Shown here: in pieces, positions 1 through 64,000 of the stretch
How the letters are laid out: each line of letters begins with the position of its first letter
How positions within the stretch are numbered: the stretch's first letter is position 1
Source of the DNA: Sphingomonas flavalba
GTDB lineage: Bacteria; Pseudomonadota; Alphaproteobacteria; Sphingomonadales; Sphingomonadaceae
Reading direction: 5' to 3'
Length of the DNA: 64,000 nt
Assembly: GCF_004796535.1 (NCBI RefSeq)
Contig: NZ_SPHY01000002.1
Coordinates: 248,001 to 312,000 of the forward strand
The notes under the pieces: generated by a model
The model's database searches: none
The model's input: the letters and a program-made list of their open reading frames with translations, nothing else
Told to the model about the DNA's origin: nothing
Translations under genes and position numbers: made by a program

Positions 1-381
1 CTGCGGTCGGCGCTGTGCGCTGCTTGCGGGCGGCGGTATCGCTGGGACGGGCCGATGGGGGCACGGCCGCCCTGCCCCGCCTGCGGTGTGGCAGCGCTGC
101 GCCCGGACATCGTGTTCTTCGGCGAGATGCCCTACGGCATGACGCGGATCGAGCAGGCGCTGGCGACGGCCGACCTGTTCGTCTCGATCGGCACGTCGGG
201 CGCGGTCTACCCTGCCGCCGGCTTCGTGCGGACCGCGCGGATGCACGGCGCCGCGACGCTGGAGATCAACCTGGAACCGTCACAGGGCAGCGCGCTGTTC
301 GACGAGATCCGGGTCGGCCCGGCGGGCGTGCTGGTGCCTGAATGGGTCGAAGCGGTGCTGGGCGAGGCGTCGTTGCCGTAG
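1..381 (+). CDS. cobB: NAD-dependent protein deacylase of the sirtuin (Sir2/CobB) family, C-terminal part
   Basis: The window opens inside this gene; the reading frame is open from base 1 and stops at 379-381. The visible 126 residues hold the zinc-binding module, with Cys pairs CAAC (codons at 16-27) and CPAC (codons at 73-84), then RPDIVFFGE, GTSGAVYPAAGF and EINLEP, which are standard sirtuin class III motifs of the Rossmann half. Sirtuins remove acyl groups from protein lysines using NAD and yield nicotinamide and O-acyl-ADP-ribose. The catalytic His and the NAD-binding N-terminus lie upstream of the window. It converges on the glycosyltransferase gene with only 8 bp between stop codons. 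Confidence 0.9.
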   Translation: MRSALCAACGRRYRWDGPMGARPPCPACGVAALRPDIVFFGEMPYGMTRIEQALATADLFVSIGTSGAVYPAAGFVRTARMHGAATLEINLEPSQGSALFDEIRVGPAGVLVPEWVEAVLGEASLP

Positions 382-389
382 CGGGACGG

Positions 390-1283
390 TCAGCGGCTCC
401 AGTCGCCGCTGGTATCGGCGCCGCCGGCAACGCGGAGCATCTCCAGCGCGCGGAAGGCGCGGATGCGAAACAGCACCGCCAGCCCGCCCATCCGCCCCCG
501 CCAGCCCGGCAGGCGGGAAGAGACGAGCAGCCGCACGCCATGCGGGATCGCGGACAGCAAGGTAGCGGCGGTCAGCCCCAGCCAACGCAGGCGCGAGCGG
601 CCACGCGGCCCGGCCCGATCATGGGCGATATGGCGGCGCCATTTCGATTCGAGGTCGGCGAAGGCGGCGCGCGCGGGGTGATAAACGACCATCCCCGGCA
701 CATAACGCGCCGGATGGCCGGCGGCGGCGGCGCGCTGGCCCCAGTCGCGGTCCTCGGCGATGCCGATGCCGCCGAACGGGCCGACCTGCGCCCAGACATC
801 CGCCACGACCGCGAGGTTGCCGGTGCCGGAAAAACGCATTTTGTCGATATATTCGCGCTGGCGGAAGGCGAAGACCGCCTCGTAACCCTCCAGCGCGGTT
901 GGACGTGCCGGGTCGACGAAATCGATGCGGACGTCACCGCCGACGACGCCAGTCGAATCAGGAGCGGCGAGCGCGGCGACCGCCTGCCGCAGCCAGTCCG
1001 GATCGGCGCGGCAATCGGCGTCGATAAAGGCAAGCAGGCTGCCGCGCGCGGTACGCGCGCCGAGATTGCGCGCCGGGCCGGGGCCGGCCTGCGTCTCGAC
1101 CAGGAAGGTGACCTCGGGAAAGGCGGAGCGCAACGGCGCCAAGTCCTGTATCGACCCGTTGTCGACCAGGATGACCTCGGTCTGCTCCACCGGCCAACTC
1201 TGCTCGCGCAGCGACTGCAGGCAGCGCGCCGCCGCGGTCACCTGATTGAAATGCGGGATGACGACGCTGACCAGCGCCGGCAT
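390..1283 (-). CDS. Family 2 glycosyltransferase
   Basis: A 297-residue GT-A fold glycosyltransferase. The N-terminus carries the GT2 opening VSVVIPHFNQ; LVDNGS near residue 40 fits nucleotide binding; DAD at 88-90 is the metal-binding DxD; GIAEDRDWGQRA further on carries the acidic pair of the acceptor site. The C-terminus has no clear long membrane span, so the enzyme is probably cytoplasmic or peripheral. I chose the ATG at 1283; a GTG at 1304 would add seven residues. It follows the AAA ATPase gene on the same strand after 32 bp and sits at the edge of the exopolysaccharide locus, so it probably adds a sugar to that polymer. Donor and acceptor cannot be read from the sequence. Confidence 0.85.
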   Translation of the reverse strand: MPALVSVVIPHFNQVTAAARCLQSLREQSWPVEQTEVILVDNGSIQDLAPLRSAFPEVTFLVETQAGPGPARNLGARTARGSLLAFIDADCRADPDWLRQAVAALAAPDSTGVVGGDVRIDFVDPARPTALEGYEAVFAFRQREYIDKMRFSGTGNLAVVADVWAQVGPFGGIGIAEDRDWGQRAAAAGHPARYVPGMVVYHPARAAFADLESKWRRHIAHDRAGPRGRSRLRWLGLTAATLLSAIPHGVRLLVSSRLPGWRGRMGGLAVLFRIRAFRALEMLRVAGGADTSGDWSR

Positions 1284-1315
1284 GCCATCGATCGCGCCGG
1301 TCACCGCCGCCCCGG

Positions 1316-2719
1316 TCAGGCGGCGCCGACCTGCCGCCGCGCCGGCCGCGGCTCGCCGCTGGCGCTGAACTGGTCGCGCGCGACCCGCATCAGCAGATAG
1401 GTCGGCAGCGCCTCGTCGCGGAAGCGGTAGCGGCGCGGGTCGACCGAGGCGTCGACGTCGAACAACTCGCCGGTTTCGGCCAGTTCGGCGAGCAGCGAGG
1501 CGGCATCGGTCCGCCCGTCGACCAGCGGGCCGACATCCTCGGCGGCGAACCAGCCGTCCGGGGTGCTGGCGGCACGGGCCACGGCGGCGAGCGCGCTGCC
1601 GTCCCTGCTCTCCAGCAACTGCTTTGTCGCCGCCTTGCTGAGCGGCGTGATGCGGCTCTGCGCTTCGTCGACGATGCTGTCGAGCGCGCCCCAGACATCG
1701 GCGAGCGAGACCGACAGCCGGCCCTCGTCCATCGCGCGGAGGCTGGAATGGTGGCAGATCAGCCGCGCCAGATAGGGCGAGCCGTTGGACAGCAGGCGGA
1801 CCATCTTGACCGCGGGCTCCTCGAAGGAGACGCCGGCGGCGTTTTCGCCGATGCGGATCAGCGCATCGACTTCCGCGTCGGTCAGCCGCGGCATCGGCAG
1901 GCCGACGATGTTGCGGCGGATCGATGGGATATAGCCGATCAGTTCCTGCAGGTTGGAGGCGACGCCGGTCAGGATCAGCTGGACGCGCGCGGCGCGGTCC
2001 GACAGATTCTTGATCAGTTCCGCCACCGACTGGCGGAATTCCGGGTCGGTGATCCGGTCATATTCGTCGAGGATGATCAGCACCCGGGTGCCGACGATCT
2101 GCGAGCAGAGTTCGCTCAGCTCGCGCGGACCAAACGGCCCCTGGGGCAGCCGGTCGGCCATTACCGCACCGCCCTCCGCCTCCGGCGCGGTCGGTGCGAC
2201 GTTGCGCAGGTAAAGCTGCGGAATTTCGTTCAGGATTGCGCGGAATATTTCGTCGAAGCGGGAATTGGCGCCGCAGGACGCATAGACGACCTGATAGCGC
2301 GAATCGCGCGCGACGTCGGCCAGGATATGGACCAGCGAGGTCTTGCCGATGCCGCGTTCGCCATAGACGACGACGTGGCTGCGCTGCTCCTCCAGATCCT
2401 CGATCAGCTTGGCTAGAACGCCAAGCCGCCCGGCAAAGCGAGTGCGCTCGGTTACCGGCTGGGCCGGCGTGAACACGTCGCGCAGCGCAAGGCGAGCGCG
2501 CATCAGCTTGTTGTTGTCCGCAAGCGTATTCAACTGGTCTATCGCGGTGGCGCGGAACGATGGGAATTGCGCCTCCGCCGCCGGCTCCGTGTCGTCGGTG
2601 CCCCATCCCATGCGGAGATGGCGATGCTCGCCCGCGCGGAAGGACACGCGCTCCGGCCGATCGAAAGTGCGTTTCCGCCGGCGGAACAGGCGAGGAATCC
2701 AGTTGAACAACGCTGCCAC
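1316..2719 (-). CDS. AAA-family ATPase of the exosortase/exopolysaccharide locus
   Basis: A 467-residue protein with a P-loop GERGIGKTS at 120-128 and Walker B VLIILDEYD at 213-221, followed by LILTGVA, which resembles sensor 1. The rest looks like a helical lid and a winged C-terminus in the ORC/CDC6 or STAND-like manner. The N-terminus is basic (RRRKRTF near residue 15) and could contact membrane or nucleic acid. The GTG start is supported by a GGGGAG ribosome site about 6 bases upstream. It lies just downstream of the XrtV accessory gene on the same strand, so a regulatory or assembly role in polymer export or exosortase sorting is likely, but this is inferred from position only. Confidence 0.75.
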   Translation of the reverse strand: MAALFNWIPRLFRRRKRTFDRPERVSFRAGEHRHLRMGWGTDDTEPAAEAQFPSFRATAIDQLNTLADNNKLMRARLALRDVFTPAQPVTERTRFAGRLGVLAKLIEDLEEQRSHVVVYGERGIGKTSLVHILADVARDSRYQVVYASCGANSRFDEIFRAILNEIPQLYLRNVAPTAPEAEGGAVMADRLPQGPFGPRELSELCSQIVGTRVLIILDEYDRITDPEFRQSVAELIKNLSDRAARVQLILTGVASNLQELIGYIPSIRRNIVGLPMPRLTDAEVDALIRIGENAAGVSFEEPAVKMVRLLSNGSPYLARLICHHSSLRAMDEGRLSVSLADVWGALDSIVDEAQSRITPLSKAATKQLLESRDGSALAAVARAASTPDGWFAAEDVGPLVDGRTDAASLLAELAETGELFDVDASVDPRRYRFRDEALPTYLLMRVARDQFSASGEPRPARRQVGAA

Positions 2720-2771
2720 TCTTTACTCCCCGGCACCGGCCGCCCGAAAGCGGGGCGGCCGCATGCCTGTG

Positions 2772-3017
2772 CTATTTCCTTCGCCCGAACGGCTTCAGGA
2801 CGAAGTAGCTGTACGCAAGAACTGCTACGATTACGATAACGGCAAAGGCGTCATAGCCTTCATTACCCAGATAATTGGCCACGGCGCAGCCGACCGACGG
2901 CGGCAGGTAGCTCCAGATCGAATCCTGCGGTTCGTCGTCAGGCACCGACCGCTGCAAGAAAATGACGATCAGGCCCGCGAAGATCGCGATCGTGATCCAG
3001 TCATACGGTGTCTGCAT
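2772..3017 (-). CDS. XrtV sorting system accessory protein (small membrane protein)
   Basis: An 81-residue protein with two hydrophobic spans (about residues 6-20, following YDW, and 55-75) separated by a polar loop containing PPSVGCAVANYLGNEG. The length, the YDW opening and this loop match the small proteins annotated next to exosortase V in sphingomonads; this family assignment is from memory. The ATG at 3017 has a GGGGG ribosome site at good spacing; the ATG at 3023 is too close to it. It diverges from the export operon that carries the exosortase. Its biochemical role is not established. Confidence 0.7.
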   Translation of the reverse strand: MQTPYDWITIAIFAGLIVIFLQRSVPDDEPQDSIWSYLPPSVGCAVANYLGNEGYDAFAVIVIVAVLAYSYFVLKPFGRRK

Positions 3018-3313
3018 CGTCATCACCCCCAAATGCCGGTGGTGCGACCGCCTAACATCGAACCCCGGTCAAGACAAAGCCCCCTCGCGTTCACGGGGGA
3101 GCGAAAATGCGTTAACAGTGCGATCCGGGTGACATCCGTACCAAAACCGACGCGCTGACCCGGTGTGGCCCGAAAAACCGCTGATCATGGAATCATGGTT
3201 TCCAAAAGGCCAACGATATTGTGTCGTCGCCCGCAAAAGGTTAGCTCACCCGCTGGCCGGGCTTCTTCACCCGGCTGCCGGATGGCCTGTGGCGTAACTT
3301 TTGGGGTGGCACT
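3018..3313. promoter_or_regulatory. Divergent intergenic region of the exosortase V locus
   Basis: This 296-bp gap separates the accessory protein (minus) from the export operon (plus) and must hold both promoters. Visible structure includes five C and five G residues flanking a 10-base loop near 3075-3094, and a short inverted repeat TGGAA/TTCCA around 3190-3206 that overlaps a direct repeat of ATCATGG. I see no unambiguous sigma-70 promoter or known operator. Confidence 0.45.
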
Positions 3314-4519
3314 GTGAGACTGGCTTCGATCATCGCACTCGGGCTGCTGTCCACCAGCAGCGCCGCTTTCGCGCAACTCAAGGCGCCGGTGGAGCGACAG
3401 GTCAACATCCAGGCCGCGACCACGCTTACCTATGATTCCAACGTGTTCAACACGAACCCGGCGACGCAGCATTTGTTCGGCAAGGGTGGCAGCGACATCC
3501 GCGCGACACCGTCGCTGGATTTCGACGTGGTGCTGCCGGTCAGCCGTCAGTCGATCTACGCCCATGGGACGGTCGGCTATGATTTCTACAAGCGCAATCA
3601 CCGGCTGAATCGCGAACGGATAGGGGTCGACGCCGGCGCCAATCTGGATATGGCCGGCTGCGCGCCGAACCTGAACGTCAGCTATAGCCGGGCGCAGAGC
3701 AACTTCGCCGATATCTTCACGCCGACGAACAACGGCAATGTCGAGACACGCACGACGATGGGCGGGAGCGCGGTGTGCGGCGGGCCGCTCGGCCTGCAGG
3801 CGGGCGCCAGCTACAGCCACACCGAATCGCGCAACAGCGGCGCGTTCTTCGACCGGCAGAGCTACAATTCCGACACGATCGGCGCCAATGTCGGCTATAT
3901 CCGGCCGACCTTCGGCGTGCTGTCGCTCTACGGCAACTACACGACCACCTCCTATCTGAGCCGCCGGTTCCTGGTGCCGGGCGTAGGCATCATCAACGAC
4001 GGCATCGAGACCTATGCCGCCGGCGTCGAGTTCCAGCGCAACATCGGGTCGCGAATCAGCGGCTCAGTCTCGCTCGGCTACACCTGGGTTCGGCCCAAGC
4101 TGCCGATCTCCCCGCGGTTCAACGGCGCCTCCTACGGCGCCGACATCACGCTGATGCCGACCGAAGGCTTTCAGGTCGGCCTGTCTGCCGGGCGGGACAT
4201 TTCGGCGTCCAACCTGCTCGACGTCAGCTACACGATAACGGATCTTTATTCGTTGAGCGGTACTTATGCGCTCGGGCAGTCGCTGACCCTGACCTTCGAC
4301 GCAAGCCACCGCAGCCGCAAGCTGCGCGGGCCGGCGGTGGTCCAGGGCCTCGTGCTGCAGGATGACAAGGTTATCAGCGGGGGGGTCGGGCTACGCTATC
4401 GCATGAATGAAAGACTGATGTTCGATACCAATTTCGTTCAGGAGCGGCGCGATTCGGACGCGCTGTTCCAGCGGTATCACGACAGTCGGGTCAGCTTCGG
4501 CGTAAGCCTCCGTCTCTAG
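3314..4519 (+). CDS. Outer-membrane beta-barrel protein of the exopolysaccharide locus
   Basis: A 401-residue protein with a signal peptide (about residues 1-21, cleavage after AAFA) followed by repeating amphipathic beta strands with alternating hydrophobic residues and frequent Tyr and Gly. It ends in VSFGVSLRL, a typical barrel terminus. It resembles the putative beta-barrel porin 2 type found at the head of PEP-CTERM/exosortase-linked export operons. The start is GTG (reads MRLASIIALG) after TGGGGTGG. It is the first gene of the plus-strand operon, 19 bp before the Wza-like gene, and probably forms or assists the outer-membrane passage for the polymer. Confidence 0.8.
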   Translation: MRLASIIALGLLSTSSAAFAQLKAPVERQVNIQAATTLTYDSNVFNTNPATQHLFGKGGSDIRATPSLDFDVVLPVSRQSIYAHGTVGYDFYKRNHRLNRERIGVDAGANLDMAGCAPNLNVSYSRAQSNFADIFTPTNNGNVETRTTMGGSAVCGGPLGLQAGASYSHTESRNSGAFFDRQSYNSDTIGANVGYIRPTFGVLSLYGNYTTTSYLSRRFLVPGVGIINDGIETYAAGVEFQRNIGSRISGSVSLGYTWVRPKLPISPRFNGASYGADITLMPTEGFQVGLSAGRDISASNLLDVSYTITDLYSLSGTYALGQSLTLTFDASHRSRKLRGPAVVQGLVLQDDKVISGGVGLRYRMNERLMFDTNFVQERRDSDALFQRYHDSRVSFGVSLRL

Positions 4520-4538
4520 TAGTATGAGGATGAGTAGA

Positions 4539-5360
4539 ATGAGAACGACCACCGCCTGGCTCCTTGCCGCTGCCAGCCTGTGGGCGACCGGCGCGGTTGC
4601 CCAGGTTCCGGCGGCGGCCCCGGCCGAACAGCCCGCGCTCGCCAGTCAGGAAAAGGATGCTCTCAAGGGCTATATCCTTGGCCCGGACGATGTGATCGAG
4701 GTCGACGTTCTCGGCCAGCCGGAGTTCAAGACCCGCGCCCGCATCCGCACCGACGGGATGATCGCCCTGCCCTTCCTGGGCGAGGTGAAGGCATCCGGCA
4801 TGACGCCGATCAGCTTCGGCGACATGATCGGCGAGCGGCTGAAGGCAGGCGGTTTCTATGCCAAGCCGATCATGAACGTCGAAGTGGTCAGCTTCGCCAG
4901 CCGTTACGTCATCGTCCTCGGCCAGATCGCCAGCCCCGGCCTGCAGCCGGTCGACCGCTCCTATCGCGTGTCGGAAGTGATCGCGCGCGCCGGCGGGCTG
5001 CGCGAAACCGGCGCCGACTACGTCATCGTCCGCCGCGCCAGCGGCGAGGAGCTGAAGCTGCCGTTCGAGAAGCTGGCGGCCGGCGGGCCGGAAGACGACC
5101 CGATGATCCAGCCGGGCGACAAGCTGTTCGTCCCGCAGGCGGACCTGTTCTACATCTACGGCCAGATCAACGCGCCGGGCGCCTACCCGCTGAAGCCGGG
5201 AATGACGCTGCGCAAGGTCATCGCCCGCGGCGGCGGCCTGACCCAGTCGGGCTCGGAAAAGCGGATCAAGGTCTATCACGACGGCGAAGAGCTGAAAGTC
5301 AATCTCGACCATGTCATCGCCGCCGGCGATGTCGTCGTCGTCGGCGAACGGGTCTTCTGA
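4539..5360 (+). CDS. Polysaccharide export protein, Wza/OtnA-like with SLBB domains
   Basis: A 273-residue secreted protein with a signal peptide ending near AVAQ. The polysaccharide export domain starts at YILGPDDVIEVDVLGQPEF, and two SLBB-type beta-grasp repeats follow (VVSFASRYVIVLGQIASPG and LFYIYGQINAPGAYPL). No lipobox Cys is present, so unlike Wza it is not expected to be lipidated. I prefer the ATG at 4539 because GAGGA stands 8 bases upstream; in-frame ATGs at 4524 and 4530 lack that. Such proteins form the periplasmic/outer-membrane channel for polymer. The adjacent Wzz-like gene is its usual partner. Confidence 0.88.
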   Translation: MRTTTAWLLAAASLWATGAVAQVPAAAPAEQPALASQEKDALKGYILGPDDVIEVDVLGQPEFKTRARIRTDGMIALPFLGEVKASGMTPISFGDMIGERLKAGGFYAKPIMNVEVVSFASRYVIVLGQIASPGLQPVDRSYRVSEVIARAGGLRETGADYVIVRRASGEELKLPFEKLAAGGPEDDPMIQPGDKLFVPQADLFYIYGQINAPGAYPLKPGMTLRKVIARGGGLTQSGSEKRIKVYHDGEELKVNLDHVIAAGDVVVVGERVF

Positions 5361-5384
5361 TCCGGCAGGCGAGAGGAACCCTCC

Positions 5385-6713
5385 GTGAATATCATCCAGT
5401 TCTTTCGTATCCTGCTGGCACGGCGCGCCATCATCCTGGTGACGCTGCTCGCATCGCTGATCACCGCGATCGTTGTGTCGCAGCTGCTGCCGCCGCGCTA
5501 CGAGGCGCGCAGCCGCGTGATCCTGAACACGCTGAAGGCGGATCCGGCGACCGGGCAGCTGATTGCCACCAACATGCTGCGCAACTACATCAGCACCCAG
5601 GTCCAGCTGATCAAGGACATGCAGATCGCCGGCCCGGTCATCGACAAGCTGGGCTGGGCGAACGACCCGGCGCTGATCCAGAGCTATGCCAACGCGACCG
5701 ACGGCCGCGGCACCGACATCCGGCGCTGGCTGGCGCAGCAGATCATCGACAGCACGACGGTCAGCAGCGTCGAGGGCAGCAACATCCTCGAGATTGGCTA
5801 TCAGGGCTCGTCGCCGGAATTTGCCAAGCAGATCGCCGACCTGATCCGCGACACCTTCATCGAGCAGAATCTGCGCAGCCAGCGCGACACTGCGGCGCGC
5901 AGCGCCGACTGGTATCGCGACCAGGCCGACCGCACCCTGCGCGCGCTGGCGGTGGCTGAGAACGCCCGCACCGCCTACGCCAAGGAAAACGGCATCGTCC
6001 TCGACGCCAACAACGTCGACCTTGAAAGCTCGAAGCTGCAGGCGCTGTCCGCGTCGAGCGCGATGCCGACGGCGGCGCTGGCGGCGCCGATCTCTCCGGC
6101 CAAGGTCCAGCTCGACCAGATCGACCAGCAACTCGCACAGGCGGCGAGCACGCTCGGCCCGAACCACCCGACCTTCCAGGCGCTGCAGCGGCAGCGCGCG
6201 GTTGTCGCGGCGGAAGTCGCCCGCTCGGGCGGCGGCATCAGCGGCGTCAGCCAGGGGCAGATCCAGAGCGCTTATGCCGCGCAAAAATCGCGCGTGCTGG
6301 GCGAGCGCGACAAGATCGATCAGCTGAACCAGATGCAGCGCGACATCGACATCAGGCGCGAACAGTATCAGAAATTCGCCGAATCGGCGTCGACCCTGCG
6401 CGCGCAGGCCGACGTCGGCGAGACCAGCCTAGAGCCGTTGGGCAACGCCACCGCGCCGACCCGGCCGAGCTTCCCCAACGTGCCGCTGATCATCATGGGC
6501 TCCGTCGCCCTCGGCGCGATCCTCGGCGTCTGCCTGGCGCTGCTCGTCGAGCTGCTCAATCGGCGGGTACGCAGCGACACCGACCTGGAGCACGCGGCCG
6601 ACGCGCCGGTATTCGCGATCGTCGGCAACCGCCGCAACCCCAACGGCTGGGTCAGCCGGCTCATCGCCTGGTACAACCGACGCAGGCAAAGCGATCAACT
6701 GGTGGAGGCGTGA
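5385..6713 (+). CDS. Polysaccharide co-polymerase, Wzz/GumC-like chain length determinant
   Basis: A 442-residue inner-membrane protein with an N-terminal span (about 12-32) following the Wzz-type opening, a long periplasmic coiled-coil region rich in Ala, Gln and Arg, and a C-terminal span near 370-390 preceded by PTRPSFPN, the proline-rich pattern of the family. The cytoplasmic tail has no kinase domain; the kinase-like partner is the next gene. The start is GTG after AGAGGAACC. The stop overlaps the GTG of the next gene by four bases. It should control chain length and couple polymerisation to export. Confidence 0.88.
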   Translation: MNIIQFFRILLARRAIILVTLLASLITAIVVSQLLPPRYEARSRVILNTLKADPATGQLIATNMLRNYISTQVQLIKDMQIAGPVIDKLGWANDPALIQSYANATDGRGTDIRRWLAQQIIDSTTVSSVEGSNILEIGYQGSSPEFAKQIADLIRDTFIEQNLRSQRDTAARSADWYRDQADRTLRALAVAENARTAYAKENGIVLDANNVDLESSKLQALSASSAMPTAALAAPISPAKVQLDQIDQQLAQAASTLGPNHPTFQALQRQRAVVAAEVARSGGGISGVSQGQIQSAYAAQKSRVLGERDKIDQLNQMQRDIDIRREQYQKFAESASTLRAQADVGETSLEPLGNATAPTRPSFPNVPLIIMGSVALGAILGVCLALLVELLNRRVRSDTDLEHAADAPVFAIVGNRRNPNGWVSRLIAWYNRRRQSDQLVEA

Positions 6714-7444
6714 GCGTGAGCGAGTCCGTTATGACCGACGAAGCCGACCACGACGCGGCTGCCCCGGACATCGACGCCGAGGCCGCGCGCGAAGCCGCCG
6801 AGGCCGACCGCGAGTACCATATCGCGTCGGTCATGCTGTCCGACCCGACCGGGCTGGAAGCGGAGGCCATTCGCGGCCTGCGTACGCGCATCGTCGCGCA
6901 GCATGTCCGCGAGGGCCGGCGCGCGATCGCCTTCTGCACCCCGTCGACCGAATCGGGCTGCACTTTCGTCGCGTTCAACCTCGCAGTGGCGATGGCGCAG
7001 ATCGGCATCCCGACGGTGATCGTCGACTGCGACCTGCGTAATCCCGGCGTCGCCGAACTGTGCGGCATCGGCGAGCACGAACCCGGCCTGGCGGAGCTTC
7101 TCGGCGACGACGCGACCCACATGGCGCAGATCATCCATGGCGACGTGCTGCCGAACCTGTCGGTGCTGCCGGCCGGCAACCGCCCCGCCAACCCGCAGGA
7201 GTTGCTGTCCAGCGATCGTTTCCGCACGCTGGTCGATCAGTTGCTGCGCCAGTTCCAGCTGACCATCCTCGACACCACACCGGCCAATACCTGCACCGAC
7301 GCGCAACGCGTCGCTACCGTCGCCGGCTACAGCGCGATCGTCGCGCGCAAGCACCAGACGCATTATTCCGACATCCAGACGCTGGCGCGACTGCTCCGCG
7401 CCGATCGTTCGGCGGTCGTCGGCACCGTGCTGAACGATTTTTGA
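6710..7444 (+). CDS. BY-kinase/CpsD-like P-loop protein with degenerate Walker A motif
   Basis: A 244-residue member of the bacterial tyrosine kinase / ParA-MinD fold. Walker A-prime is intact (VIVDCDLRNP, about 103-112), as is a Walker B-like TILDTTP (about 185-191). The P-loop reads STESGCT at 79-85: Cys84 stands where the nucleotide-binding Lys of GKT should be. The C-terminus ends at LNDF and lacks the tyrosine cluster that BY-kinases autophosphorylate. It therefore probably does not act as an ordinary autokinase and may be a structural partner of the Wzz-like protein. The GTG start overlaps the upstream stop, and the stop overlaps the exosortase ATG by one base, so translation is tightly coupled. 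Confidence 0.82.
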   Translation: MSVSESVMTDEADHDAAAPDIDAEAAREAAEADREYHIASVMLSDPTGLEAEAIRGLRTRIVAQHVREGRRAIAFCTPSTESGCTFVAFNLAVAMAQIGIPTVIVDCDLRNPGVAELCGIGEHEPGLAELLGDDATHMAQIIHGDVLPNLSVLPAGNRPANPQELLSSDRFRTLVDQLLRQFQLTILDTTPANTCTDAQRVATVAGYSAIVARKHQTHYSDIQTLARLLRADRSAVVGTVLNDF

Positions 7445-8322
7445 TGGAAGCGGCCGTTCCCGCCCCGCGCACCCCCTTCCCGCTGCTCGCCGCGCATTGG
7501 CCGCTGGCGATCGGGCTGCTGGCGCTGCTGATCCCGACACTGATCTCGCTCGGCGAGCAGACCTGGTCGACCGACGCCGGCGTCCACGGACCGATCATCC
7601 TTGCCACCGGCATCTGGCTGTTCGCCCGGCGCTGGCACGAATTGCAGGCGATCCGCACGCCCGGCAATGGCGTGCTGGTCGCCGCCGGCACCGCCTTCGC
7701 CCTGCTCGCCTATGTGTTCGGCCGGGCGTTCGATTTCCTGGCGATCGAGGTCGGCGCGCTGATTCTGCAGTTCGTCGTGCTGTTCTATGCGCTGTTCGGC
7801 TTCGAGGCGACGAAGCGCATGTGGTTTCCGATTCTCTACCTGTTCTTCGTCGTGCCGATCCCAGGCTGGGTGGTGGATTCGCTGACCGCACCGCTGAAAT
7901 CCTACGTCTCGCACAGCGCCACCTGGCTGCTGTCGGCGGCCGGCTATCCAATCATCCGCGAAGGCGTCGTCCTCTACATCGCCCAATACCAGTTGCTGGT
8001 CGAGGATGCCTGCGCCGGGCTCAATTCGCTTATCAGCCTGACCGCGATCAGCCTGTTCTACATCTACATCCTCCACAATGCGTCGTGGCGTTATTCGCTG
8101 TTGCTCATGCTGTGGGTTATCCCGGCGGCGCTGCTCGCCAACCTGGTGCGGGTGATCGCGCTGGTGCTGATCACCTATTACCTGGGCAATGAGGCGGCGC
8201 AGGGCTTCCTGCACTCGACCGCCGGGCTGATCATGTTCGTGACGGCGCTGCTCGGCATCTTCGCCGCCGACAGCCTGATGACCCCGCTCCGCAAGGCGCT
8301 GACCCGGGAGAGCGCAGCATGA
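7444..8322 (+). CDS. xrtV: Exosortase V, integral-membrane protein-sorting transpeptidase
   Basis: A 292-residue polytopic membrane protein with about eight hydrophobic spans. The exosortase/archaeosortase catalytic trio is visible: Cys190 in EDACAGLNSL, Arg236 in ANLVRVIAL and His257 in GFLHSTAG. Exosortases cut C-terminal sorting signals and attach exported proteins to the envelope or matrix. Assignment to the XrtV subtype rests on the neighbouring accessory protein, EpsI protein and export genes. A longer in-frame opening upstream overlaps the kinase-like gene; the ATG at 7444 fits the TGATG overlap and gives the usual length. No VPEID-type or PEP-CTERM target was found in this window. Confidence 0.88.
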   Translation: MEAAVPAPRTPFPLLAAHWPLAIGLLALLIPTLISLGEQTWSTDAGVHGPIILATGIWLFARRWHELQAIRTPGNGVLVAAGTAFALLAYVFGRAFDFLAIEVGALILQFVVLFYALFGFEATKRMWFPILYLFFVVPIPGWVVDSLTAPLKSYVSHSATWLLSAAGYPIIREGVVLYIAQYQLLVEDACAGLNSLISLTAISLFYIYILHNASWRYSLLLMLWVIPAALLANLVRVIALVLITYYLGNEAAQGFLHSTAGLIMFVTALLGIFAADSLMTPLRKALTRESAA

Positions 8323-9023
8323 ACCGGCGCGACGTCCTGATCGGCGGTGCCTGCCTCGTCGCGGCCGGCAGCGCGCACGCGCTGCGCCCGCGCGACCGCA
8401 TGTCGCTGGTCCACGGCCGCAAGATCGCCGACGCGATCCCCGAGAGCTTCGCCGGCTGGCGGAAGATGGACAGCAACGCCATCATCGCGCCGGAAAGCGA
8501 CAACAGCCTAGCCGCCAAGCTGTATTCGGAGCAGGTATCGCGGCTCTACGTGCTCGACGAGCGCAACTACGTGATGCTGCTGATCGCCTATGGCGACACG
8601 CAGAGCGACACGCTGCAGTTGCACCGGCCGGAGGTCTGCTACCCGGCCTTCGGATTCCAGGTGTCCGACAGCACGCGGACGGAGGTGGCGCTGGCCCCCG
8701 GCCTGTCCGTCCCCGGCCGGCGGCTGACCGCGTCGACCCCCGACCGGGTCGAACATATCAGCTACTGGACCCGGATCGGCGAATATCTGCCGGTCGACGG
8801 CAACGAGCAGCGAGTGATGAAGCTGCGCACCGCCTTTCAGGGCAGGATTCCCGACGGCGTGCTGGTCCGCCTGTCCAACGGCCTGACCGACGCGAACGCC
8901 GCGACCGAACTGAACGAGCGTTTTGCCGCCGCGATGGTTCGGGCGATGCGCCCCGACATGCGAGCCGCCCTGATCACCACCGAGAAGGCGCAGGAACTGG
9001 CACGGCGCCTGGGTCTAGGCTGA
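8319..9023 (+). CDS. EpsI family protein associated with exosortase V
   Basis: A 234-residue exported protein. The N-terminus MNRRDVLIGGACLVAAGSAHA has a twin-arginine-like pair and a hydrophobic stretch. The diagnostic EpsI motif QLHRPEVCYPAFGF lies near residues 105-118. In many exosortase systems EpsI is fused to the exosortase C-terminus; here it is a separate gene overlapping the exosortase stop by four bases (ATGA). The function is unresolved in the family, but the constant association implies a role in sorting or in the linked polysaccharide. Confidence 0.85.
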   Translation: MNRRDVLIGGACLVAAGSAHALRPRDRMSLVHGRKIADAIPESFAGWRKMDSNAIIAPESDNSLAAKLYSEQVSRLYVLDERNYVMLLIAYGDTQSDTLQLHRPEVCYPAFGFQVSDSTRTEVALAPGLSVPGRRLTASTPDRVEHISYWTRIGEYLPVDGNEQRVMKLRTAFQGRIPDGVLVRLSNGLTDANAATELNERFAAAMVRAMRPDMRAALITTEKAQELARRLGLG

Positions 9024-9030
9024 CCCCGCG

Positions 9031-10551
9031 ATGCCGGACACCGACCGCATCGGGCTGGAGCCCGCCGCTACCGATCCATCGGCTGCGCATCCGCCGGCAC
9101 CGGCGCCGGCGCACGCGCCGATATCGGACCTGCCACCGCGCACGCCAGTCCTGCTCGACCTGACGACTTTCCTGATGCGCATCGCCGAACTGCTGACCAT
9201 TCCGGCGGCGGCAGCAGCGGCGGCACTGCTCACCCTCGATTTCATCCCGGACGGGATGAGGTCCGCCTACGTCAACACCGCGCTGATCGCGACGTTGTTC
9301 TTCGGTGGGCTGGCGGAGATCACTGGCTGCTACGACGTTGACGTGCGCTTCTCCGCACGGGCGGCATGGGCGCGGGTGATGACCGCGTGGACGGCAACGT
9401 CGATCTTCCTGCTCACCCTCGGCTTCCTGCTGAAGGTGTCGGGCGACTATTCGCGCGGCTGGGCACTTGCCTGGTTCGCGATCGGTGGCATCGCGCTGCT
9501 CGTCGTCCGTGCGGCCGGTACCGCCTGGATGCTGCGGATGAAGCGGCGCGGCGTGTTCAACCAGCGGGTGGCGATCTTCGGTGCGGCCGCCCAGGGCGAC
9601 CGGCTTGCCCGCTACATCAGCGGCAACGAGAAGCTGACCATCGACCTGGTCGGCTTCTTCGACGACCGTATGCCCGACCGCCTGCCGGAACGCGAAACCG
9701 CGCTGGCGCTGCGCGGCAACCTGCACGACCTGATCGACCTGATCCGGCGCGGCAATGTCGACCAGGTCATCGTCGCCCTGCCCTGGTCGGCGGAATCGCG
9801 GCTGCAGGAGATTGTCGGCGAACTGGCGATCACCCCGGTCCGCATCCGCCTGGCGCCTGACCTGGCCAGCTTCGCCTTTGCCCAGCGACAGGTGGTGCTG
9901 CTCGGCGACCTGCCGGTGATGACGTTGTTCGAACGGCCGATCTCCGGCTTCGACCAGATCGTCAAGAAGGTCGAGGATCTGGCGTTCGCCAGCGTAGCAC
10001 TGATCCTGCTGGCGCCGCTGCTGCTGCTGACCGCAATCGCGATCAAGCTCGACAGCCGCGGCCCGGTGTTCTTCCGCCAGGAGCGCGAGGGCTTCAACAA
10101 CCGCCACTTCCGCATCTGGAAATTCCGGTCGATGCGGATCGACCGCTGCGAGGCCGACGCAATCGTCCAGGCGACCCGTGACGACCCGCGCGTCACCCGC
10201 GTCGGGCGCTTCCTGCGCCGAACCAGCATCGACGAGCTGCCGCAACTGTTCAACGTGATGACCGGCGAGATGTCACTAGTCGGCCCGCGCCCGCACGCCC
10301 CCTCGACCCGCGCCGGCCAGCGGCTGTTCTCCGAAGTCGTCGGCCATTACGCGGCCCGCCACAAGGTGAAGCCGGGAATCACCGGCTGGGCGCAGGTGCA
10401 TGGCTGGCGCGGCGAGACCGACACCGAGGAGAAGCTGCTCCGTCGGCTGGAGCACGACCTCTATTACATCGAGAACTGGTCGGTCGGCCTGGATATCTAC
10501 ATCATGGCCCGCACCGCGGTATCGCTGGCGTTTCAGCGCACCGCCTACTGA
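9031..10551 (+). CDS. Undecaprenyl-phosphate hexose phosphotransferase (initiating phosphoglycosyl transferase)
   Basis: A 506-residue protein with the WbaP/WcaJ/GumD layout: a Pro/Ala-rich N-terminus, about four membrane spans (45-180), a CoA-binding-like domain, one further span near 320-345 and the C-terminal catalytic domain. The latter shows PVFFRQEREGFNN, FRIWKFRSMR and RTSIDELPQLFNVMTGEMSLVGPRPHA, the signature of polyprenyl phosphoglycosyl transferases. It transfers a sugar-1-phosphate, commonly glucose, to undecaprenyl phosphate and so starts the repeat unit. It follows epsI after 7 bp and closes the compact part of the operon. Confidence 0.9.
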   Translation: MPDTDRIGLEPAATDPSAAHPPAPAPAHAPISDLPPRTPVLLDLTTFLMRIAELLTIPAAAAAAALLTLDFIPDGMRSAYVNTALIATLFFGGLAEITGCYDVDVRFSARAAWARVMTAWTATSIFLLTLGFLLKVSGDYSRGWALAWFAIGGIALLVVRAAGTAWMLRMKRRGVFNQRVAIFGAAAQGDRLARYISGNEKLTIDLVGFFDDRMPDRLPERETALALRGNLHDLIDLIRRGNVDQVIVALPWSAESRLQEIVGELAITPVRIRLAPDLASFAFAQRQVVLLGDLPVMTLFERPISGFDQIVKKVEDLAFASVALILLAPLLLLTAIAIKLDSRGPVFFRQEREGFNNRHFRIWKFRSMRIDRCEADAIVQATRDDPRVTRVGRFLRRTSIDELPQLFNVMTGEMSLVGPRPHAPSTRAGQRLFSEVVGHYAARHKVKPGITGWAQVHGWRGETDTEEKLLRRLEHDLYYIENWSVGLDIYIMARTAVSLAFQRTAY

Positions 10552-10885
10552 CCAGCCGGCGTAACCGCGCCGCACCGGAAAGTTCCCTGATAGGATCGCG
10601 TCGCCAACGCTTCGCCCCGAAAGGCCGGCGACTCGCCGTCGTTTACCATATTTTACTTGCGTCAACCCGCCAATCCGAACGAGATAAATCAAGTCAAATT
10701 GCTCGGAATGGACAACGCTACCGAAATGAATTGGGTGTGCCGACCTAAATTCAATAATACCGCCTAATTATTTCTTGAAAATCCTGATCGTTAACCAACG
10801 CCGCAATTGGAATCCAATTGTGACGGCGGCGGAATATTGCCTGCTTTCAACCAAGTTAATTGGTTTCTGGAAATTAACTATTGAA
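10552..10885 (+). promoter_or_regulatory. A+T-rich leader ahead of the beta-helix gene with two inverted repeats
   Basis: This gap is clearly richer in A and T than its neighbours. Two inverted repeats are exact: CAATTGGA-A-TCCAATTG at 10804-10820 (8-bp arms) and AACCAA-GTTAA-TTGGTT at 10849-10865 (6-bp arms). They end about 20 bp before the chosen start codon. The composition and symmetry suggest a separately regulated promoter for the beta-helix gene. The in-frame ATG at 10775 would place both palindromes inside the gene, which argues against it. Confidence 0.55.
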
Positions 10886-12619
10886 ATGAACCGATATATA
10901 ATGCTCACCACGGTAAATCCCAAACCCTCAACAGATGCGTCGACCTCGCAATCGGTCGACGAGTGGGGGTCGCGAGTGGACGAAATTCAAATCAACGGCC
11001 GGGCCGCGCTGCTCGACGCGCTGAGCCACGCCAAGGGCGGTGAGACCTTCATTCTCGCCGCGGGCGATTACGGCACGCTGTCCTTGTCCAACCGCAGCTT
11101 CCTCGACACGGTGACCATCAAGGCCGCCAGCGCCGGGGATTCGGTCCATTTCGACGGCATCAAGCTGCTCAACGTCGCCAACATGGCATTCGACGGCATC
11201 GACATGGGCCGCGCGCTCCAGGCGGGCGAGCCGGACTATACCCAGATCAACCGGGTCGACGGGTCGAGCAACATCAGCTTCAACGACGTCCACATCCATA
11301 CCTCAACGGACGGAGACGTTTCGAACGATGCCTGGGGCATGTATGTGGCGCGTTCCAGCCAGATCAGCATCACCAATTCCGAGATCAGTGACGTCGTCCG
11401 CGGCGTGATCTTCGACAAGACCAACGACATCGTCTTCCAGAATAATTTCGTCCACACCGTCCGCAGCGACGCCGCCGACTTCAGCGCGGTGAGCAACGTT
11501 CTAATAGATGGCAATACCTTCACCGACTTTTTTCCGGTAGCCGGCGATCACCCAGACACGATCCAGTTCTGGACCAATGGGCAGACTATCGGTTCGTCGA
11601 ACATCGTCATTACCAACAACGTTATGCTACAAGGTAGTGGCGTCGGCCCGCAGGGTATTTTCATGGCCGACGAGGTCGGTACGCTGCCCTATTCGAACGT
11701 GCTGATCCAGAACAATCTGTTGTTTTCGGCCGACCAGTATCATGGCATCGCCGTCTATCACGGTGACAATGTCCGGATCATCGGCAATACGGTCGCCTCG
11801 CCTGGCGATGACAGCAAGATGTACTGGATCCTGGTCGATCGCCTGACGAACAGCACGGTCAGCCACAATGTCGCCGACAAGATCCTGAACCAGAGCTCCA
11901 CCGACCTGGTCACCGACGGCAACCTGCTGTTGAACGGCAACGCCGATGCTACGGCGCTGATCCCCAACCTGTTCGCAGGGGCCGGGACGACGATCGCCGA
12001 CCTGCTGGTTGCCGGCTACGGCTATCATCGCCCGACGGAGTCAGCACCCGAGACACCGGCGTCGAAGCCGGATTCAACGCCGACCCCGGAGCCCACGCCC
12101 GAGCCGACGCCGGAACCAACCCCGACACCGGAGCCAACTCCAACGCCCGAACCCACGCCCACGCCTGAGCCGACGCCAGAACCAACCCCGACACCGGAGC
12201 CGACTCCAACGCCGGAACCCACGCCCACGCCCGAGCCGACCCTACCGGTGGTCGGGCACAATGCGGGTAGCCTGTTCGGCACCGCGATCATCCACGCGCT
12301 GCAGGACCTGATGCTGTCGCCGAGTTCACGCGCGGCCACCACACTGTCGCTGTCCAGGGCGCTGAACGTGATCGACGCCGCCGACAGCCGCGATGCAACG
12401 CCGGAAACACCGAGCCCGCAGGACATACAGCATGCGGTGACCGCCGGTATCGGCGAGAGCCTGGCGGCGGCGGGGATCGGCGGGCTGATCGGCCATGCCC
12501 TGCCCGGTTTCGGCTCTGGCTTCGGCACCGCGCACGAGGCATCCGGCAACCCCTATCTGCAACTGGGCCATGACAGCCGCGGCGGCATGCCGTGGCTGCG
12601 GACCGAGAATTTCGCCTGA
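10886..12619 (+). CDS. Right-handed parallel beta-helix protein with Pro-Thr-Glu linker, possibly exported polysaccharide-active
   Basis: About 577 residues. The first 370 or so are a parallel beta-helix with repeated coils such as [41 protein letters not shown] and [10 protein letters not shown], as in pectate lyases, C5-epimerases and tailspikes. A proline-rich tract follows, then a roughly 125-residue C-terminal part ending WLRTENFA. No Sec signal peptide is visible, so type I or other export, or a cytoplasmic location, remain open. No catalytic residues can be assigned. Position after the phosphoglycosyl transferase suggests that it binds or modifies the polymer. The start could also be the ATG at 10901; neither has a clear ribosome site. 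Confidence 0.75.
12077..12242 (+). repeat. Tandem repeats coding a Pro-Thr-Pro-Glu linker
   Basis: In-frame short units encode PTPE and PEPT in varying order, about 55 residues in all, joining the beta-helix to the C-terminal part of the preceding gene. Such tracts act as stiff extended spacers in cell-wall and secreted enzymes. The DNA units are near-identical, so the number may vary between strains. Confidence 0.9.
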
Positions 12620-12654
12620 TCCGGTAAGGCGGACGGCCGCCGTCGGCCGGCCCC

Positions 12655-13554
12655 CTACTCCGTCCAGTCGAGGCCGATGTCGCGATAGACCGCGCGGTCC
12701 TCATCCCAGTCGGGCTTGACCTTGACGTGCAGATAGAGGTGGACGCGGCGGCCGAGCAACTGCATCAGCTCGGCACGGGCGCGAGCGCCGATCTCGCGGA
12801 TGCGCTGGCCGCCCTTGCCGAGCACGATTGCTCGCTGGGTCGGCCGCGCGACCAGAATTTGCTGGTGGATCTCGACCGATCCGTCGTCCTGTTCCCGATA
12901 TTGCTCGGTCTCGACGACGCTGGCATAGGGCAGCTCGGCGTGGAGTTGGAGGAAGATCTGCTCGCGTGTCACCTCGGCGGCGAGCATCCGGTCGGTGGCG
13001 TCGGACACCTGATCTTCCGGGAAATGCCATGGGCCGGGCGGCATCCGCTCCGCCAGTTCCCGCTTCAGGTCGACGATGCCGTCGCCGGTCGCCGCGCTGA
13101 CCATGAACACCGCATCGAACGGCAACGCCGCACTCAGCCGCTCGGCATGGACGAGCAGCTTGTCCTTTGCCGCGATGTCGACCTTGTTCAACACCAGCAG
13201 CTTCGGTTCCCGGCGCCTGGCCAGTGCCTCGACGATCGCCATCACCTTCGGGCCCAGGCCGGCGCGCGCGTCGACGACCAGCGCGATCAGGTCGGCATCC
13301 TCCGCACCGCTCCAAGCGGCGGCGACCATCGCCCGGTCGAGGCGGCGGCGCGGCTCGAAGATGCCGGGCGTGTCGACCAGCATGATCTGCGCCTCCCCGG
13401 CGATCGCAACGCCGAGCAGGCGGGTCCGCGTCGTCTGCGCCTTCGGGCTGACGATCGCCACTTTCTGGCCAACCAGTGCGTTGACCAGCGTCGACTTGCC
13501 CGCATTGGGCGCGCCGACGACGGCGACCAACCCGCAGGATGGGCCGCCGCTCAT
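12655..13554 (-). CDS. era: GTPase Era, 30S ribosomal subunit maturation factor
   Basis: A 299-residue protein. The G1 loop GAPNAGKS is at 14-21, the switch region has QTTRTR, G3 is DTPG, and G4 is NKVD. The C-terminal KH domain carries IVLGKGGQRIREIG. Era binds the 3' end of 16S rRNA and assists small-subunit assembly. The ATG overlaps the rnc stop by four bases (ATGA), and lepB-rnc-era form the usual cluster. It converges on the beta-helix gene over a GC-rich gap. Confidence 0.97.
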   Translation of the reverse strand: MSGGPSCGLVAVVGAPNAGKSTLVNALVGQKVAIVSPKAQTTRTRLLGVAIAGEAQIMLVDTPGIFEPRRRLDRAMVAAAWSGAEDADLIALVVDARAGLGPKVMAIVEALARRREPKLLVLNKVDIAAKDKLLVHAERLSAALPFDAVFMVSAATGDGIVDLKRELAERMPPGPWHFPEDQVSDATDRMLAAEVTREQIFLQLHAELPYASVVETEQYREQDDGSVEIHQQILVARPTQRAIVLGKGGQRIREIGARARAELMQLLGRRVHLYLHVKVKPDWDEDRAVYRDIGLDWTE

Positions 13555-14234
13555 CGCTCACCCCCCTCGCCGCCGGTCAACATCGCGAGCAGAGCGCGCG
13601 CGGCCGCCGTCTCCGCCTCCTGCTTGGAACTGCCCTCCGCCTGCGTTTCTCCCGCACCCTTGATCGAGACGGCAACGGTGAAGCGCGGCGAATGGTGGGG
13701 GCCGGAGCGCCCGGCCAGCGCGTAGACCGGCGGCTTGCGGCGGTTGGCGGCAGCCCATTCCTGCAGCGCCGATTTTGGGTGCTGGGGCGCCCGTTCGCGG
13801 GCGATCCGCTCACCCCAGGCGGCGCGAACGAAGCCGTCGGCGGCGGCAAACCCGCCGTCCAGATAGAGGGCGCCGATCAGCGCCTCGACCACGTCGCCCA
13901 GCACATGGTCGCTTTCCATCGCCCCGTCGTCGCGCGCCTGCTTGCCGAGGCGCAGGTGCGGGCCGACGCCGATCTCCCGCGCGATTTTGGCGCAGGTCTC
14001 GCCGGAGACCAGCAGGTTCAGCCGGCGGGATAGGTTGCCTTCCGGTTCGTCCGGGAAGCGGGCATAAAGCCAGCGCGCGACGATCAGCCCCAGCACCCGG
14101 TCGCCAAGAAACTCCAGTCGCTGGTAATCCTCCGCTTCCCGGCTGCCATGGGTCAGCGCGCGCCGGAACAGCGCCTCGTCAACGGGCCGATAGCCGAGCG
14201 CGGCGGCCAGCCAGGTGGTCAGATCGCCGCTCAT
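13551..14234 (-). CDS. rnc: Ribonuclease III
   Basis: A 227-residue endonuclease for double-stranded RNA, used in rRNA and mRNA processing. The signature RLEFLGDRVL lies at about 39-48, with Glu41 and Asp45 as metal ligands, and SDHVLGDVVEALIGALYLDGG carries the second acidic set. A double-stranded RNA-binding domain begins near PKSALQEWA and ends with the SSKQEAETAAARALL helix. The ATG at 14234 overlaps the lepB stop (TGATG). An in-frame extension to 14285 would run into lepB and looks wrong. Confidence 0.97.
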   Translation of the reverse strand: MSGDLTTWLAAALGYRPVDEALFRRALTHGSREAEDYQRLEFLGDRVLGLIVARWLYARFPDEPEGNLSRRLNLLVSGETCAKIAREIGVGPHLRLGKQARDDGAMESDHVLGDVVEALIGALYLDGGFAAADGFVRAAWGERIARERAPQHPKSALQEWAAANRRKPPVYALAGRSGPHHSPRFTVAVSIKGAGETQAEGSSKQEAETAAARALLAMLTGGEGGER

Positions 14235-15058
14235 CAGAATCGCCCCCCGATCCGTTCGGCCCGTACAGCCGGCCACCAGGTCCACGGCCGGACCGGACTG
14301 GCGGAACCGTCGGTCGAATAGACGACGACCAGCGCCCGGCCGACCAGATTGTCCTGCGGGACCAGCCCGATGCCGCCGGCATCGGTCGCGACCCGGCTAT
14401 CCTCGCTGCGATCGCGGTTGTCGCCCATGACGAACATATGCCCCACCGGCACGTTGAACACCGGCGTATCGTCGACCCCGGTTACGCCGATGTCGAGCGT
14501 CTCGTAACTACGCCCGCCGGGCAGCGTCTCCCGGTAGCGGGGATAGCGGCAGGCGCCGCCGCCACCCGCCGCCGGCTCGCTGTACAGGGTGGAGAAGCAC
14601 GGACTGTTGGGACTGGCCGGCACCACCAGATCCGCGATCCGCTCGCGCGGTAGCCGCCGGCCGTTCAGAATGACGCGCCCGCCGCGCAGTTGCACGCTGT
14701 CGCCCGGCAGGCCGATCACCCGCTTGATATAGTCGCGCTGGTTGCTTGGCGGCGCGCGGAAGATGACGACGTCGCCGCGCTCCGGCTGGGCGGCCAGCAC
14801 GCGGCGCGGCAGCAGCGGCACGTCGAACGGCAGGCTGTAGCGCGAATAGCCGTAGGGCCATTTGGCGGCGAGCAGATAGTCGCCGATCAGCAGGCGCGGC
14901 TGCATCGATTCCGACGGGATGGTGAACGGCGCGACGACGAAGCTGCGCACGACGAACACGACAAGCGCGAGCTTGACGAGGAAGTAGAGGAAGTCGCGCA
15001 TCTCGGACCGGGATCGCGAGCGGCGCCGGGCGCGATCGCCGGCGGCGTTTCTGGGCAT
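14234..15058 (-). CDS. lepB: Signal peptidase I
   Basis: A 274-residue inner-membrane serine protease that removes Sec and Tat signal peptides. A basic N-terminus precedes one membrane span (about 22-45). The nucleophile is Ser51 in IPSESMQP, and the general base is Lys112 in RDYIKRVIGLPGD. GHMFVMGDNRDRSEDSR is the conserved box near the C-terminal end of the fold. It heads the lepB-rnc-era cluster. An internal ATG at codon 20 is a possible alternative start. Confidence 0.96.
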   Translation of the reverse strand: MPRNAAGDRARRRSRSRSEMRDFLYFLVKLALVVFVVRSFVVAPFTIPSESMQPRLLIGDYLLAAKWPYGYSRYSLPFDVPLLPRRVLAAQPERGDVVIFRAPPSNQRDYIKRVIGLPGDSVQLRGGRVILNGRRLPRERIADLVVPASPNSPCFSTLYSEPAAGGGGACRYPRYRETLPGGRSYETLDIGVTGVDDTPVFNVPVGHMFVMGDNRDRSEDSRVATDAGGIGLVPQDNLVGRALVVVYSTDGSASPVRPWTWWPAVRAERIGGRF

Positions 15059-15143
15059 CGGCGGCCTTTGCGGCGGTCGGCCGCGATCGTCAAGGATGGC
15101 GGCGCGCGACGGCCGGGTTCGGCGGGAAAGCGGCCTTCCATGG

Positions 15144-15172
15144 TTGACAACCAGCCGCTTGTCCCGTAGCGG
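15144..15172 (+). promoter_or_regulatory. Probable sigma-70 promoter for rplU-rpmA
   Basis: An exact TTGACA occurs at 15144-15149. Seventeen bases later stands TAGCGG (15167-15172), a weak -10 element. This lies about 65 bp ahead of the rplU start in a short divergent gap with lepB, the expected place for a ribosomal protein promoter. Confidence 0.4.
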
Positions 15173-15237
15173 GCCTGCTTTCCGCGCCGGGCTTGCGCTT
15201 GGTCGCGGAACTCAGTCTTGAAGAAGTGATGAGAGCC

Positions 15238-15693
15238 ATGTTCGCAGTCGTGCGCACGGGCGGCAAGCAATATCGCGTTGCCGCAGGAGACAAGATCGTC
15301 GTCGAGAAGCTTGCCGGTGAGGCGGGCGACACCATCGCGCTCGGCGATGTGCTGCTGGCGGGGGACGGCGCTGAGCTGAAGCCCACCGACGGACTGACCG
15401 TTTCGGCCGAGATCGTCGCGCAGGCGAAGGGCGAGAAGGTCATCGTCTTCAAGAAACGTCGCCGGCATAACTACCGGCGCCGCAACGGCCATCGCCAGCA
15501 GCTGACGATCCTGAAGATCGTCGCGATCGGCGAGGAAAAGAAGAAGGCAGCGCCGAAGAAGGCCGCCGCCGAAGACAAGCCGGCCGCCCCCGCCAAGGCC
15601 GAGGCCGCCGCGGAAACCGCGGCGCCCGTCGAGGCGAAGAAGGCTCCGGCAAAGAAGGCCCCGGCGAAGAAGCCGGCGGCTGATAAGGAGTAA
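15238..15693 (+). CDS. rplU: 50S ribosomal protein L21
   Basis: 151 residues. The first 100 are canonical L21: [14 protein letters not shown] at the start and a basic [17 protein letters not shown] block near 76-92. The last 45 or so residues form a Lys/Ala/Pro-rich tail with repeats of APAKK, absent from the roughly 103-residue E. coli protein but common in alphaproteobacteria. I chose the ATG at 15238; an in-frame codon at 15193 would add 15 residues not seen in the family. It is followed by rpmA after 6 bp. Confidence 0.97.
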
Positions 15694-15699
15694 CGGGCA

Positions 15700-15969
15700 A
15701 TGGCACACAAGAAAGCAGGCGGCTCGTCGCGCAACGGTCGTGATTCCGCTGGCCGTCGCCTTGGCGTGAAGAAGTATGGCGGCCAGGAAGTCGTTGGCGG
15801 CAACATCATCGTGCGCCAGCGCGGCACCCGCGTCTATCCGGGCCGTAATGTCGGCATCGGCAAGGATCATACCTTGTTTGCGCTGACCGCTGGCCGCGTG
15901 GCGTTCCACGAAGGCAAGCTCGGCCGCAAATACGTATCCGTGGATATTATGGCCGAGGCGGCCGAATAG
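15700..15969 (+). CDS. rpmA: 50S ribosomal protein L27
   Basis: 89 residues starting [16 protein letters not shown], the invariant L27 N-terminus that reaches toward the peptidyl transferase centre. The usual length and the rplU-rpmA order confirm the assignment. Two hairpins follow the stop, the second with a T run. Confidence 0.98.
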
Positions 15970-15985
15970 CGGACGAACCGGTTAT

Positions 15986-16061
15986 CGGGTCGTCCTGGGG
16001 GCGACCCGAAAGCCTGCTGCGGCAGGTGTAGAGGGAGACGGGTAGCCCCCGCTCCCTTTTT
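15986..16061 (+). terminator. Rho-independent terminator of rplU-rpmA, with a preceding hairpin
   Basis: A 7-bp hairpin CGGGTCG/CGACCCG spans 15986-16008. A second stem, AGGGAG (16032-16037) with CTCCCT (16052-16057) and an inner CGGG/CCCG, is followed by five T residues at 16057-16061. The second is a classic intrinsic terminator. Confidence 0.8.
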
Positions 16062-16137
16062 GCATATCTCCCTCAAATCCCTGTCGCACCGCTGTCATGC
16101 CCGGCTGGCATGGCGGCGCCGGAATTTGGAGAGAGAT

Positions 16138-16692
16138 ATGTTCGCGCGGACCGATAGACTGCTGCTGCGGCCCGGCTGGGCCGAGGACGCGCCGGCCCTG
16201 CATGCCGCGATCGCCGAACCGGCGGTGGTGCGCAACCTAGCGCGAGCGCCCTGGCCGTACCGGCTGACCGACGCGCAGGCCTTTCTTGCCGGCGCCGATA
16301 CGCCCCTGCCCACCTGCCTGATGTTCGCGCGCACCCACGGCGCCCCACGTCTGGTCGGGGGCGTCGGACTGCACCCGGCCGCTGACGGACGGATTGAACT
16401 GGGTTTCTGGGTCGCGCGGCGGTTCTGGGGCCTCGGCTATGCGACAGAGGCCGGCCAGGCAATGCTGGCAGCGGCACGCGATACGCTACGCCTGTCGGCG
16501 ATCGAGGCCGTCCACTTCGTCGACAATCCGGCCGCCGGGCGGGTGTTGCACAAGCTCGGCTTCCGCCCGATCGGGTGCCCTGCCCCGCGCTTCAGCGCCG
16601 GGCGGGGCGAGGCGGCTCCCAGCCGGCGCTATATCAGCGAAGGCGACGGAATGCCCTGTGACGGGGACATGCCGCAGCTGAAGGCCGCCTGA
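16138..16692 (+). CDS. GNAT family acetyltransferase, RimJ/RimL type
   Basis: A 184-residue acetyl-CoA-dependent N-acetyltransferase. TDRLLLRPGWAEDAPAL at the start is the RimJ/RimL-type opening; GFWVARRFWGLGYATEAGQAML holds the acetyl-CoA pyrophosphate loop; FVDNPAAGRVLHKLGFR is the usual terminal motif. The ATG at 16138 has GGAGAG about 6 bases upstream. The substrate may be a ribosomal or other protein N-terminus or a small molecule; this cannot be decided. It stands alone between two terminator/promoter regions. Confidence 0.85.
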   Translation: MFARTDRLLLRPGWAEDAPALHAAIAEPAVVRNLARAPWPYRLTDAQAFLAGADTPLPTCLMFARTHGAPRLVGGVGLHPAADGRIELGFWVARRFWGLGYATEAGQAMLAAARDTLRLSAIEAVHFVDNPAAGRVLHKLGFRPIGCPAPRFSAGRGEAAPSRRYISEGDGMPCDGDMPQLKAA

Positions 16693-16696
16693 TCGG

Positions 16697-16722
16697 GGAA
16701 CCCCGGCGCGACCGCATTCGTT
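16697..16722 (+). promoter_or_regulatory. EcfG-type general stress promoter ahead of the small protein gene
   Basis: GGAAC at 16697-16701, a 17-base spacer, then CGTT at 16719-16722. This exactly fits the GGAAC-N16/17-CGTT pattern of alphaproteobacterial EcfG promoters. It lies about 40 bp before the start codon of the 82-residue protein and downstream of the acetyltransferase stop, in a non-coding stretch. Confidence 0.65.
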
Positions 16723-16761
16723 GCTTTTTTTGCCTGTTTTACAAGCGTTGGAGTTCAGTCG

Positions 16762-17010
16762 ATGTCGAAATTCCGTTTTTCCGCCCTTGCCGCCGCTGCG
16801 GCGATGCTCGCCGCCAGCCCGGCGCTGGCCGCCGGGACCAGCGCCAGCCGCCTGTCCGTCACCGGCGCGCGCACGGCGGCGCCTGTGGCCCAGACGAGCG
16901 AAGCCGCGGGCGGCAATGTGATCGCGCTGGCGCTGGCCGCCGGCATTGCGGCGATCGTCGTTCTGGCCGTTATCAACAACGACAATGACGACAAGCCCGC
17001 CAGCGCCTGA
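16762..17010 (+). CDS. Small exported membrane protein, putative general stress regulon member
   Basis: 82 residues: a signal peptide (1-23, cleavage after ALA), a short Ser/Thr/Ala linker, one hydrophobic span (about 51-70, IALALAAGIAAIVVLAVI) and an acidic polar tail NNDNDDKPASA. No known domain is recognised. The EcfG-type promoter directly upstream suggests induction under stress. The TM-plus-tail arrangement recalls sorting signals, but no PEP-CTERM or VPEID motif or arginine cluster is present. A strong hairpin follows the gene. Confidence 0.75.
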   Translation: MSKFRFSALAAAAAMLAASPALAAGTSASRLSVTGARTAAPVAQTSEAAGGNVIALALAAGIAAIVVLAVINNDNDDKPASA

Positions 17011-17032
17011 ACCGGCTGTCGAGCGGGAAGCG

Positions 17033-17062
17033 GCGCCGTCCCGGCCCAGGCCGGGGCGGCGC
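17033..17062. terminator. Bidirectional GC-rich terminator hairpin
   Basis: GCGCCG-t-CCCGGCC pairs with GGCCGGG-g-CGGCGC around a two-base loop, a 14-position stem with one T-G pair. It sits between the convergent small protein gene and the PF10118 hydrolase gene, ending 8 bp before the latter's stop. There is no clear T run on either strand. Confidence 0.6.
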
Positions 17063-17070
17063 TTCGCTGT

Positions 17071-17919
17071 TCAGGCGGCGCTGGGCATCAGCGCGGCTTC
17101 GTAGGCGCTGTCGGCCAGACGGATCAGCGCCCGGTCGTCATGATTCCACGGGTGGAAACCCGGCATGAAATAGGCGATCCACGCCGGTACCAGCCGACGC
17201 AGCACACCAGGGCTGCCAATCAGGTAGCGAGCGATCCCCCAATAGGCGCGGGCGCCGATAATCCCGTCCTGCCGCAACAGGTGGAGCATGCCCTGCACCC
17301 GACGAATCCAGAATTCACGGGTAACAAGCAGCATCATGATCGAGCGGACTTTCCACCGCTTCCACGCGCTCCAGTCGCGGGTCGCATGCATCCAGGTGTC
17401 GTAGGCGACGCCCTTGTGCTCGATCTCCTCGACCGCATGCCAGCGCCACATCTCGGCGATTTCGGGGTCGGCGCCCTCGAACAGGTCGCTGCGCAGGATC
17501 ATCGCCGCCATCATCGCGGTGTAATGCTCCAGCGCCATCGTCACCGCGAGGTTCAGGATCTGCGGCCGGTCCCTGGTCATATCCAGCGATTCGGTGACCC
17601 GGTCCTCCAGCACGGAAACATCGTAGCCGGCGTCGGTCACCCGCTTGTTGAACGCGACATGCTCGCGGCTGTGCATCACCTCCTGCATGGTGAACGCCTT
17701 GATCTCGCGTTCCAGCTTCGGCGACGCGCCGTCGCGGAATGCCTTCACCGATTCGATGAAGAACGCCTCGCCGCGCGGAAAGGTGATCGATAGCGCGTTG
17801 TAGAAGGCGGTGCCGATCGGGTCGCCGTTCATCCACCAGCGCTTCTGCGCCATCCCGCGCCCGAAACGCCGATCACGCGGGGTGATCGTCAAGTCGACGG
17901 GTGTTTTGTCCTGCGCCAT
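17071..17919 (-). CDS. Predicted metal-dependent hydrolase, PF10118 type
   Basis: A 282-residue all-helical protein with conserved acidic and His residues: EVMHSREHVAFNKR, ALEHYTAM and WHAVEEIEHKGVAYD, spaced as in ferritin-like di-iron or PF10118 metal-dependent hydrolase proteins. No signal peptide is present. The true function of this family is unknown. I chose the ATG at 17919 because longer in-frame sequence crosses the divergent TetR gene. It is divergent from that regulator with 46 bp between starts, so the regulator probably controls it. Confidence 0.8.
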   Translation of the reverse strand: MAQDKTPVDLTITPRDRRFGRGMAQKRWWMNGDPIGTAFYNALSITFPRGEAFFIESVKAFRDGASPKLEREIKAFTMQEVMHSREHVAFNKRVTDAGYDVSVLEDRVTESLDMTRDRPQILNLAVTMALEHYTAMMAAMILRSDLFEGADPEIAEMWRWHAVEEIEHKGVAYDTWMHATRDWSAWKRWKVRSIMMLLVTREFWIRRVQGMLHLLRQDGIIGARAYWGIARYLIGSPGVLRRLVPAWIAYFMPGFHPWNHDDRALIRLADSAYEAALMPSAA

Positions 17920-17931
17920 GCTATCGGCTCC

Positions 17932-17969
17932 GTTGCTTGCAACAATCTGGTTTTTGTTTACATAAATGT
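17932..17969. promoter_or_regulatory. Candidate TetR operator region
   Basis: Two inverted repeats lie between the divergent genes: GTTGC-TT-GCAAC at 17932-17943 and ACAT-AA-ATGT at 17960-17969, the second overlapping the regulator's start codon. A site over the start would suit autorepression. The arms are short, so this is tentative. Confidence 0.4.
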
Positions 17970-18556
17970 CAATAGTGAGAAAGAGGCTATCGCCTGAGGA
18001 AAGCCGCGCTGCGGCGCTGGTAGCAGCACGCGCGCTGCTGATCGAAGCGGGGCCGCAGGCGGTGACGCTGAAAGCGGTTGCGGCGCGGGTCGGGCGCACC
18101 CACGCCAACCTGCTCCACCATTTCGGCTCGGCCGCCGGCCTGCAGAAAGCGCTGGCGCAGCACCTGGCCGAAACGGTTACGCTCAGCATCGGCGAGGCGG
18201 TGCTGCGCGAACGGCGCGGCGACGCGGAACCGGACGAGATCGTCGATTTGACCTTCGATGCGTTCGACAAGGAGGGGGCCGGCGCGCTGGCATCATGGAT
18301 GATCCTGTCGGGCAGTCATGAGGCGCTTGACCCGATCCTCGACGCGATCCGCCAGTTGGTCGAGGATCTGTCGGTCGAGCACGGCCATGCCTTCGTCGCC
18401 GAACGGACGCTGTCGCTGGTATTGATGGCGCTGGGCGACGCACTGCTCGGCGCGCCGATGGCCCGCGCGCTCGGCCTGCCGCGCGGCAAGGCGCGCGAGT
18501 TGGCGCTGCGCCAACTCGCCGAGACGGGGCTGGGCGCGGCGGATGTTGTCGCCTAG
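17966..18556 (+). CDS. TetR family transcriptional regulator
   Basis: 196 residues. The N-terminal helix-turn-helix covers about residues 12-58, with ALLIEAGPQAVTLKAVAARVGRTHANLLHHFGSAAGL as the recognition region. The C-terminal ligand-binding part is helical. It is divergently arranged with the PF10118 hydrolase gene and probably represses it. No ribosome site is evident, so the mRNA may be leaderless. Confidence 0.88.
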   Translation: MSIVRKRLSPEESRAAALVAARALLIEAGPQAVTLKAVAARVGRTHANLLHHFGSAAGLQKALAQHLAETVTLSIGEAVLRERRGDAEPDEIVDLTFDAFDKEGAGALASWMILSGSHEALDPILDAIRQLVEDLSVEHGHAFVAERTLSLVLMALGDALLGAPMARALGLPRGKARELALRQLAETGLGAADVVA

Positions 18557-18646
18557 GGGGCGGCGCGACCCCCTTTCCCACCCCCATTTCCTTTCCGGGG
18601 CGGCGGCCAGTTCCGTGCGCGCCCGAAATGCTCTAGGCACCCGGCG

Positions 18647-19690
18647 ATGCACTTCCTCGATCAAGCCAAGATTTTCATCCGGTCCGGTGCCGGTGGCGGG
18701 GGCGCCGTCAGCTTCCGGCGCGAGAAGTTCATCGAATTCGGCGGACCGGACGGCGGCAACGGCGGCAAGGGCGGCGACATTGTGTTCGAAGCGGTGCCCG
18801 GCCTGAACACGCTGATCGATTTCCGTTACACTCAGCATTTCCGCGCCCTGCGTGGCAATGGCGGTTCCGGCAGCAACCGGACTGGTGCCGGTGGCCCGGA
18901 CCTGATCATCAAGGTTCCGGTCGGCACGCAGGTGCTGTCGGAAAACAGGGAGCATGTGCTGGCCGATTTCACCCGCGCCGGCCAGCGCGTCGTGCTGCTG
19001 AAGGGCGGTGACGGCGGGCGCGGCAACCTCAGCTACAAGACATCGACCAACCGCGCGCCGCGCCAGCACGGCACTGGCTGGCCGGGCGAGGAGATGTGGG
19101 TCTGGTTGCGGCTGAAGTTGCTTGCCGATGTCGGGCTCGTCGGCCTGCCCAACGCCGGCAAATCGACCTTCATCAACGCGGTCACCAATGCCCGCGCCAA
19201 GGTGGGCGCCTATGCTTTCACCACCACGCGCCCGCAGCTCGGCGTCGTCAGCCGCCACCAGCGCGAATTCGTCGTCGCCGACATCCCCGGCCTGATCGAG
19301 GGCGCGGCGGAAGGCGCCGGGATCGGCGACCGCTTCCTCGGCCATATCGAGCGCTGCCAGGTGCTGCTCCACCTTGTCGACGCGGAGAGCGAGGATCCGG
19401 CCGAGGCCTATCGCATCGTCCGCGAGGAACTGGCTCGCTACGGCGCCGGTCTGCCCGACAAGCCGGAGGTGATCGCGCTGAACAAGGTCGACCTGCTCGA
19501 TGCCGAGCTGATCGCCGCGCTCAGCGCCGAGCTGGCGGCGGCCAGCGGCGCTGAAATACTGCCGCTGTCCGGCGCCGCCGGCATCGGCCTGGAGGCGGTA
19601 CTCGACCGGCTGGAGGCCGCCCTGCCCCCGCCGGTGGCGGACGACCCGGCCGCCGACGGCGAAACCGACGGTGAATGGTCGCCGCTGTGA
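18647..19690 (+). CDS. obgE: GTPase Obg/CgtA, ribosome assembly and stress-linked
   Basis: A 347-residue protein. The glycine-rich Obg domain (about 1-157) has [29 protein letters not shown]-type repeats; the G domain follows with GLPNAGKST (G1), DIPG (G3) and NKVD (G4). It stops soon after the G domain, so the OCT domain of some homologues is absent. It associates with the 50S subunit. The stop overlaps the proposed proB start. The usual rplU-rpmA-obgE cluster is broken here by about 2.7 kb of other genes. Confidence 0.96.
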
Positions 19691-20817
19691 GCGATACCAG
19701 CATGCCGTTCACACCAGGCGCTTGCCCGCGGCTGGTGGTCAAGATCGGCTCGTCGCTGCTCGTCGACCGCGAAGGCGCGGTACGGCGGGAGTGGCTGGCC
19801 GGGCTGGCCGACGACCTCGCCGCGCGCCACGCCGCCGGGCAGCGGCTGGTCATCGTCTCGTCCGGCGCGATCGCGCTCGGCGCGCGCCGGCTGGCGCTGG
19901 CCAAGGGCGGCCGCGCCAGCCTGGAGGACGCGCAGGCGGCGGCGGCGGTCGGCCAGATCGCCCTGTCGCAGGCCTGGGCCGAACTGCTCGGCGCGCGCGG
20001 GCTGACCGCCGCGCAGATGCTCGTCACCCTCGACGACCTCGAGGATCGACGCCGCTACCTGAACGCCAGCGCCACCCTAGGCCGGCTGCTCAGTCTGGGC
20101 GCGGTGCCGGTGATCAACGAGAACGACAGCGTTGCCACCGCCGAAATACGCTTCGGCGACAATGATCGGCTGGCGGCGCGGGTCGGCCAGGCGGCGGGCG
20201 CCGACGGGGTGATCCTGCTGTCCGACGTCGATGGCCTGTTCACCGCCAACCCCGGTCGCGACCCGAGCGCGAAGCTGGTCAAACGGGTTGAGGCGGTCGA
20301 CGATCAGATCCGGGCGATGGCCGGCGCCGATAGCGGATCGGGCATGGGTTCCGGCGGCATGGCGTCAAAGCTGCAGGCGGCGGAGATCGCCACCCGCGCC
20401 GGCATCGCACTTGCCATCACCTCCGGGACCCGCGCCAACCCGCTCGCCGCCTTCGCCGCCGATGGGCGCGGCACGTTGTTCGTCGCCAGCGGCCGGGCAC
20501 GGGCGCGGCAGGGCTGGCTCGGCGGCCGGCTGACCGCGCGCGGGCGCATCCGCGTCGACGCCGGCGCGGTTGCCGCGCTGCGCGTCGGCAAGAGCCTGCT
20601 TCCCGCCGGCGCGGTCGGTGTCGAAGGGCGGTTCGAACGCGGCCAGGTCGTCGACATCGTCGGGCCGGACGGCGCCGCGGTCGCGCGTGGGCTGGCCGAA
20701 TACCCGGCGGCGGAGGCGGCGCTGATCGCCGGGCGGCGCAGCGGCGAACTGGCCGACCTGCTCGGCCACGCCCCGCGCTCCGCCCTCGTCCACCGCGACC
20801 ATCTGGTGCTCCTGTGA
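19687..20817 (+). CDS. proB: Glutamate 5-kinase
   Basis: About 376 residues. The amino acid kinase domain starts with [13 protein letters not shown] and shows [19 protein letters not shown] and [17 protein letters not shown]-terminal PUA domain begins near [23 protein letters not shown]. It makes glutamyl-5-phosphate, the first step of proline synthesis. The GTG at 19687 overlaps the obgE stop (GTGA); ATG at 19675 or 19702 are alternatives. The obgE-proB pair is common in alphaproteobacteria. It overlaps the next gene by four bases. Confidence 0.94.
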
Positions 20818-21737
20818 AGCCGCCCCGCCCAACGCTGGCGATCACCGGCGGCACCGGCTTCGTCGGGTCGACGCTGATCCGCCACGCCGCCCGGCGCGGC
20901 CACCCGGTCAGCGCCCTGACCCGGCGTCCGCAGGAGGCGTTGAAGGGCGTCAACTGGATCGACGGCGCCCTCGACCGGCCGGACAGCCTGAAGCGGCTGG
21001 TGGAAGGGGCGGACGCGGTGATCCACGTTGCCGGCGTCGTCAACGCCCGCGACCGTGCCGGCTTCGCCGCCGGCAACGCCGAGGGCACGCTGGCGATGGT
21101 CGAGGCGACGAAGGCGGCCGGGGTGCGGCGCTTCGTCCATGTCTCGTCGCTGGCGGCGCGCGAGCCGGAGCTGTCCGACTATGGCTGGTCGAAGGCGCGG
21201 GCCGAGCAGATCGTCGCAGCGAGCGGCCTGGACTGGACGGCGGTGCGCCCACCCGCCGTCTACGGCCCCGGCGACCTGGAGCTGCTGGAGCTGTTCCGCA
21301 TGGCGAAGCGGCGGCTGATCCTGCTGCCGCCGCCCGGCCGCATCTCGGTCATAGAGGTAAGCGACCTGTCACGGCTGCTGTTGTCGCTGGTCCCGGAAAG
21401 CGAGGAGACGCTGACCCGGGTGTTCGAGGCCGATGACGGCCGCCCCGGCGGTTGGAGCCATGCCGAGTTCGCCGAGGCGATCGCCGCCGCCGTCGGCCGC
21501 CGCGCCGCCGCTGTCCATGCCCCGCCCGGCCTGCTTCGCCTCGCTGCCCGCGCCGACCGGCTGATCCGGCGCGGGCGGGCCAAGCTGACGCCCGACCGCG
21601 CCGCCTATTTCTGCCACCCCGACTGGGTGATCGACCCGGCGCAGCGACCGCCCGTCGCCATCTGGCAGCCGCATATCGCGACGCTGATCGGACTGAAAGC
21701 GACGGCCAATGCCTACCGCGCCGCCCGGCTGCTGTAG
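20814..21737 (+). CDS. cerR: Extended short-chain dehydrogenase, likely ceramide-pathway reductase CerR
   Basis: 307 residues. TGGTGFVGSTLIRH is the NAD(P)-binding glycine motif; DGALDRPDSL and VIHVAGVVNA fit the extended SDR fold; VSSLAAREPEL plus YGWSKARAEQI give Ser and the YxxxK catalytic pair. The gene immediately precedes acpR and spt, and in Caulobacter an NAD-dependent epimerase/dehydratase-type protein, CerR, is needed to reduce the keto group during ceramide synthesis. The assignment to CerR is inferred from family and neighbourhood. The GTG start overlaps proB by four bases, so it may be cotranscribed with proB. Confidence 0.8.
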   Translation: MKPPRPTLAITGGTGFVGSTLIRHAARRGHPVSALTRRPQEALKGVNWIDGALDRPDSLKRLVEGADAVIHVAGVVNARDRAGFAAGNAEGTLAMVEATKAAGVRRFVHVSSLAAREPELSDYGWSKARAEQIVAASGLDWTAVRPPAVYGPGDLELLELFRMAKRRLILLPPPGRISVIEVSDLSRLLLSLVPESEETLTRVFEADDGRPGGWSHAEFAEAIAAAVGRRAAAVHAPPGLLRLAARADRLIRRGRAKLTPDRAAYFCHPDWVIDPAQRPPVAIWQPHIATLIGLKATANAYRAARLL

Positions 21738-21809
21738 CACATCGCGATCCTGCCCCATCGCTGCCGCAATCCCTTGGCAAGCCGCGACCATCCCCTTTAA
21801 GGACGGACG

Positions 21810-22052
21810 ATGACCGACCGCGCACAGATATTCGACACGATTGCCGCCCAGATCGCGCCGTTCAACAAGAAGGGCATCGCGCTGACGGAGACGACGACCT
21901 TCGCCGGCGATCTGGAGTGGGACAGCTTGACCGTGATGGATTTCGTCGCCGCCATCGAGGACGAGTTCGACATCATCATCACGATGAACATGCAGGCGGA
22001 AATCGAAACCGTCGGCCAGCTTGTCGACGCGGTCGCGAAGCTGAGGGGCTGA
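21810..22052 (+). CDS. acpR: Acyl carrier protein dedicated to sphingolipid synthesis (AcpR-like)
   Basis: 80 residues, acidic, with DSL at 38-40 in LEWDSLTVMDF; Ser39 is the 4'-phosphopantetheine site. It stands 41 bp before spt and after cerR, matching the specialised acyl carrier protein that delivers fatty acyl groups to serine palmitoyltransferase in Caulobacter. It is distinct from the housekeeping AcpP, which has a different EELGADSLD context. Confidence 0.87.
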   Translation: MTDRAQIFDTIAAQIAPFNKKGIALTETTTFAGDLEWDSLTVMDFVAAIEDEFDIIITMNMQAEIETVGQLVDAVAKLRG

Positions 22053-22093
22053 ATGACAATGCGCGCCACCCGGCCGCGCCCAGGGACACCGAA

Positions 22094-23305
22094 ATGACCG
22101 ATCTGCTTTCCAAATTCGATCCGCTGATCGCGGAGCGGCAGGCGCTGCTCGACACCGGCGTGCGCGATCCGTTCTCGATCGTGATGGACGAGGTGAAATC
22201 GCCCACCCTTGCCGTCATCAAGGGCAAGGAGACGATCCTGCTCGGTACCTATAATTATATGGGCATGACCTTCGACCCGGACGTGATCCAGGCGGGCAAG
22301 GACGCGCTCGACGCTTTCGGGTCCGGCACCACCGGCAGCCGGGTGCTGAACGGCACCTATCAGGGTCACAAGGAATGCGAGGAGGCGCTGAAAGCCTTCT
22401 ACGGCACCCGCCACGCGATGGTGTTCTCGACCGGCTATCAGGCCAATCTGGGGATGATGTCGACGCTGGCCGGCAAGGGCGAATACATCATCCTCGACGC
22501 CGACAGCCACGCGTCGATCTATGACGGCTGCGCGCTCGGCAACGCGGAGATCGTCCGCTTCCGCCACAATTCGGTCGAAGACCTCGACAAGCGGCTCGGC
22601 CGGCTGCCCGCCGAGGCCGGCAAGCTGGTCGTGCTCGAAGGCGTCTATTCGATGGTCGGCGACATCGCCCCGCTGAAGGAGATGGTCGCCGTCGCCAAGA
22701 AGCACGGCGCGATGATCCTGTGCGATGAGGCACACGGCATGGGCTTTTTCGGCCCCAACGGTCGCGGCGTGTTCGAGGAGGCCGGGGTCGAGGACGATGT
22801 CGATTTCGTCGTCGGCACCTTCTCCAAGTCGGTCGGCACGGTCGGCGGCTTCTGCGTATCCAACCACCCGAAGTTCGAGGTGCTACGGCTGGTCTGCCGA
22901 CCCTATGTGTTCACCGCCTCGCTGCCGCCGTCGGTGGTGGCGACCGCCGCCGCGTCGATCCGCAAGCTGATGCACGCCGGCAACAAGCGGCAGCATCTGT
23001 GGGAAAACAGCCGGCGCCTGCACGGCGGCCTGCGCGAACTGGGCTTCACGCTGGGGACGGAAACGCCGCAATCGGCGATCATCGCGGTGATGCTGCCCGA
23101 TCAGGAGCAGGCGGTCGGCATGTGGGCGGCGCTGCTGGAGCTTGGCCTCTACGTCAACATGGCGCGGCCGCCGGCGACGCCGGCCGGCACATTCCTGCTG
23201 CGCTGCTCGCTGTGCGCGGAGCACTCCGCCGAGCAGGTCGAGCAGATCCTTGGCATGTTCGCGGCGGCGGGCCGCGCGGTTGGCGTTATCGCGCCGGCTG
23301 TGTAG
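22094..23305 (+). CDS. spt: Serine palmitoyltransferase
   Basis: 403 residues, PLP-dependent alpha-oxoamine synthase. LLGTYNYMGMTFDP, DADSHASIYDGC and DEAHGMGFFGPNGRG are present, and Lys245 in GTFSKSVGTVGG forms the internal aldimine (Lys265 in the 420-residue Sphingomonas paucimobilis enzyme). The close match to that enzyme, including NMARPPATPAGTFLLRCS at the end, makes the assignment firm. It condenses serine with an activated acyl group to 3-ketosphinganine, the first committed step to the glycosphingolipids that replace LPS in sphingomonads. The N-terminus is about 20 residues shorter than in that enzyme. Confidence 0.96.
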   Translation: MTDLLSKFDPLIAERQALLDTGVRDPFSIVMDEVKSPTLAVIKGKETILLGTYNYMGMTFDPDVIQAGKDALDAFGSGTTGSRVLNGTYQGHKECEEALKAFYGTRHAMVFSTGYQANLGMMSTLAGKGEYIILDADSHASIYDGCALGNAEIVRFRHNSVEDLDKRLGRLPAEAGKLVVLEGVYSMVGDIAPLKEMVAVAKKHGAMILCDEAHGMGFFGPNGRGVFEEAGVEDDVDFVVGTFSKSVGTVGGFCVSNHPKFEVLRLVCRPYVFTASLPPSVVATAAASIRKLMHAGNKRQHLWENSRRLHGGLRELGFTLGTETPQSAIIAVMLPDQEQAVGMWAALLELGLYVNMARPPATPAGTFLLRCSLCAEHSAEQVEQILGMFAAAGRAVGVIAPAV

Positions 23306-23341
23306 GATATCGAAAGGCGATGGCCTTTTGGACCCTGATTG

Positions 23342-25357
23342 ATGGACGAAGACGCGCTTCCGGCTAACGGCGGGGAAACGACATCGATCGGCTGGCGCCA
23401 GGTCCTGCTCGCGATCGGCGGCGTTGCTGCGGCGGTTGCCCTCGTTGTCCTGATCGTCATGGTCGCCATGTCCAACCGCGACCGCGACCGCGCCCTCGCC
23501 GCCCAGCGCCACAGCTTCGAGGTGATGATCCTCGCCCGCACGCTGGAAAGCACGATGACGCGGGCGGAGGCGGCGCTCGGCCGCTTCGTGGTCAGCGGCG
23601 ACAAGCAGGTCGGCCGCTTCTATTACGACGAATGGCGTCGGGCCGGGACGATCATCGACCGGCTCGACACCGTCACCCGCGACAATGCGGAACACACCGC
23701 GCTGATCGCGACGCTGCGCGGCATCTATCGCGAGCGCGGGCAGCAACTGTCCGAAACCGCGCTGCGCACCAATTACGGCCAGGGCTGGAACGCGCTGTCC
23801 AAATACTACCAGGCCGGGCAGGCGCGCAGCCTGGAACAGCTTTCGACCACGCTTGAGAAGATCATCGCCAACGAGGCGTCGGTCCTCGACCAGCGCAACG
23901 GCGTGGCGGCCCGCTCGATCGCCTATTCCAACCGGTTGGCCAAGACGCTGTCGCTGTTCGGCATCGCGGCGGTGATCGGCGCGATCCTGCTCGGCTGGGC
24001 GACGCTGGAGGCGCTGGCGCAGCGCCGTCTTGCCCGCCGCGATACCGAAGAAGTGTCTCGCCACGCCGACGAGATGGAGGAGGCGGTACGTGCCCGCACC
24101 GAAGAGTTGCGCGACGCGAACCGGCGGCTCCTGGCGGAAGCGGCGGAGCGAAAGCAGGCGGAGGCGCAGCTTCGCCAAGTCCAGAAAATGGAGGTTGTCG
24201 GCCAGCTGACTGGTGGTATAGCCCATGATTTCAACAATATGCTGGCGGTTGTCGTCGGCGGACTGGAACTGGCGGGGCGGCGGCTGAGCGACAACACCGC
24301 CGAGGCCGCCCGCCATATTGACAGCGCGATGGACGGTGCCAAGCGTGCCGCCGCCCTCACCCGCCGGCTGCTGTCCTTCGCCCGTTCGGCGCCGCTGCTG
24401 CCCCGCGCCGTCGATCCGCATCAGCTGATCCAGGGCATGTCGGACCTGCTCGACCGCACGCTGGGTGAACGGATCACCGTCACCGTCCGCAACGACGATA
24501 ACGGGCCGCCCTGGCTGATCTGGGTCGATTCCCATCAGCTGGAGAACGCTCTGCTCAACCTGGCGGTCAATGCTCGCGACGCGATGGACGGCGAAGGTGT
24601 GCTGACCATCGCGCTCGGCCAGAAACGGCTGGTGGCTGGCGAGCGGCCGGACACGCCTGCCGGCGATTACGCGACGATCAGCGTCATCGACAACGGCGGC
24701 GGGATGACGCCCGACGTGCTGGAGCATGTGTTCGAGCCGTTCTTCACTACCAAGCCGGCCGGCAAAGGCACCGGCCTCGGTCTTAGCCAGATATTCGGTT
24801 TCGTCCGCCAGTCGCGCGGCGGCATCGATATTGCCTCCACCCCCGGAGAGGGCACCACGGTGACGGTGCTACTGCCGCGCCACGCCGGGCCGGCGCCGGC
24901 GGCGCGGCCAGCCGGTACCCCCGTCACCGCTGCCGGCGCGGCGCAGCGCGTGCTGGTGGTCGAGGATGATCCGCGTGTCCTCGCCGCGACGACGGAAACG
25001 CTTGCCGAACTGGGCTATGTGCCGGTGCCCTGCGCCAACTCCGCCGATGCGGCAGCGATGATGATCGCCCATCCCGACGTCGCGCTGATCGTCAGCGACG
25101 TGGTGATGCCGGGCGTGTCCGGGCCGGACATGATCGCTGCCCTGCGCCCCGATTATCCCGATGTCGCGGTGCTGTTCGTCACCGGCTTCGCCGGCGAGGT
25201 CGAGAAGGCGGACGCCTTTGGCGGGCATGAGGTGCTGCGCAAGCCGTTTACAATGGCAGCGCTGGCTCGCGCGGTCGAAAAAGCGCTGGCAGCCGGTGCC
25301 CGGCCGGAGGCGGTCAGCGGATCGAGCCGGATCGCAACAGCCGGGGCAGCAGGCTGA
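23342..25357 (+). CDS. Membrane-bound hybrid histidine kinase with C-terminal receiver
   Basis: 671 residues. An N-terminal span (about 20-43) and a second one near 198-220 flank a helical periplasmic CHASE3-like sensor. A coiled coil leads to HisKA with His295 in [11 protein letters not shown]. The HATPase has [10 protein letters not shown] (N box), DNGGGM (G1) and [15 protein letters not shown] (G2). A receiver follows, with Asp586 in VSDVVMPG. No output domain is present, so it needs a separate partner. The 3' end overlaps the convergent gene by 44 bp. I start at ATG 23342; a TTG precedes it directly. It lies inside the sphingolipid region but may be an insertion of unrelated function. Confidence 0.88.
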
Positions 25358-26180
25358 TCGCGCCGAGGATCGGCCAGCGCCGTTGCCATGGGCGAAGCAC
25401 GATCGGCGTGCCCGAATGGCGGCCGATCTTCCACACCAGATAATCGATGCCGCCGGCGAAGGTCAGCGACGCCTTGGCCAGCCGCACCAGCGTCAGCGCC
25501 TTACCGCGCCGGCGCAGGCCGCGCCAGCGCCGGTCGAGGCCGGGCAGCGGCGCGACGTCGGGCAGCGCGACGGACAGGGCACGATACCAGTCCGGCGCAA
25601 AATCGACGATCGCGCCGGGCCGATCGCCGCGCTCGGCGCGCAATTCGGCGCCGTAGGTCAATGTAAAGCCGCGCCGCCAGCGGTCGAGCGGCCCGTCCGC
25701 CGCCTCCGCCGGGGTCAGTGCCAGCAGGCTTTCCGGCGCCTGGGCGACCGCTGCCGCCACGACCTCCGCCGCCATCGGGTCCGCCCGCCAGACCAGCCGG
25801 ACCGGCTGGGCAAAGCGCGCCCAGACCGAAACCGTCGCCGCATCCGGTCGGCACAGCCGAACCAGATCCGCCTCGCTCAGCACTGCATATTTGGCCGCGA
25901 TTCCATCCGCCTCGAACGGAAAGACGTTCGGCGGGATCAGCCGGTTAGCCGATGCCAGCCAGCCGCCGCCATAGGCCGCGCTATAGCTGGATACGATCAG
26001 GTAGAAATCGAGCATCTGCCCGTCGATCTCGCCACTGCGCAGGCAGGAACCGTAGAACAGCACCGCCCGCGCCGCGCCGGGGAAGCGGGCGGCAATCGCG
26101 GCAGCGGCGGCGCCAGCGCGCGGATCGACCGGCTTGTCCAGCTCGGCCGCGACCAGCCGCTCGATCGGGGTCGAGGTCAT
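25314..26180 (-). CDS. Nucleotidyltransferase-fold protein of unknown function in the sphingolipid operon
   Basis: 288 residues. FYGSCLRSGEIDGQMLDFYLIV at about 42-63 resembles the Pol-beta nucleotidyltransferase GS...DxD motif, but the usual second aspartate is Tyr60 (Asp58 is kept), so the metal site is altered. No signal peptide or clear membrane span is visible, apart from a short hydrophobic C-terminus. It follows the lipid kinase gene by 16 bp and is probably in one operon with it and the DUF2141 gene. In Caulobacter, genes beside spt make the phosphoglycerate head group of anionic ceramide; this could be a functional counterpart, which is inference. The 3' end overlaps the hybrid kinase gene by 44 bp. 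Confidence 0.65.
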   Translation of the reverse strand: MTSTPIERLVAAELDKPVDPRAGAAAAAIAARFPGAARAVLFYGSCLRSGEIDGQMLDFYLIVSSYSAAYGGGWLASANRLIPPNVFPFEADGIAAKYAVLSEADLVRLCRPDAATVSVWARFAQPVRLVWRADPMAAEVVAAAVAQAPESLLALTPAEAADGPLDRWRRGFTLTYGAELRAERGDRPGAIVDFAPDWYRALSVALPDVAPLPGLDRRWRGLRRRGKALTLVRLAKASLTFAGGIDYLVWKIGRHSGTPIVLRPWQRRWPILGAISLLPRLLRSGSIR

Positions 26181-26196
26181 GGGCGGCGGGGCGGTG

Positions 26197-27162
26197 TCAG
26201 GCCGCCAGCTTGACGAAGGACACCGGCTGGGTGGTGCGTAGCACGATCGGCTGGCCGACCCGCGCCTCGAACAGTTCACCGTCGAGGATCACGCTCGACC
26301 GGTCGCCGTCGATGCGGATCTCGTCACCGCGCTCGACATGCACGCCGGTCAGCAGCCCGCGTCCCAGCCTGCCGAGCAGGCTGGCATAGGCGGCGCGCAG
26401 CAGCGCCATCGGGCTCTGATCCACCGCCATCAGCTTCAGCCGGCCATCGTCGCCGGTTTCGGTCCGGCTGCCGAACAGCATCCGTTCCAGCGTGGTGACG
26501 ATCAAAAGGGTAAAGCGCCCGCTGATCTGCCCTTCGCGGATCAGCGAGACACTGATCGGGCGCGGGCGGGGAGGAAGAAATCCAGCGCTGCCGAACACCA
26601 GCGAGACCAGAACCGCCAGGAAGGCAAGCACATGGCTGATCCCGTTGGGCAGGCCGAGCGGGTAGATCTTGTTACGGCAATAGAGCATCGCATCGGCCAG
26701 CCCGGCACCGCCGAGGAACATGCCGAGCACCGGCCGGGCGTCCTCCTCGCCATTGCTGAGGGCGATCAGCTCGCGCAGGACGATATGCGGCGCCATATCC
26801 GCCTTGGCGATCTCCACCACCCGGTCGAGCGCGGCCAGCGGGTCACCATGCGCGCCCAGGTCGAGCGCGATCAAGTTGGTCTTGCCGTTGGGCAGCACCG
26901 CCACCGGCGGCGGCGCGCCGTTGAAATGGTCGCCGGCGTGCAGTTCGGTCAGCGCCGCCTGCACCGTGCCGTCGCCGCCGTTGATGACCAGAACGCGCGG
27001 ATTGACGCAGGCGATGGAACGCATCGCGTCGGCGATCTGGTCGACATGCTCGACCTCATAATGGAAAATGTCCGGGTGGCGGGCGCAATAGCTGCGCACC
27101 TTCGGCAATAGCGCGCGGTTGCCCGTCGACTTGGGATTGGACAGAAGCGCGACACTGACCAT
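26197..27162 (-). CDS. Diacylglycerol/ceramide kinase-like lipid kinase
   Basis: 321 residues. The DAGK catalytic motif GGDGT is at 62-66 in VLVINGGDGTVQAA; a conserved LPNGKTNLIA follows near 86-95 in the place of the usual LGTGNDFA box, and ILDGELFEA matches the C-terminal DGE motif. It probably phosphorylates a lipid hydroxyl using ATP at the inner membrane. Beside spt the likely substrate is ceramide, as reported for the Caulobacter ceramide kinase. I chose the ATG at 27162, which leaves 4 bp after the DUF2141 stop. Confidence 0.8.
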   Translation of the reverse strand: MVSVALLSNPKSTGNRALLPKVRSYCARHPDIFHYEVEHVDQIADAMRSIACVNPRVLVINGGDGTVQAALTELHAGDHFNGAPPPVAVLPNGKTNLIALDLGAHGDPLAALDRVVEIAKADMAPHIVLRELIALSNGEEDARPVLGMFLGGAGLADAMLYCRNKIYPLGLPNGISHVLAFLAVLVSLVFGSAGFLPPRPRPISVSLIREGQISGRFTLLIVTTLERMLFGSRTETGDDGRLKLMAVDQSPMALLRAAYASLLGRLGRGLLTGVHVERGDEIRIDGDRSSVILDGELFEARVGQPIVLRTTQPVSFVKLAA

Positions 27163-27166
27163 CTGG

Positions 27167-27685
27167 CTAGCGAGCCTCCCTGATCGGCCCGATCGACAGG
27201 CCCCGGACATAATTGAGGACCACGTCCACCGGCTTCGGCTGCCCGCCGACGGTGATGACGACATCGCGGTAATTCGGCTTCAGGCTGAGCAGCGACAGGC
27301 CGGGATTGCGCGAGAAGCCACCGCCGTCGCTGCGGTCGCCGGACTTGCCGTTGCCATTCACGTCGTGCCGGACGGCGACGGCATAGGCGCCCGGCCGCGG
27401 CAGGCCGACGCACACCTCCATCGGCCCGGCTCGCACCGGCACCGGCACCTCGATCCGCTTCAGCCAGCGGCCCTTGGCCAGGAAATCCTCCGGCTTGTCG
27501 CCATAGATCTGGACACGCAGCGTGCCGGTGTGTGCTTTGAACCCGTCCACGCGGACCAGGACAGCCGGTTCGCCGCCGCGCGAACAGATCGCCGCATCCG
27601 GCCCCGACGGCGCCGCATGCGCCTCCGCCAACGGCGCAACCATCGCCGTAACGGCGGTGACGGCGATGAAAGCGAATTTCGACAT
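27167..27685 (-). CDS. Exported DUF2141 family protein
   Basis: 172 residues with a signal peptide (about 1-24, cleavage after AEAHA). The body is a single beta-sandwich-like domain; VRVDGFKAHTGTLRVQIYGD and AYAVAVRHDVNGNGKSGD are typical of DUF2141, the second looking like a calcium-binding or turn motif. The role of the family is unknown. It heads a three-gene operon with the lipid kinase and the nucleotidyltransferase-like gene and diverges from lptF. This suggests a periplasmic task in lipid transport or head-group addition. Confidence 0.85.
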   Translation of the reverse strand: MSKFAFIAVTAVTAMVAPLAEAHAAPSGPDAAICSRGGEPAVLVRVDGFKAHTGTLRVQIYGDKPEDFLAKGRWLKRIEVPVPVRAGPMEVCVGLPRPGAYAVAVRHDVNGNGKSGDRSDGGGFSRNPGLSLLSLKPNYRDVVITVGGQPKPVDVVLNYVRGLSIGPIREAR

Positions 27686-27715
27686 GACCAAGCCACTCCT
27701 GGAAGCTATAGGCTC

Positions 27716-27749
27716 TGCCTGACGGCAGGCATTGCGTGCCCCCAATGCC
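27716..27749. promoter_or_regulatory. Two overlapping hairpins in the divergent DUF2141-lptF promoter region
   Basis: TGCCTG/CAGGCA with a four-base loop occupies 27716-27731. GGCATTG/CAATGCC with an eight-base loop occupies 27728-27749. They share bases 27728-27731 and so are mutually exclusive in RNA. They could be operators or a leader switch. Confidence 0.4.
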
Positions 27750-27807
27750 GTTCTAGATCGGCTGCGTTTGCGGCCAAAACATGGTCGCGAGGCGTCGAAA
27801 TCCTGAA

Positions 27808-29010
27808 ATGCTGACCGCCATGGACCGCTATATCGCCCGGCTGATCGCCCTGCCCCTGTTCGGGACGCTGGTGATCGCCGCGATGCTGCTCGTCCTCGAC
27901 AAGATGCTGCGCCTGTTCGACTTCGTCGCGCAGGAAGGCGGACCGGTCAGCGTCGTCTGGCGGATGCTGGCCAACCTGATTCCGGAATATCTGTCGCTCG
28001 GCATCCCGATCGGGCTGATGCTGGGCATCCTCCTCGCCTTCCGTCGGATCGCGATGTCGTCGGAACTGGACGTGATGCGCGCGCTCGGCCTCAGCTACGG
28101 CCGGCTGCTGCGCGTGCCCTATCTGTATGCGATCGGGCTCGCGCTGGTGAATCTGGCGATCGTCGGCTTCGTCCAGCCGCACGCCCGCTATGCCTATGAA
28201 GGGCTGCAGTTCGAACTGCGCTCGGGCGCGCTCGGCGCCTCGATCAAGGTCGGCGAATTCACCAATCTCGGCCGCAAGATGACGCTCAGAGTTGAGCAGA
28301 GCCGCGATAACGGCACCCAGCTTTCCGGCCTGTTCGTGCGGGCGGAGGGCAAGGATGGCAACACTGTTGCGGTGACCGCGCAGCACGGCCGCTTCCTCGC
28401 CACCGACGACCCCAATGTCATCATCCTGCGGCTGACCAACGGCACGCTGGTCAACAATGCCCCGGAATTCGCCGCGCCCCGCGTGCTTAGTTTCTCGTCG
28501 CACGACCTGCCGATCAACCTACCGAAGATCGAAAGTTTCCGCGGCCGCGGCCAGGCCGATCGCGAACTGACCATCCCCGAACTAGTCCGCATCGGCGGCG
28601 CGCCGGATACCAGCCTTGCCGTGCGCAACGAAAGCCGGGCCAATTTCCATTTCCGCGTCGCGGAGGTGGCGATGATGATGCTGTTGCCGTTGCTCGCGGT
28701 GGCGCTGGCGGTGCCGCCGAAACGCTCGTCATCCGCCCTAGGGGTTTTCCTGTCGATCGTGATGGTCGTCACCTACCACAAGATCAACGAATATGGGGAG
28801 GCGATCGGCACGCTCGGCCGGGTCGATCCGGCGCTGGCGCTGTGGGGGCCGTTCCTGTTGTTCGCGCTACTGATCTTCTGGATGTACCGGCAGATCGCCT
28901 ATGTTCCGGGCGGCCAGCCGATCGGCGGGCTGGAACGGATCGCGGCCAAGATCGGCGGTGCGGTGCGGCGCTGGCTGCACATCCGCAAACGCCGGACGAC
29001 GGGGGCCTGA
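27808..29010 (+). CDS. lptF: LptF/YjgP-type permease of a lipid export system
   Basis: About 400 residues with three N-terminal spans, a periplasmic jellyroll domain in the middle and three C-terminal spans, the LptF/LptG layout. MDRYIARLIALPLFGTLVIAAMLLVLDKM is the family opening. The product would pair with LptG and the ATPase LptB to move an outer-membrane lipid into the periplasmic bridge. Sphingomonads lack LPS, and the setting suggests glycosphingolipid as cargo, though that is inference. ATG at 27820 is an alternative start. Confidence 0.88.
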   Translation: MLTAMDRYIARLIALPLFGTLVIAAMLLVLDKMLRLFDFVAQEGGPVSVVWRMLANLIPEYLSLGIPIGLMLGILLAFRRIAMSSELDVMRALGLSYGRLLRVPYLYAIGLALVNLAIVGFVQPHARYAYEGLQFELRSGALGASIKVGEFTNLGRKMTLRVEQSRDNGTQLSGLFVRAEGKDGNTVAVTAQHGRFLATDDPNVIILRLTNGTLVNNAPEFAAPRVLSFSSHDLPINLPKIESFRGRGQADRELTIPELVRIGGAPDTSLAVRNESRANFHFRVAEVAMMMLLPLLAVALAVPPKRSSSALGVFLSIVMVVTYHKINEYGEAIGTLGRVDPALALWGPFLLFALLIFWMYRQIAYVPGGQPIGGLERIAAKIGGAVRRWLHIRKRRTTGA

Positions 29011-29016
29011 TCCGCG

Positions 29017-30111
29017 ATGCAGACCCAATTCTTTCCATCACGCACCACCACCCTTTACATGGCGCGGATGTTCCTCGTCCGCACCTTCTCGGTGCTGGCG
29101 GCGCTCGTCCTGGTCCTGCTGGCGCTCGACCTGCTCGGCGAATCCGGCGACGTTCTCGCCTACCCCGGCAATGGCGACGCCCAGCTATGGTATTATGCCA
29201 GCCTACGCACACCGCAGATCATCGCGCGCTTCCTGCCCTTCTCGGTGCTGCTCGGCACGCTGGTCACGCTGACCACGCTCAACCAGAACAGCGAGATCAT
29301 CTCGCTGAAAAGCGCCGGCCTCTCGGCTCACCAGATCCTGGCGCCGCTGATTGTCGCCAGCCTCGGTGTCGCCGCCATCTCCTTTGCATTCAACGAGCGG
29401 GTTGTCGCCCGCTCGACCGCAACGCTCAGCCGCTGGCAGGCAGTGAACTACGGTCCGCTGCCGCCCGGCACCGGCGTGCTGACCAACATCTGGGCGCGCG
29501 AGGGCGACGACTTGATCCATGTCGACACGGTGTCGGGACGCGGCGATGCTACCCGCCTCAGCGGCGTCACTGTCTATGACCGGACCAGCGGCGCCCTGTC
29601 GGCGATCATTCGCGGCAAGGAAGCCCGCCGCGCCGCCAACGGCTGGCAGTTGACCGAGGCATCGCGGTTCAGCGTCGCGACCGGGGAGGTAGAGACGCTC
29701 GGTACGGCGCGGATCGCGCGCGGCGTCAGGCCGGACCAGTTCACCCTGACCCGGGTTGACCCGGATGGGCTGTCCTTCACCGAACTGGCCGCCGCGGTGA
29801 ACGACCTGAAGGCGGCCGGACGACCGACCGACGCGCTGGAGGCCAGCCTGTGGCATAAATTCTCAGGCCCGCTGTCGTCGGTGCTGATGCCATTGCTCGG
29901 CGCGGTCGCCGGCTTCGGGCTGGCGCGCTCCGGCCAGTTGTTCCTGCGCGCGGTGATCGGCATGGGGCTTGGCTTCGCCTATTTCGTCGCCGATAATTTT
30001 GCGCTGGCGATGGGCAATCTCGGCGCCTACCCGCCATTTCTGGCCGCCTGGGCGCCCTTCCTGCTATTCCTGCTGATCGGCGAAACCGTCCTGGTCCGCA
30101 CAGAGGAATGA
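29017..30111 (+). CDS. lptG: LptG/YjgQ-type permease of a lipid export system
   Basis: 364 residues. TTTLYMARMFLVRTFSVLAALVLVLLALDLL at the N-terminus and the SEIISLKSAGLSAHQIL coupling-helix region match LptG. Six spans and a central periplasmic domain are visible. It starts 6 bp after lptF and overlaps the flippase gene by four bases, so the three genes are one transcript. Confidence 0.88.
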   Translation: MQTQFFPSRTTTLYMARMFLVRTFSVLAALVLVLLALDLLGESGDVLAYPGNGDAQLWYYASLRTPQIIARFLPFSVLLGTLVTLTTLNQNSEIISLKSAGLSAHQILAPLIVASLGVAAISFAFNERVVARSTATLSRWQAVNYGPLPPGTGVLTNIWAREGDDLIHVDTVSGRGDATRLSGVTVYDRTSGALSAIIRGKEARRAANGWQLTEASRFSVATGEVETLGTARIARGVRPDQFTLTRVDPDGLSFTELAAAVNDLKAAGRPTDALEASLWHKFSGPLSSVLMPLLGAVAGFGLARSGQLFLRAVIGMGLGFAYFVADNFALAMGNLGAYPPFLAAWAPFLLFLLIGETVLVRTEE

Positions 30112-31619
30112 GCGGCACCATCGGGCGCCGGGACGTTGCCCGAGGCGCCGGGCTGGCCGCCCTGTCCCGACTGGGCGCGCTGATCGAGGTCGTCTCCCAG
30201 CCCGCCTTCACCTGGATGTTCGGCATTGCCACCTACGGCATCTACACGGTGCTGTGGGCGGTGGTGAACATCGTCGAGAACGTCATCGACCTGTCGATGA
30301 CCCAGGCGCTGCAGCGCATCGTGCCGCGCGAGGACGAACGCGGCGCCCATGCCGCCGTCCGCTTCGCGCTGATCGTTTCAGTGTTGCCGGCAACAGCGAT
30401 CGCCCTCGTCGTCACCCTGTTCGCGGTACCGCTTTCCGGCTTTCTCCAGACGGCAGCGGCGGATCGCGCCACTTTGCCGCTCGGCATCGCGCTGTTCGCC
30501 TGGGCGCTGCCGCTGTGGACGTTCATCGAAGTGGCGACGTCGGCGGCGCGGGCGCGACGCGCCTTCGGCCCGGAAATCCGGCTGCGGATCTTCTGGGAAC
30601 AAGTGGCGCGGCTGGCCTTCGCCGTGCTGCTGTTCGCCGTCGGTTTCCAGAGCCTTGGCCTGCTTATCGCGCACCTGCTGTCGCTAACCCTGACCGCGCT
30701 GCTCGCGGTGCGGCTGCTCGGCCGATACTACGACCTGTCGCTGCTGCTGTCGGTGCGCGCCAGCCCGGAGTTGCGTCGCGAATTGCTGATCACCGGCTTC
30801 GCGCTGCTGCCGACCAACATCGCACGCCGGCTGTTCATCGACCTGCCACCGGTGATCCTGAACCTGGTGCTGCCCGGCGCGAAGGGGGCGACCGCCGCCG
30901 GCCTGTTCGGCATCGCCCGCAAGATCGCGACGATCCCACTGATCGTGCGCCAGGCGTTCCAGTACGTGCTGGCACCGCTCGCCTCGGCGCAGGCGGCGGT
31001 CGACCGTGCCGGCATCGCCCCGCTCTATGCCTTTTCGACCCGGCTGTCGGTGGCGGTCGTCGTGCCGTTGTCGACGCTGCTGATCCTGACCGGCCGCGAC
31101 ATATTGAGCGCGTTCGCGCCCGGCACGATCGCCGGCCTGCCGCTGCTCGTCATCCTCGTCCTCGGCCGGGCGATGGAGACCATCGTCGGCCCGGCGACGC
31201 CGGTGATCGAAATGATCGGCCACCGTCTGCTGCCGCTGGTCAACACCGTTGCCGGTTTCCTCGCCTGGGCGGCGTTCGGTTACTGGCTGATCCCTTCTCA
31301 CGGGGCGACCGGCATGGCGATCGCGGTCAGCATCGGCACGGTGCTGATCGCGTGGATGGCCAGCGTCGAACTGCGGATCAGCGACGGGCTGTCGGCATTC
31401 GATCGCGGCACATGGCGGGCGCTGGCCGCCGCCGGGGTGGCGGCGCTGCTGCTGGTCACCCTCGCGTTTATCGTGCCTCGGCCTGCGCCTCTGCGCGCGG
31501 CATTGCTGCTGATCGCCTTCTTTCCCGCACTGTGGATCGGCCTGCGCGCCGGCCTGAACGGGGAGGACCGCCGCGCGCTCGGCCCGATCGCCCGCCGGCT
31601 GCGTCTTGTCCGCGGCTGA
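30108..31619 (+). CDS. Polytopic lipid/oligosaccharide flippase of the MOP superfamily
   Basis: 503 residues with about 12-14 hydrophobic spans and few polar loops; the sequence resembles Wzx/MurJ-like lipopolysaccharide biosynthesis flippases. It overlaps lptG (ATGA) and precedes a lipid hydroxylase gene. In this context a role in flipping a glycosphingolipid or precursor is more likely than O-antigen export, but the substrate cannot be read from sequence. Confidence 0.8.
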   Translation: MSGTIGRRDVARGAGLAALSRLGALIEVVSQPAFTWMFGIATYGIYTVLWAVVNIVENVIDLSMTQALQRIVPREDERGAHAAVRFALIVSVLPATAIALVVTLFAVPLSGFLQTAAADRATLPLGIALFAWALPLWTFIEVATSAARARRAFGPEIRLRIFWEQVARLAFAVLLFAVGFQSLGLLIAHLLSLTLTALLAVRLLGRYYDLSLLLSVRASPELRRELLITGFALLPTNIARRLFIDLPPVILNLVLPGAKGATAAGLFGIARKIATIPLIVRQAFQYVLAPLASAQAAVDRAGIAPLYAFSTRLSVAVVVPLSTLLILTGRDILSAFAPGTIAGLPLLVILVLGRAMETIVGPATPVIEMIGHRLLPLVNTVAGFLAWAAFGYWLIPSHGATGMAIAVSIGTVLIAWMASVELRISDGLSAFDRGTWRALAAAGVAALLLVTLAFIVPRPAPLRAALLLIAFFPALWIGLRAGLNGEDRRALGPIARRLRLVRG

Positions 31620-31704
31620 ATATGGCATCATATCGGTGAGGCGGTCGCAAAACCGCCGCATTGCACCGCCAGAAGCGCCCGACGCGCATGACAAGGAACG
31701 TCCC

Positions 31705-32478
31705 GTGAAGACTGCCGACGCCAATGCTTCCGGTTTCTGGAAGCGATCGCATCATCTGGACCGGATGACCTTCCGCGAGTTGGTCGTCGCCTATTTCCAG
31801 TATCCGGCGATCATCGCCTATCTGACGCTGGCGGCGGTGATGATCGGCGTCTGGGTGTGGCAGCCGGCCGGGCTGCTGGCGACGACGGTGGCGGTCGCGG
31901 CGTCGATCCTCGCCTACCCCCTCGCCTGGTACCTGCTGCACCGCTATGTTCTGCACAGTCGCTGGATGTTCAAGTCGCCGCTGCTCGCCGCGACCTGGAA
32001 GCGTATCCATTACGACCATCATCAGGACCCCAATCATCTGGAGGTGCTGTTCGGCGCGCTGCACACCACGCTGCCGACGATCGCGCTGGTGACGGCGCCG
32101 TTCGGCTATCTGGTCGGCGGCATCGGCGGTGCGGCGGCGGCGATGGCGACCGGCCTGCTGACCACCTGCTTCTACGAATTCTGCCACTGCATCCAGCACC
32201 TGTCCTACAAGCCCAAGAACAAGCAGCTTGCGCTGATGAAGCAGCGCCACATGATGCACCATTTCCACGACGAGGACGGGAATTACGGCATCACCAATTT
32301 CTTCTGGGACCGGCTGTTCGGCACGATGTACGAGCGGTCCGGCGACCGGCCGAAAAGCCCGACGGTGTTCAACCTCGGCTACACGCAGGAAGCGGCGGAG
32401 CGCTATCCGTGGGTGTCGCGGTTGTCGGGCGGCGTCGCCGTCGGCCATCCGCGCTACCGCGACCAGCAGCAGGACTAG
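31705..32478 (+). CDS. Fatty acid/sphingolipid hydroxylase, di-iron membrane enzyme
   Basis: 257 residues of the sterol desaturase/fatty acid hydroxylase superfamily. Histidine boxes are HRYVLH (79-84), HYDHH (102-106), HCIQH (161-165) and HMMHHFH (182-188), which would hold a di-iron centre. Four hydrophobic spans lie between them. Sphingomonad glycosphingolipids carry 2-hydroxymyristate, so 2-hydroxylation of the N-acyl chain is a reasonable guess; sphinganine C4 hydroxylation is another. The GTG at 31705 has AAGGAACG 7 bases upstream; no earlier in-frame ATG has that. Its stop codon abuts the stop of the convergent gene. Confidence 0.85.
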   Translation: MKTADANASGFWKRSHHLDRMTFRELVVAYFQYPAIIAYLTLAAVMIGVWVWQPAGLLATTVAVAASILAYPLAWYLLHRYVLHSRWMFKSPLLAATWKRIHYDHHQDPNHLEVLFGALHTTLPTIALVTAPFGYLVGGIGGAAAAMATGLLTTCFYEFCHCIQHLSYKPKNKQLALMKQRHMMHHFHDEDGNYGITNFFWDRLFGTMYERSGDRPKSPTVFNLGYTQEAAERYPWVSRLSGGVAVGHPRYRDQQQD

Positions 32479-32964
32479 CTACAGCGCCGAAAAGGCCGGT
32501 GCATGGACGATCTCGCCCGTGGTCACCGGCAGGTTGCCGCCCACGAGCGCCGCAACCATCAGATGCGGCCCGGCATAGGGTGAGGCAAAGCCGCGTGCGG
32601 ATTCGGCGCTGAAGCCGAAGCGGCGGTAATAGGCCGGGTCGCCCAGCACGAACACCGCCTGGCACCCCTCCGCCGCCGCCCGCGCCATTCCGGCCCGGAC
32701 CAGGGCCGCGCCGATCCCGCGGCGCTGGTGCTCCGGCGCAACGGCAAGCGGCGCCAGCGCCTGCGCCCGCATCGGCGCGATCATCGGCGAAAACAGAATA
32801 TGGCCGGCGACAGCGCCACCGATACAGGCGACGAGGGCGATCGCGGCGGCACCGTCGGCGTGCAGCCGGGCAACCAGCGCTGCTTCGTTCGGGCCGCCGA
32901 ACGCCCGCGTCAGCAGCACCGCGACGGCCGCCGCATCGGCAGGGCGTTCAGGGCGTATGTCCAT
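32479..32964 (-). CDS. GNAT family N-acetyltransferase, YhbS-like
   Basis: 161 residues. MDIRPERPADAAAV is the usual GNAT start, LAVAPEHQRRGIGAALVRAGM is the acetyl-CoA loop, and FVLGDPAYYRRFGFSAES is the C-terminal motif seen in YhbS-like proteins. The substrate is unknown. It is convergent with the hydroxylase gene, with no base between the two stop codons, and divergent from the bCerS-like gene. Confidence 0.86.
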   Translation of the reverse strand: MDIRPERPADAAAVAVLLTRAFGGPNEAALVARLHADGAAAIALVACIGGAVAGHILFSPMIAPMRAQALAPLAVAPEHQRRGIGAALVRAGMARAAAEGCQAVFVLGDPAYYRRFGFSAESARGFASPYAGPHLMVAALVGGNLPVTTGEIVHAPAFSAL

Positions 32965-33045
32965 GCCCGCTTGTCGCAGCGGCCGTCACCGGCGGCAAGC
33001 GCCTCGCCGCATGACAAGCGGCCAAGCTTGGGCTAGCTCCCGGCA

Positions 33046-34200
33046 ATGACATCTGCGCTCACCATCGCCCCCGCCGACGGCAAGGCCGGCCGCGCCGCCT
33101 TCGTCGCCTTCGCCTTCCAGCATTACGCCAATGACCCGAACTGGGTGCCGCCGTTGCGCGGCGAGGCGATCGGCATGCTCGATCCGGCGAAGAACCCGTT
33201 CTTCGGCCATGCCGAGGTGCAGCTGTTCCTCGCCCGGCGGGGCGGCCGCGTGGTCGGCCGGATCGCCGCGCATATTGATCGGCTGGCGCTGGCCCAGCCG
33301 CCGGAACAGGGCATGGGGCCGGGCACCGGCTTCTGGGGTTTCATGGATGCCGACAATGAAGCGGACGCCCACGCGCTGATCGCGACCGCCGAGGACTGGC
33401 TGCGCGCGCGCGGCATGACCCGGGTTCTCGGCCCGATGAGCCTGTCGATCTGGGAGGAGCCGGGCCTGCTGGTCACCGGCTTCGACCACCCGCCGACGGT
33501 GATGATGGGCCATGCCGATCCCCGCTACCGCGCGTGGATCGAAAGCGCCGGCTACCGCCCGGTCAAGACGCTCAGCACCTATGAGCTGGACATCACCAAC
33601 GGCTTCCCGCCAATCGTCGGGCGGATCGTCGCCGCCGGCGAAAAGAACGCGCGCATTCGCATCCGCCAGGTCAACAAGCGCCGCTTCGCTGACGAAGCGG
33701 CGGTCATCCTCGGCATTCTGAACGATGCGTGGTCGCACAACTGGGGCTTCGTACCGCTGACCGACGCCGAAATCGCCGATGTCGGCAAGAAGCTGAAGCC
33801 GATCGTCCGCGAGGACCTGATCCGCATCGCCGAGGTCGACGGCGAAGCGGTTGCGTTCATGATGACGCTCCCCGACCTGAACGAAGCGATCAAACCACTC
33901 AACGGTGCACTGCTGCCGTTCGGCTGGGCGAAGCTGCTGTTATGGCTGCGCAAGCCGCGGGCGCGGACAATGCGCGTGCCGCTGATGGGCGTGGTCAGCC
34001 GCCTGCAATCGTCGCGGCTGGCCAGCCAGCTTGCCTTCATGATGATCGAATATATCCGCCGCGATGCGATCGCCCGGTACGGCGCCAGCCGCGGCGAGAT
34101 CGGCTGGGTGCTCGATGACAACCAGGGTATGATCGCCATCGCCGACGCAATCGAAAGCAAGATCAATAAGCAATATGTGGTCTTTGAGAAAGCGCTGTAA
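33046..34200 (+). CDS. bcerS: GNAT-fold N-acyltransferase, candidate bacterial ceramide synthase
   Basis: 384 residues. VAFAFQHYANDPNWVPPLRGEAIGMLDPAKNPFFGHAEVQLFLARRGGRVVGRIAAH is the N-terminal GNAT-like part, and the whole length matches the large acyltransferases of which Caulobacter bCerS is one; this is recalled from family knowledge, not searched. Such an enzyme N-acylates a long-chain base to give a ceramide. The nearby spt, acpR and cerR genes support this. The gene stands 10 kb from spt on the same strand, with a divergent neighbour. Confidence 0.7.
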   Translation: MTSALTIAPADGKAGRAAFVAFAFQHYANDPNWVPPLRGEAIGMLDPAKNPFFGHAEVQLFLARRGGRVVGRIAAHIDRLALAQPPEQGMGPGTGFWGFMDADNEADAHALIATAEDWLRARGMTRVLGPMSLSIWEEPGLLVTGFDHPPTVMMGHADPRYRAWIESAGYRPVKTLSTYELDITNGFPPIVGRIVAAGEKNARIRIRQVNKRRFADEAAVILGILNDAWSHNWGFVPLTDAEIADVGKKLKPIVREDLIRIAEVDGEAVAFMMTLPDLNEAIKPLNGALLPFGWAKLLLWLRKPRARTMRVPLMGVVSRLQSSRLASQLAFMMIEYIRRDAIARYGASRGEIGWVLDDNQGMIAIADAIESKINKQYVVFEKAL

Positions 34201-34256
34201 CGCTGCCGGGCGCGGCGTTCTTCACATCGCGCACCCGCTTCGTAGCAGCACCGCCT

Positions 34257-35033
34257 TTACCGCAGGGTGATCCAGGTCGGTGCGTGGTCGCTGGCCTTTT
34301 CCCGCCCGCGATAGGCCTTGTCGACACCGGCGGCGGTCAGCCGGTCAGCCGCCTCCGGGCTGAGCAGCAGATGGTCGATACGGAAACCGGCGTCGCGCTG
34401 CCACGCCCCCGCCTGATAGTCCCAGAAGGTATAGAGAGCCCCCTCAGGCTGGCGCGCGCGCAGCGCATCGGTCCAGCCCGTCGTCAGCAATCGGCGGAAC
34501 GCCTGCTGGCTTTCCGGCTGCATCAGCGCATCCTCGGCCATTGCCCGCACCGAATAGGTGTCGTCGTGGCTGCGCGTCGGGATGACGTTGTAATCGCCGG
34601 CCAGCACCACCGGCACCTCCCGCGCCAGCAATTCGGCGGCCCGCGCCGCCAGCCGTTCCATCCACGCCAGTTTATAGTCGAATTTCGGTCCCGGCTGCGG
34701 GTTGCCGTTGGGCAGGTAGAGCGACGCAACGACGATATCGCCGACCCGTGCCTCGATATAGCGGCTATGGCTGTCTTCCGGGTCTCCGGCCAGACCGCGC
34801 CGAACCGCCTGCGGCTCTGCCCCGCGGGTCAGGATAGCGACGCCGTTGAACCCCTTCTGCCCGTGCCAGGCAACGCCATAGCCGGCGGCGCGGATATCCG
34901 CTTCCGGCACGGTTTCATCGCTGCTCTTCAATTCCTGAAGGCAGACGATGTCCGGCTGCTGCTCGGCAAGATACTCGATCAGGCGGGGCAGCCGCGCCTT
35001 GATGCCGTTGACGTTGTAGGTGACGATGCGCAT
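34257..35033 (-). CDS. xth: Exodeoxyribonuclease III
   Basis: 258 residues of the exonuclease-endonuclease-phosphatase fold. MRIVTYNVNGIKARL, CLQELKSSDE, VVLAGDYNVIPT and KASDHAPTWITL carry the Asn, Glu, Asp-Asn and Asp-His catalytic residues. It is an AP endonuclease and 3' to 5' exonuclease of base excision repair. It starts 51 bp after the erpA stop on the same strand. Confidence 0.95.
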   Translation of the reverse strand: MRIVTYNVNGIKARLPRLIEYLAEQQPDIVCLQELKSSDETVPEADIRAAGYGVAWHGQKGFNGVAILTRGAEPQAVRRGLAGDPEDSHSRYIEARVGDIVVASLYLPNGNPQPGPKFDYKLAWMERLAARAAELLAREVPVVLAGDYNVIPTRSHDDTYSVRAMAEDALMQPESQQAFRRLLTTGWTDALRARQPEGALYTFWDYQAGAWQRDAGFRIDHLLLSPEAADRLTAAGVDKAYRGREKASDHAPTWITLR

Positions 35034-35084
35034 CGCCCGGTCATGCCCCAGCCGGCGCTGTGGCGCCAGAGCAAGGGCGCGTTT

Positions 35085-35420
35085 TCAGACCGAGAAGCTG
35101 GATCCGCAGCCGCAGCCGGACGCGGCGTTGGGGTTGGTGACCTTGAACGCCGCACCGCCCAGATCCTCGACATAATCGACACTGGCGCCGCGCACGAGGT
35201 CAAGGCTGACCGGGTCGACGACCAGAGTGACCGAATCGCGCTCGATGCGGATGTCGTCGGCCTCGACACTGTCCGCCAGGCCGAAACGATACTGAAAGCC
35301 GGAGCAGCCGCCGCCTTCAACCGCAAGACGCAGGATGGCGGGTTTGCCCTGACGCGCAGCGATCGCCGCGACGCGCGCGGCGGCCGATCCGGTCAGGTCC
35401 ATGGTAGGGGTTTCGCTCAC
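35085..35420 (-). CDS. erpA: Iron-sulfur cluster insertion protein ErpA (A-type carrier)
   Basis: 111 residues. The A-type carrier cysteines are Cys39 in GGCSGFQY and the CGC near 104-106 in SGCGCGSSF. It receives 4Fe-4S clusters and passes them to targets. It could also be an IscA paralogue; no isc or suf genes are nearby to decide. Confidence 0.92.
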   Translation of the reverse strand: MSETPTMDLTGSAAARVAAIAARQGKPAILRLAVEGGGCSGFQYRFGLADSVEADDIRIERDSVTLVVDPVSLDLVRGASVDYVEDLGGAAFKVTNPNAASGCGCGSSFSV

Positions 35421-35457
35421 CCCCCGGAGATAGGCGCGCAGGCCGCGCGCCGCAAGG

Positions 35458-36219
35458 TCACTCGGCCGGGCCGCCCAGCGCCAGCGCGCTACTGCCGGTG
35501 CGCTCGCGCACGGCCAGCACGTAATCGGCGGACTGCAGGAACGGCATCGGGTTCACCGCCCGTCCGTCGAGCCGCACCTCGTAATGCAGATGCGGGCCGG
35601 TCGACCGGCCGGTCGAACCGACGCGGGCGATCAACTGACCGCGCTTTACCCGCGCGCCGGGCGCAACCAGAATACGCGAAAGATGGCCGTAGCGGGTCTG
35701 AACGCCACGACCGTGGTTTAGCTCGACAAGATTGCCATAGCCACCGTTCCAGCCGGCCCGCTCGACCATGCCGTCGGCGGTCGCGTAGACTTCGGTACCG
35801 GTCGGGCCGGGGATGTCGACGCCGGCATGCATCGCCGCACCGCCACGGAACGGATCGGAACGAACGCCGTACATGCTGCTGAACGCCATTTCAGCAACCG
35901 GCTTGCGCGACGGGACTGCCATCACGCCCTGGCTGGCATTGTCGCTGCGCGACCAGGACTGGAACAGCGCCTTGAACTGCGGGTCGCCAGCGCTCGCGTC
36001 GATCGCTTCGAACGGACCGCCGGTTCCGCCGTCTACGGTCGCGTCGGTCGGCGCTGCCGTTTCGCCAGCGGCAAGAGCCGGCGTGGTCGCGATAAGGCCG
36101 GACAGCGCGGCAGCCCAGATGCAGGCGGAAATCGGGAACCGCACGGCACGGCGATCGTTACAGCTGGACGACAAGAGAACCATAGCGATGCGGCGCGACC
36201 TTTTTCTTGCGCCGCCCAT
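35458..36219 (-). CDS. Secreted M23 family metallopeptidase
   Basis: 253 residues. A hydrophobic signal sequence precedes residue 50; the peptidase M23 (LytM) domain in the C-terminal half has MHAGVDIPGP (HxxxD zinc ligands), RYGHLSRI and HLHYEVRLDG (HxH). All zinc ligands are present, so it is likely an active peptidoglycan endopeptidase rather than an EnvC-like activator. The start is uncertain: GTG/ATG at 36219 has a weak CAGGCG site, ATG at 36183 leaves a shorter signal. Confidence 0.88.
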   Translation of the reverse strand: MGGARKRSRRIAMVLLSSSCNDRRAVRFPISACIWAAALSGLIATTPALAAGETAAPTDATVDGGTGGPFEAIDASAGDPQFKALFQSWSRSDNASQGVMAVPSRKPVAEMAFSSMYGVRSDPFRGGAAMHAGVDIPGPTGTEVYATADGMVERAGWNGGYGNLVELNHGRGVQTRYGHLSRILVAPGARVKRGQLIARVGSTGRSTGPHLHYEVRLDGRAVNPMPFLQSADYVLAVRERTGSSALALGGPAE

Positions 36220-36234
36220 CGGGTCGACGCCTGA

Positions 36235-37104
36235 TTATTCCAGCGAGTGCGGATCAAGCCCCCCGCATTCGGTATTGACGGTGTGTCTTGGCCGGGTGGG
36301 TAGATCAATAGCGGTGTAATAATCGCGCGTTAAACCGGCTGCGCCGCGCGCCGAGTCGTTGAATGGCGGCTTAATGGCGCCCGGAACATGGCGTTCGACC
36401 TGCATTTTCCACTGCGTCACCGGGTCGAGCCCGGACGATTCGCAGGCGTATCGAAACCACGCCGTGCCGATGCCGACACGGCCGATCTCGTCGCGCAGGA
36501 TGCGGGCGAGAACCTGTGCCGTCGTCGAATCACCAGCTGCCTCGCATTGCGCGATCATCGTCGGCGTCACGTCCAGCCCGCGTGCCTCCAGCACCATCGG
36601 TACCACCGCCAGCCGCGCTACCGGGTCGCCCGCCGTCGCCGCCGCCGCTTCCCATAGCCCGTCATGCGCCGGAAACGCGCCATAATGGCTGCCGAACGCG
36701 CGTAGCCGGCGCTGGAGCAGCGCGAAGTGCATCGCCTCCTCCGCGCCGACGCGAAACCAGTCGGCGACGAACGCAGGCGGGAAGCCGCCACCGAACCGCC
36801 CGGCCATGTCGAACGCCAGGTCGATCGCAACGCATTCGATATGGGCGATCGCGTGGAGCAGCGCGATCCGCCCGCGCAGCGACCCGCCCCTCCCCCGCTT
36901 CGGCATCCGGCCGGGCGACAGCAGCAACGGACGGTCCGGGCGCGCCGGCCGGTCGGGCATCGCCGTATCGAAACGCAGCGCAAGTCGCCCGGCGTGCAGC
37001 GCTCGCGCCGCCGCGCGCGCCGCCTTCACCTTCACGGCCGGATCGGCAGCGTCGAGCACCGCACGGGCAGCGTCGGCAACGCTCGCCCGCTCCCCCGGCG
37101 TCAA
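36235..37104 (-). CDS. DUF455 ferritin-like domain protein
   Basis: 289 residues, mostly helical. HAIAHIECVAIDLAFD, RVGAEEAMHFALLQRRL and RDEIGRVGIG supply Glu/His residues in the ferritin-like di-iron arrangement. The DUF455 family sometimes occurs near tRNA-modifying or stress genes, but its activity is unknown. It overlaps bcp by four bases and is likely cotranscribed with glnE and bcp. Confidence 0.85.
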   Translation of the reverse strand: MTPGERASVADAARAVLDAADPAVKVKAARAAARALHAGRLALRFDTAMPDRPARPDRPLLLSPGRMPKRGRGGSLRGRIALLHAIAHIECVAIDLAFDMAGRFGGGFPPAFVADWFRVGAEEAMHFALLQRRLRAFGSHYGAFPAHDGLWEAAAATAGDPVARLAVVPMVLEARGLDVTPTMIAQCEAAGDSTTAQVLARILRDEIGRVGIGTAWFRYACESSGLDPVTQWKMQVERHVPGAIKPPFNDSARGAAGLTRDYYTAIDLPTRPRHTVNTECGGLDPHSLE

Positions 37105-37568
37105 TCGCCGAGCGCCTTTGCCGCCGCCAGCACGGCTTCGGCATGGCCGGCGACCTTCACCTTGCGCCAGACCTTTGCAACCTTGCCGTCCGCATCAATC
37201 AGGAAGGTCGCGCGCTCGATCCCCATATATTTGCGGCCGTAGAGGTTCTTTTCCACCCACACGCCGAATGCCTCGCACAGCGCGCCGTCCTCGTCGCTGG
37301 CCAGTGTCACCTTCAGCCCGTGCTTGGCTGCAAACTTGCGGTGGGAGTCGAGGGAATCGCGCGACACACCGAGCAACTGGACGCCCGCGTCCGCGAATTC
37401 CCCGGCCAATGCGGTGAAGTCCAACGCCTCGCGGGTGCAACCGCTGGTATCGTCCTTGGGATAGAAATACAGGACGAGCGGGCGGCCGAGATAATCGGAA
37501 ATCTTGCCGCTGCCGACATCGCCGAGCGCGAACGGCACGTCGGGGGCGCGCTCACCGGGTTGGATCAT
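37101..37568 (-). CDS. bcp: Thioredoxin-dependent peroxiredoxin, BCP/PrxQ type
   Basis: 155 residues. The peroxidatic Cys44 is in DDTSGCTREALDF. The position five residues later, where atypical 2-Cys members carry the resolving Cys, is Leu49, so this member probably acts as a 1-Cys enzyme or uses the later Cys in GALCEAFGV. Reduces hydroperoxides. The ATG at 37568 overlaps the glnE stop by four bases, and its stop overlaps the DUF455 start. Confidence 0.93.
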   Translation of the reverse strand: MIQPGERAPDVPFALGDVGSGKISDYLGRPLVLYFYPKDDTSGCTREALDFTALAGEFADAGVQLLGVSRDSLDSHRKFAAKHGLKVTLASDEDGALCEAFGVWVEKNLYGRKYMGIERATFLIDADGKVAKVWRKVKVAGHAEAVLAAAKALGD

Positions 37569-40264
37569 GGCCTTATCTCCTCCTCGATACTGGCAGCGAT
37601 CGGCCGCCACAGGGCACTGACCGTCTGCCGCGCCCGCGCATAGGCGGCAAGCAGCGCCGCCCAGTCGGCAAAGCCACAGGCCCGTGCCGCCAGTGCCTGG
37701 GTCGCCGGCGCCGGCTCCTGTCCGATCAGCCGCAGCACGACCAGCAAACGCGTCAGCATCTCATTGGCTTCACCGAGCGCGGCGGGCAGGTGCCCGGCGG
37801 CGGCCAGCGCCGCGATCGCACCCGGCAGATGCGGGTCGAAGCCGGCGCGGTTCTCAAGCTGCGCGACATGGACGCAGAACTCCAGATCGACCAGCCCGCC
37901 GGGAACCAGCTTGGCGTCGAGCGGGCCGGCGGGCGGCTTGTGACGGGTAATTTCCGCCCGCATCTCCGCCGCCGCCCGCTGCGCCTCACCCGCTTCACGC
38001 GAGCGATGGAGCACGTCGGAGACGATCCCCGCCAGCGCCTCCCGCGCTTCCGCCGAGCCATAGACCGGCCGGGCACGAGCCAGCGCCATATGCTCCCAGG
38101 TCCAGGCGCTCTCCCGCTGATACTGGGCGAAACTATCGAACGACACCGCCAGCAGACCCTGATTGCCGGACGGGCGCAGCCGGGTATCGACCTCGTAAAG
38201 CGGTCCGGCGGCGGTCGGCACCGACAGGGCGGCGCTGACCCGCTGGGCCAGCCGGTTGTAATAGAGCGTGGCGTCGAGCGGTCGCCGCCCGTCCGAACTG
38301 GCGGTGAAATCGCCGGTGAACAGATAGACCAGATCAAGGTCGGACGCATGGGTCAGCGCCTCGCCGCCAAACCGGCCAAGGGCGAGGATGACCAGCTCGC
38401 TGCCCGGCACTCGCCCGTGTGCTTCCTCGAACGCGGCGACCGCCGCATCGGCGAGCACGGTCAGCGCCGCCTCCGCTACCCGCGAATAATCGGCGGCGAC
38501 CGCTAGCGGATCGCGCCCGCCCTCGATCAGCTGCACGCCCAGCGCAAAGCGCTTCTCGTTGACCCGGCGCCGCACCCCGTCGAGCAGCGCCTGATAATCC
38601 TCGCCCTCTTCGCCGGCGGCGAATGCCGCGACCAGCGCGGGCACGTCGCCCGGCGGGGCGAGCGCGGTCGCGTCGATCAATCCGTCGAGCAGTTCCGGCC
38701 GCCGCCCGATCTGTTCGGCCAACGTTGGCGCGTGGCTCAATATGTCGGCGACCATCCGCGTCAGGCCCGGCCGCGCCTCCATCAGCCGGAAGAAATTGAT
38801 CGCGCTCGGCAGCCCGCCGACCAGCGCGTCGAACCGGTTGATCGCCGCGTCGGGGTCCGGCGCCGCGCCGAACGCCGCGACCAGCACCGGCAGCACGCCT
38901 TCCAGCGCGGCGCGCGCCGGCTCGCTGCGCAGCACCCGGATCGTGCCGTCGCGCCAACGCGTGATCCGCGCCGCCGCCGCGTCGGTGGCAAAGCCGGCCT
39001 TGGCCAGCGCGGCCGCCAGCAGCGCTGGGTCGCGCGGCAGCCGCGGCGCAGACCCGTCGTCCAGTGCGTCGTAGACATGACCGACCCGCTCAACATGCGG
39101 GGTGAGCGCGGCGACCAGCGCCGCCCCGTCGGCCAGTCCGTGCAGCGCCGCGACATTGTCCAGCGCTTCCGCCTGAACCGGCAGGCTGTGGGTCTGGCGA
39201 TCGTCGACCATCTGCAGCCTGTGCTCGACAGTGCGCAGCACACGGTAGGCGGTGGCCAGCGCCGTCGCATCGCGCGGGTCGATCCGCCCGGCATCGGCCA
39301 GCGCGGCGAGCGCGGCCAGCGTCGCCGGCGCGCGCAGTTCCGGTTCGCGCCCGCCGTGGATCATCTGGTGGATCTGGGCGAAGAACTCAACCTCGCGGAT
39401 CCCCCCGCGCCCGCGCTTCAGGTCGTATCCGGCGCCGAGGACCTGCCCTTGGGCATGGTGGTCGCGGATGCGCGACGACATCGCCCGGATCTGGCCGATC
39501 GCGCCGAAATCCAGCGTCCGCCGCCAGACGAACGGCCGGATCGCATCAAGGAAATAGCCGCCGAGCGCCCGGTCGCCGGCGCAGGCGCGGGCGCGGATGA
39601 AAGCGGCCCGCTCCCACGGCAGCGCGCTGGATTCGTAATGGCTGATCGCCGCGTTGACCGGCAGCACGATCGGCGTCACTTCCGGCGCCGGGCGCAGGCG
39701 CAGGTCGACGCGAAAGACATGGCCGTCGGCATCGCGCGCCTGCAACAGTTCGACGATCCGGCGGCCGATCCGGACCGCCGCCTCCTCCGGCTCCTCGCGC
39801 GGCCGGGTCGGCAGGGTTTCGGGGTCGAACAACAGGATCGGGTCGATGTCGGAGGAAAAATTCAGTTCCCGGCTGCCGTGCTTGCCGAGCGCGATCACCG
39901 CAAAGCCACGCGGTTCGGCGTCCGGCGTGCGCTCGGCGACAGCAGCGGCGATCGCCGCGTCCAGCGCCTGGTCGGCCAGATCGGACAGCGGCTCGACCAC
40001 CTGTTCCAGCGTATAGGCCCCGGCAAGGTCGCCGATCGCCAGCACCAGCATCACCCCCTCGCGCAACCGGCGCAGCCGTCGCGCGATCGGCGCATCCGGG
40101 TCCTCGTCGCCGCGCCAAGCCAGCGCCAGCGCCGCATCGAGCGGCCCATCGGCGAGCAGCGCGACTATGTCCGGTCGCCGGCCGAGCGCGTGGCGCAGGA
40201 ACGGGGAATGGCGCTCCGCCCGCGCGAGCGCGCCGGCGATGCCGTCTGTGGGCGTGTCGGTCAT
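37565..40264 (-). CDS. glnE: Bifunctional glutamine synthetase adenylyltransferase/deadenylylase
   Basis: 899 residues. Two nucleotidyltransferase domains are visible: GSRELNFSSDIDPILLFD in the N-terminal half (deadenylylation) and FGGEALTHASDLDLVYLFTG in the C-terminal half (adenylylation), each with GS/GG...DxD. It tunes glutamine synthetase activity in response to PII. Length is normal for the family. It starts 79 bp after ecfG ends on the same strand, and overlaps bcp. Confidence 0.96.
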   Translation of the reverse strand: MTDTPTDGIAGALARAERHSPFLRHALGRRPDIVALLADGPLDAALALAWRGDEDPDAPIARRLRRLREGVMLVLAIGDLAGAYTLEQVVEPLSDLADQALDAAIAAAVAERTPDAEPRGFAVIALGKHGSRELNFSSDIDPILLFDPETLPTRPREEPEEAAVRIGRRIVELLQARDADGHVFRVDLRLRPAPEVTPIVLPVNAAISHYESSALPWERAAFIRARACAGDRALGGYFLDAIRPFVWRRTLDFGAIGQIRAMSSRIRDHHAQGQVLGAGYDLKRGRGGIREVEFFAQIHQMIHGGREPELRAPATLAALAALADAGRIDPRDATALATAYRVLRTVEHRLQMVDDRQTHSLPVQAEALDNVAALHGLADGAALVAALTPHVERVGHVYDALDDGSAPRLPRDPALLAAALAKAGFATDAAAARITRWRDGTIRVLRSEPARAALEGVLPVLVAAFGAAPDPDAAINRFDALVGGLPSAINFFRLMEARPGLTRMVADILSHAPTLAEQIGRRPELLDGLIDATALAPPGDVPALVAAFAAGEEGEDYQALLDGVRRRVNEKRFALGVQLIEGGRDPLAVAADYSRVAEAALTVLADAAVAAFEEAHGRVPGSELVILALGRFGGEALTHASDLDLVYLFTGDFTASSDGRRPLDATLYYNRLAQRVSAALSVPTAAGPLYEVDTRLRPSGNQGLLAVSFDSFAQYQRESAWTWEHMALARARPVYGSAEAREALAGIVSDVLHRSREAGEAQRAAAEMRAEITRHKPPAGPLDAKLVPGGLVDLEFCVHVAQLENRAGFDPHLPGAIAALAAAGHLPAALGEANEMLTRLLVVLRLIGQEPAPATQALAARACGFADWAALLAAYARARQTVSALWRPIAASIEEEIRP

Positions 40265-40343
40265 CGGCGCTGTTTCGCGTGCCCGGCGGCGAGAGGCAAT
40301 GGGGCGCTGTCCACCGGCGCATTTTCGGTGCTCGAGACGCCGC

Positions 40344-40973
40344 TCAGTGCTGGCCGCTCAGCTCGTCGACTTCCGCCATGATCGTATCGAGGGCACTGCG
40401 CCCGCCGTTCGACGGCCCGTCACGCCGTGACGGCAGGGTGCCGCCGTTCAGCAACCCTTCTAGCGCGACACGACCGCGCGCCACCCGGCTCTTGATCGTG
40501 CCGACGGCGACGCCGCAGATCTCCGCCGCTTCCTCGTAGGCGAAACCACCCGCACCGACGAGGATCAGCGCCTCGCGCTGCGGCTGCGGGAGGTGGAGCA
40601 GCGCGCGCTGCATGTCGGCGAGCTCGATCTGCTTGTCCTGTCCGGCCGGTGCCGCGAGGATGCGGTCGGCAACCAGATCGTCCCATTCACCGCGAAAGCG
40701 CGCCCGACGCATTTGCGACAGGTACAGGTTACGCAGGATAATGAAGGTCCAAGCGCGCATGTTGGTGCCCGCCTGAAACCGCTTGCGCGCCGCCCACGCC
40801 TTCATCAGCGTTTCCTGAACGAGATCGTCGGCAGTGTCGCGGTTGCCCGACAATGAGCGCCCGAAGGCGCGCAGATGCGGGATGACCATCGACAATTCCG
40901 TCTTGAAGTCAGCGTCCGACAGGCTTTGGTGCGGCGGCGCCGGCGCCTCGACGCTATCCGATGTCGCAGTCAT
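40344..40973 (-). CDS. ecfG: General stress response sigma factor EcfG
   Basis: 209 residues of the ECF15 group. IPHLRAFGRSLSGNRDTADDLVQETLMKAWAARKRF is region 2, and LPQPQREALILVGAGGFAYEEAAEICGVAVGTIKSRVARGR is region 4. A C-terminal tail of about 30 residues follows. In alphaproteobacteria it is held by NepR and released when phosphorylated PhyR binds NepR. It lies 10 bp after the 44-residue membrane protein gene and shares an EcfG-type promoter with it, giving positive feedback. Confidence 0.95.
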   Translation of the reverse strand: MTATSDSVEAPAPPHQSLSDADFKTELSMVIPHLRAFGRSLSGNRDTADDLVQETLMKAWAARKRFQAGTNMRAWTFIILRNLYLSQMRRARFRGEWDDLVADRILAAPAGQDKQIELADMQRALLHLPQPQREALILVGAGGFAYEEAAEICGVAVGTIKSRVARGRVALEGLLNGGTLPSRRDGPSNGGRSALDTIMAEVDELSGQH

Positions 40974-40983
40974 GCAAGTCCGA

Positions 40984-41118
40984 TCAGTTGACCAGCGCGG
41001 CGGCGATCATCGCCAGCACTGCCAGTGCCAGTGAAATCAGCAGGATATACCGCACGACATGCGGAGTGATCCCGGCGCGCGCTTCGGTCTTGCTGCGATG
41101 TATTTCCTCATCCTGCAT
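40984..41118 (-). CDS. 44-residue single-span membrane protein in the EcfG operon
   Basis: A short gene reading MQDEEIHRSKTEARAGITPH, followed by a hydrophobic span (about residues 24-43) and ending LVN. The charged N-terminus would be cytoplasmic. It sits between phyR and ecfG, 10 bp ahead of ecfG, with an exact EcfG-type promoter 34 bp before its start. The coding potential is supported by position, clean frame and hydrophobic pattern. Function is unknown; it could tune the sigma factor or protect the membrane under stress. Confidence 0.7.
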   Translation of the reverse strand: MQDEEIHRSKTEARAGITPHVVRYILLISLALAVLAMIAAALVN

Positions 41119-41151
41119 GGCCGCACACGCTCCTCTCCATTTCGGCAGCAG

Positions 41152-41176
41152 AACGCCTTTTCACGGGTTGGGTTCC
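41152..41176 (-). promoter_or_regulatory. EcfG-type promoter of the small membrane protein-ecfG operon
   Basis: Read on the minus strand: GGAAC (41176-41172), a 16-base spacer, then CGTT (41155-41152). An exact fit to the general stress consensus. A 6-bp inverted repeat ACGGGT/ACCCGT (41163-41182) overlaps its upstream half and may serve as the end of phyR mRNA. Confidence 0.75.
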
Positions 41177-41184
41177 ACCCGTTT

Positions 41185-41979
41185 CTATGCCGGAACGGTT
41201 TCCGTGTCGAAGAATAGCGCCTGAGCGATCGCCGCCTTCACCGTCGCCCGCTGAAACGGCTTGGTAATCAGGAAGGTCGGCTCCGGCCGCTCCCCGGTCA
41301 GCAGTCGTTCGGGGAAGGCAGTGATGAAGATGACCGGTACGGTGAAGCGGGCCAGGATGTCCTTGACCGCGTCGATGCCGGAACTGTCGTCCGCCAATTG
41401 GATGTCAGCCAGCACCAGCCCCGGCCGATCGGCCAGCGCTTGCGCCACCGCCTCGTCTCGGGTCACGGCGATACCCGTGACGTCGTGGCCCAGATCGCGC
41501 ACGATCGTCTCCAGGTCCATCGCGATGATCGGTTCGTCCTCGATGATCAGCACGCGCGACCGGGTCTGCCGCGCGATCTCGGCGAGCGCATCGGCGACCA
41601 GTTCGTCGACCTCGGCCGGGGTCGAATCGACCAGATAGGCAGCGTCCTCGGCGGTAAACCCTTCCATCGCGGTCAGCAGCAGAGCCTGGCGCGACAGCGG
41701 CGTGATCCGGCTGAGCCGGGCGCTGGCGATGCCTTCGCGCCCCACCGCTTGCGCGCCGCCGTCGTCCAATTCGGGGTTGGCGGAACTCCAGATCGCCTGA
41801 AATGTTCGATAGAGACCAAGCCGTGGGTCGACATCGGCGGGGAACTGCTCCGGCGCCTCGATGATCGCCTCCAGCGCGGCTTTTACGTAGGAATCCCCGT
41901 GGGACTGGCTACCGGTCAGAGCCCGCGCATAGCGGCGCAGGAAGGGCAGATGGGGCGCCAGTTTCTGGCCAAGCGACAT
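41185..41979 (-). CDS. phyR: Anti-anti-sigma response regulator PhyR
   Basis: 264 residues. The N-terminal 130 residues mimic an ECF sigma factor (PHLPFLRRYARALTGSQ and the ITPLSRQALLLTAMEGFTAEDAAYL region), and the C-terminal receiver (about 140-258) carries the phospho-acceptor Asp192 in LVLADIQL, with acidic pair EDE near 147-149 and Lys in FLITKPF. Phosphorylated PhyR sequesters NepR. The ATG at 41979 follows AGGAAC. It diverges from nepR by 210 bp. Confidence 0.96.
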   Translation of the reverse strand: MSLGQKLAPHLPFLRRYARALTGSQSHGDSYVKAALEAIIEAPEQFPADVDPRLGLYRTFQAIWSSANPELDDGGAQAVGREGIASARLSRITPLSRQALLLTAMEGFTAEDAAYLVDSTPAEVDELVADALAEIARQTRSRVLIIEDEPIIAMDLETIVRDLGHDVTGIAVTRDEAVAQALADRPGLVLADIQLADDSSGIDAVKDILARFTVPVIFITAFPERLLTGERPEPTFLITKPFQRATVKAAIAQALFFDTETVPA

Positions 41980-42097
41980 GGGTTCCTGCACTCCTTTTTC
42001 TTGCTGACTCGTCACGCAGCCAAGGGGATTGGGGCAGGCCCTCGCCCCCCGGCCAGAGTTGAATGTCCGCTTTTCACACAGAAAGCGCAATTGACGT

Positions 42098-42122
42098 GGA
42101 ACAAACAAGCGGTGATTTGGTT
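42098..42122 (+). promoter_or_regulatory. Probable EcfG-type promoter of nepR
   Basis: GGAAC at 42098-42102, a 16-base spacer, then GGTT (42119-42122), one mismatch from CGTT. It lies about 68 bp before the nepR start. Autoregulation of nepR by EcfG is usual in alphaproteobacteria. Confidence 0.5.
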
Positions 42123-42189
42123 TCACCGCAGTTACAGATAGTGTGCTCGACGGCCCCCGGGTAGCCGCCGAGACGGGTGAGAGAATGAC

Positions 42190-42396
42190 ATGCTGGAAAC
42201 GGCGTACATGAATGGGGGGTCTGCCTTGGTTTCCGACACCGCCAACCGGGCACCGGGCACAAAAGGCAAGAGACGCAGGCGGGATGTCGAAAATGCCAAT
42301 GGCAGCATCGGCCGCGCACTGCGGACGGTGTATCAGCAGGCCGTGGACGAGCGCGTGCCCGACGACATGCTTGAACTTCTGCGGAAGCTGGACTGA
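42190..42396 (+). CDS. nepR: Anti-sigma factor NepR
   Basis: 68 residues. The conserved core IGRALRTVYQQAVDERVPDDMLELLRKLD (about 40-68) consists of two short helices that bind EcfG or PhyR. The N-terminus is long, polar and basic (KGKRRRRD). It stands between divergent phyR and the kinase-like gene, which starts 12 bp later. ATG at 42208 is an alternative start. Confidence 0.93.
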   Translation: MLETAYMNGGSALVSDTANRAPGTKGKRRRRDVENANGSIGRALRTVYQQAVDERVPDDMLELLRKLD

Positions 42397-42408
42397 CGGC
42401 TGACTGAG

Positions 42409-43986
42409 GTGAGCGGCCTGGCGCCCGCGCCCCCCGACGGCATTCTCGACCGACTGGGCCGGCTGTCTACCGCCGCCAAGATGCTGGGCTTGCTCAGTGT
42501 TGCGCTGCTGCCGCTCGGCCTGATCATCCTGCTCGCCTCGCTGCAGACCAGCCGTACCGCCGATCTTGAGCGTCGCGCGGCGCTGCGCGTCGCGCTCAGC
42601 GAAAGCACGCGGAGGGTCGCCTCCGAAATTGCCGTTGATATAGAGGCGATACGCGCCGCGACCCTCGCTCTCGACGCCGGGCAGCCTTCCGAGAGCGTCT
42701 GTACCCGCACCCGGACGGTCATTCACACTGCTGCCGGCGACTCCGCCAGTTTCGTCCTCGTCGACCCGGCCGGCAATCCAATCTGCGGCACGCCGGGGGT
42801 AACAGCGCCAGCACGCGGCAGCGGGCCGCTCGGCCCGCCAGCAACGCTGGTACTCGACGGCAACGTGCTGCAGATCGGGCTGACCGGCGCAATAGGCGGC
42901 CATGCCGGCGCCGTCGCGCTGACCACAAACCAGCTCGCCCGCCTCGCACGCCCGCTCGACTTCCAGCTACCCTACCGGCTCGAGATGTCTGACGGTCGCC
43001 ATGTCGCCGTCCTCGCCGACACCGCCCGCCTGCCGCCGCTCTCCCGGTCGGAGGAGATGACCAACCGAATCCGCAATACCGACCTGGCGCTGACAATGCA
43101 GGTCCGGGCAATCCCGCTGACCCCGCCACAACTGCTGACCATGCTCGTGCCGTTACTGATGTGGGTGGCAGCCTCGCTGATCGGCTGGCTGGTCGTCGAC
43201 CGGCTGGTGCTGCGGCCACTGGCGGAACTGCGCGCCGCGATCGAATCCTTCCAGCCGGGCGAGCCGTTCGGCGAAGGGCGCAAGCTCGCCACGCCGGCCC
43301 GCGAGATCCGTGCGCTCGGCGACACGTTCAGGACGATCACCGAATCGCTCGCCGCGCACGAAACCGAGCTGGCGCTCGGCCTGCGCGAACAGACCCGGCT
43401 GACCCGCGAGGTCCACCACCGGGTCAAGAACAACCTTCAGATCATCGCCAGCCTGATCAACCTGCACGCGCGCGGCGCAAAGTCGGCTGAAACCATCGCC
43501 GCCTATGCGTCGATCCAGCGGCGCGTCGACGCCCTCGCCGTCGTCCACCGCAACCATTATGCGGAGCTGGAGAACAGCCGCGGCGTCGCCCTTCGGCCGC
43601 TGGTCGGCGAAATCGCCGCCAGCCTGCGGGCGACTGCGCCGACGGCGTCGGGCATGGAGCTGAGCGTCGAGGCGACGGCGGATCACGTCACCCAGGATGT
43701 CGCGGTCGCGCTCGCCTTCCTGATCACCGAACTGGTCGAACTGGCGATGCTGACCGACCCGACCGCCGCGATCCGCATCACCGTCACCGCGACCGACGCG
43801 CCGGGGCAAAGCCGGCTGACCATCACCTCCGCCGCGTTTACCGACAGCCGCCGCCTGCGCGCCCGGCTCGATGAACGCTATGGCCGGGTGCTGGAGGGAC
43901 TGGCCCGCCAGTTGCGCGCGCCGCTCCATGTCGACCCGCTATCGTCCAGCTACGCCATTGTTTTCACGCGGATGGCCGGCAGTTGA
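42409..43986 (+). CDS. phyP: PhyP-like HisKA_2 sensor protein with degenerate ATPase domain
   Basis: 525 residues. Two spans (about 25-45 and 243-263) flank a periplasmic sensor, then a HAMP-like linker and the HisKA_2 motif LTREVHHRVKNNLQ with His336/337. The expected N box is LITELVELAMLTD at 438-450, without the metal-binding Asn, and no DxGxG or GxGxG loops follow, so ATP binding is doubtful. In Sphingomonas strain Fr1, PhyP from the same locus acts as a negative regulator of PhyR, consistent with phosphatase but no kinase activity. The start is GTG. It is probably cotranscribed with nepR. Confidence 0.83.
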   Translation: MSGLAPAPPDGILDRLGRLSTAAKMLGLLSVALLPLGLIILLASLQTSRTADLERRAALRVALSESTRRVASEIAVDIEAIRAATLALDAGQPSESVCTRTRTVIHTAAGDSASFVLVDPAGNPICGTPGVTAPARGSGPLGPPATLVLDGNVLQIGLTGAIGGHAGAVALTTNQLARLARPLDFQLPYRLEMSDGRHVAVLADTARLPPLSRSEEMTNRIRNTDLALTMQVRAIPLTPPQLLTMLVPLLMWVAASLIGWLVVDRLVLRPLAELRAAIESFQPGEPFGEGRKLATPAREIRALGDTFRTITESLAAHETELALGLREQTRLTREVHHRVKNNLQIIASLINLHARGAKSAETIAAYASIQRRVDALAVVHRNHYAELENSRGVALRPLVGEIAASLRATAPTASGMELSVEATADHVTQDVAVALAFLITELVELAMLTDPTAAIRITVTATDAPGQSRLTITSAAFTDSRRLRARLDERYGRVLEGLARQLRAPLHVDPLSSSYAIVFTRMAGS

Positions 43987-44017
43987 TCGTGCCGTTCCGA
44001 AAAATGCGAAAATGCCG

Positions 44018-44042
44018 GGAACCCGCCCTCACATCGGGCGTT
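44018..44042 (+). promoter_or_regulatory. Exact EcfG-type promoter downstream of phyP
   Basis: GGAAC at 44018-44022, 16-base spacer, CGTT at 44039-44042. It begins 32 bp after the phyP stop and drives toward 44049 onward, where there is no open frame until 44235. It is followed by a strong terminator-like hairpin. Confidence 0.72.
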
Positions 44043-44048
44043 CTACGG

Positions 44049-44151
44049 CACGGATAGTGACCTTTTGCCCCCCGCTCTCGCTATCCAAGGAACGGACCCG
44101 GAGTCGTCGCCATCCCCCCCGGCGGCGGTTCCGGGTCCAATTCGTTTATTT
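44049..44151 (+). ncRNA. Candidate stress-induced small RNA
   Basis: The segment runs from the expected start just after the promoter at 44018-44042 to a hairpin at 44094-44138. The arms, 44094-44111 and 44121-44138, pair over 18 positions with three G-T pairs around a nine-base C-rich loop. The tail AATTCGTTTATTT follows. This gives a transcript of about 100 nt with a pyrimidine-rich 5' part (CCTTTTGCCCCCC). No coding sequence fits. Caulobacter GsrN is a known sRNA of the same regulon; I cannot compare sequences here. Confidence 0.5.
44094..44151 (+). terminator. Strong terminator-like hairpin after the candidate small RNA
   Basis: GGACCCGGAGTCGTCGCC (44094-44111) pairs with the segment at 44121-44138 as a continuous 18-position stem. 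The following stretch has seven T residues in eleven bases. It would separate the small RNA from the entericidin gene. Confidence 0.65.
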
Positions 44152-44158
44152 CGGTATC

Positions 44159-44183
44159 GGAACGAAATGCGCGCCCGCGCATT
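44159..44183 (+). promoter_or_regulatory. Possible EcfG-type promoter of the entericidin gene
   Basis: GGAAC at 44159-44163, 16-base spacer, CATT at 44180-44183, one mismatch from CGTT. It lies about 50 bp ahead of the lipoprotein start, just after the terminator-like hairpin. Confidence 0.45.
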
Positions 44184-44234
44184 GTCTCCTTCACGCCTCC
44201 CCGGCTGGGGAGCCATAGGACGAGGAGACAGGAT

Positions 44235-44366
44235 ATGACCCGTAAGATCATCGCCGTGGCGCTGGTCGCCGCTGCGTTCGCCGTGTCGGCGTGCAATACG
44301 GTTTCCGGCGCCGGCGACGACCTGAAATCCGCCAGCCAGGAAACCAAGGACGCGATCAACAAGTAA
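44235..44366 (+). CDS. ecnA: Entericidin A/B family lipoprotein
   Basis: 43 residues, starting MTRKIIAVALVAAAFAVSAC: a short lipoprotein signal with Cys20 as the lipidated residue in VSAC. The remainder NTVSGAGDDLKSASQETKDAINK is the entericidin helix. GAGGAGACAGGAT gives a strong ribosome site. Entericidins are small membrane-associated lipoproteins, often stress induced. It is convergent with the DUF6456 gene. Confidence 0.85.
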   Translation: MTRKIIAVALVAAAFAVSACNTVSGAGDDLKSASQETKDAINK

Positions 44367-44387
44367 ACCGACGCGCCCTTCGCCGGA

Positions 44388-44909
44388 TCAGCGCGGGCGG
44401 CCCCCCGCCCCGCCGATCCGGTAGAAATCGGCGAGCCGGTCGAGCGCCAGGCCAAGCACCAGCTTGCCCGCCCGCGCCGGCCAACCCAGCGCCCGCTCCG
44501 CCGGTGCCAGTCCCTCGCCGGCGCACACGACCCGCCAGGCGATGTCGGCGAGGCCGGGGCCCACCGCGGCGATCGCCGCCTCGAACCGCCTCTTGGCATC
44601 GAGTGCGGCCAGCGCCGGATCGGGCGCCGCCCCGCCCCGATCACCCCGCCCCGCTCCGTCCCAGCGCATTGTCACTCGCGGCGCCAGCCCGGCACGCTCC
44701 CAGTCGGCACGCAATTGCTCGCTGGCGTCGAACTGGCGGGCGCTCAGCCGCCCGCGTGCGCGCAGCCAGACCAGCGGCGATTCCGCCACGTTCACCGTCA
44801 CCACCCGCGTCGCCGCCGCACCCGCCCGGTCTTCTGCCCCGCCGTCCGCGCGCACCGCCCGTTCCGCCAGCAACCGCGCCCCGTCCCGCCTGATCCCGCT
44901 CGTCGCCAT
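44388..44909 (-). CDS. DUF6456 domain protein
   Basis: 173 residues. ESPLVWLRARGRLSARQFDASEQLRADWERAGLAPRVTMRWD is the conserved central block found in small alphaproteobacterial proteins of this type, followed by a helical part with RFEAAIAAVGPGLADIAWRVVCAGEGL. The layout resembles a helix-turn-helix protein that may regulate genes or replace a phage-like regulator. It diverges from an XRE-type regulator with about 104 bp between starts. No function is known. Confidence 0.75.
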   Translation of the reverse strand: MATSGIRRDGARLLAERAVRADGGAEDRAGAAATRVVTVNVAESPLVWLRARGRLSARQFDASEQLRADWERAGLAPRVTMRWDGAGRGDRGGAAPDPALAALDAKRRFEAAIAAVGPGLADIAWRVVCAGEGLAPAERALGWPARAGKLVLGLALDRLADFYRIGGAGGRPR

Positions 44910-45013
44910 CACGCCCTCCCATTCTCATGTCCACCGCCGTCTTGCCATGTCGGCAATTATGTAGGAAAGAGAGGAACCAATAAGGTTCGAATCCTATCTG
45001 GTGAGGATTGCCG

Positions 45014-45577
45014 ATGATTACCGCCATCCGCGAGATTCGCCGCGCCCGGGGTCTGACCCTGGCCGATGTCGCCGCCCGCTGCCGGCCGCCGACGACGGCG
45101 CAGACGATCGGGCGGCTCGAAACCGGCACCCGTACGGTTTCGGTCGCCTGGCTGAACCGGATCGCCGACGCACTCGGCGTCACCGCCGCCGACCTCGTCC
45201 AGCTACCGGAGCGGCCCGACCTGCCGGTCGCCGCGATCCTCGCCGCGGACGGCGCCCACGCCCCCCGCCACGCCGGTGCCGTGGCCCCGCCGCTTCCCAC
45301 CCCCGGCCTGGTCGCCTTGCTGGTCGAGGCCGGGATCGGCGATTATCGCGCCGGGGACGAGATCTGGTGCGACCGGCTGGCACCGGACGCCTTCGCGACG
45401 GCGCTCAATTGCGACGTGCTGGTGCCGCGCCCGGCTGGGCGCTTCCTGTTCGGCCGGCTGATCGGTCGCGACGGCGAGCGATTGCACCTGCTGCCGCTCG
45501 GCGCCGGCGCCCGCCAGCAAGTCGTCGCCGATCCGCCCTGGCTTGCACGCGCCATCCGCCTGGTCCGTCCGCTCTAA
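45014..45577 (+). CDS. XRE-type helix-turn-helix regulator with C-terminal peptidase-like domain
   Basis: 187 residues. The HTH occupies about 3-60 (IREIRRARGLTLADVAARC...IGRLETGTRTVSVAWLNRIADALGV). The C-terminal part GDEIWCDRLAPDAFATALNCDVLVPRP...FLFGRLIGRDGERLHLLP resembles the S24-like fold of repressors without a visible Ser-Lys pair. The ATG at 45014 has GAGG 7 bases upstream; TTG at 45008 is weaker. Confidence 0.82.
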   Translation: MITAIREIRRARGLTLADVAARCRPPTTAQTIGRLETGTRTVSVAWLNRIADALGVTAADLVQLPERPDLPVAAILAADGAHAPRHAGAVAPPLPTPGLVALLVEAGIGDYRAGDEIWCDRLAPDAFATALNCDVLVPRPAGRFLFGRLIGRDGERLHLLPLGAGARQQVVADPPWLARAIRLVRPL

Positions 45578-45629
45578 ACGGGCAACACCTCCAATTGCCG
45601 TGCGAGTAGATACCGTCTGAGTCGCCTCT

Positions 45630-45657
45630 CCGTGCTCCTGCTTGCGCAGGAGCACGG
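45630..45657. terminator. Perfect 11-bp hairpin between convergent genes, REP-like
   Basis: CCGTGCTCCTG (45630-45640) pairs with CAGGAGCACGG (45647-45657) around CTTGCG. It lies between the XRE gene and the TonB receptor gene stop. The core CTCCTGC/GCAGGAG recurs in another hairpin at 51045-51062. Confidence 0.7.
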
Positions 45658-45682
45658 AAGCTTAACCTGGCTTCAATCCGCC

Positions 45683-48436
45683 TTACAGCGCCGCGCCGCC
45701 CAGCTTGTAGGTCAGTTGAAGGAACATGCTGCGGCCGACGCTGTCATACCAACTGGCGTTGTAATAAGGATAGGACGACCATGTCGGGTCCTTGACCGGC
45801 ATCTTGTCCAGCAGGTTCCGCACGGTCAGCGATCCGCGCAGATAATCGGTGAAATCATACTGCAGCGTCGCGTTGAACAGGTAGCTTGCCTTGATATAGG
45901 CGTCCTCGTCATAATTGGGCAGCTTGCCGAGCCGGGTGCCGGACAGGGTGAACTTCACCGCATCCTGCGACCAGGTCAGGCTGGCGTTCGATTTGTCGCG
46001 CGGGATGTAATAACTGCTGTCGTATGCCAGCTTGTTGATCACCGGATCGCCCGGATATTGCTGGAAGCTGTGCTTGAACACATGGCTGTGCCCGATGGAC
46101 AGGGTGAAATCGCCGATCCCGGTCGGCAGCGTGCCGCGCAGCGCGACGTCGATGCCACTGGTCTTCTCGCGGGCGATATTGACCGGATTGATCAGGATCG
46201 ACGCGACCTGCCCGTCCAGCGCGCCGCCCGAGAAGCGCTTGATGCGGGCGAAGGCGTCCTGGCAGCTTGGCGAGTTCGGATCGAGCGTTGCCGCACCGCC
46301 GGGGGTTGCCGGCACGCAATCCGCCTCGATCCGCATCAGCCGCTCGGCATCCAGATCGTCGACCTGGTTGGTCAGGGTGACGCGGAAATAGTCGACCGAC
46401 AGATGCAGGCGCGGCGTCGGCGAGAACACCATGCCGGCGGTGAGCGTACGACCGGTTTCCGGCTTCAGGTCGCGGTTGCCCGAACGACTGGCAACCACGC
46501 CGGTATCGGCATAATCGCACTCATCGATCGCCTGGTTGTTCTCCTGGCACAGGCGATAATCGTTGACGCTGGTTTCGACGTTACCTGGGCCGGTGAACAG
46601 ATAATGCAGATCCGGCGCCCGAAACGCAGTGCCATAGGCGGCGCGGAACAGCAGGCTTTCCACCGGCCGCACCTCGATGCCGCCGTTGTAGGTGAACTTG
46701 CCGACATTGCGGCCGGCGAAGCCAAAGCGGTCGTAGCGGGCGGCGCCGGTCAGCGTCACGCCGTCGATCACCGGTGCACGAACCTCGCCGCCGACTGCCG
46801 CATGGCTGCGCTTGCCGACGCCGTCGCTGTCCTGCCAACTATAGTAGTAGTCGGTCAGCGCCAGCGGATCGGGCCGCAGATTGTACCCCTGCTTGCCGTA
46901 TTCGGCGACCAGCGCGACGCCCAGCGCTCCGCCGGGTAGCTGGAACAGCTCACCGTTGGTTAGCGTCGCCTGAAGGTTGTTGGTCCAGCTATACGGGCGA
47001 TAGGTGGTATAGGCGAAAATGCTGTCATATTCGGCGCGGGTCAGCGCGGTGTAGAGCCGTGTCGGATCAGCATCGTAAATCGGGTAGCCGGTGCCGGCGT
47101 CGATGCCCAGGCGCGGCCCCAGGAACAGATCCTGCGCTTTCTTGCCGACGATCTGCGGCCAGCGCACGGTCGACGAATAGCGGCTGTAGTTGAACGACAG
47201 TTCGTAATTCCAGCTCTTGCCGAAATCGCCGCGAATGCCGGGGGTGATGCTGTAGGTGGTCTGCTTGGTGTGCTGCATCTGCAGCCCGCCGGTCTCCTCC
47301 GGCGTGAACTGGCGCGACCAGTCCTCAAGCTGCCCGGTAAAGGCATTGAAGAAATAGTTGTCCGAGCTGCTCGACGTCTGCTCGAACGCCCAGCTGGTCA
47401 CGTCATACATCAGCCGCAGCTTGCTGATCCCCAGCTGGAAATCGGCGAACAGCTTGGCATTGTCCGACAGTTCGTAGGACATGGTGCCGAAGCTGTTGAA
47501 CCCCTTGCGGCCGGAAACGATGGTGCCGTAGCCGATCGACGTCTTGCTGCCGCAATAATTGCCGTAGCGCGGCCGGAAAGCGGTGATGATCGACCCATAA
47601 TTCAGTCCGGCCAGCGCGTCGCAGGCGCCCACCGGCGGGTCGATATAATCGACATTCTCGTCGATGCGCAGGAAGGTGCGACGCGGGATCGCCGTCGACG
47701 CGACCGGGCTGTCGTCGGTGCCGTCCTGAATGCTGCGGCTATACGCCCAGAGCGGCCGTTGATCGATATATTCGATGCCGCCGGCAATGGTGAAGCGGTC
47801 GGTGGACCAGCCGGCGGTCGCCGTGATCCTGTGCGATGCACCACCGCCGTGCTGGGTGCGGCCGTAGCGGTAGTCGAGGGTGACGCCGTCCAGCTTCTCC
47901 TTCATCTTGAAATTGATCACGCCGGCGATCGCGTCCGATCCGTAAATGGCGGAAGCGGCGCCGCTCAATATCTCGACACGGTCGATCAGGCTGACCGGAA
48001 TATTGGAAATATCGGTGAAATTGCTGCGCCCGACATAGGGCAGCGGGAAATCGGCGATGCGCCGGCCGTTGACCAGCACCAGCGTGTGGTTGGGACCAAG
48101 GCCGCGCAGGTCGACCTGCTGCGCGCCCGGGGTGAAATCTGCGCTGTTGCCCGACTGCGGGCTCATCGTCTCGCCGCTGTTCTGGGTCATCGACGCCAGC
48201 AGTTCGGGAACGGTGGTGTAGCCGTTGGCGCGAATCGCATTCGAGTCGATCACGGTGACGGCAGAAGGCCCCTCGTCGCGAATCGTCGGAATGCGCGATC
48301 CGGTAACGATGATCTCGTCCGGGGCAGCGGCAGCCGGCGCCTCGTTCGCCTGGCCATATGCCGGCGCAGCCAATGCCGGCAGGCAGCACCCAATACCCAG
48401 CATGATGCGAAATGCGCGGCGTTCAACAGCATTCAT
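45683..48436 (-). CDS. TonB-dependent outer-membrane receptor
   Basis: 917 residues with a signal peptide (about 1-28). The plug domain carries EIIVTGSRIPTIRDEG (TonB-box region) and LVLVNGRRIADFPLPYVGRSNFTDISNIPVSLIDRVEILSGAASAIYGSDAIAGVINF; the barrel ends in MFLQLTYKLGGAAL. Sphingomonads use such receptors for large nutrients. It diverges from a cyanophycinase/isoaspartyl peptidase fusion gene, so a poly- or isopeptide is a likely ligand. ATG at 48436 gives a normal signal peptide. Confidence 0.93.
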   Translation of the reverse strand: MNAVERRAFRIMLGIGCCLPALAAPAYGQANEAPAAAAPDEIIVTGSRIPTIRDEGPSAVTVIDSNAIRANGYTTVPELLASMTQNSGETMSPQSGNSADFTPGAQQVDLRGLGPNHTLVLVNGRRIADFPLPYVGRSNFTDISNIPVSLIDRVEILSGAASAIYGSDAIAGVINFKMKEKLDGVTLDYRYGRTQHGGGASHRITATAGWSTDRFTIAGGIEYIDQRPLWAYSRSIQDGTDDSPVASTAIPRRTFLRIDENVDYIDPPVGACDALAGLNYGSIITAFRPRYGNYCGSKTSIGYGTIVSGRKGFNSFGTMSYELSDNAKLFADFQLGISKLRLMYDVTSWAFEQTSSSSDNYFFNAFTGQLEDWSRQFTPEETGGLQMQHTKQTTYSITPGIRGDFGKSWNYELSFNYSRYSSTVRWPQIVGKKAQDLFLGPRLGIDAGTGYPIYDADPTRLYTALTRAEYDSIFAYTTYRPYSWTNNLQATLTNGELFQLPGGALGVALVAEYGKQGYNLRPDPLALTDYYYSWQDSDGVGKRSHAAVGGEVRAPVIDGVTLTGAARYDRFGFAGRNVGKFTYNGGIEVRPVESLLFRAAYGTAFRAPDLHYLFTGPGNVETSVNDYRLCQENNQAIDECDYADTGVVASRSGNRDLKPETGRTLTAGMVFSPTPRLHLSVDYFRVTLTNQVDDLDAERLMRIEADCVPATPGGAATLDPNSPSCQDAFARIKRFSGGALDGQVASILINPVNIAREKTSGIDVALRGTLPTGIGDFTLSIGHSHVFKHSFQQYPGDPVINKLAYDSSYYIPRDKSNASLTWSQDAVKFTLSGTRLGKLPNYDEDAYIKASYLFNATLQYDFTDYLRGSLTVRNLLDKMPVKDPTWSSYPYYNASWYDSVGRSMFLQLTYKLGGAAL

Positions 48437-48528
48437 GGCGATGCCCCCTTGTCGCATAAGGGCGGGCATTCCCGACCCTTTCTCTCCTAGCCATGCCACG
48501 CTCGCAGGAATCCCCGGATATTTCAATC

Positions 48529-48583
48529 ATTATGACATAATCAACGATCATATTGTTTTTTTGTGCGCTCATTATGTAACATA
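48529..48583. promoter_or_regulatory. Two perfect palindromes in the divergent promoter, candidate Lrp/AsnC sites
   Basis: ATTATG-A-CATAAT at 48529-48541 and TATGT-A-ACATA at 48573-48583; centres are 43 bp apart, about four helix turns. They lie in an A+T-rich stretch between the receptor and peptidase genes. A TTTCAAT direct repeat flanks them. The Lrp/AsnC-type regulator encoded downstream is the obvious candidate. Confidence 0.55.
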
Positions 48584-48632
48584 CGAGTTTCAATATGCCT
48601 GTCACGGGATGGGCACGAGGGGGAGAAAGACC

Positions 48633-50564
48633 ATGCTGCGATCCACGCCGTTTCGGATGGCTGCGCTACTCATAGCCGGGGCAATGCTGGTCCTGTCGCC
48701 GGCGATGGCGCGCGAGCCGGCCTATCGGCGCCATGTGATCGGCACGCTTTCCACCCCTACTCCTGCCCCGGTTTCCGGCGGACTGCTGCTGATGGGCGGC
48801 GGCGACCGCAACCTCGACGCGATGCGCTGGTTCACCGCCAAGGCCGGGCACGGCCATATCGTCATCCTGCGCGCGTCGCAGGGGCCGGAAATCGGCGAGG
48901 AATTCTATCGCGACGTCGGCGGCATCCAGTCGGCGGAAACCTTCGTCTTCGCCAGCCGCACCGCCGCCACTGATCCGAAGATACTCACCAGTCTCAGGAA
49001 GGCGGACGGCATCTTCATCGCTGGCGGCGACCAGGCCCGCTACGTCCGCTACTGGCGCGGCACGCCGGTGGCCGAAATCCTCGACGCCCATGTTGCCGCC
49101 GGCAAACCGCTGGCCGGGACCAGCGCCGGGCTGGCGATCCTCGGCGAGCGGCTCTACGGCGCAATGGACGACGGCAGCATCACCAGCCCGGAAGCGCTCG
49201 CCGCGCCGTTCGGCCCGGCCAACACGATCGAGGGCGATTTCCTCCATATCGCGCTGCTGAAGGGCATCGTCACCGACACCCATTTCAAGGAACGTGACCG
49301 GCTCGGCCGGCTGTTCGCCTTCGTCGCGAAAGCGCAGGAATCGCTTCCCGCCGACCAGCCGGCGATGCTCGGCCTCGGTGTCGACGAAAGCGCGGCGCTG
49401 GCGGTCGAACCGGACGGCACCGGTCGCATCTATGCAACGGAGCCGGGCGGCGGCGCCTGGCTGGTCGACGGCACCGCGCTGCGCGGCCTGGACCGGCGCG
49501 GCCCGCTCAACGCGCCGCGCATACGGGTGACCGGCATCGACACGCGTTCCATCATCCACTTGCCCGCCGGCACGGTCGAGCGACCCAGCTTCGTGCGCCA
49601 CTACGCGGCGCGGGCCGGCGGGCTGGCGGAGGTGCCGCGCTGGTCGCTTGCCATCCACGGCGGCGCCGGCGTCGTCCAACGCGCCACCCTCACCCCGGAC
49701 AAGGAGCGCGCCTACCGCGCTGCGCTTGACCAGGCGCTGCGCGCCGGCGGCGCCGTGCTCGACCGCGGCGGCCCGGCGCTCGACGCGGTCGCCGCCGCGG
49801 TCCGGGTGCTGGAGGACGACCCGCTGTTCAACGCCGGGCGCGGTGCGGTGTTCACCGCCGAAGGCCGCAACGAACTGGACGCCGCGATCATGGACGGCAG
49901 GACGTTGAAGGCCGGGGCCGTCGCCGGCGCCACCCGCACCCGCCATCCGGTCGACCTCGCCCGCGCGGTGATGGACCATAGTCCGCACGTCATGCTGATC
50001 GGCGCCGGTGCCGACCGCTTCTCGGCCGAACAGGGCCTGGAACAAGTAGACCCCAGTTGGTTCCGTACCGAGGAGCGCTGGCGGCAATTGGAGACCTGGC
50101 GCCGCAAGCCACAGACGGCGGTCGACCCGACCCACCTGTTCGGCACTGTCGGCGCGGTCGCGCTGGACGCGGACGGCAACCTCGCCGCCGCAACCTCGAC
50201 CGGCGGCATGACCGGCAAGCGTTGGGGTCGGGTCGGCGATTCGCCGATCATCGGCGCCGGCACCTATGCGAAGAACGGCCAGTGCGCCGTCTCCGCCACC
50301 GGCTCCGGCGAATATTTCATCCGCGAAAGCGCCGCCCGCCAGCTCTGCGACCGGGTCGCCTGGCACGGCGAAAGCCTGGCCGACGCGGCGCAGGCGACGA
50401 TCATGGCGGTCGGAGCGATCGGCGGCGACGGCGGCCTGATCGCCATGGGGCCGGACGGGCAGCCGGCCTTCGCCATAAACGATCTCGGCATGTACAGGGG
50501 CAGGATGACTGCAAACACCGCCCCCGCCACCGCGATCTTCGCCGACGAAAGGATCAGCGAATGA
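48633..50564 (+). CDS. Secreted fusion of cyanophycinase-type S51 peptidase and isoaspartyl peptidase
   Basis: 643 residues with a signal peptide (about 1-26, cleavage after AMA). Residues 40-290 are a peptidase S51 cyanophycinase domain: nucleophile Ser164 in AGTSAGLAILGE and His217 in DTHFKERDRLGRL. Residues about 345-643 are an Ntn-hydrolase isoaspartyl peptidase/L-asparaginase: SLAIHGGAGV opening, GRGAVFTAEGRNELDAAIMDG, and Thr505 in FGTVGAVALD as the autocleavage nucleophile. The first domain can release beta-Asp-Arg from cyanophycin and the second can split such dipeptides, so one protein could do both steps. It overlaps the AsnC regulator gene (ATGA). Confidence 0.88.
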   Translation: MLRSTPFRMAALLIAGAMLVLSPAMAREPAYRRHVIGTLSTPTPAPVSGGLLLMGGGDRNLDAMRWFTAKAGHGHIVILRASQGPEIGEEFYRDVGGIQSAETFVFASRTAATDPKILTSLRKADGIFIAGGDQARYVRYWRGTPVAEILDAHVAAGKPLAGTSAGLAILGERLYGAMDDGSITSPEALAAPFGPANTIEGDFLHIALLKGIVTDTHFKERDRLGRLFAFVAKAQESLPADQPAMLGLGVDESAALAVEPDGTGRIYATEPGGGAWLVDGTALRGLDRRGPLNAPRIRVTGIDTRSIIHLPAGTVERPSFVRHYAARAGGLAEVPRWSLAIHGGAGVVQRATLTPDKERAYRAALDQALRAGGAVLDRGGPALDAVAAAVRVLEDDPLFNAGRGAVFTAEGRNELDAAIMDGRTLKAGAVAGATRTRHPVDLARAVMDHSPHVMLIGAGADRFSAEQGLEQVDPSWFRTEERWRQLETWRRKPQTAVDPTHLFGTVGAVALDADGNLAAATSTGGMTGKRWGRVGDSPIIGAGTYAKNGQCAVSATGSGEYFIRESAARQLCDRVAWHGESLADAAQATIMAVGAIGGDGGLIAMGPDGQPAFAINDLGMYRGRMTANTAPATAIFADERISE

Positions 50565-51010
50565 TGGCGACGCCCCGCCCGGTGCTCGACGATATCGACG
50601 AACGACTGCTCGCCCGGCTGCGCGAGGATGCGCGCCAGTCGATCGCCCAACTGGCGAAGGATCTCGGCATCTCGCGCGGGCAGCTCTATTCCCGCCTGTC
50701 ACGGCTGGAATCGGAGGGGGTGATCGCCGGCTACACTGTCCGGCTGGGGTCGGCCTTCGTCGCCAGCCGCCTGCGCGCGCATATGATGATCAAGACCCGC
50801 CCGCGCTTCCACCGAGAGGTCGAACAGGCGCTGGCCGAAATCACCCTGATCCAGGCGATCCACGCGATCAGCGGCGAATACGACATCATCGCCGTGCTGG
50901 AGACCGAAGACGGCACACAGATGAACGAGCTGATCGACCAGATCGGCCTGCTCGACGGCGTCGAGCGCACCACCACCTCGATCATCCTGGCGACCAAGCT
51001 GGAACGCTAG
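50561..51010 (+). CDS. AsnC/Lrp family transcriptional regulator
   Basis: 149 residues. The N-terminal HTH covers DDIDERLLARLREDARQSIAQLAKDLGISRGQLYSRLSRLESEGVI, and the C-terminal RAM domain binds amino acids (HAISGEYDIIAVLETEDGTQMNELID). It is translationally coupled to the peptidase fusion gene and probably senses Asp, Asn or Arg released from the substrate, controlling the receptor and peptidase. Confidence 0.9.
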   Translation: MMATPRPVLDDIDERLLARLREDARQSIAQLAKDLGISRGQLYSRLSRLESEGVIAGYTVRLGSAFVASRLRAHMMIKTRPRFHREVEQALAEITLIQAIHAISGEYDIIAVLETEDGTQMNELIDQIGLLDGVERTTTSIILATKLER

Positions 51011-51016
51011 ACGCCA

Positions 51017-51107
51017 CTGCCCGATCGCACTCCACCTCAACATACTCCCGCGAAAGCAGGAGCCTCCGGGACATACGGCACGCCCGACTCCAGCTTTCAT
51101 CGGGCAG
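51017..51107. terminator. Nested inverted repeats between convergent genes, including a REP-like hairpin
   Basis: Outer arms CTGCCCGAT (51017-51025) and ATCGGGCAG (51099-51107) are exact 9-bp complements. Inside lies CTCCCGC-GAAA-GCAGGAG at 51045-51062, one mismatch, with a GNRA-type loop. The region likely ends transcripts from both sides. Confidence 0.6.
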
Positions 51108-51117
51108 GACTGGACGC

Positions 51118-52422
51118 CTAAAACGTCCTGCGGTCGCGGGTCAGCCGTGCCGCCAGTGCCAACAGGCCGAAGCCGACGATGGCGGCCAGCGTGGTAACGA
51201 TCGCCATCGCCTGGCCGATCATCATGTCGTCGGCAAACAGCAGCGCGTTGGTGGCCGCGACGATCGTCGGCCCGGCGCCAAGCCCCACCACGGTCGCCGC
51301 CAGCAGATAGATCGCGATCAACTGGCCGCGATGCTCGTTCGGCGTCAACTGGTAGAGCGCGAGCGGCGCAAGCCCGGTCGGCATCGCGAGGAGGAAGCTG
51401 CTGGCCGCCAGCGCCGCGAGCGACACACCTTCGCTGACGGCCAGCCCGACCCACAACGATGTCGGAATCACCAGCGCCAGCGCCCAACAGGCCAGGGCCA
51501 GCGGACGAGGGCCGTCGCGTTTCGCCATCCTGTCGGCCAGCCAGCCGGCAAACATGATCCCGGCCGCACCCGGTACCGCCAGGATCAGGCCGTAAACGAC
51601 GCCGATCGTGCTTGCTTCCCACCGGAACAGCCGGATGAACACCGTCGGCGTCCAGCTTATCAGCGAAAAGCTGGCAAGCGCGTTGCACGCCAGGCCGGCG
51701 ATTACCACCGACAGCACGCCGATATTGGCGCGCAGGAACCGCAGGGTGGACGGCGCCGCGCCCGTCGTCGCCCGCTCGCGCCGCACAGGTTCCCGCACCG
51801 AGAGCATCGCGGCGACGACCAGCAGGCCGGGCAGACCGACGACGATGAATGCTGCCTGCCAGTTGGTCATCGGGCCGATGATCGGCACTTGCACGCTACT
51901 GCCGCCCATCGTCGACAGGATAGCCAGCGCGCCGGCGATCATCGCCACGCCGGAGCCGACGAACGTTCCCATCGTGTAGACGCCCATCGCCCGGCCCCGC
52001 CGCTCGGGCGCGAAATAGTCGGCGATCAGCGAATAGGCGGCCGGGGACAACGCCGCCTCGCCTACCCCCACCGCCATGCGCGCGGCGAACAGCTCGGCGA
52101 AATTGCGGGCCAAGCCGCAGCCGGCGGTGGCCAGGCACCAGATCAACATGCCGATGATGATCAGGTTGCGGCGGTTGCCGCGATCCGCCACCCGCCCGAA
52201 GAACAGGCCGAGCGCGGTGAAGGTAATGACGAAGGCGAAGCCGTGGAGCAGGCTGACCTGGGTGTCGGTGATGCCCAGGTCCCGCCGGATCGGCTGGACC
52301 ATCAGGCTCAATATCTGCCGATCCATGACCGCGACGATATAGGCGAGCAACAGCAGCACGACGACGCGCCACGCTGTGCCTGTGGCGGGATAAGGAAGCT
52401 CGCGGCCCGCAACGCCGGTCAT
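51118..52422 (-). CDS. MFS transporter
   Basis: 434 residues with 12 predicted spans. VMDRQILSLMVQPIRRDLGITDTQVSLLHGFAF and GRVADRGNRRNLIIIG are the helix 1-3 motifs of the sphingomonad spinster/organic-acid MFS type. It is the last gene of the minus-strand catabolic series, overlapping the hydroxyacid oxidase gene by four bases, and likely brings the substrate across the inner membrane. Confidence 0.9.
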   Translation of the reverse strand: MTGVAGRELPYPATGTAWRVVVLLLLAYIVAVMDRQILSLMVQPIRRDLGITDTQVSLLHGFAFVITFTALGLFFGRVADRGNRRNLIIIGMLIWCLATAGCGLARNFAELFAARMAVGVGEAALSPAAYSLIADYFAPERRGRAMGVYTMGTFVGSGVAMIAGALAILSTMGGSSVQVPIIGPMTNWQAAFIVVGLPGLLVVAAMLSVREPVRRERATTGAAPSTLRFLRANIGVLSVVIAGLACNALASFSLISWTPTVFIRLFRWEASTIGVVYGLILAVPGAAGIMFAGWLADRMAKRDGPRPLALACWALALVIPTSLWVGLAVSEGVSLAALAASSFLLAMPTGLAPLALYQLTPNEHRGQLIAIYLLAATVVGLGAGPTIVAATNALLFADDMMIGQAMAIVTTLAAIVGFGLLALAARLTRDRRTF

Positions 52423-53588
52423 CTCGACGTCTCCTCGCCGTCGTGGAGCGGAACGCGGATCAGCGCACCGCAATCTATGTCGGTCAGCCGGCGGCGGCCG
52501 GTCATCGCCATCGCCGCTCGCAGATCCTGCCCGAAGCCCTCGATGAGCGCGGACACGCCCCGCTCCCCCTCCGCCGCCAGCGCATGAACCCAGGACCGGC
52601 CGAGCAGCACGCCATCGGCACCCAGCGCCAGCATCCTGAACAGATCGATCCCGGAGCGCACGCCGCCGTCCGCCAGCACCGTCACCCGCCCGCCCACGCG
52701 GGCGGCTACCGCGGGCAGCGCCTCGGCGGTCGCCGGTGCGCCATCGAGCTGGCGGCCGCCGTGATTGGAAACGACGATGCCGTCGGCACCAGCGGCAACA
52801 GCAGCCTCCGCGTCGTCGGGATCGAGCACGCCCTTGATCACCAGCGGCCCCGGCCAATGCGCGCGGACGAAGGCCAGGTCGTCCCACGTGACCGATGGGT
52901 CGAAATTGCGCATGATCCAGGCAGCGAAATCTTCCGTTCCCGCCTGTCGGCCGAGCACCGGCACCAGGTTGCCTAGGACATGCGGCCGGCCGCGCAGCCC
53001 GACGCGCCAGCTCCAGCCCGGCCGAAGCGCGGCATGGAAACCACGCCGCAACGCGCCGCGCAGCCCCGGCGCACCCGACATGCCGGAGCGGAAATCGCGG
53101 TGGCGGGTGGCGGCCACCGGCATGTCGACCGTGAACAGCAGAACCGTGCAGTGCCGGGCCGCCTGGGCCAGCAGGTCGACCATGAACGCCCGGTCGCGGA
53201 TCATGTAGAGTTGAAACCAGAACAGCGTCGACGTGCCCGCCGCCACTTCCGCCATGTCGCAGACCGAAACGGTCGACAGGCAGAAGGGGATGCCGGCCCG
53301 CTCGGCGGCATGCGCCGCCTTCACCTCGCCGCGCCGCGCGCACATCCCCGCCAAGCCGACCGGGCCGAGGGCAAGCGGCAACGGCATGTCGCGGCCGAAC
53401 AGCCGGGTCGTCGTGTCGATTGCGGACACATCGCACATCACTCGCTGGCGCAAGCGGACCGACTGCAGCGCCGATCGGTTGGCGCGGAGCGTCAGTTCGT
53501 CATAAGCGCCGCCCTCGATATAGTGGAACAGGAAGTGCGGCAGGCGGCGCCGCGCACGCTCGCGCAGTTGCTGGTGGTCGACGGGCAT
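52419..53588 (-). CDS. FMN-dependent alpha-hydroxy acid oxidase/dehydrogenase, LldD-like
   Basis: 389 residues. FHYIEGGAYDELTLRANRSAL is the family N-terminus, and VSNHGGRQLDGAPATAEALP carries the active-site His and Arg; LADGGVRSGIDLFRMLALGADGVLLGR binds FMN phosphate. Oxidises 2-hydroxyacids such as lactate or mandelate to the 2-oxoacid. The genes around it suggest a hydroxyacid intermediate. It starts 4 bp after the OYE stop. Confidence 0.9.
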   Translation of the reverse strand: MPVDHQQLRERARRRLPHFLFHYIEGGAYDELTLRANRSALQSVRLRQRVMCDVSAIDTTTRLFGRDMPLPLALGPVGLAGMCARRGEVKAAHAAERAGIPFCLSTVSVCDMAEVAAGTSTLFWFQLYMIRDRAFMVDLLAQAARHCTVLLFTVDMPVAATRHRDFRSGMSGAPGLRGALRRGFHAALRPGWSWRVGLRGRPHVLGNLVPVLGRQAGTEDFAAWIMRNFDPSVTWDDLAFVRAHWPGPLVIKGVLDPDDAEAAVAAGADGIVVSNHGGRQLDGAPATAEALPAVAARVGGRVTVLADGGVRSGIDLFRMLALGADGVLLGRSWVHALAAEGERGVSALIEGFGQDLRAAMAMTGRRRLTDIDCGALIRVPLHDGEETSR

Positions 53589-53591
53589 CGG

Positions 53592-54686
53592 TCAGTACAC
53601 CACGTCGGCGGCACCCGCCTCGAACGGGATCAGTTCCGAGAACCGGCCGTCGCGGACCTTTTCGATCCAATGGGGGTCGGCAAGCAGGACGCGGCCGAGG
53701 CCGACCAGGTCGAAATCCCCGCGCGCGAACCGCTCGACCAGGCCGGTCAGCGGCGCCGGCGCCGCCCGATCGCCAGCAAAGGAGGCGGTGACGTCGCGAT
53801 CCAAGCCGATCGACCCGATCGTCATCGTCCGCGCCCCGGTCAGCCTCTTGACCCAACCGGCAAGATTCATGTCGGATCCCTCGAATTCCGGTTCCCAGAA
53901 GCGCCGCTGCGAGCAGTTGACGAAATCGACCCCGGCGTCGACGAACGGACCGATCCAGCGGGCCAACGCATCGGGCGTCGTCGCCAGCCGCGCTTTGTAA
54001 TCCTGTTCCTTCCACTGCGAAATCCGCATCGACACCGGCATGCCCGGTCCCACCGCCGCGCGGACCGCACGGTAGACCGCCAGCGCGAAGGCAAGCCGGT
54101 CTTCGATATGGACTCCGCCCCAGCGGTCGGTCCGCATATTGGTCCGGTCCCAGAAGAACTGGTCGATCAGGAAGCCGTGCGCGGCGTGGATCTCGACCGC
54201 ATCGAAGCCGACACGCCTGGCATCCGCCGCCGCCCGGCCGAAACGGTCGACCAGATCGACAATCGCCTCGTCGCTCAGCGGTTCGCCGACGACGAAGGCC
54301 GGGCCGCCCAGCCCCGACGGGCTGACCAGGGGTGCCGGGTGCCACCACGGCTCACGGTTGAACCGCCCGCCGGCATGCCACAGTTGCAGTGCGATCCGCC
54401 CGCCGGCATCGTGCGTTTCGCGCACCAGTCGCTGCCACGCCGGTTGCGCTTCGGCACGGAAATCCGCGAGGACCGGTGAATTGTTCGCGGCCGGATGGTC
54501 GATCGCCGCGGCGCCGGTCAGCATCAGGCCGACCCTGCCTTCCGCCCGGCGCCGGTGATAGGCGGACAGTTCCGGCGTCGGGATGCGGTCCGGGCAGGCA
54601 TAGCGCGACATCGGCGCCATCACGAAGCGATTGGGCAGCGTCAGCGCGCCAAAGCTGACCGGCTGGAACAGGGCATCAAGCTTCAT
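53592..54686 (-). CDS. NADH:flavin oxidoreductase of the old yellow enzyme family
   Basis: 364 residues of the FMN-dependent TIM barrel. LTLPNRFVMAPMSRYACPDRIPT, LQLWHAGGRFNREPW and FDAVEIHAAHGFLIDQFFWDRTNMRTDRWGG are the substrate and FMN motifs, with the catalytic His pair in EIHAAHG. Typical substrates are enones or ring-reduced compounds. It overlaps the enolase-superfamily gene by four bases. Confidence 0.9.
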   Translation of the reverse strand: MKLDALFQPVSFGALTLPNRFVMAPMSRYACPDRIPTPELSAYHRRRAEGRVGLMLTGAAAIDHPAANNSPVLADFRAEAQPAWQRLVRETHDAGGRIALQLWHAGGRFNREPWWHPAPLVSPSGLGGPAFVVGEPLSDEAIVDLVDRFGRAAADARRVGFDAVEIHAAHGFLIDQFFWDRTNMRTDRWGGVHIEDRLAFALAVYRAVRAAVGPGMPVSMRISQWKEQDYKARLATTPDALARWIGPFVDAGVDFVNCSQRRFWEPEFEGSDMNLAGWVKRLTGARTMTIGSIGLDRDVTASFAGDRAAPAPLTGLVERFARGDFDLVGLGRVLLADPHWIEKVRDGRFSELIPFEAGAADVVY

Positions 54687-55873
54687 CGCGCGCCGGTCCA
54701 CGGATGCTCGGCCACGGCGTCCTCGTTGACGTCCGCGCCCCAGCCTGGCGTGTCGGGGAGCATGAAGCAACCGCCGGCGATCGTCGGCGCCGCGGTCAGC
54801 AGCGCGTATTTCCACGGCACATCGTCGCCTTCGATCTCCATGATCTCGAAATTGGCGACGGCGGCGCAGAAGTGTGCGGCCATCAGGTCGGCGAGCGGCC
54901 CATAGAAATTATGCGGCGCGACATTGATCTCGCCGATCTCGGCAAGCGCGGCGATCCGCACCGACTCGGCTATGCCGTTCCACGCGACGTCGACGATCGC
55001 TACGTCGGCGGCACGCACGGCGAGATAGGGTTGGAAGCCACGGCGCCCGTAAAGCGTTTCCAGTGACGCAAGCGGCATCGGCAAGCGTTCGCGCAGGGCG
55101 GCGAGCGCGTCCGGCGCGTGCGCGTCCGCTTCCAACCAGCGTAGGCCATGGCCGGCAAGCGCCCGGCCGATCCGGGCGGTTCCTTCCGGCGTCGCGCCGA
55201 AATTGGCGTCGAGCATGATATCGAGGCCGGGCCCGCCGCCATCGCGAAAAGCGGCGATCTGGTCGGTGATCGCCGCGATCGTCGCCGCATCCACCGCCCG
55301 CCCCGGATCGCCGCCAGGCACGAAGCCGGGGTTGAGCAGCACCGCCCCGTCGGCCGTGAAGGCGATCGGATTGGTCTTGGCCGCGCCGAAGCCGCGCGCC
55401 GCCGCCTCCGCCGCCAGCGCCTTCATGTCGTCGAGCGTTTCCAGGCGCGGGCGGCCGAGGATCCTTTCGAAATAGGCGCTGTCGCGGACGCGGAAGCTGC
55501 CGCAATGCGACCAATAGAGCGGCAATCGGTCGCGGAACGGGCCACCGAGCAGGCGGGCGACCGGCACGCCCGCCGCCTTGGCCGCCAGATCGACGCAGGC
55601 ATTTTCGATCGCGGCGATCGCCTGGGCGTTCAGGCCGCCGGGGGCGAAACGCGCCCCTGCATGGAGTTCGGCAGCAAGGCGGGCGAAGCCTCGCGGGTCC
55701 TGCCCGATTACTCTTGCCGCCAGTGTGTCGATCATCTGCGGCAGCGCCGGCGCCCAGGCGCCCCGGCCATATTCGGACCAGCCGACCAGCCCCTCGTCGG
55801 TCTCGATCTTCAGGAAGCTGAACGGCCGCCAGCCGCCATCGGCATGGATACTGGCGGCGCGGGTGATCCGCAT
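54683..55873 (-). CDS. Enolase superfamily dehydratase/racemase (mandelate racemase group)
   Basis: 396 residues. The first metal ligand is in IMLDANFG, others in LRWLEADAH and PLASLETLYG. AAKTNPIAF stands where the KxK catalytic motif lies in this group, with Asn instead of the second Lys, and NVAPHNFYGP supplies the His. An acid sugar or hydroxyacid dehydratase or racemase is likely. Neighbouring genes are consistent with an acid-sugar or related route. Confidence 0.86.
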   Translation of the reverse strand: MRITRAASIHADGGWRPFSFLKIETDEGLVGWSEYGRGAWAPALPQMIDTLAARVIGQDPRGFARLAAELHAGARFAPGGLNAQAIAAIENACVDLAAKAAGVPVARLLGGPFRDRLPLYWSHCGSFRVRDSAYFERILGRPRLETLDDMKALAAEAAARGFGAAKTNPIAFTADGAVLLNPGFVPGGDPGRAVDAATIAAITDQIAAFRDGGGPGLDIMLDANFGATPEGTARIGRALAGHGLRWLEADAHAPDALAALRERLPMPLASLETLYGRRGFQPYLAVRAADVAIVDVAWNGIAESVRIAALAEIGEINVAPHNFYGPLADLMAAHFCAAVANFEIMEIEGDDVPWKYALLTAAPTIAGGCFMLPDTPGWGADVNEDAVAEHPWTGAR

Positions 55874-55888
55874 TTGCCTCCCCCTCCC

Positions 55889-56890
55889 CTATGCCGCTTC
55901 GCGCGCGGCGCAATCGACGACGTGCAACAACGGCTCGTCCTGCGCGAAACGTCTGGCGTTTTCCGCGGTCAATGCAACCATGTGCGCGCGGTCGTGCGGC
56001 GTCGGGCCGGCGGCGGCGGTGTGCGGGGTGATGATCAGGTTCGGCGCCGACCATAGAGGATGCCCGGCCGGCAGCGGCTCCGGCGACGCAACGTCGATCG
56101 CGGCGCCCGCCAGCCCGCCCGCTTCGAGCCGCGTCGCCAACGCCGCCGCATCGACGATACCGCCGCGCGACAGATTGACGAGGAACGCGCCGGGGCTGAG
56201 CAGAGCCAGTCGAGCCGCATCGAAGAAGCGGTCGGTCTCCGGCGTCAGCGGCAAGGCGATCGCGACGAAATCGACTTGTGGCAGGTGGGTGTCGACGCCG
56301 GCCAGCGTGCAACTGGCGTCGGCAAGGCCATCGGCGTCGCCGCGCCGGCTGACCGCGATCACCCGCATCCCGAACGCGCGCAGCAGCCTGGCCAGCGCCT
56401 TGCCGATATGGCCGAAGCCGAGAATCATCGCCGTCCGCCCCTGCAACGAAACCAGGCGGCCGCCGAGCGCGTAGTTCCAGTGCCGCCGCCGCTGCTCGTC
56501 GAGTGCATCCGGAATCCCGCGGCCGAGCGCCAGCATCAGCCCGACGCCATGTTCCGCCACCGTCGTCGCCCCCGCCCCCGGCGTGTGGGTAACGACCAGG
56601 CCGGCGGGCAGCGGCTGGCCCTGCACGTTGTCGTAACCAGCGTTGGTCAGATGGATCCAGCGCAGACGCGGCGCGTCGCGGCACAGCCGCTCCAGCAACG
56701 CCGCTGAAATCTGGGCCGCCGACAGGATCAGCCCGTCGATGTCGGCGACACCTATGGCCGCGGCGGGCACCGGCGCGCCGGCGTCGTCGCACGCGACCGA
56801 CAATCGGATATCGAGTGCGCCCAGCGCCCTTTCCAGTTCGCCGTCATCGGCGTTCCACAACAGCACATGGGGACGGAGACGGGTGGTCAT
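55889..56890 (-). CDS. D-2-hydroxyacid dehydrogenase, NAD-dependent
   Basis: 333 residues. ILGFGHIGKALARLLRAFGMRVIAVSRR is the NAD-binding motif. Catalytic Arg is in VNLSRGGIVD, Glu in DVASPEPLP, and His in IITPHTAAAGP. The enzyme interconverts 2-oxoacids and D-hydroxyacids. ATG at 56890 is chosen; upstream in-frame sequence runs into a hairpin. Confidence 0.9.
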   Translation of the reverse strand: MTTRLRPHVLLWNADDGELERALGALDIRLSVACDDAGAPVPAAAIGVADIDGLILSAAQISAALLERLCRDAPRLRWIHLTNAGYDNVQGQPLPAGLVVTHTPGAGATTVAEHGVGLMLALGRGIPDALDEQRRRHWNYALGGRLVSLQGRTAMILGFGHIGKALARLLRAFGMRVIAVSRRGDADGLADASCTLAGVDTHLPQVDFVAIALPLTPETDRFFDAARLALLSPGAFLVNLSRGGIVDAAALATRLEAGGLAGAAIDVASPEPLPAGHPLWSAPNLIITPHTAAAGPTPHDRAHMVALTAENARRFAQDEPLLHVVDCAAREAA

Positions 56891-56935
56891 CAGACATGCT
56901 ACTCGATCGGACTCGACACGGGCTTGGGACGGGGC

Positions 56936-56969
56936 GGCCGACCGGACGGCGGGTTTCGTCCGGCCGGCC
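56936..56969. terminator. Strong intercistronic hairpin between TonB receptor and hydroxyacid dehydrogenase genes
   Basis: GGCCG-A-CCGGACG (56936-56948) pairs with CGTCCGG-C-CGGCC (56957-56969), 12 bp with one mismatch, loop of eight. No T run follows on the minus strand, so it may be a stabiliser or partial terminator that keeps receptor mRNA above the downstream genes. Confidence 0.6.
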
Positions 56970-56977
56970 ATACGGCG

Positions 56978-59314
56978 TCAGAAGTCCCGTTTGACCGTGA
57001 GCAGCCATTCGCGCGGCCGGGTCGGCTGGCCAATCTGGGCGTTGTAGACTGGCGTGCCTGTCTGGTAATAATTGATATATTTGAATGTGCCGAACACGTT
57101 CGTAACGCCCAGCGTGACGATCCAGTCCTTCTTCGTGTCCCACATGATCTGGGCATCGGCCAACGCACGCGGCGTGATCCGCGTCAGCGGGGTATTGACC
57201 GGATCCGAATAGGTCGCGCTCAGATAGCTAATATCGAAGCGCGGCGTGATCTCGCCCGCGCCACCGGCATCGAAGCTGTACTGGATGCCACCGGACGCCG
57301 TCCATTTCGGCGTGTAGACGTTGGTCATGTCCAGCGTCACGCCGGTGAACGGCAGCACCCGCTTGTACTTGAAATCGAGATAGCCGACCGACGCGCTGGC
57401 CAGCAGCCCGCCGCTGCGCAATTCAAGCTCCGCCTCGGCGCCGTTGATCCGCGCGTCGCCGATGTTGGTCGCCGCGGCGCAGGGTCCGGCGGCATTGTTT
57501 GGCGTGATCGCCGGGCAGGAGTTGATCTTGCCCTGAACATTCTTGAACTGATTGTGAAACACCGCTGCGTTGAGGCGCAGGACCCGATCGAACAGGTCGC
57601 TCTTGAAGCCGACCTCGTAGCTCGTCAGCGTTTCCGGATCGAACGGCACGACCTGGCTGGGGAAATACGGGCGCGGGTTGATGCCGCCGCCTTTGAAGCC
57701 CGTCGCGTACTGCGCGTAGACCAAGGCATCGTTGCCGATCTTGTAGTCGGCGGCGACGCGCACGTCGACGCGGTTTCCGTCATAGACGCCCGTCACCCCG
57801 TCGAGGATGCCGAGCGTCGGATGCAGCCCGCCGTCGACGGCATAACGGTGAAACAGGTAGGTCTTCCTGTCGTTGGTATAGCGCAGCGCGCCGGTCAGCG
57901 ACAGGCCGTCGACCGGGTGGACGATCGCCTGCCCGAACACCGATTTCGACGATGTGTTGATCGGGTCGTCGGTGATCGCGCGCAGATCGACACCGCCGCC
58001 GCCCAGTGCGAGGCCGCCGCGTAGATTGAGCCGAGTGCGCGACACGCCCTTCGCGTCATAATAGAAGCCGCCGATCGTCCACTCGACCATCTTGTCGGCG
58101 AAGTCGCCCGACAGGCGGATCTCCTGCGTGAACTGCTTGTGGTTCAGCCGCCAGATCTGGTCGAGGATGTTGGCGGGCGATACGTCGAGGTCGACCGGAA
58201 AATAGGTATTGGATACCCGATAGCCGGTGATCGACGTCAGTGTCACGCCGCCGAGATCGGCGGTAAGGTTGTTGGACAGGCCCCAGCCGTGCAGCGTCGT
58301 CTTCGGTTCATAACTGAACTGGGTCGGCAGGCCGGGGTCGCCGATGTAAGTGGCGTAGTTGGTGTAGCTGCCCTTCGGCGTCATATAGTTGTTGGTGCCG
58401 GCCCAGATCGGGTTCTGCACCGTCAGCTTGCCGGCCGGATTCTCCGAATCGTCCTGGATCGTGTCGACAATCAGGTTGTTCTCGATCCCGTCCGCCAGCA
58501 GAAAGCGGAAGGCGGCACGGCCGGTGAACAGTTGCTGCCCGCCCTCGCTGCCGATCTTGCAGCCTTTCATCGTCCGCTGCGTCGGTCCGCTGGCGATGCC
58601 GGTTGCACAGCCATAGTCGAGCCGGGTCAGGTAGCCGTCGGCTCGCCGGCCGGAGGCGGACACACGGACATAGAGCCGGTCGGGGATCAGCGTGAAGTTG
58701 GAGGCCGCCCGAATGTTGACGCGGTTGAACCGGCCATAGCCGACTTCGATAGAGCCGTTGGTCGTGTCGTCCGGCTTCTTGGAATAGAGCTTGATCGCGC
58801 CGCCGATCGAATTCTTGCCGGCCAGCGTTCCCTGCGGCCCGCGCAGGATTTCGGCACGCTCGAGATCCATGGTTTCGAACAGGCTGCCGGAAATGACGCC
58901 GTAATAGACATCGTCGACATAGATGCCGACACCGGGCTCGACCGCGAAATGCGGGTCGGACTGGCCGATGCCGCGAATATAGGCGCTGGCCCCCGCCCCC
59001 GTGCCGGCGACCTGGCGCTCGACGAAGACGTTCGGCACGCTCTTGGCCGCTTCCGCTACGTCGCGGATGCCGCGATCGTCCATCAGGTCGCCGGAGAGCG
59101 CCGAGATCGACAGCGGCGTGTCCTGCACCCGCTGCGCCTTGAACTGCGCAGTGACGACGATGTCGCCGGCGGAAAGATCCCGGTCGACCTGTGCCGCTGG
59201 GGCGGCCGCGTCCTGCGCCGCTGCTGGCTGCACCGCGGCGATCGCCGCACCGAGCGCCAGCAGCGAAGCTGCGAAGCGCACGCTTCCAAGCGCATTATTC
59301 CCTGTATCCTGCAT
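56978..59314 (-). CDS. TonB-dependent outer-membrane receptor
   Basis: 778 residues with a signal peptide (about 1-33, ending AAAQ). The TonB box region is DIVVTAQFKAQRVQDTPLSIS; the plug has IRGIGQSDPHFAVEPGVGIYVDDVYYG and ILRGPQGTLAGKNSIGGAIKLYS; the barrel ends with EWLLTVKRDF, a proper terminal Phe. It belongs to the large sphingomonad receptor class and lies next to an AraC regulator and downstream catabolic genes. Confidence 0.93.
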   Translation of the reverse strand: MQDTGNNALGSVRFAASLLALGAAIAAVQPAAAQDAAAPAAQVDRDLSAGDIVVTAQFKAQRVQDTPLSISALSGDLMDDRGIRDVAEAAKSVPNVFVERQVAGTGAGASAYIRGIGQSDPHFAVEPGVGIYVDDVYYGVISGSLFETMDLERAEILRGPQGTLAGKNSIGGAIKLYSKKPDDTTNGSIEVGYGRFNRVNIRAASNFTLIPDRLYVRVSASGRRADGYLTRLDYGCATGIASGPTQRTMKGCKIGSEGGQQLFTGRAAFRFLLADGIENNLIVDTIQDDSENPAGKLTVQNPIWAGTNNYMTPKGSYTNYATYIGDPGLPTQFSYEPKTTLHGWGLSNNLTADLGGVTLTSITGYRVSNTYFPVDLDVSPANILDQIWRLNHKQFTQEIRLSGDFADKMVEWTIGGFYYDAKGVSRTRLNLRGGLALGGGGVDLRAITDDPINTSSKSVFGQAIVHPVDGLSLTGALRYTNDRKTYLFHRYAVDGGLHPTLGILDGVTGVYDGNRVDVRVAADYKIGNDALVYAQYATGFKGGGINPRPYFPSQVVPFDPETLTSYEVGFKSDLFDRVLRLNAAVFHNQFKNVQGKINSCPAITPNNAAGPCAAATNIGDARINGAEAELELRSGGLLASASVGYLDFKYKRVLPFTGVTLDMTNVYTPKWTASGGIQYSFDAGGAGEITPRFDISYLSATYSDPVNTPLTRITPRALADAQIMWDTKKDWIVTLGVTNVFGTFKYINYYQTGTPVYNAQIGQPTRPREWLLTVKRDF

Positions 59315-59396
59315 CGCGTTCTCATCCAGCCGATCGTTGCGTGCCACGCCGCGTCTAAGCCGCGACAGCACGATCGCTTGGTAGGCGGCGAACAGC

Positions 59397-60377
59397 CTAA
59401 ACTCTTGCCTCGCCGTGACAGGGAATGTTGTTGTTGCGGGACAGACGGCACTCGCGGCGGTGCTCACGTGGCGACGCCCCATAAGCCTCGCGGAAGCTGC
59501 GGCTGAAATGCGCGGCGTCGTTGAAACCCCAGCGGAACGCAATCTGGATGATCGACAGGCCAGCCAGCGTCGGGTCGAGCAGATCGCGGCGACACGCTTC
59601 CAGCCGGCAATGACGGATCCAACTGCACACCGACCATTCGGTGCCTGCAAACGCGCGATGCAACCGGCGCACGGAAATGCCGCAGCCGCGGGCGATCCGC
59701 GCCGGGCTCAGTTCCGGATCGGCCAACCGCGCGTCGATGAACGCGCGGATCCGGCCGCCGGGCAGCCCCTCGGCCTCCGCCCGCGGCCGGCCTTCGCGGC
59801 CGATCATCCGGCGAACGACGCCGGTCAGCATCTCTCGGGCGACGACGGCATCGTCGTCGAGCAACCGGTCCGCCGATCGCGCGATCGTCAGCAACGTCGA
59901 ACGGGCGAGCGCGCCAAGCCCCTCCTGACCCGACATCGCATAGGGGCGTGCCAGTCCGCTCGATGCGGTCGGGCCAGTGAATTCGGCCGCGGGCAGATAG
60001 GCGATCAGCTGCGATGTCGGCCCGTCGAAGCGGGTGACGAACGGGCGAAAGCTGTCGATGATCGCAAATGCCCCGGCGGACAGCATCAAGTCGTTGTTCG
60101 ATTGGCTGACCTGGCTTCGCCCGCCGAGCTGCATGATCAGCATTATGTAGCGGCTCTGGTCGGCTTCCAGCGACCGCCTGTCCTGCGCAAGCTGGCGGAT
60201 ATTATGCTTGAAATGGCAGATGCTGACGCCGCCGACCTCACGATGGCGGATCGACCCGGTAAACGGCTCCGGCGAAAACTGCACCGCTGCGCGCCGGCCG
60301 CAGAGCGCCGCCATCCGCTCGCGCCATGCCTCGCGCCCATCGTCCGGATGCATCACCGCCGTCGTGAAATCGGCCAT
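59397..60377 (-). CDS. AraC family transcriptional regulator
   Basis: 326 residues. The N-terminal ligand-binding part is of the AraC_binding_2/cupin type (LMLSAGAFAIIDSFRPF). The C-terminal double HTH is in ARIARGCGISVRRLHRAFAGTEWSVCSWIRHCRLEACRRDLLDP and IQIAFRWGFNDAAHFSRSFREAYGASPREHR. It precedes the receptor gene by 83 bp on the same strand and probably activates it in response to the substrate. Confidence 0.9.
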   Translation of the reverse strand: MADFTTAVMHPDDGREAWRERMAALCGRRAAVQFSPEPFTGSIRHREVGGVSICHFKHNIRQLAQDRRSLEADQSRYIMLIMQLGGRSQVSQSNNDLMLSAGAFAIIDSFRPFVTRFDGPTSQLIAYLPAAEFTGPTASSGLARPYAMSGQEGLGALARSTLLTIARSADRLLDDDAVVAREMLTGVVRRMIGREGRPRAEAEGLPGGRIRAFIDARLADPELSPARIARGCGISVRRLHRAFAGTEWSVCSWIRHCRLEACRRDLLDPTLAGLSIIQIAFRWGFNDAAHFSRSFREAYGASPREHRRECRLSRNNNIPCHGEARV

Positions 60378-60505
60378 CCGCGCCCCCTCTCAGGCTCCAC
60401 CGGCTCCGGCTATCTCGTGCCGGCTGCCATCGCGGCGGGACCATAGGCCGTTCGCAACCGCCGGTCGATCACCGAGATTCCGGGTCGAGCGACCAAAATA
60501 GCCGC

Positions 60506-60901
60506 CTACGCCGCTGCCGGAATCACGCGAATGTGCCACCATTCCTCCAATCGATCGACCAGCGCATCGCTGGCGAAGCGGCAGCGGAACATGCCGTCCA
60601 GGTCGATGGTTTCGCCGCCCGGCACGCCCTTGAAGGCGGCGTGCCAGTGGCACAGGCCGGTATCGCCGGCACAGGTCACGCCGTCGTAGGTGAAGACGAC
60701 GTCGGCTTGCCCGGCCGTCACCTTTTCCCAATAGGCACGGACCCCCGCCTGCCCTTCCAGCGGCGGGTCGTAGGGCGTTTCGTGATAGCGAGCATCGGGC
60801 GTGAACAGGGCGGCGGCGGCATCCGGGTCGCGCCGTTCCCACGCCGCCTTGTAGCCGTCAAGCCAGGCGGTGAACACCGCTTCGGTCACTGCGTGGGTCA
60901 T
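60506..60901 (-). CDS. SnoaL-like/NTF2-fold protein
   Basis: 131 residues. KAAWERRDPDAAAALFTPDARYHETPYDPPLEG and FTYDGVTCAGDTGLCHWHAAF fit the SnoaL-like polyketide cyclase/NTF2 fold with a cone-shaped cavity. Many relatives act on small organic molecules as isomerases, hydrolases or binding proteins. It is coupled to wrbA by a one-base overlap. Confidence 0.82.
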   Translation of the reverse strand: MTHAVTEAVFTAWLDGYKAAWERRDPDAAAALFTPDARYHETPYDPPLEGQAGVRAYWEKVTAGQADVVFTYDGVTCAGDTGLCHWHAAFKGVPGGETIDLDGMFRCRFASDALVDRLEEWWHIRVIPAAA

Positions 60902-61512
60902 CAGTCTCGCCCTCCCCTTTCCATGCGTGCAGCGATCTCGGCGACATGCCGTCCCTGGAAGCGCGCGCCGTCCAGTTCGTTGCCGCTCGGCCGGCGGCTG
61001 CCGTCGGCGCCGGCAATGGTGCTCGCGCCATAGGGGGTGCCGCCGCTGATCTCGGTCATGATCGTGTTGCCGGCAAAGCTATACGGCAGGCCGACGATGA
61101 CCATGCCGTGGTGCAGCAGGGTGGTGTGGATCGACGTGATCGTCATTTCCTGCCCGCCATGCTGGCTGGCGGTGGAGGTGAACGCGCTACCGACCTTGCC
61201 GACCAGCGCGCCCTTCACCCACAACGGCCCGGTCTGGTCCAGAAAGTTGCGCATCTGCGCCGCCATATTGCCGAACCGGGTCGGCGAGCCGATTATGATC
61301 GCGTCGTAATCGCCCAGTTCCTGCGGGTCCGCGATCGGCGCCACCTGATCCAGCAGCACGCCGGCGCTGCGCGCCACCGCCTCGGGCATCAACTCGGGCA
61401 CCCGCTTGACCGCCACCTCGGCGCCAGTGGTGGCGGCGCCTTCGGCCACCGCCTGCGCCATCGTCTCGACATGGCCGTAGCTGGAATAATACAGAACCAG
61501 AATACGCGGCAT
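60901..61512 (-). CDS. wrbA: NAD(P)H:quinone oxidoreductase WrbA
   Basis: 203 residues. The flavodoxin-like fold shows [21 protein letters not shown] and [27 protein letters not shown], binding FMN, and [33 protein letters not shown]. Reduces quinones in two-electron steps. In this locus it may handle a quinone or aromatic breakdown intermediate. ATG at 61512; the receptor stop lies 17 bp upstream. Confidence 0.93.
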
Positions 61513-61529
61513 CACCTGCTCCCGATCGA

Positions 61530-63734
61530 TCAGAACCTGAAGCCAAGCTCGGCGCCGTAACGACGCGGCCGGGCCTTGAACACGAACCCGCCGGGCGAGA
61601 ACTCGGCATTGTATTTCTCGTTGAACAGATTGCTCGCGAAACCCGCCAGGGTGAAGCCGCCGAAATCGACGCTCAGCCGCGCGTCGACCAGGTCGACCGG
61701 CTTGCGAACCGTCGAATTCTCGACATCCCACCAGGTCTTGCCGGTCCGCCGGTAATCGACCCGCGCGGTCAGGTGGACATCATCGCTGACGGCGGTGCGG
61801 TACTGCGCGCCCGCGTTGAAAGTATAGCGCGAGATCAGCGGCGCCTCATTGCCGATCACCGCCGGGTCGGGGAAGGCCCTGATGTCGCTGGCAGTGTAAC
61901 CGAAGCCAAGATTTACGTCGAAACCGGGCGCCGGCCGCGCCGTCGCCTCCAGTTCAAACCCTTTGATCCGGGTGCGCGGGACGTTGCCCAGATTCTGGGT
62001 CGAGTTGGCGGCGAGGAAGACGAAGAAATACGAATTCTTCGATTCCGTCGTATAGGCATTGGCGCTGAGCGTCAGCCGCCGGTCGAGCAGCTGGGCGCGC
62101 GTGCCGACCTCGAACGTATCGGCGGTTTCCGCCTGGAAGACATCCTCGACGCCGACGATGCCATTGGCCGCCGCGACGCCGCCGACCCCGGTCTGGTTGA
62201 AGCCGCCGCTGCGGAAGCCCCGGCTATAACCGCCGTAGACCGTCAGCATGTTGGTCGGCTTCCAGGTCAGCGTCAGCTTCGGCTGCCAGTCGTCGAAGGT
62301 GGCCTTGCGCACCTCGCCGGTGGTGCCGTCGGGCAGGCCGGGCGCGTTCATGAACTGCGGCGGCGTCAGCGTCGTGTTGCGGCGGCGGTCGCGGTCGTAC
62401 CGTATGCCGAAATCGGCGCGGAACTGGTCGGAAAAGTCGTAGGACAGGTTGGCGAACACCGCCCAGGCGAAATTGTCCTGCTTGTCCGACAGGAAGCTGA
62501 ACTGCGGGTTCAGCGGGTTCGTGCTCGGCTCACGATAGACCGGAAACGCGTCGTTGCCGGTATCGATCATGTTGCCGGTCGAAATGAACCGGTTGGTATC
62601 GATGAAATAGGCGCCGACAATATAGCCGAACTTGTTTTCGGCCGGCGATGTGAAGCGGATCTCCTGGCTGAACGCCTTGACGTTCAGATACTGGCTCTGG
62701 TTCAGGTCGAAACCGAAGATCTGGTAGAACAACGATTCCTGGATCGGCAGGAAGTCGAAGGCGTCACCGGTCAGTATCTCCTTCAGCGTGTCGTAGGAGG
62801 TAACGGAACTGATCACCCCGGCGCCGGTGTCATAGGTCAGCCGCAGCGACAGGTTGTTGATGTCGCGGTCGTTCTGGCCACGGTTGTTGACCCTGACCGG
62901 CAGGCTGGTGTCGTTCACGTCCGACACGATGTTGAAATACAGCGCCTGGGTGCGTAGCCGGCTGATCGATCCGCGCAGGTCGGCGGTAAATTCCGGCGTC
63001 GGGTTCCACAGCAGCGTGCCACGCAGGCCCAGGTCCTTCACCGGGTCCGCATCCTCGTTCAGATAGGCGTTCCGGATGAAACCGTTGGTGTCGTACCACG
63101 ACCCGGCAAGGCGGAAACGCACCGTGTCGGACAGCGGCCCGCTGACCCCACCGCGCAGCCAGTAGCCGAAACCATTGTCGATACCGGCGCGGGCCTGCCC
63201 CTCGAAAATATCGGTCGGCTGCTTCGTGCGAATGACGATCGCGCCGCCAATCGCATTGCGGCCATAGATCGCGCCCTGCGGCCCTTTCAGCACCTCGATC
63301 TGCTCGATATCGAACAGCTCCTGGTTGAACTGGGCCGGATTGACCTGCTGCACCCCGTCGACAACGACTGCGACCGATGGCTCCGAATTGCGCGCCTGGG
63401 TGATGCCGCGGATGATGATGAAGGCGTTGCCGGCGTTCTGGGTCTCGACCAGATTGACGTTGGACGTCAGGTTGATGAAGTCGCTCGGCCGCTCGATACC
63501 CGCCGCCGCAATAGTTTCCGACGTATAGGCGGCTATCGCCGCCGGCACGTCCTGCAGGGATTCGGACCGGCGCAGCGCGGTAACGACGATGTCGCCCTCG
63601 CCGGCGGCAGCGGCCGCATCGCCGCCGGCGGATGCCGCCGACTGCGCCTCGGCCCCGCTCGCGGCGACACCGGCAATTCCCATCGCGCCCGCCAACAGCA
63701 CGACACGTAGAGACCGTATCTTCCTCATCCCCAT
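61530..63734 (-). CDS. TonB-dependent outer-membrane receptor
   Basis: 734 residues with a signal peptide (about 1-30). [23 protein letters not shown] is the TonB-box region; the plug has [23 protein letters not shown] and [23 protein letters not shown], and the barrel ends [11 protein letters not shown]. It is the first gene of the minus-strand run and is preceded by two palindromic operator-like sites. Confidence 0.93.
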
Positions 63735-63823
63735 TCCCCGCTTTTATTGGCTCGGGTGGGCACCCGGCGCCGGCCGTTTTCCGGCTGGCGGACACCTATC
63801 CGATCGTTTGTCGGGGTACGAAT

Positions 63824-63855
63824 TTCGATTATCGAAGTCAAGTTCGCATTGCGAA
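63824..63855. promoter_or_regulatory. Tandem palindromic operator sites upstream of the receptor gene
   Basis: TTCGAT-T-ATCGAA at 63824-63836 and TTCGCA-T-TGCGAA at 63843-63855 are perfect, of the same architecture, with centres 19 bp apart, and lie 90-121 bp before the receptor start. The pattern resembles operators of IclR-type regulators (from memory). No such regulator is in the window; the one responsible may lie to the right. Confidence 0.6.
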
Positions 63856-63940
63856 ACCCATACGAAACCGCTCTGCTGTTGCGCACCGGAAACAATGCCA
63901 GGCGCCACAACCTTGCTGTCTTGCGATTAAGAAGGGAGTG

Positions 63941-64000
63941 TTAGGGTCGCAGCGCGTGCGACAGGAACGGCCAGCGCTGCAACGCGCCCTCGATCTCGAC
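63941..64000 (-). CDS. 3' end of a gene of unknown identity
   Basis: The minus strand is open from the window edge to a TAA at 63943-63941 and reads VEIEGALQRWPFLSHALRP. The codon use is like that of the neighbours, and the frame is consistent with a coding end. Nineteen residues are too few to name the family. Confidence 0.45.
   Translation of the reverse strand, partial: VEIEGALQRWPFLSHALRP

Follow-up and report, generated by a model that had tools for sequence, protein, structure and literature searches.

Does the DNA beside the PhyR-NepR-EcfG module of Sphingomonas flavalba encode a small RNA of the general stress response? An initial annotation had proposed such a gene, transcribed from an EcfG-type promoter, and we examined the proposal in a window of 64,000 nt (NZ_SPHY01000002.1, 248,001-312,000; all window coordinates are relative to it). 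The module and the features discussed below are collected in Table 1. The flanking 899-aa ORF is presumably GlnE, and the 43-aa lipoprotein ORF, which matches no Pfam or NCBIfam family, we take to be entericidin-like, the name given in the initial annotation.

Promoter and predicted transcript

The exact GGAAC-N16-CGTT promoter previously claimed is present (P1, GGAACCCGCCCTCACATCGGGCGTT). GGAAC-N16-CGTT likewise characterizes the EcfG regulon in another sphingomonad, Sphingopyxis granuli. The regulon promoters that served there as templates in vitro include some with CATT, TGTT and GGTT boxes, and transcript yield from CGTT exceeded that from CATT or TGTT (PMC7083833). On its own, the P1 motif is modest evidence, since GGAAC-N16/17-CGTT occurs four times in the window versus 0.79 expected and 2 of 100 shuffles reach that count. 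Further matches lie at 16697-16722 (+) and 36135-36159 (+). Within the module, an exact EcfG-type promoter (41152-41176, −) stands ahead of a 44-aa ORF and ecfG, and GGAAC-N16-GGTT (42098-42122, +) stands ahead of nepR; both likely reflect autoregulation of the PhyR-NepR-EcfG module, as judged from sequence.

Table 1. Stress-module genes, promoters and predicted RNA elements in the window.
Feature	Coordinates	Strand	Basis
ECF sigma factor (EcfG)	40344-40973	−	position and similarity to PhyR_sigma2
PhyR response regulator	41185-41985	−	Pfam PhyR domains and NCBIfam PhyR family
NepR anti-sigma factor	42190-42396	+	Pfam NepR, 9.2e-11
HisKA_2/HWE-kinase-type protein (phyP of the initial annotation)	42409-43986	+	domain matches
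P1, EcfG-type promoter of the sRNA, GGAAC-N16-CGTT	44018-44042	+	motif match
Predicted sRNA, ~100 nt, ends by prediction	44048-44151	+	fold and comparative matches
Hairpin 1, 9-bp stem (44052-44060/44078-44086), C-rich loop (44061-44077)	44052-44086	+	fold, covariation
Hairpin 2, 18 bp (44094-44111/44121-44138), C-rich 9-nt loop, terminator-like	44094-44138	+	fold
P2, EcfG-like promoter GGAAC-N16-CATT, between predicted sRNA and lipoprotein gene	44159-44183	+	
43-aa lipoprotein ORF	44235-44366	+	similar ORF recurs 3′ of the sRNA

The RNA predicted downstream of P1 folds with an energy of −48.7 kcal/mol (z −5.2), which none of 200 shuffles equalled. Its 5′ hairpin, with the loop CCUUUUGCCCCCCGCUC, proved to be the most conserved feature of the locus, and is absent from the initial description. 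That description centered on an 18-position hairpin about 50 bp past the promoter with a T-rich tail. The hairpin exists as hairpin 2, beginning 51 bases past the −10 box; the tail (44139-44151, AATTCGTTTATTT) is T-rich but interrupted. A consensus terminator scan, which admits loops of 3-8 nt only, reported no plus-strand terminator here. The accompanying claim that no open frame lies in this stretch does not hold, as mechanical ORFs cross it at 43871-44218 (+), 44065-44238 (+), 44043-44216 (−) and 44081-44644 (−).

Conservation of the RNA, its promoter and its neighborhood

The initial annotation had suggested looking for conservation 3′ of phyP in other sphingomonads, and the searches were positive. 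A BLASTN search of the family's 397 genomes with positions 44000-44240 returned 98 matches at E≤1e-4, the window's own genome included. These cover approximately 44051-44148, many starting at query positions 50-54 (44049-44053) and ending near 136-148, and are thus centered on the predicted transcript. When the window was aligned with 29 relatives, CGGATAGYGACCTTTTGCCCCCCCGCTCTCGCTATCC was nearly invariant and 13 of 23 consensus pairs showed two-sided changes. Two covariance models were then used, R1 for the RNA without its promoter and R2 for promoter plus RNA. R1 matched 156 of 397 family genomes in 42 of 96 genera at E≤0.01, in a search whose filters lose weak matches and whose E-values are rough, and R2 matched 168 of 397 genomes in 43 of 96 genera at E≤1e-3. 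The window itself is matched over 44049-44145 by R1 and 44016-44147 by R2. We refer to RNAs of this kind as type A.

A wider set was assembled from 40 stretches of 4.7-13 kb, fetched from 38 genera. R1 gave 53 matches on these stretches and the window, of which 41 were the primary match of their source; the other 12, comprising L067:10903 and 11 opposite-strand counterparts at the same position, were left unused. Alignment with the promoter region yielded 39 rows (A3), L099 and L100 being left out because they have no promoter. With the structure taken from the consensus of the same rows, 24 of 25 pairs in A3 show two-sided changes and 92.3% of cells pair, versus 30-45% in a control in which partners were slid. 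None of 500 shuffles, which ignore relatedness, reached any of five measures. Two-sided change extends to all nine pairs of hairpin 1 and to 15 of the 16 modeled pairs of hairpin 2. Divergent members (L063, L080, L095, L101 and L102) have different stem sequences, with the C-rich loop and promoter kept. L101 and L102, in genomes G224 and G216, are second type A copies far from the first, with EcfG-type promoter and fold kept; our reading, from sequence, is that they make up a small family of sibling sRNAs.

Beyond the family, R2 was run on 289 genomes of the class and gave strong matches in two family members only, one of them the window's genome. Four weak matches outside the family (L225-L228) were not accepted as members. 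The best of them, L225 (G521:C15:30640-30755, +; 31.6 bits), has a C7-loop hairpin and a terminator without GGAAC and may be a comparable C-loop sRNA expressed from a different kind of promoter. A second R2 match in the window's own genome, L229 (G000:C15:14125-14251, −), was likewise not accepted. There, an 11-codon ORF and then a terminator-like hairpin lie downstream of a GGAAC-N16-CGTT promoter, an arrangement that may give another short transcript driven by EcfG.

The promoter is conserved along with the RNA. By alignment column, GGAAC occurs in 35 of the 39 A3 rows, and in L074 and L090 shifted by one column; L075 has GAAAC and L069 GCAAC. The −10 box is CGTT in 26 rows, GGTT in nine, TGTT in three and AGTT in one. 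For a test free of the promoter itself, contigs were scanned for the hairpin core alone, giving at least 120 named stretches, some from genomes shared with the other sets. The matches listed come from Sphingomonas, Sphingomicrobium, Sphingosinicella, Allosphingosinicella, Stakelama, Parasphingopyxis, Sphingorhabdus, Sphingosinithalassobacter and Sphingobium boeckii, and from MAGs named Sphingomonadaceae, Sphingomonadales, Alphaproteobacteria or Proteobacteria; the culturable species Sphingomonas pituitosa, S. leidyi and Stakelama pacifica are among the carriers. One of the 120 listed sites is too close to an edge to score. All 119 scorable sites among the matches listed carry GGAAC-N16/17 and a CGTT-like box ending 21-23 nt 5′ of the core, versus 41 of 5950 random places. 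In these listed sites the spacer is N16 in 97 and N17 in 22, and the −10 box is CGTT in 105, TGTT in eight, GGTT in four and CATT in two.

Because of this conservation we regard the locus as more than a chance arrangement, and the stretch is in all likelihood a genuine small-RNA gene, common to many relatives with the same promoter and shape. The contrary possibility, that the hairpins merely end the nepR-kinase transcript or that the stretch encodes a small protein, could draw on the crossing ORFs and on hairpin 2, which could also end an upstream transcript. It sits poorly with a promoter at nearly fixed distance and with a hairpin 1 conserved with covariation. Plus-strand coding is further disfavored because the longest C-run of the 5′ part ranges from 4 to 8 among 39 relatives, and we consider this explanation very improbable.

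The neighborhood recurs as well. As far as tblastn resolves, the fetched loci keep the gene order of the window. EcfG and PhyR genes lie inside the stretch in 25 of 40 (the other 15 are without them, some of these stretches ending at contig ends), a HisKA_2/HWE kinase in 26 of 40, and the short NepR was detected in 15 of 40. The kinase is also present in 109 of the 120 named stretches among the matches listed from the hairpin-core scan. Relatives of the 44-aa ORF, which lies between ecfG and phyR at window positions 40984-41118 (−) and has no Pfam or NCBIfam match, were found by tblastn in 19 of 40 loci; in L068 this ORF adjoins the sRNA, and neither EcfG nor PhyR was found in that stretch.

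The lipoprotein gene raises the question of whether the two hairpins are instead its cis-acting leader or attenuator, with transcription from P1 reading through both and the hairpins controlling read-through. A lipoprotein ORF does follow the RNA in 32 of 41 loci, including L068, L075, L077, L080 and L090, where neither EcfG nor PhyR was found nearby. However, a P2-like site lies no more than 70 nt from the RNA end in 22 of these 32 loci, a count made without a chance control, and so intervenes between RNA and ORF (−10 box CATT in 20, CGTT in one and TATT in one). Hairpin 2 also resembles a terminator. Moreover, L065, L084 and L091 keep promoter and fold with no lipoprotein ORF found within 450 nt, and the second copies L101 and L102 are situated elsewhere; both observations speak for a separate RNA over a lipoprotein leader. 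We therefore judge the leader explanation improbable.

A second RNA type and its link with PhyR

Twenty family genomes without an R2 match were opened and searched for PhyR at 1e-40. Five had no match, 14 encoded a PhyR 54-59% identical to that of the window, and one encoded a PhyR 79% identical. A differently built RNA, here type B, was present in 13 of the 15 PhyR-bearing stress loci of these R2-negative genomes (L246-L258), upstream of phyR and divergent from it, at a distance of about 1 kb in L253. Its promoter has GGAAC in 13 of 13 loci, with a −10 box of CATT in 11, GGTT in one and CTTT in one. The RNA consists of a hairpin, TGTCACCGCCGAGACCCCCC(C)TCCCGTCCAAGCGGC-GGTGACA, whose loop contains CCCUCCC, followed by CGATCCCGAA and a GC-rich terminator with a T-run. 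A covariance model of type B, R3, matched 163 of 397 family genomes in 46 of 96 genera at E≤1e-3.

The two types hardly overlap. At E≤1e-6, type A is found in 164 and type B in 155 of the 397 genomes, either in 319 and both in none, where independence would predict an overlap of 64, phylogeny being uncorrected. This count omits the R2 matches in G003, G096, G158 and G178 and the R3 matches in G244, G292, G301, G355, G359, G361, G375 and G387. At E≤1e-3, either type is found in 323 genomes and both in eight, in each of which one of the two matches falls short of 1e-6. Which type a genome carries goes with PhyR similarity, with best identities to the window's PhyR of 72-82% in 13 type A genomes and 55-59% in 13 type B genomes, so that a few ancient independent events may explain the mutual exclusivity.

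Carriage of either RNA also goes together with PhyR, which was matched in 26 of 26 sampled carriers (13 per type) and in the 13 type B genomes of the R2-negative set. Neither RNA was found in 74 of 397 genomes at E≤1e-3, and for 42 of these a PhyR search at 1e-40 gave nothing (5 of 7 in the R2-negative set above, 37 of 67 in the rest). The remaining 32 have a PhyR match and neither RNA at E≤1e-3, for which diverged RNAs, filter losses, incomplete genomes and true absence are all candidate explanations.

Overall, sequence and structure conservation, the promoter present at every scorable site among the matches listed, the neighborhood and the PhyR link among sampled carriers support the proposal of an sRNA gene with an EcfG-type promoter beside PhyR-NepR-EcfG.

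Likeness to known RNAs and candidate targets

The closest described parallel is GsrN of Caulobacter crescentus, an RNA of about 100 nt transcribed from a sigma-T promoter, with a 5′ loop containing six cytosines and a 3′ intrinsic terminator (Tien et al. 2018, PMC5869019). Through this loop it base-pairs with G-rich targets, among them the katG leader. The same source predicts GsrN-like RNAs in Rhizobiaceae, Brucella, Rhodopseudomonas and Bradyrhizobium, describes homologs as typically near ecfG-nepR-phyR, reports gsrN BLASTN matches as confined to Caulobacteraceae, and marks Erythrobacter litoralis, the sphingomonad relative in its survey, as without an apparent gsrN-like gene (PMC5869019). 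By prediction, the window RNA resembles GsrN as described there in its length of about 100 nt, its EcfG promoter (GGAAC, CGTT), its 5′ C-tract loop and its 3′ terminator-like hairpin, and it adjoins ecfG-nepR-phyR, as do its counterparts in 25 of the 40 fetched loci. Unlike GsrN, it comes from a different clade, and the two are likened here by described anatomy.

Other known RNAs offer less. No Rfam family reached its gathering score in the window or in any of seven related stretches, of which four carry type A or its copies and three type B. A weak match to ar7 (RF02342) scores 25.1 bits over the whole model (E 0.0027 for 261 bases searched), and was rejected since the gathering score is 60 and the match starts at 43995, 5′ of P1; sub-threshold matches to CrfA and other Rfam families were rejected as well. 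The CcsR or "cuckoo" RNAs of Alphaproteobacteria have C-rich loops, a two-hairpin design, RpoH-driven expression and a CCUCCUCCC motif. The window's RNA shares the C-rich loops and two hairpins but lacks the CCUCCUCCC motif, and type B has CCCUCCC. SuhB of Sphingopyxis granuli is an experimentally shown sRNA of 61 nt, growth-rate controlled and acting on thnR; compared by description, it and the window's predicted RNA are both sphingomonad sRNAs, and the account of SuhB states no EcfG link (PMC6563040). In the main texts of the open-access literature searched, no description of a type A or type B RNA was found. We file the RNA as a new family built like GsrN, a likeness of anatomy and not a claim of common descent.

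We regard a trans-acting, GsrN-like antisense sRNA gene of the general stress response, driven by EcfG and replaced by type B in many other genomes of the family, as the probable explanation of the locus. PhyR would free EcfG from NepR, and EcfG-RNA polymerase would then transcribe about 100 nt from P1, as the promoter suggests. The 5′ hairpin, predicted and backed by covariation, would present the C-rich loop, and the transcript would end at hairpin 2. By analogy with GsrN acting on katG in Caulobacter, the loop may pair with G-rich mRNA stretches and alter their translation or stability. Many other family genomes have instead, near phyR, the differently built type B RNA with its EcfG-type promoter, and the two RNAs seem to fill the same slot.

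Candidate targets were sought with the 14-base loop complement, allowing up to two mismatches, in six genomes, with the reversed pattern as control. There was no overall excess (165 sites versus 176 for the control across the six genomes); G148 had 37 versus 16 and G081 23 versus 20, and the other four fell below control. When duplex energies were computed at six stress-locus genes, only the nepR start region stood out, beating local background. Across 16 loci its median percentile was 0.18, with four loci at ≤0.05 and a KS p of 0.003, in a post hoc test uncorrected for the six genes, with uncertain start codons and non-independent relatives. The 5′ part of nepR contains a G-tract (ATGAATGGGGGG, window 42214-42225, +), and several relatives also have G-tracts close to the nepR start; the window's tract is a possible target of the C-loop. 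In Caulobacter, the nepR-sigT RNA region co-purified with GsrN (PMC5869019).

The absence of any target in the loop-complement scan of six genomes suits a different mode of action, in which an EcfG-driven sRNA would sponge up another RNA or act as a protein decoy, for instance for Hfq or a regulator of the CsrA kind; the C-rich loops on both hairpins could, we infer, serve several partners. Yet a conserved C-tract loop is the type of element that GsrN is described as using for mRNA pairing (PMC5869019), and we hold this mode to be improbable too, if anything slightly more so than the lipoprotein leader. Antisense action on mRNAs thus stays our preferred reading. A bolder extension, which we put forward as speculative and rather doubtful, is that an sRNA arm is near-obligatory in the general stress response of this family, supplied by either of two mutually exclusive EcfG-promoter RNAs that lie near the stress-response genes, show a C-tract loop and are apparently unrelated or diverged beyond recognition, and that at least the type A loop acts on the G-rich start of the nepR mRNA and so provides feedback on the anti-sigma factor.

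EcfG-driven sRNAs are known from Caulobacteraceae, with predicted examples in certain other Alphaproteobacteria, according to PMC5869019. With promoters, structures and carriers defined for two RNA families, the post-transcriptional side of the stress response in sphingomonads can be tested directly, and types A and B offer a natural comparison of two RNAs seemingly in the same slot.
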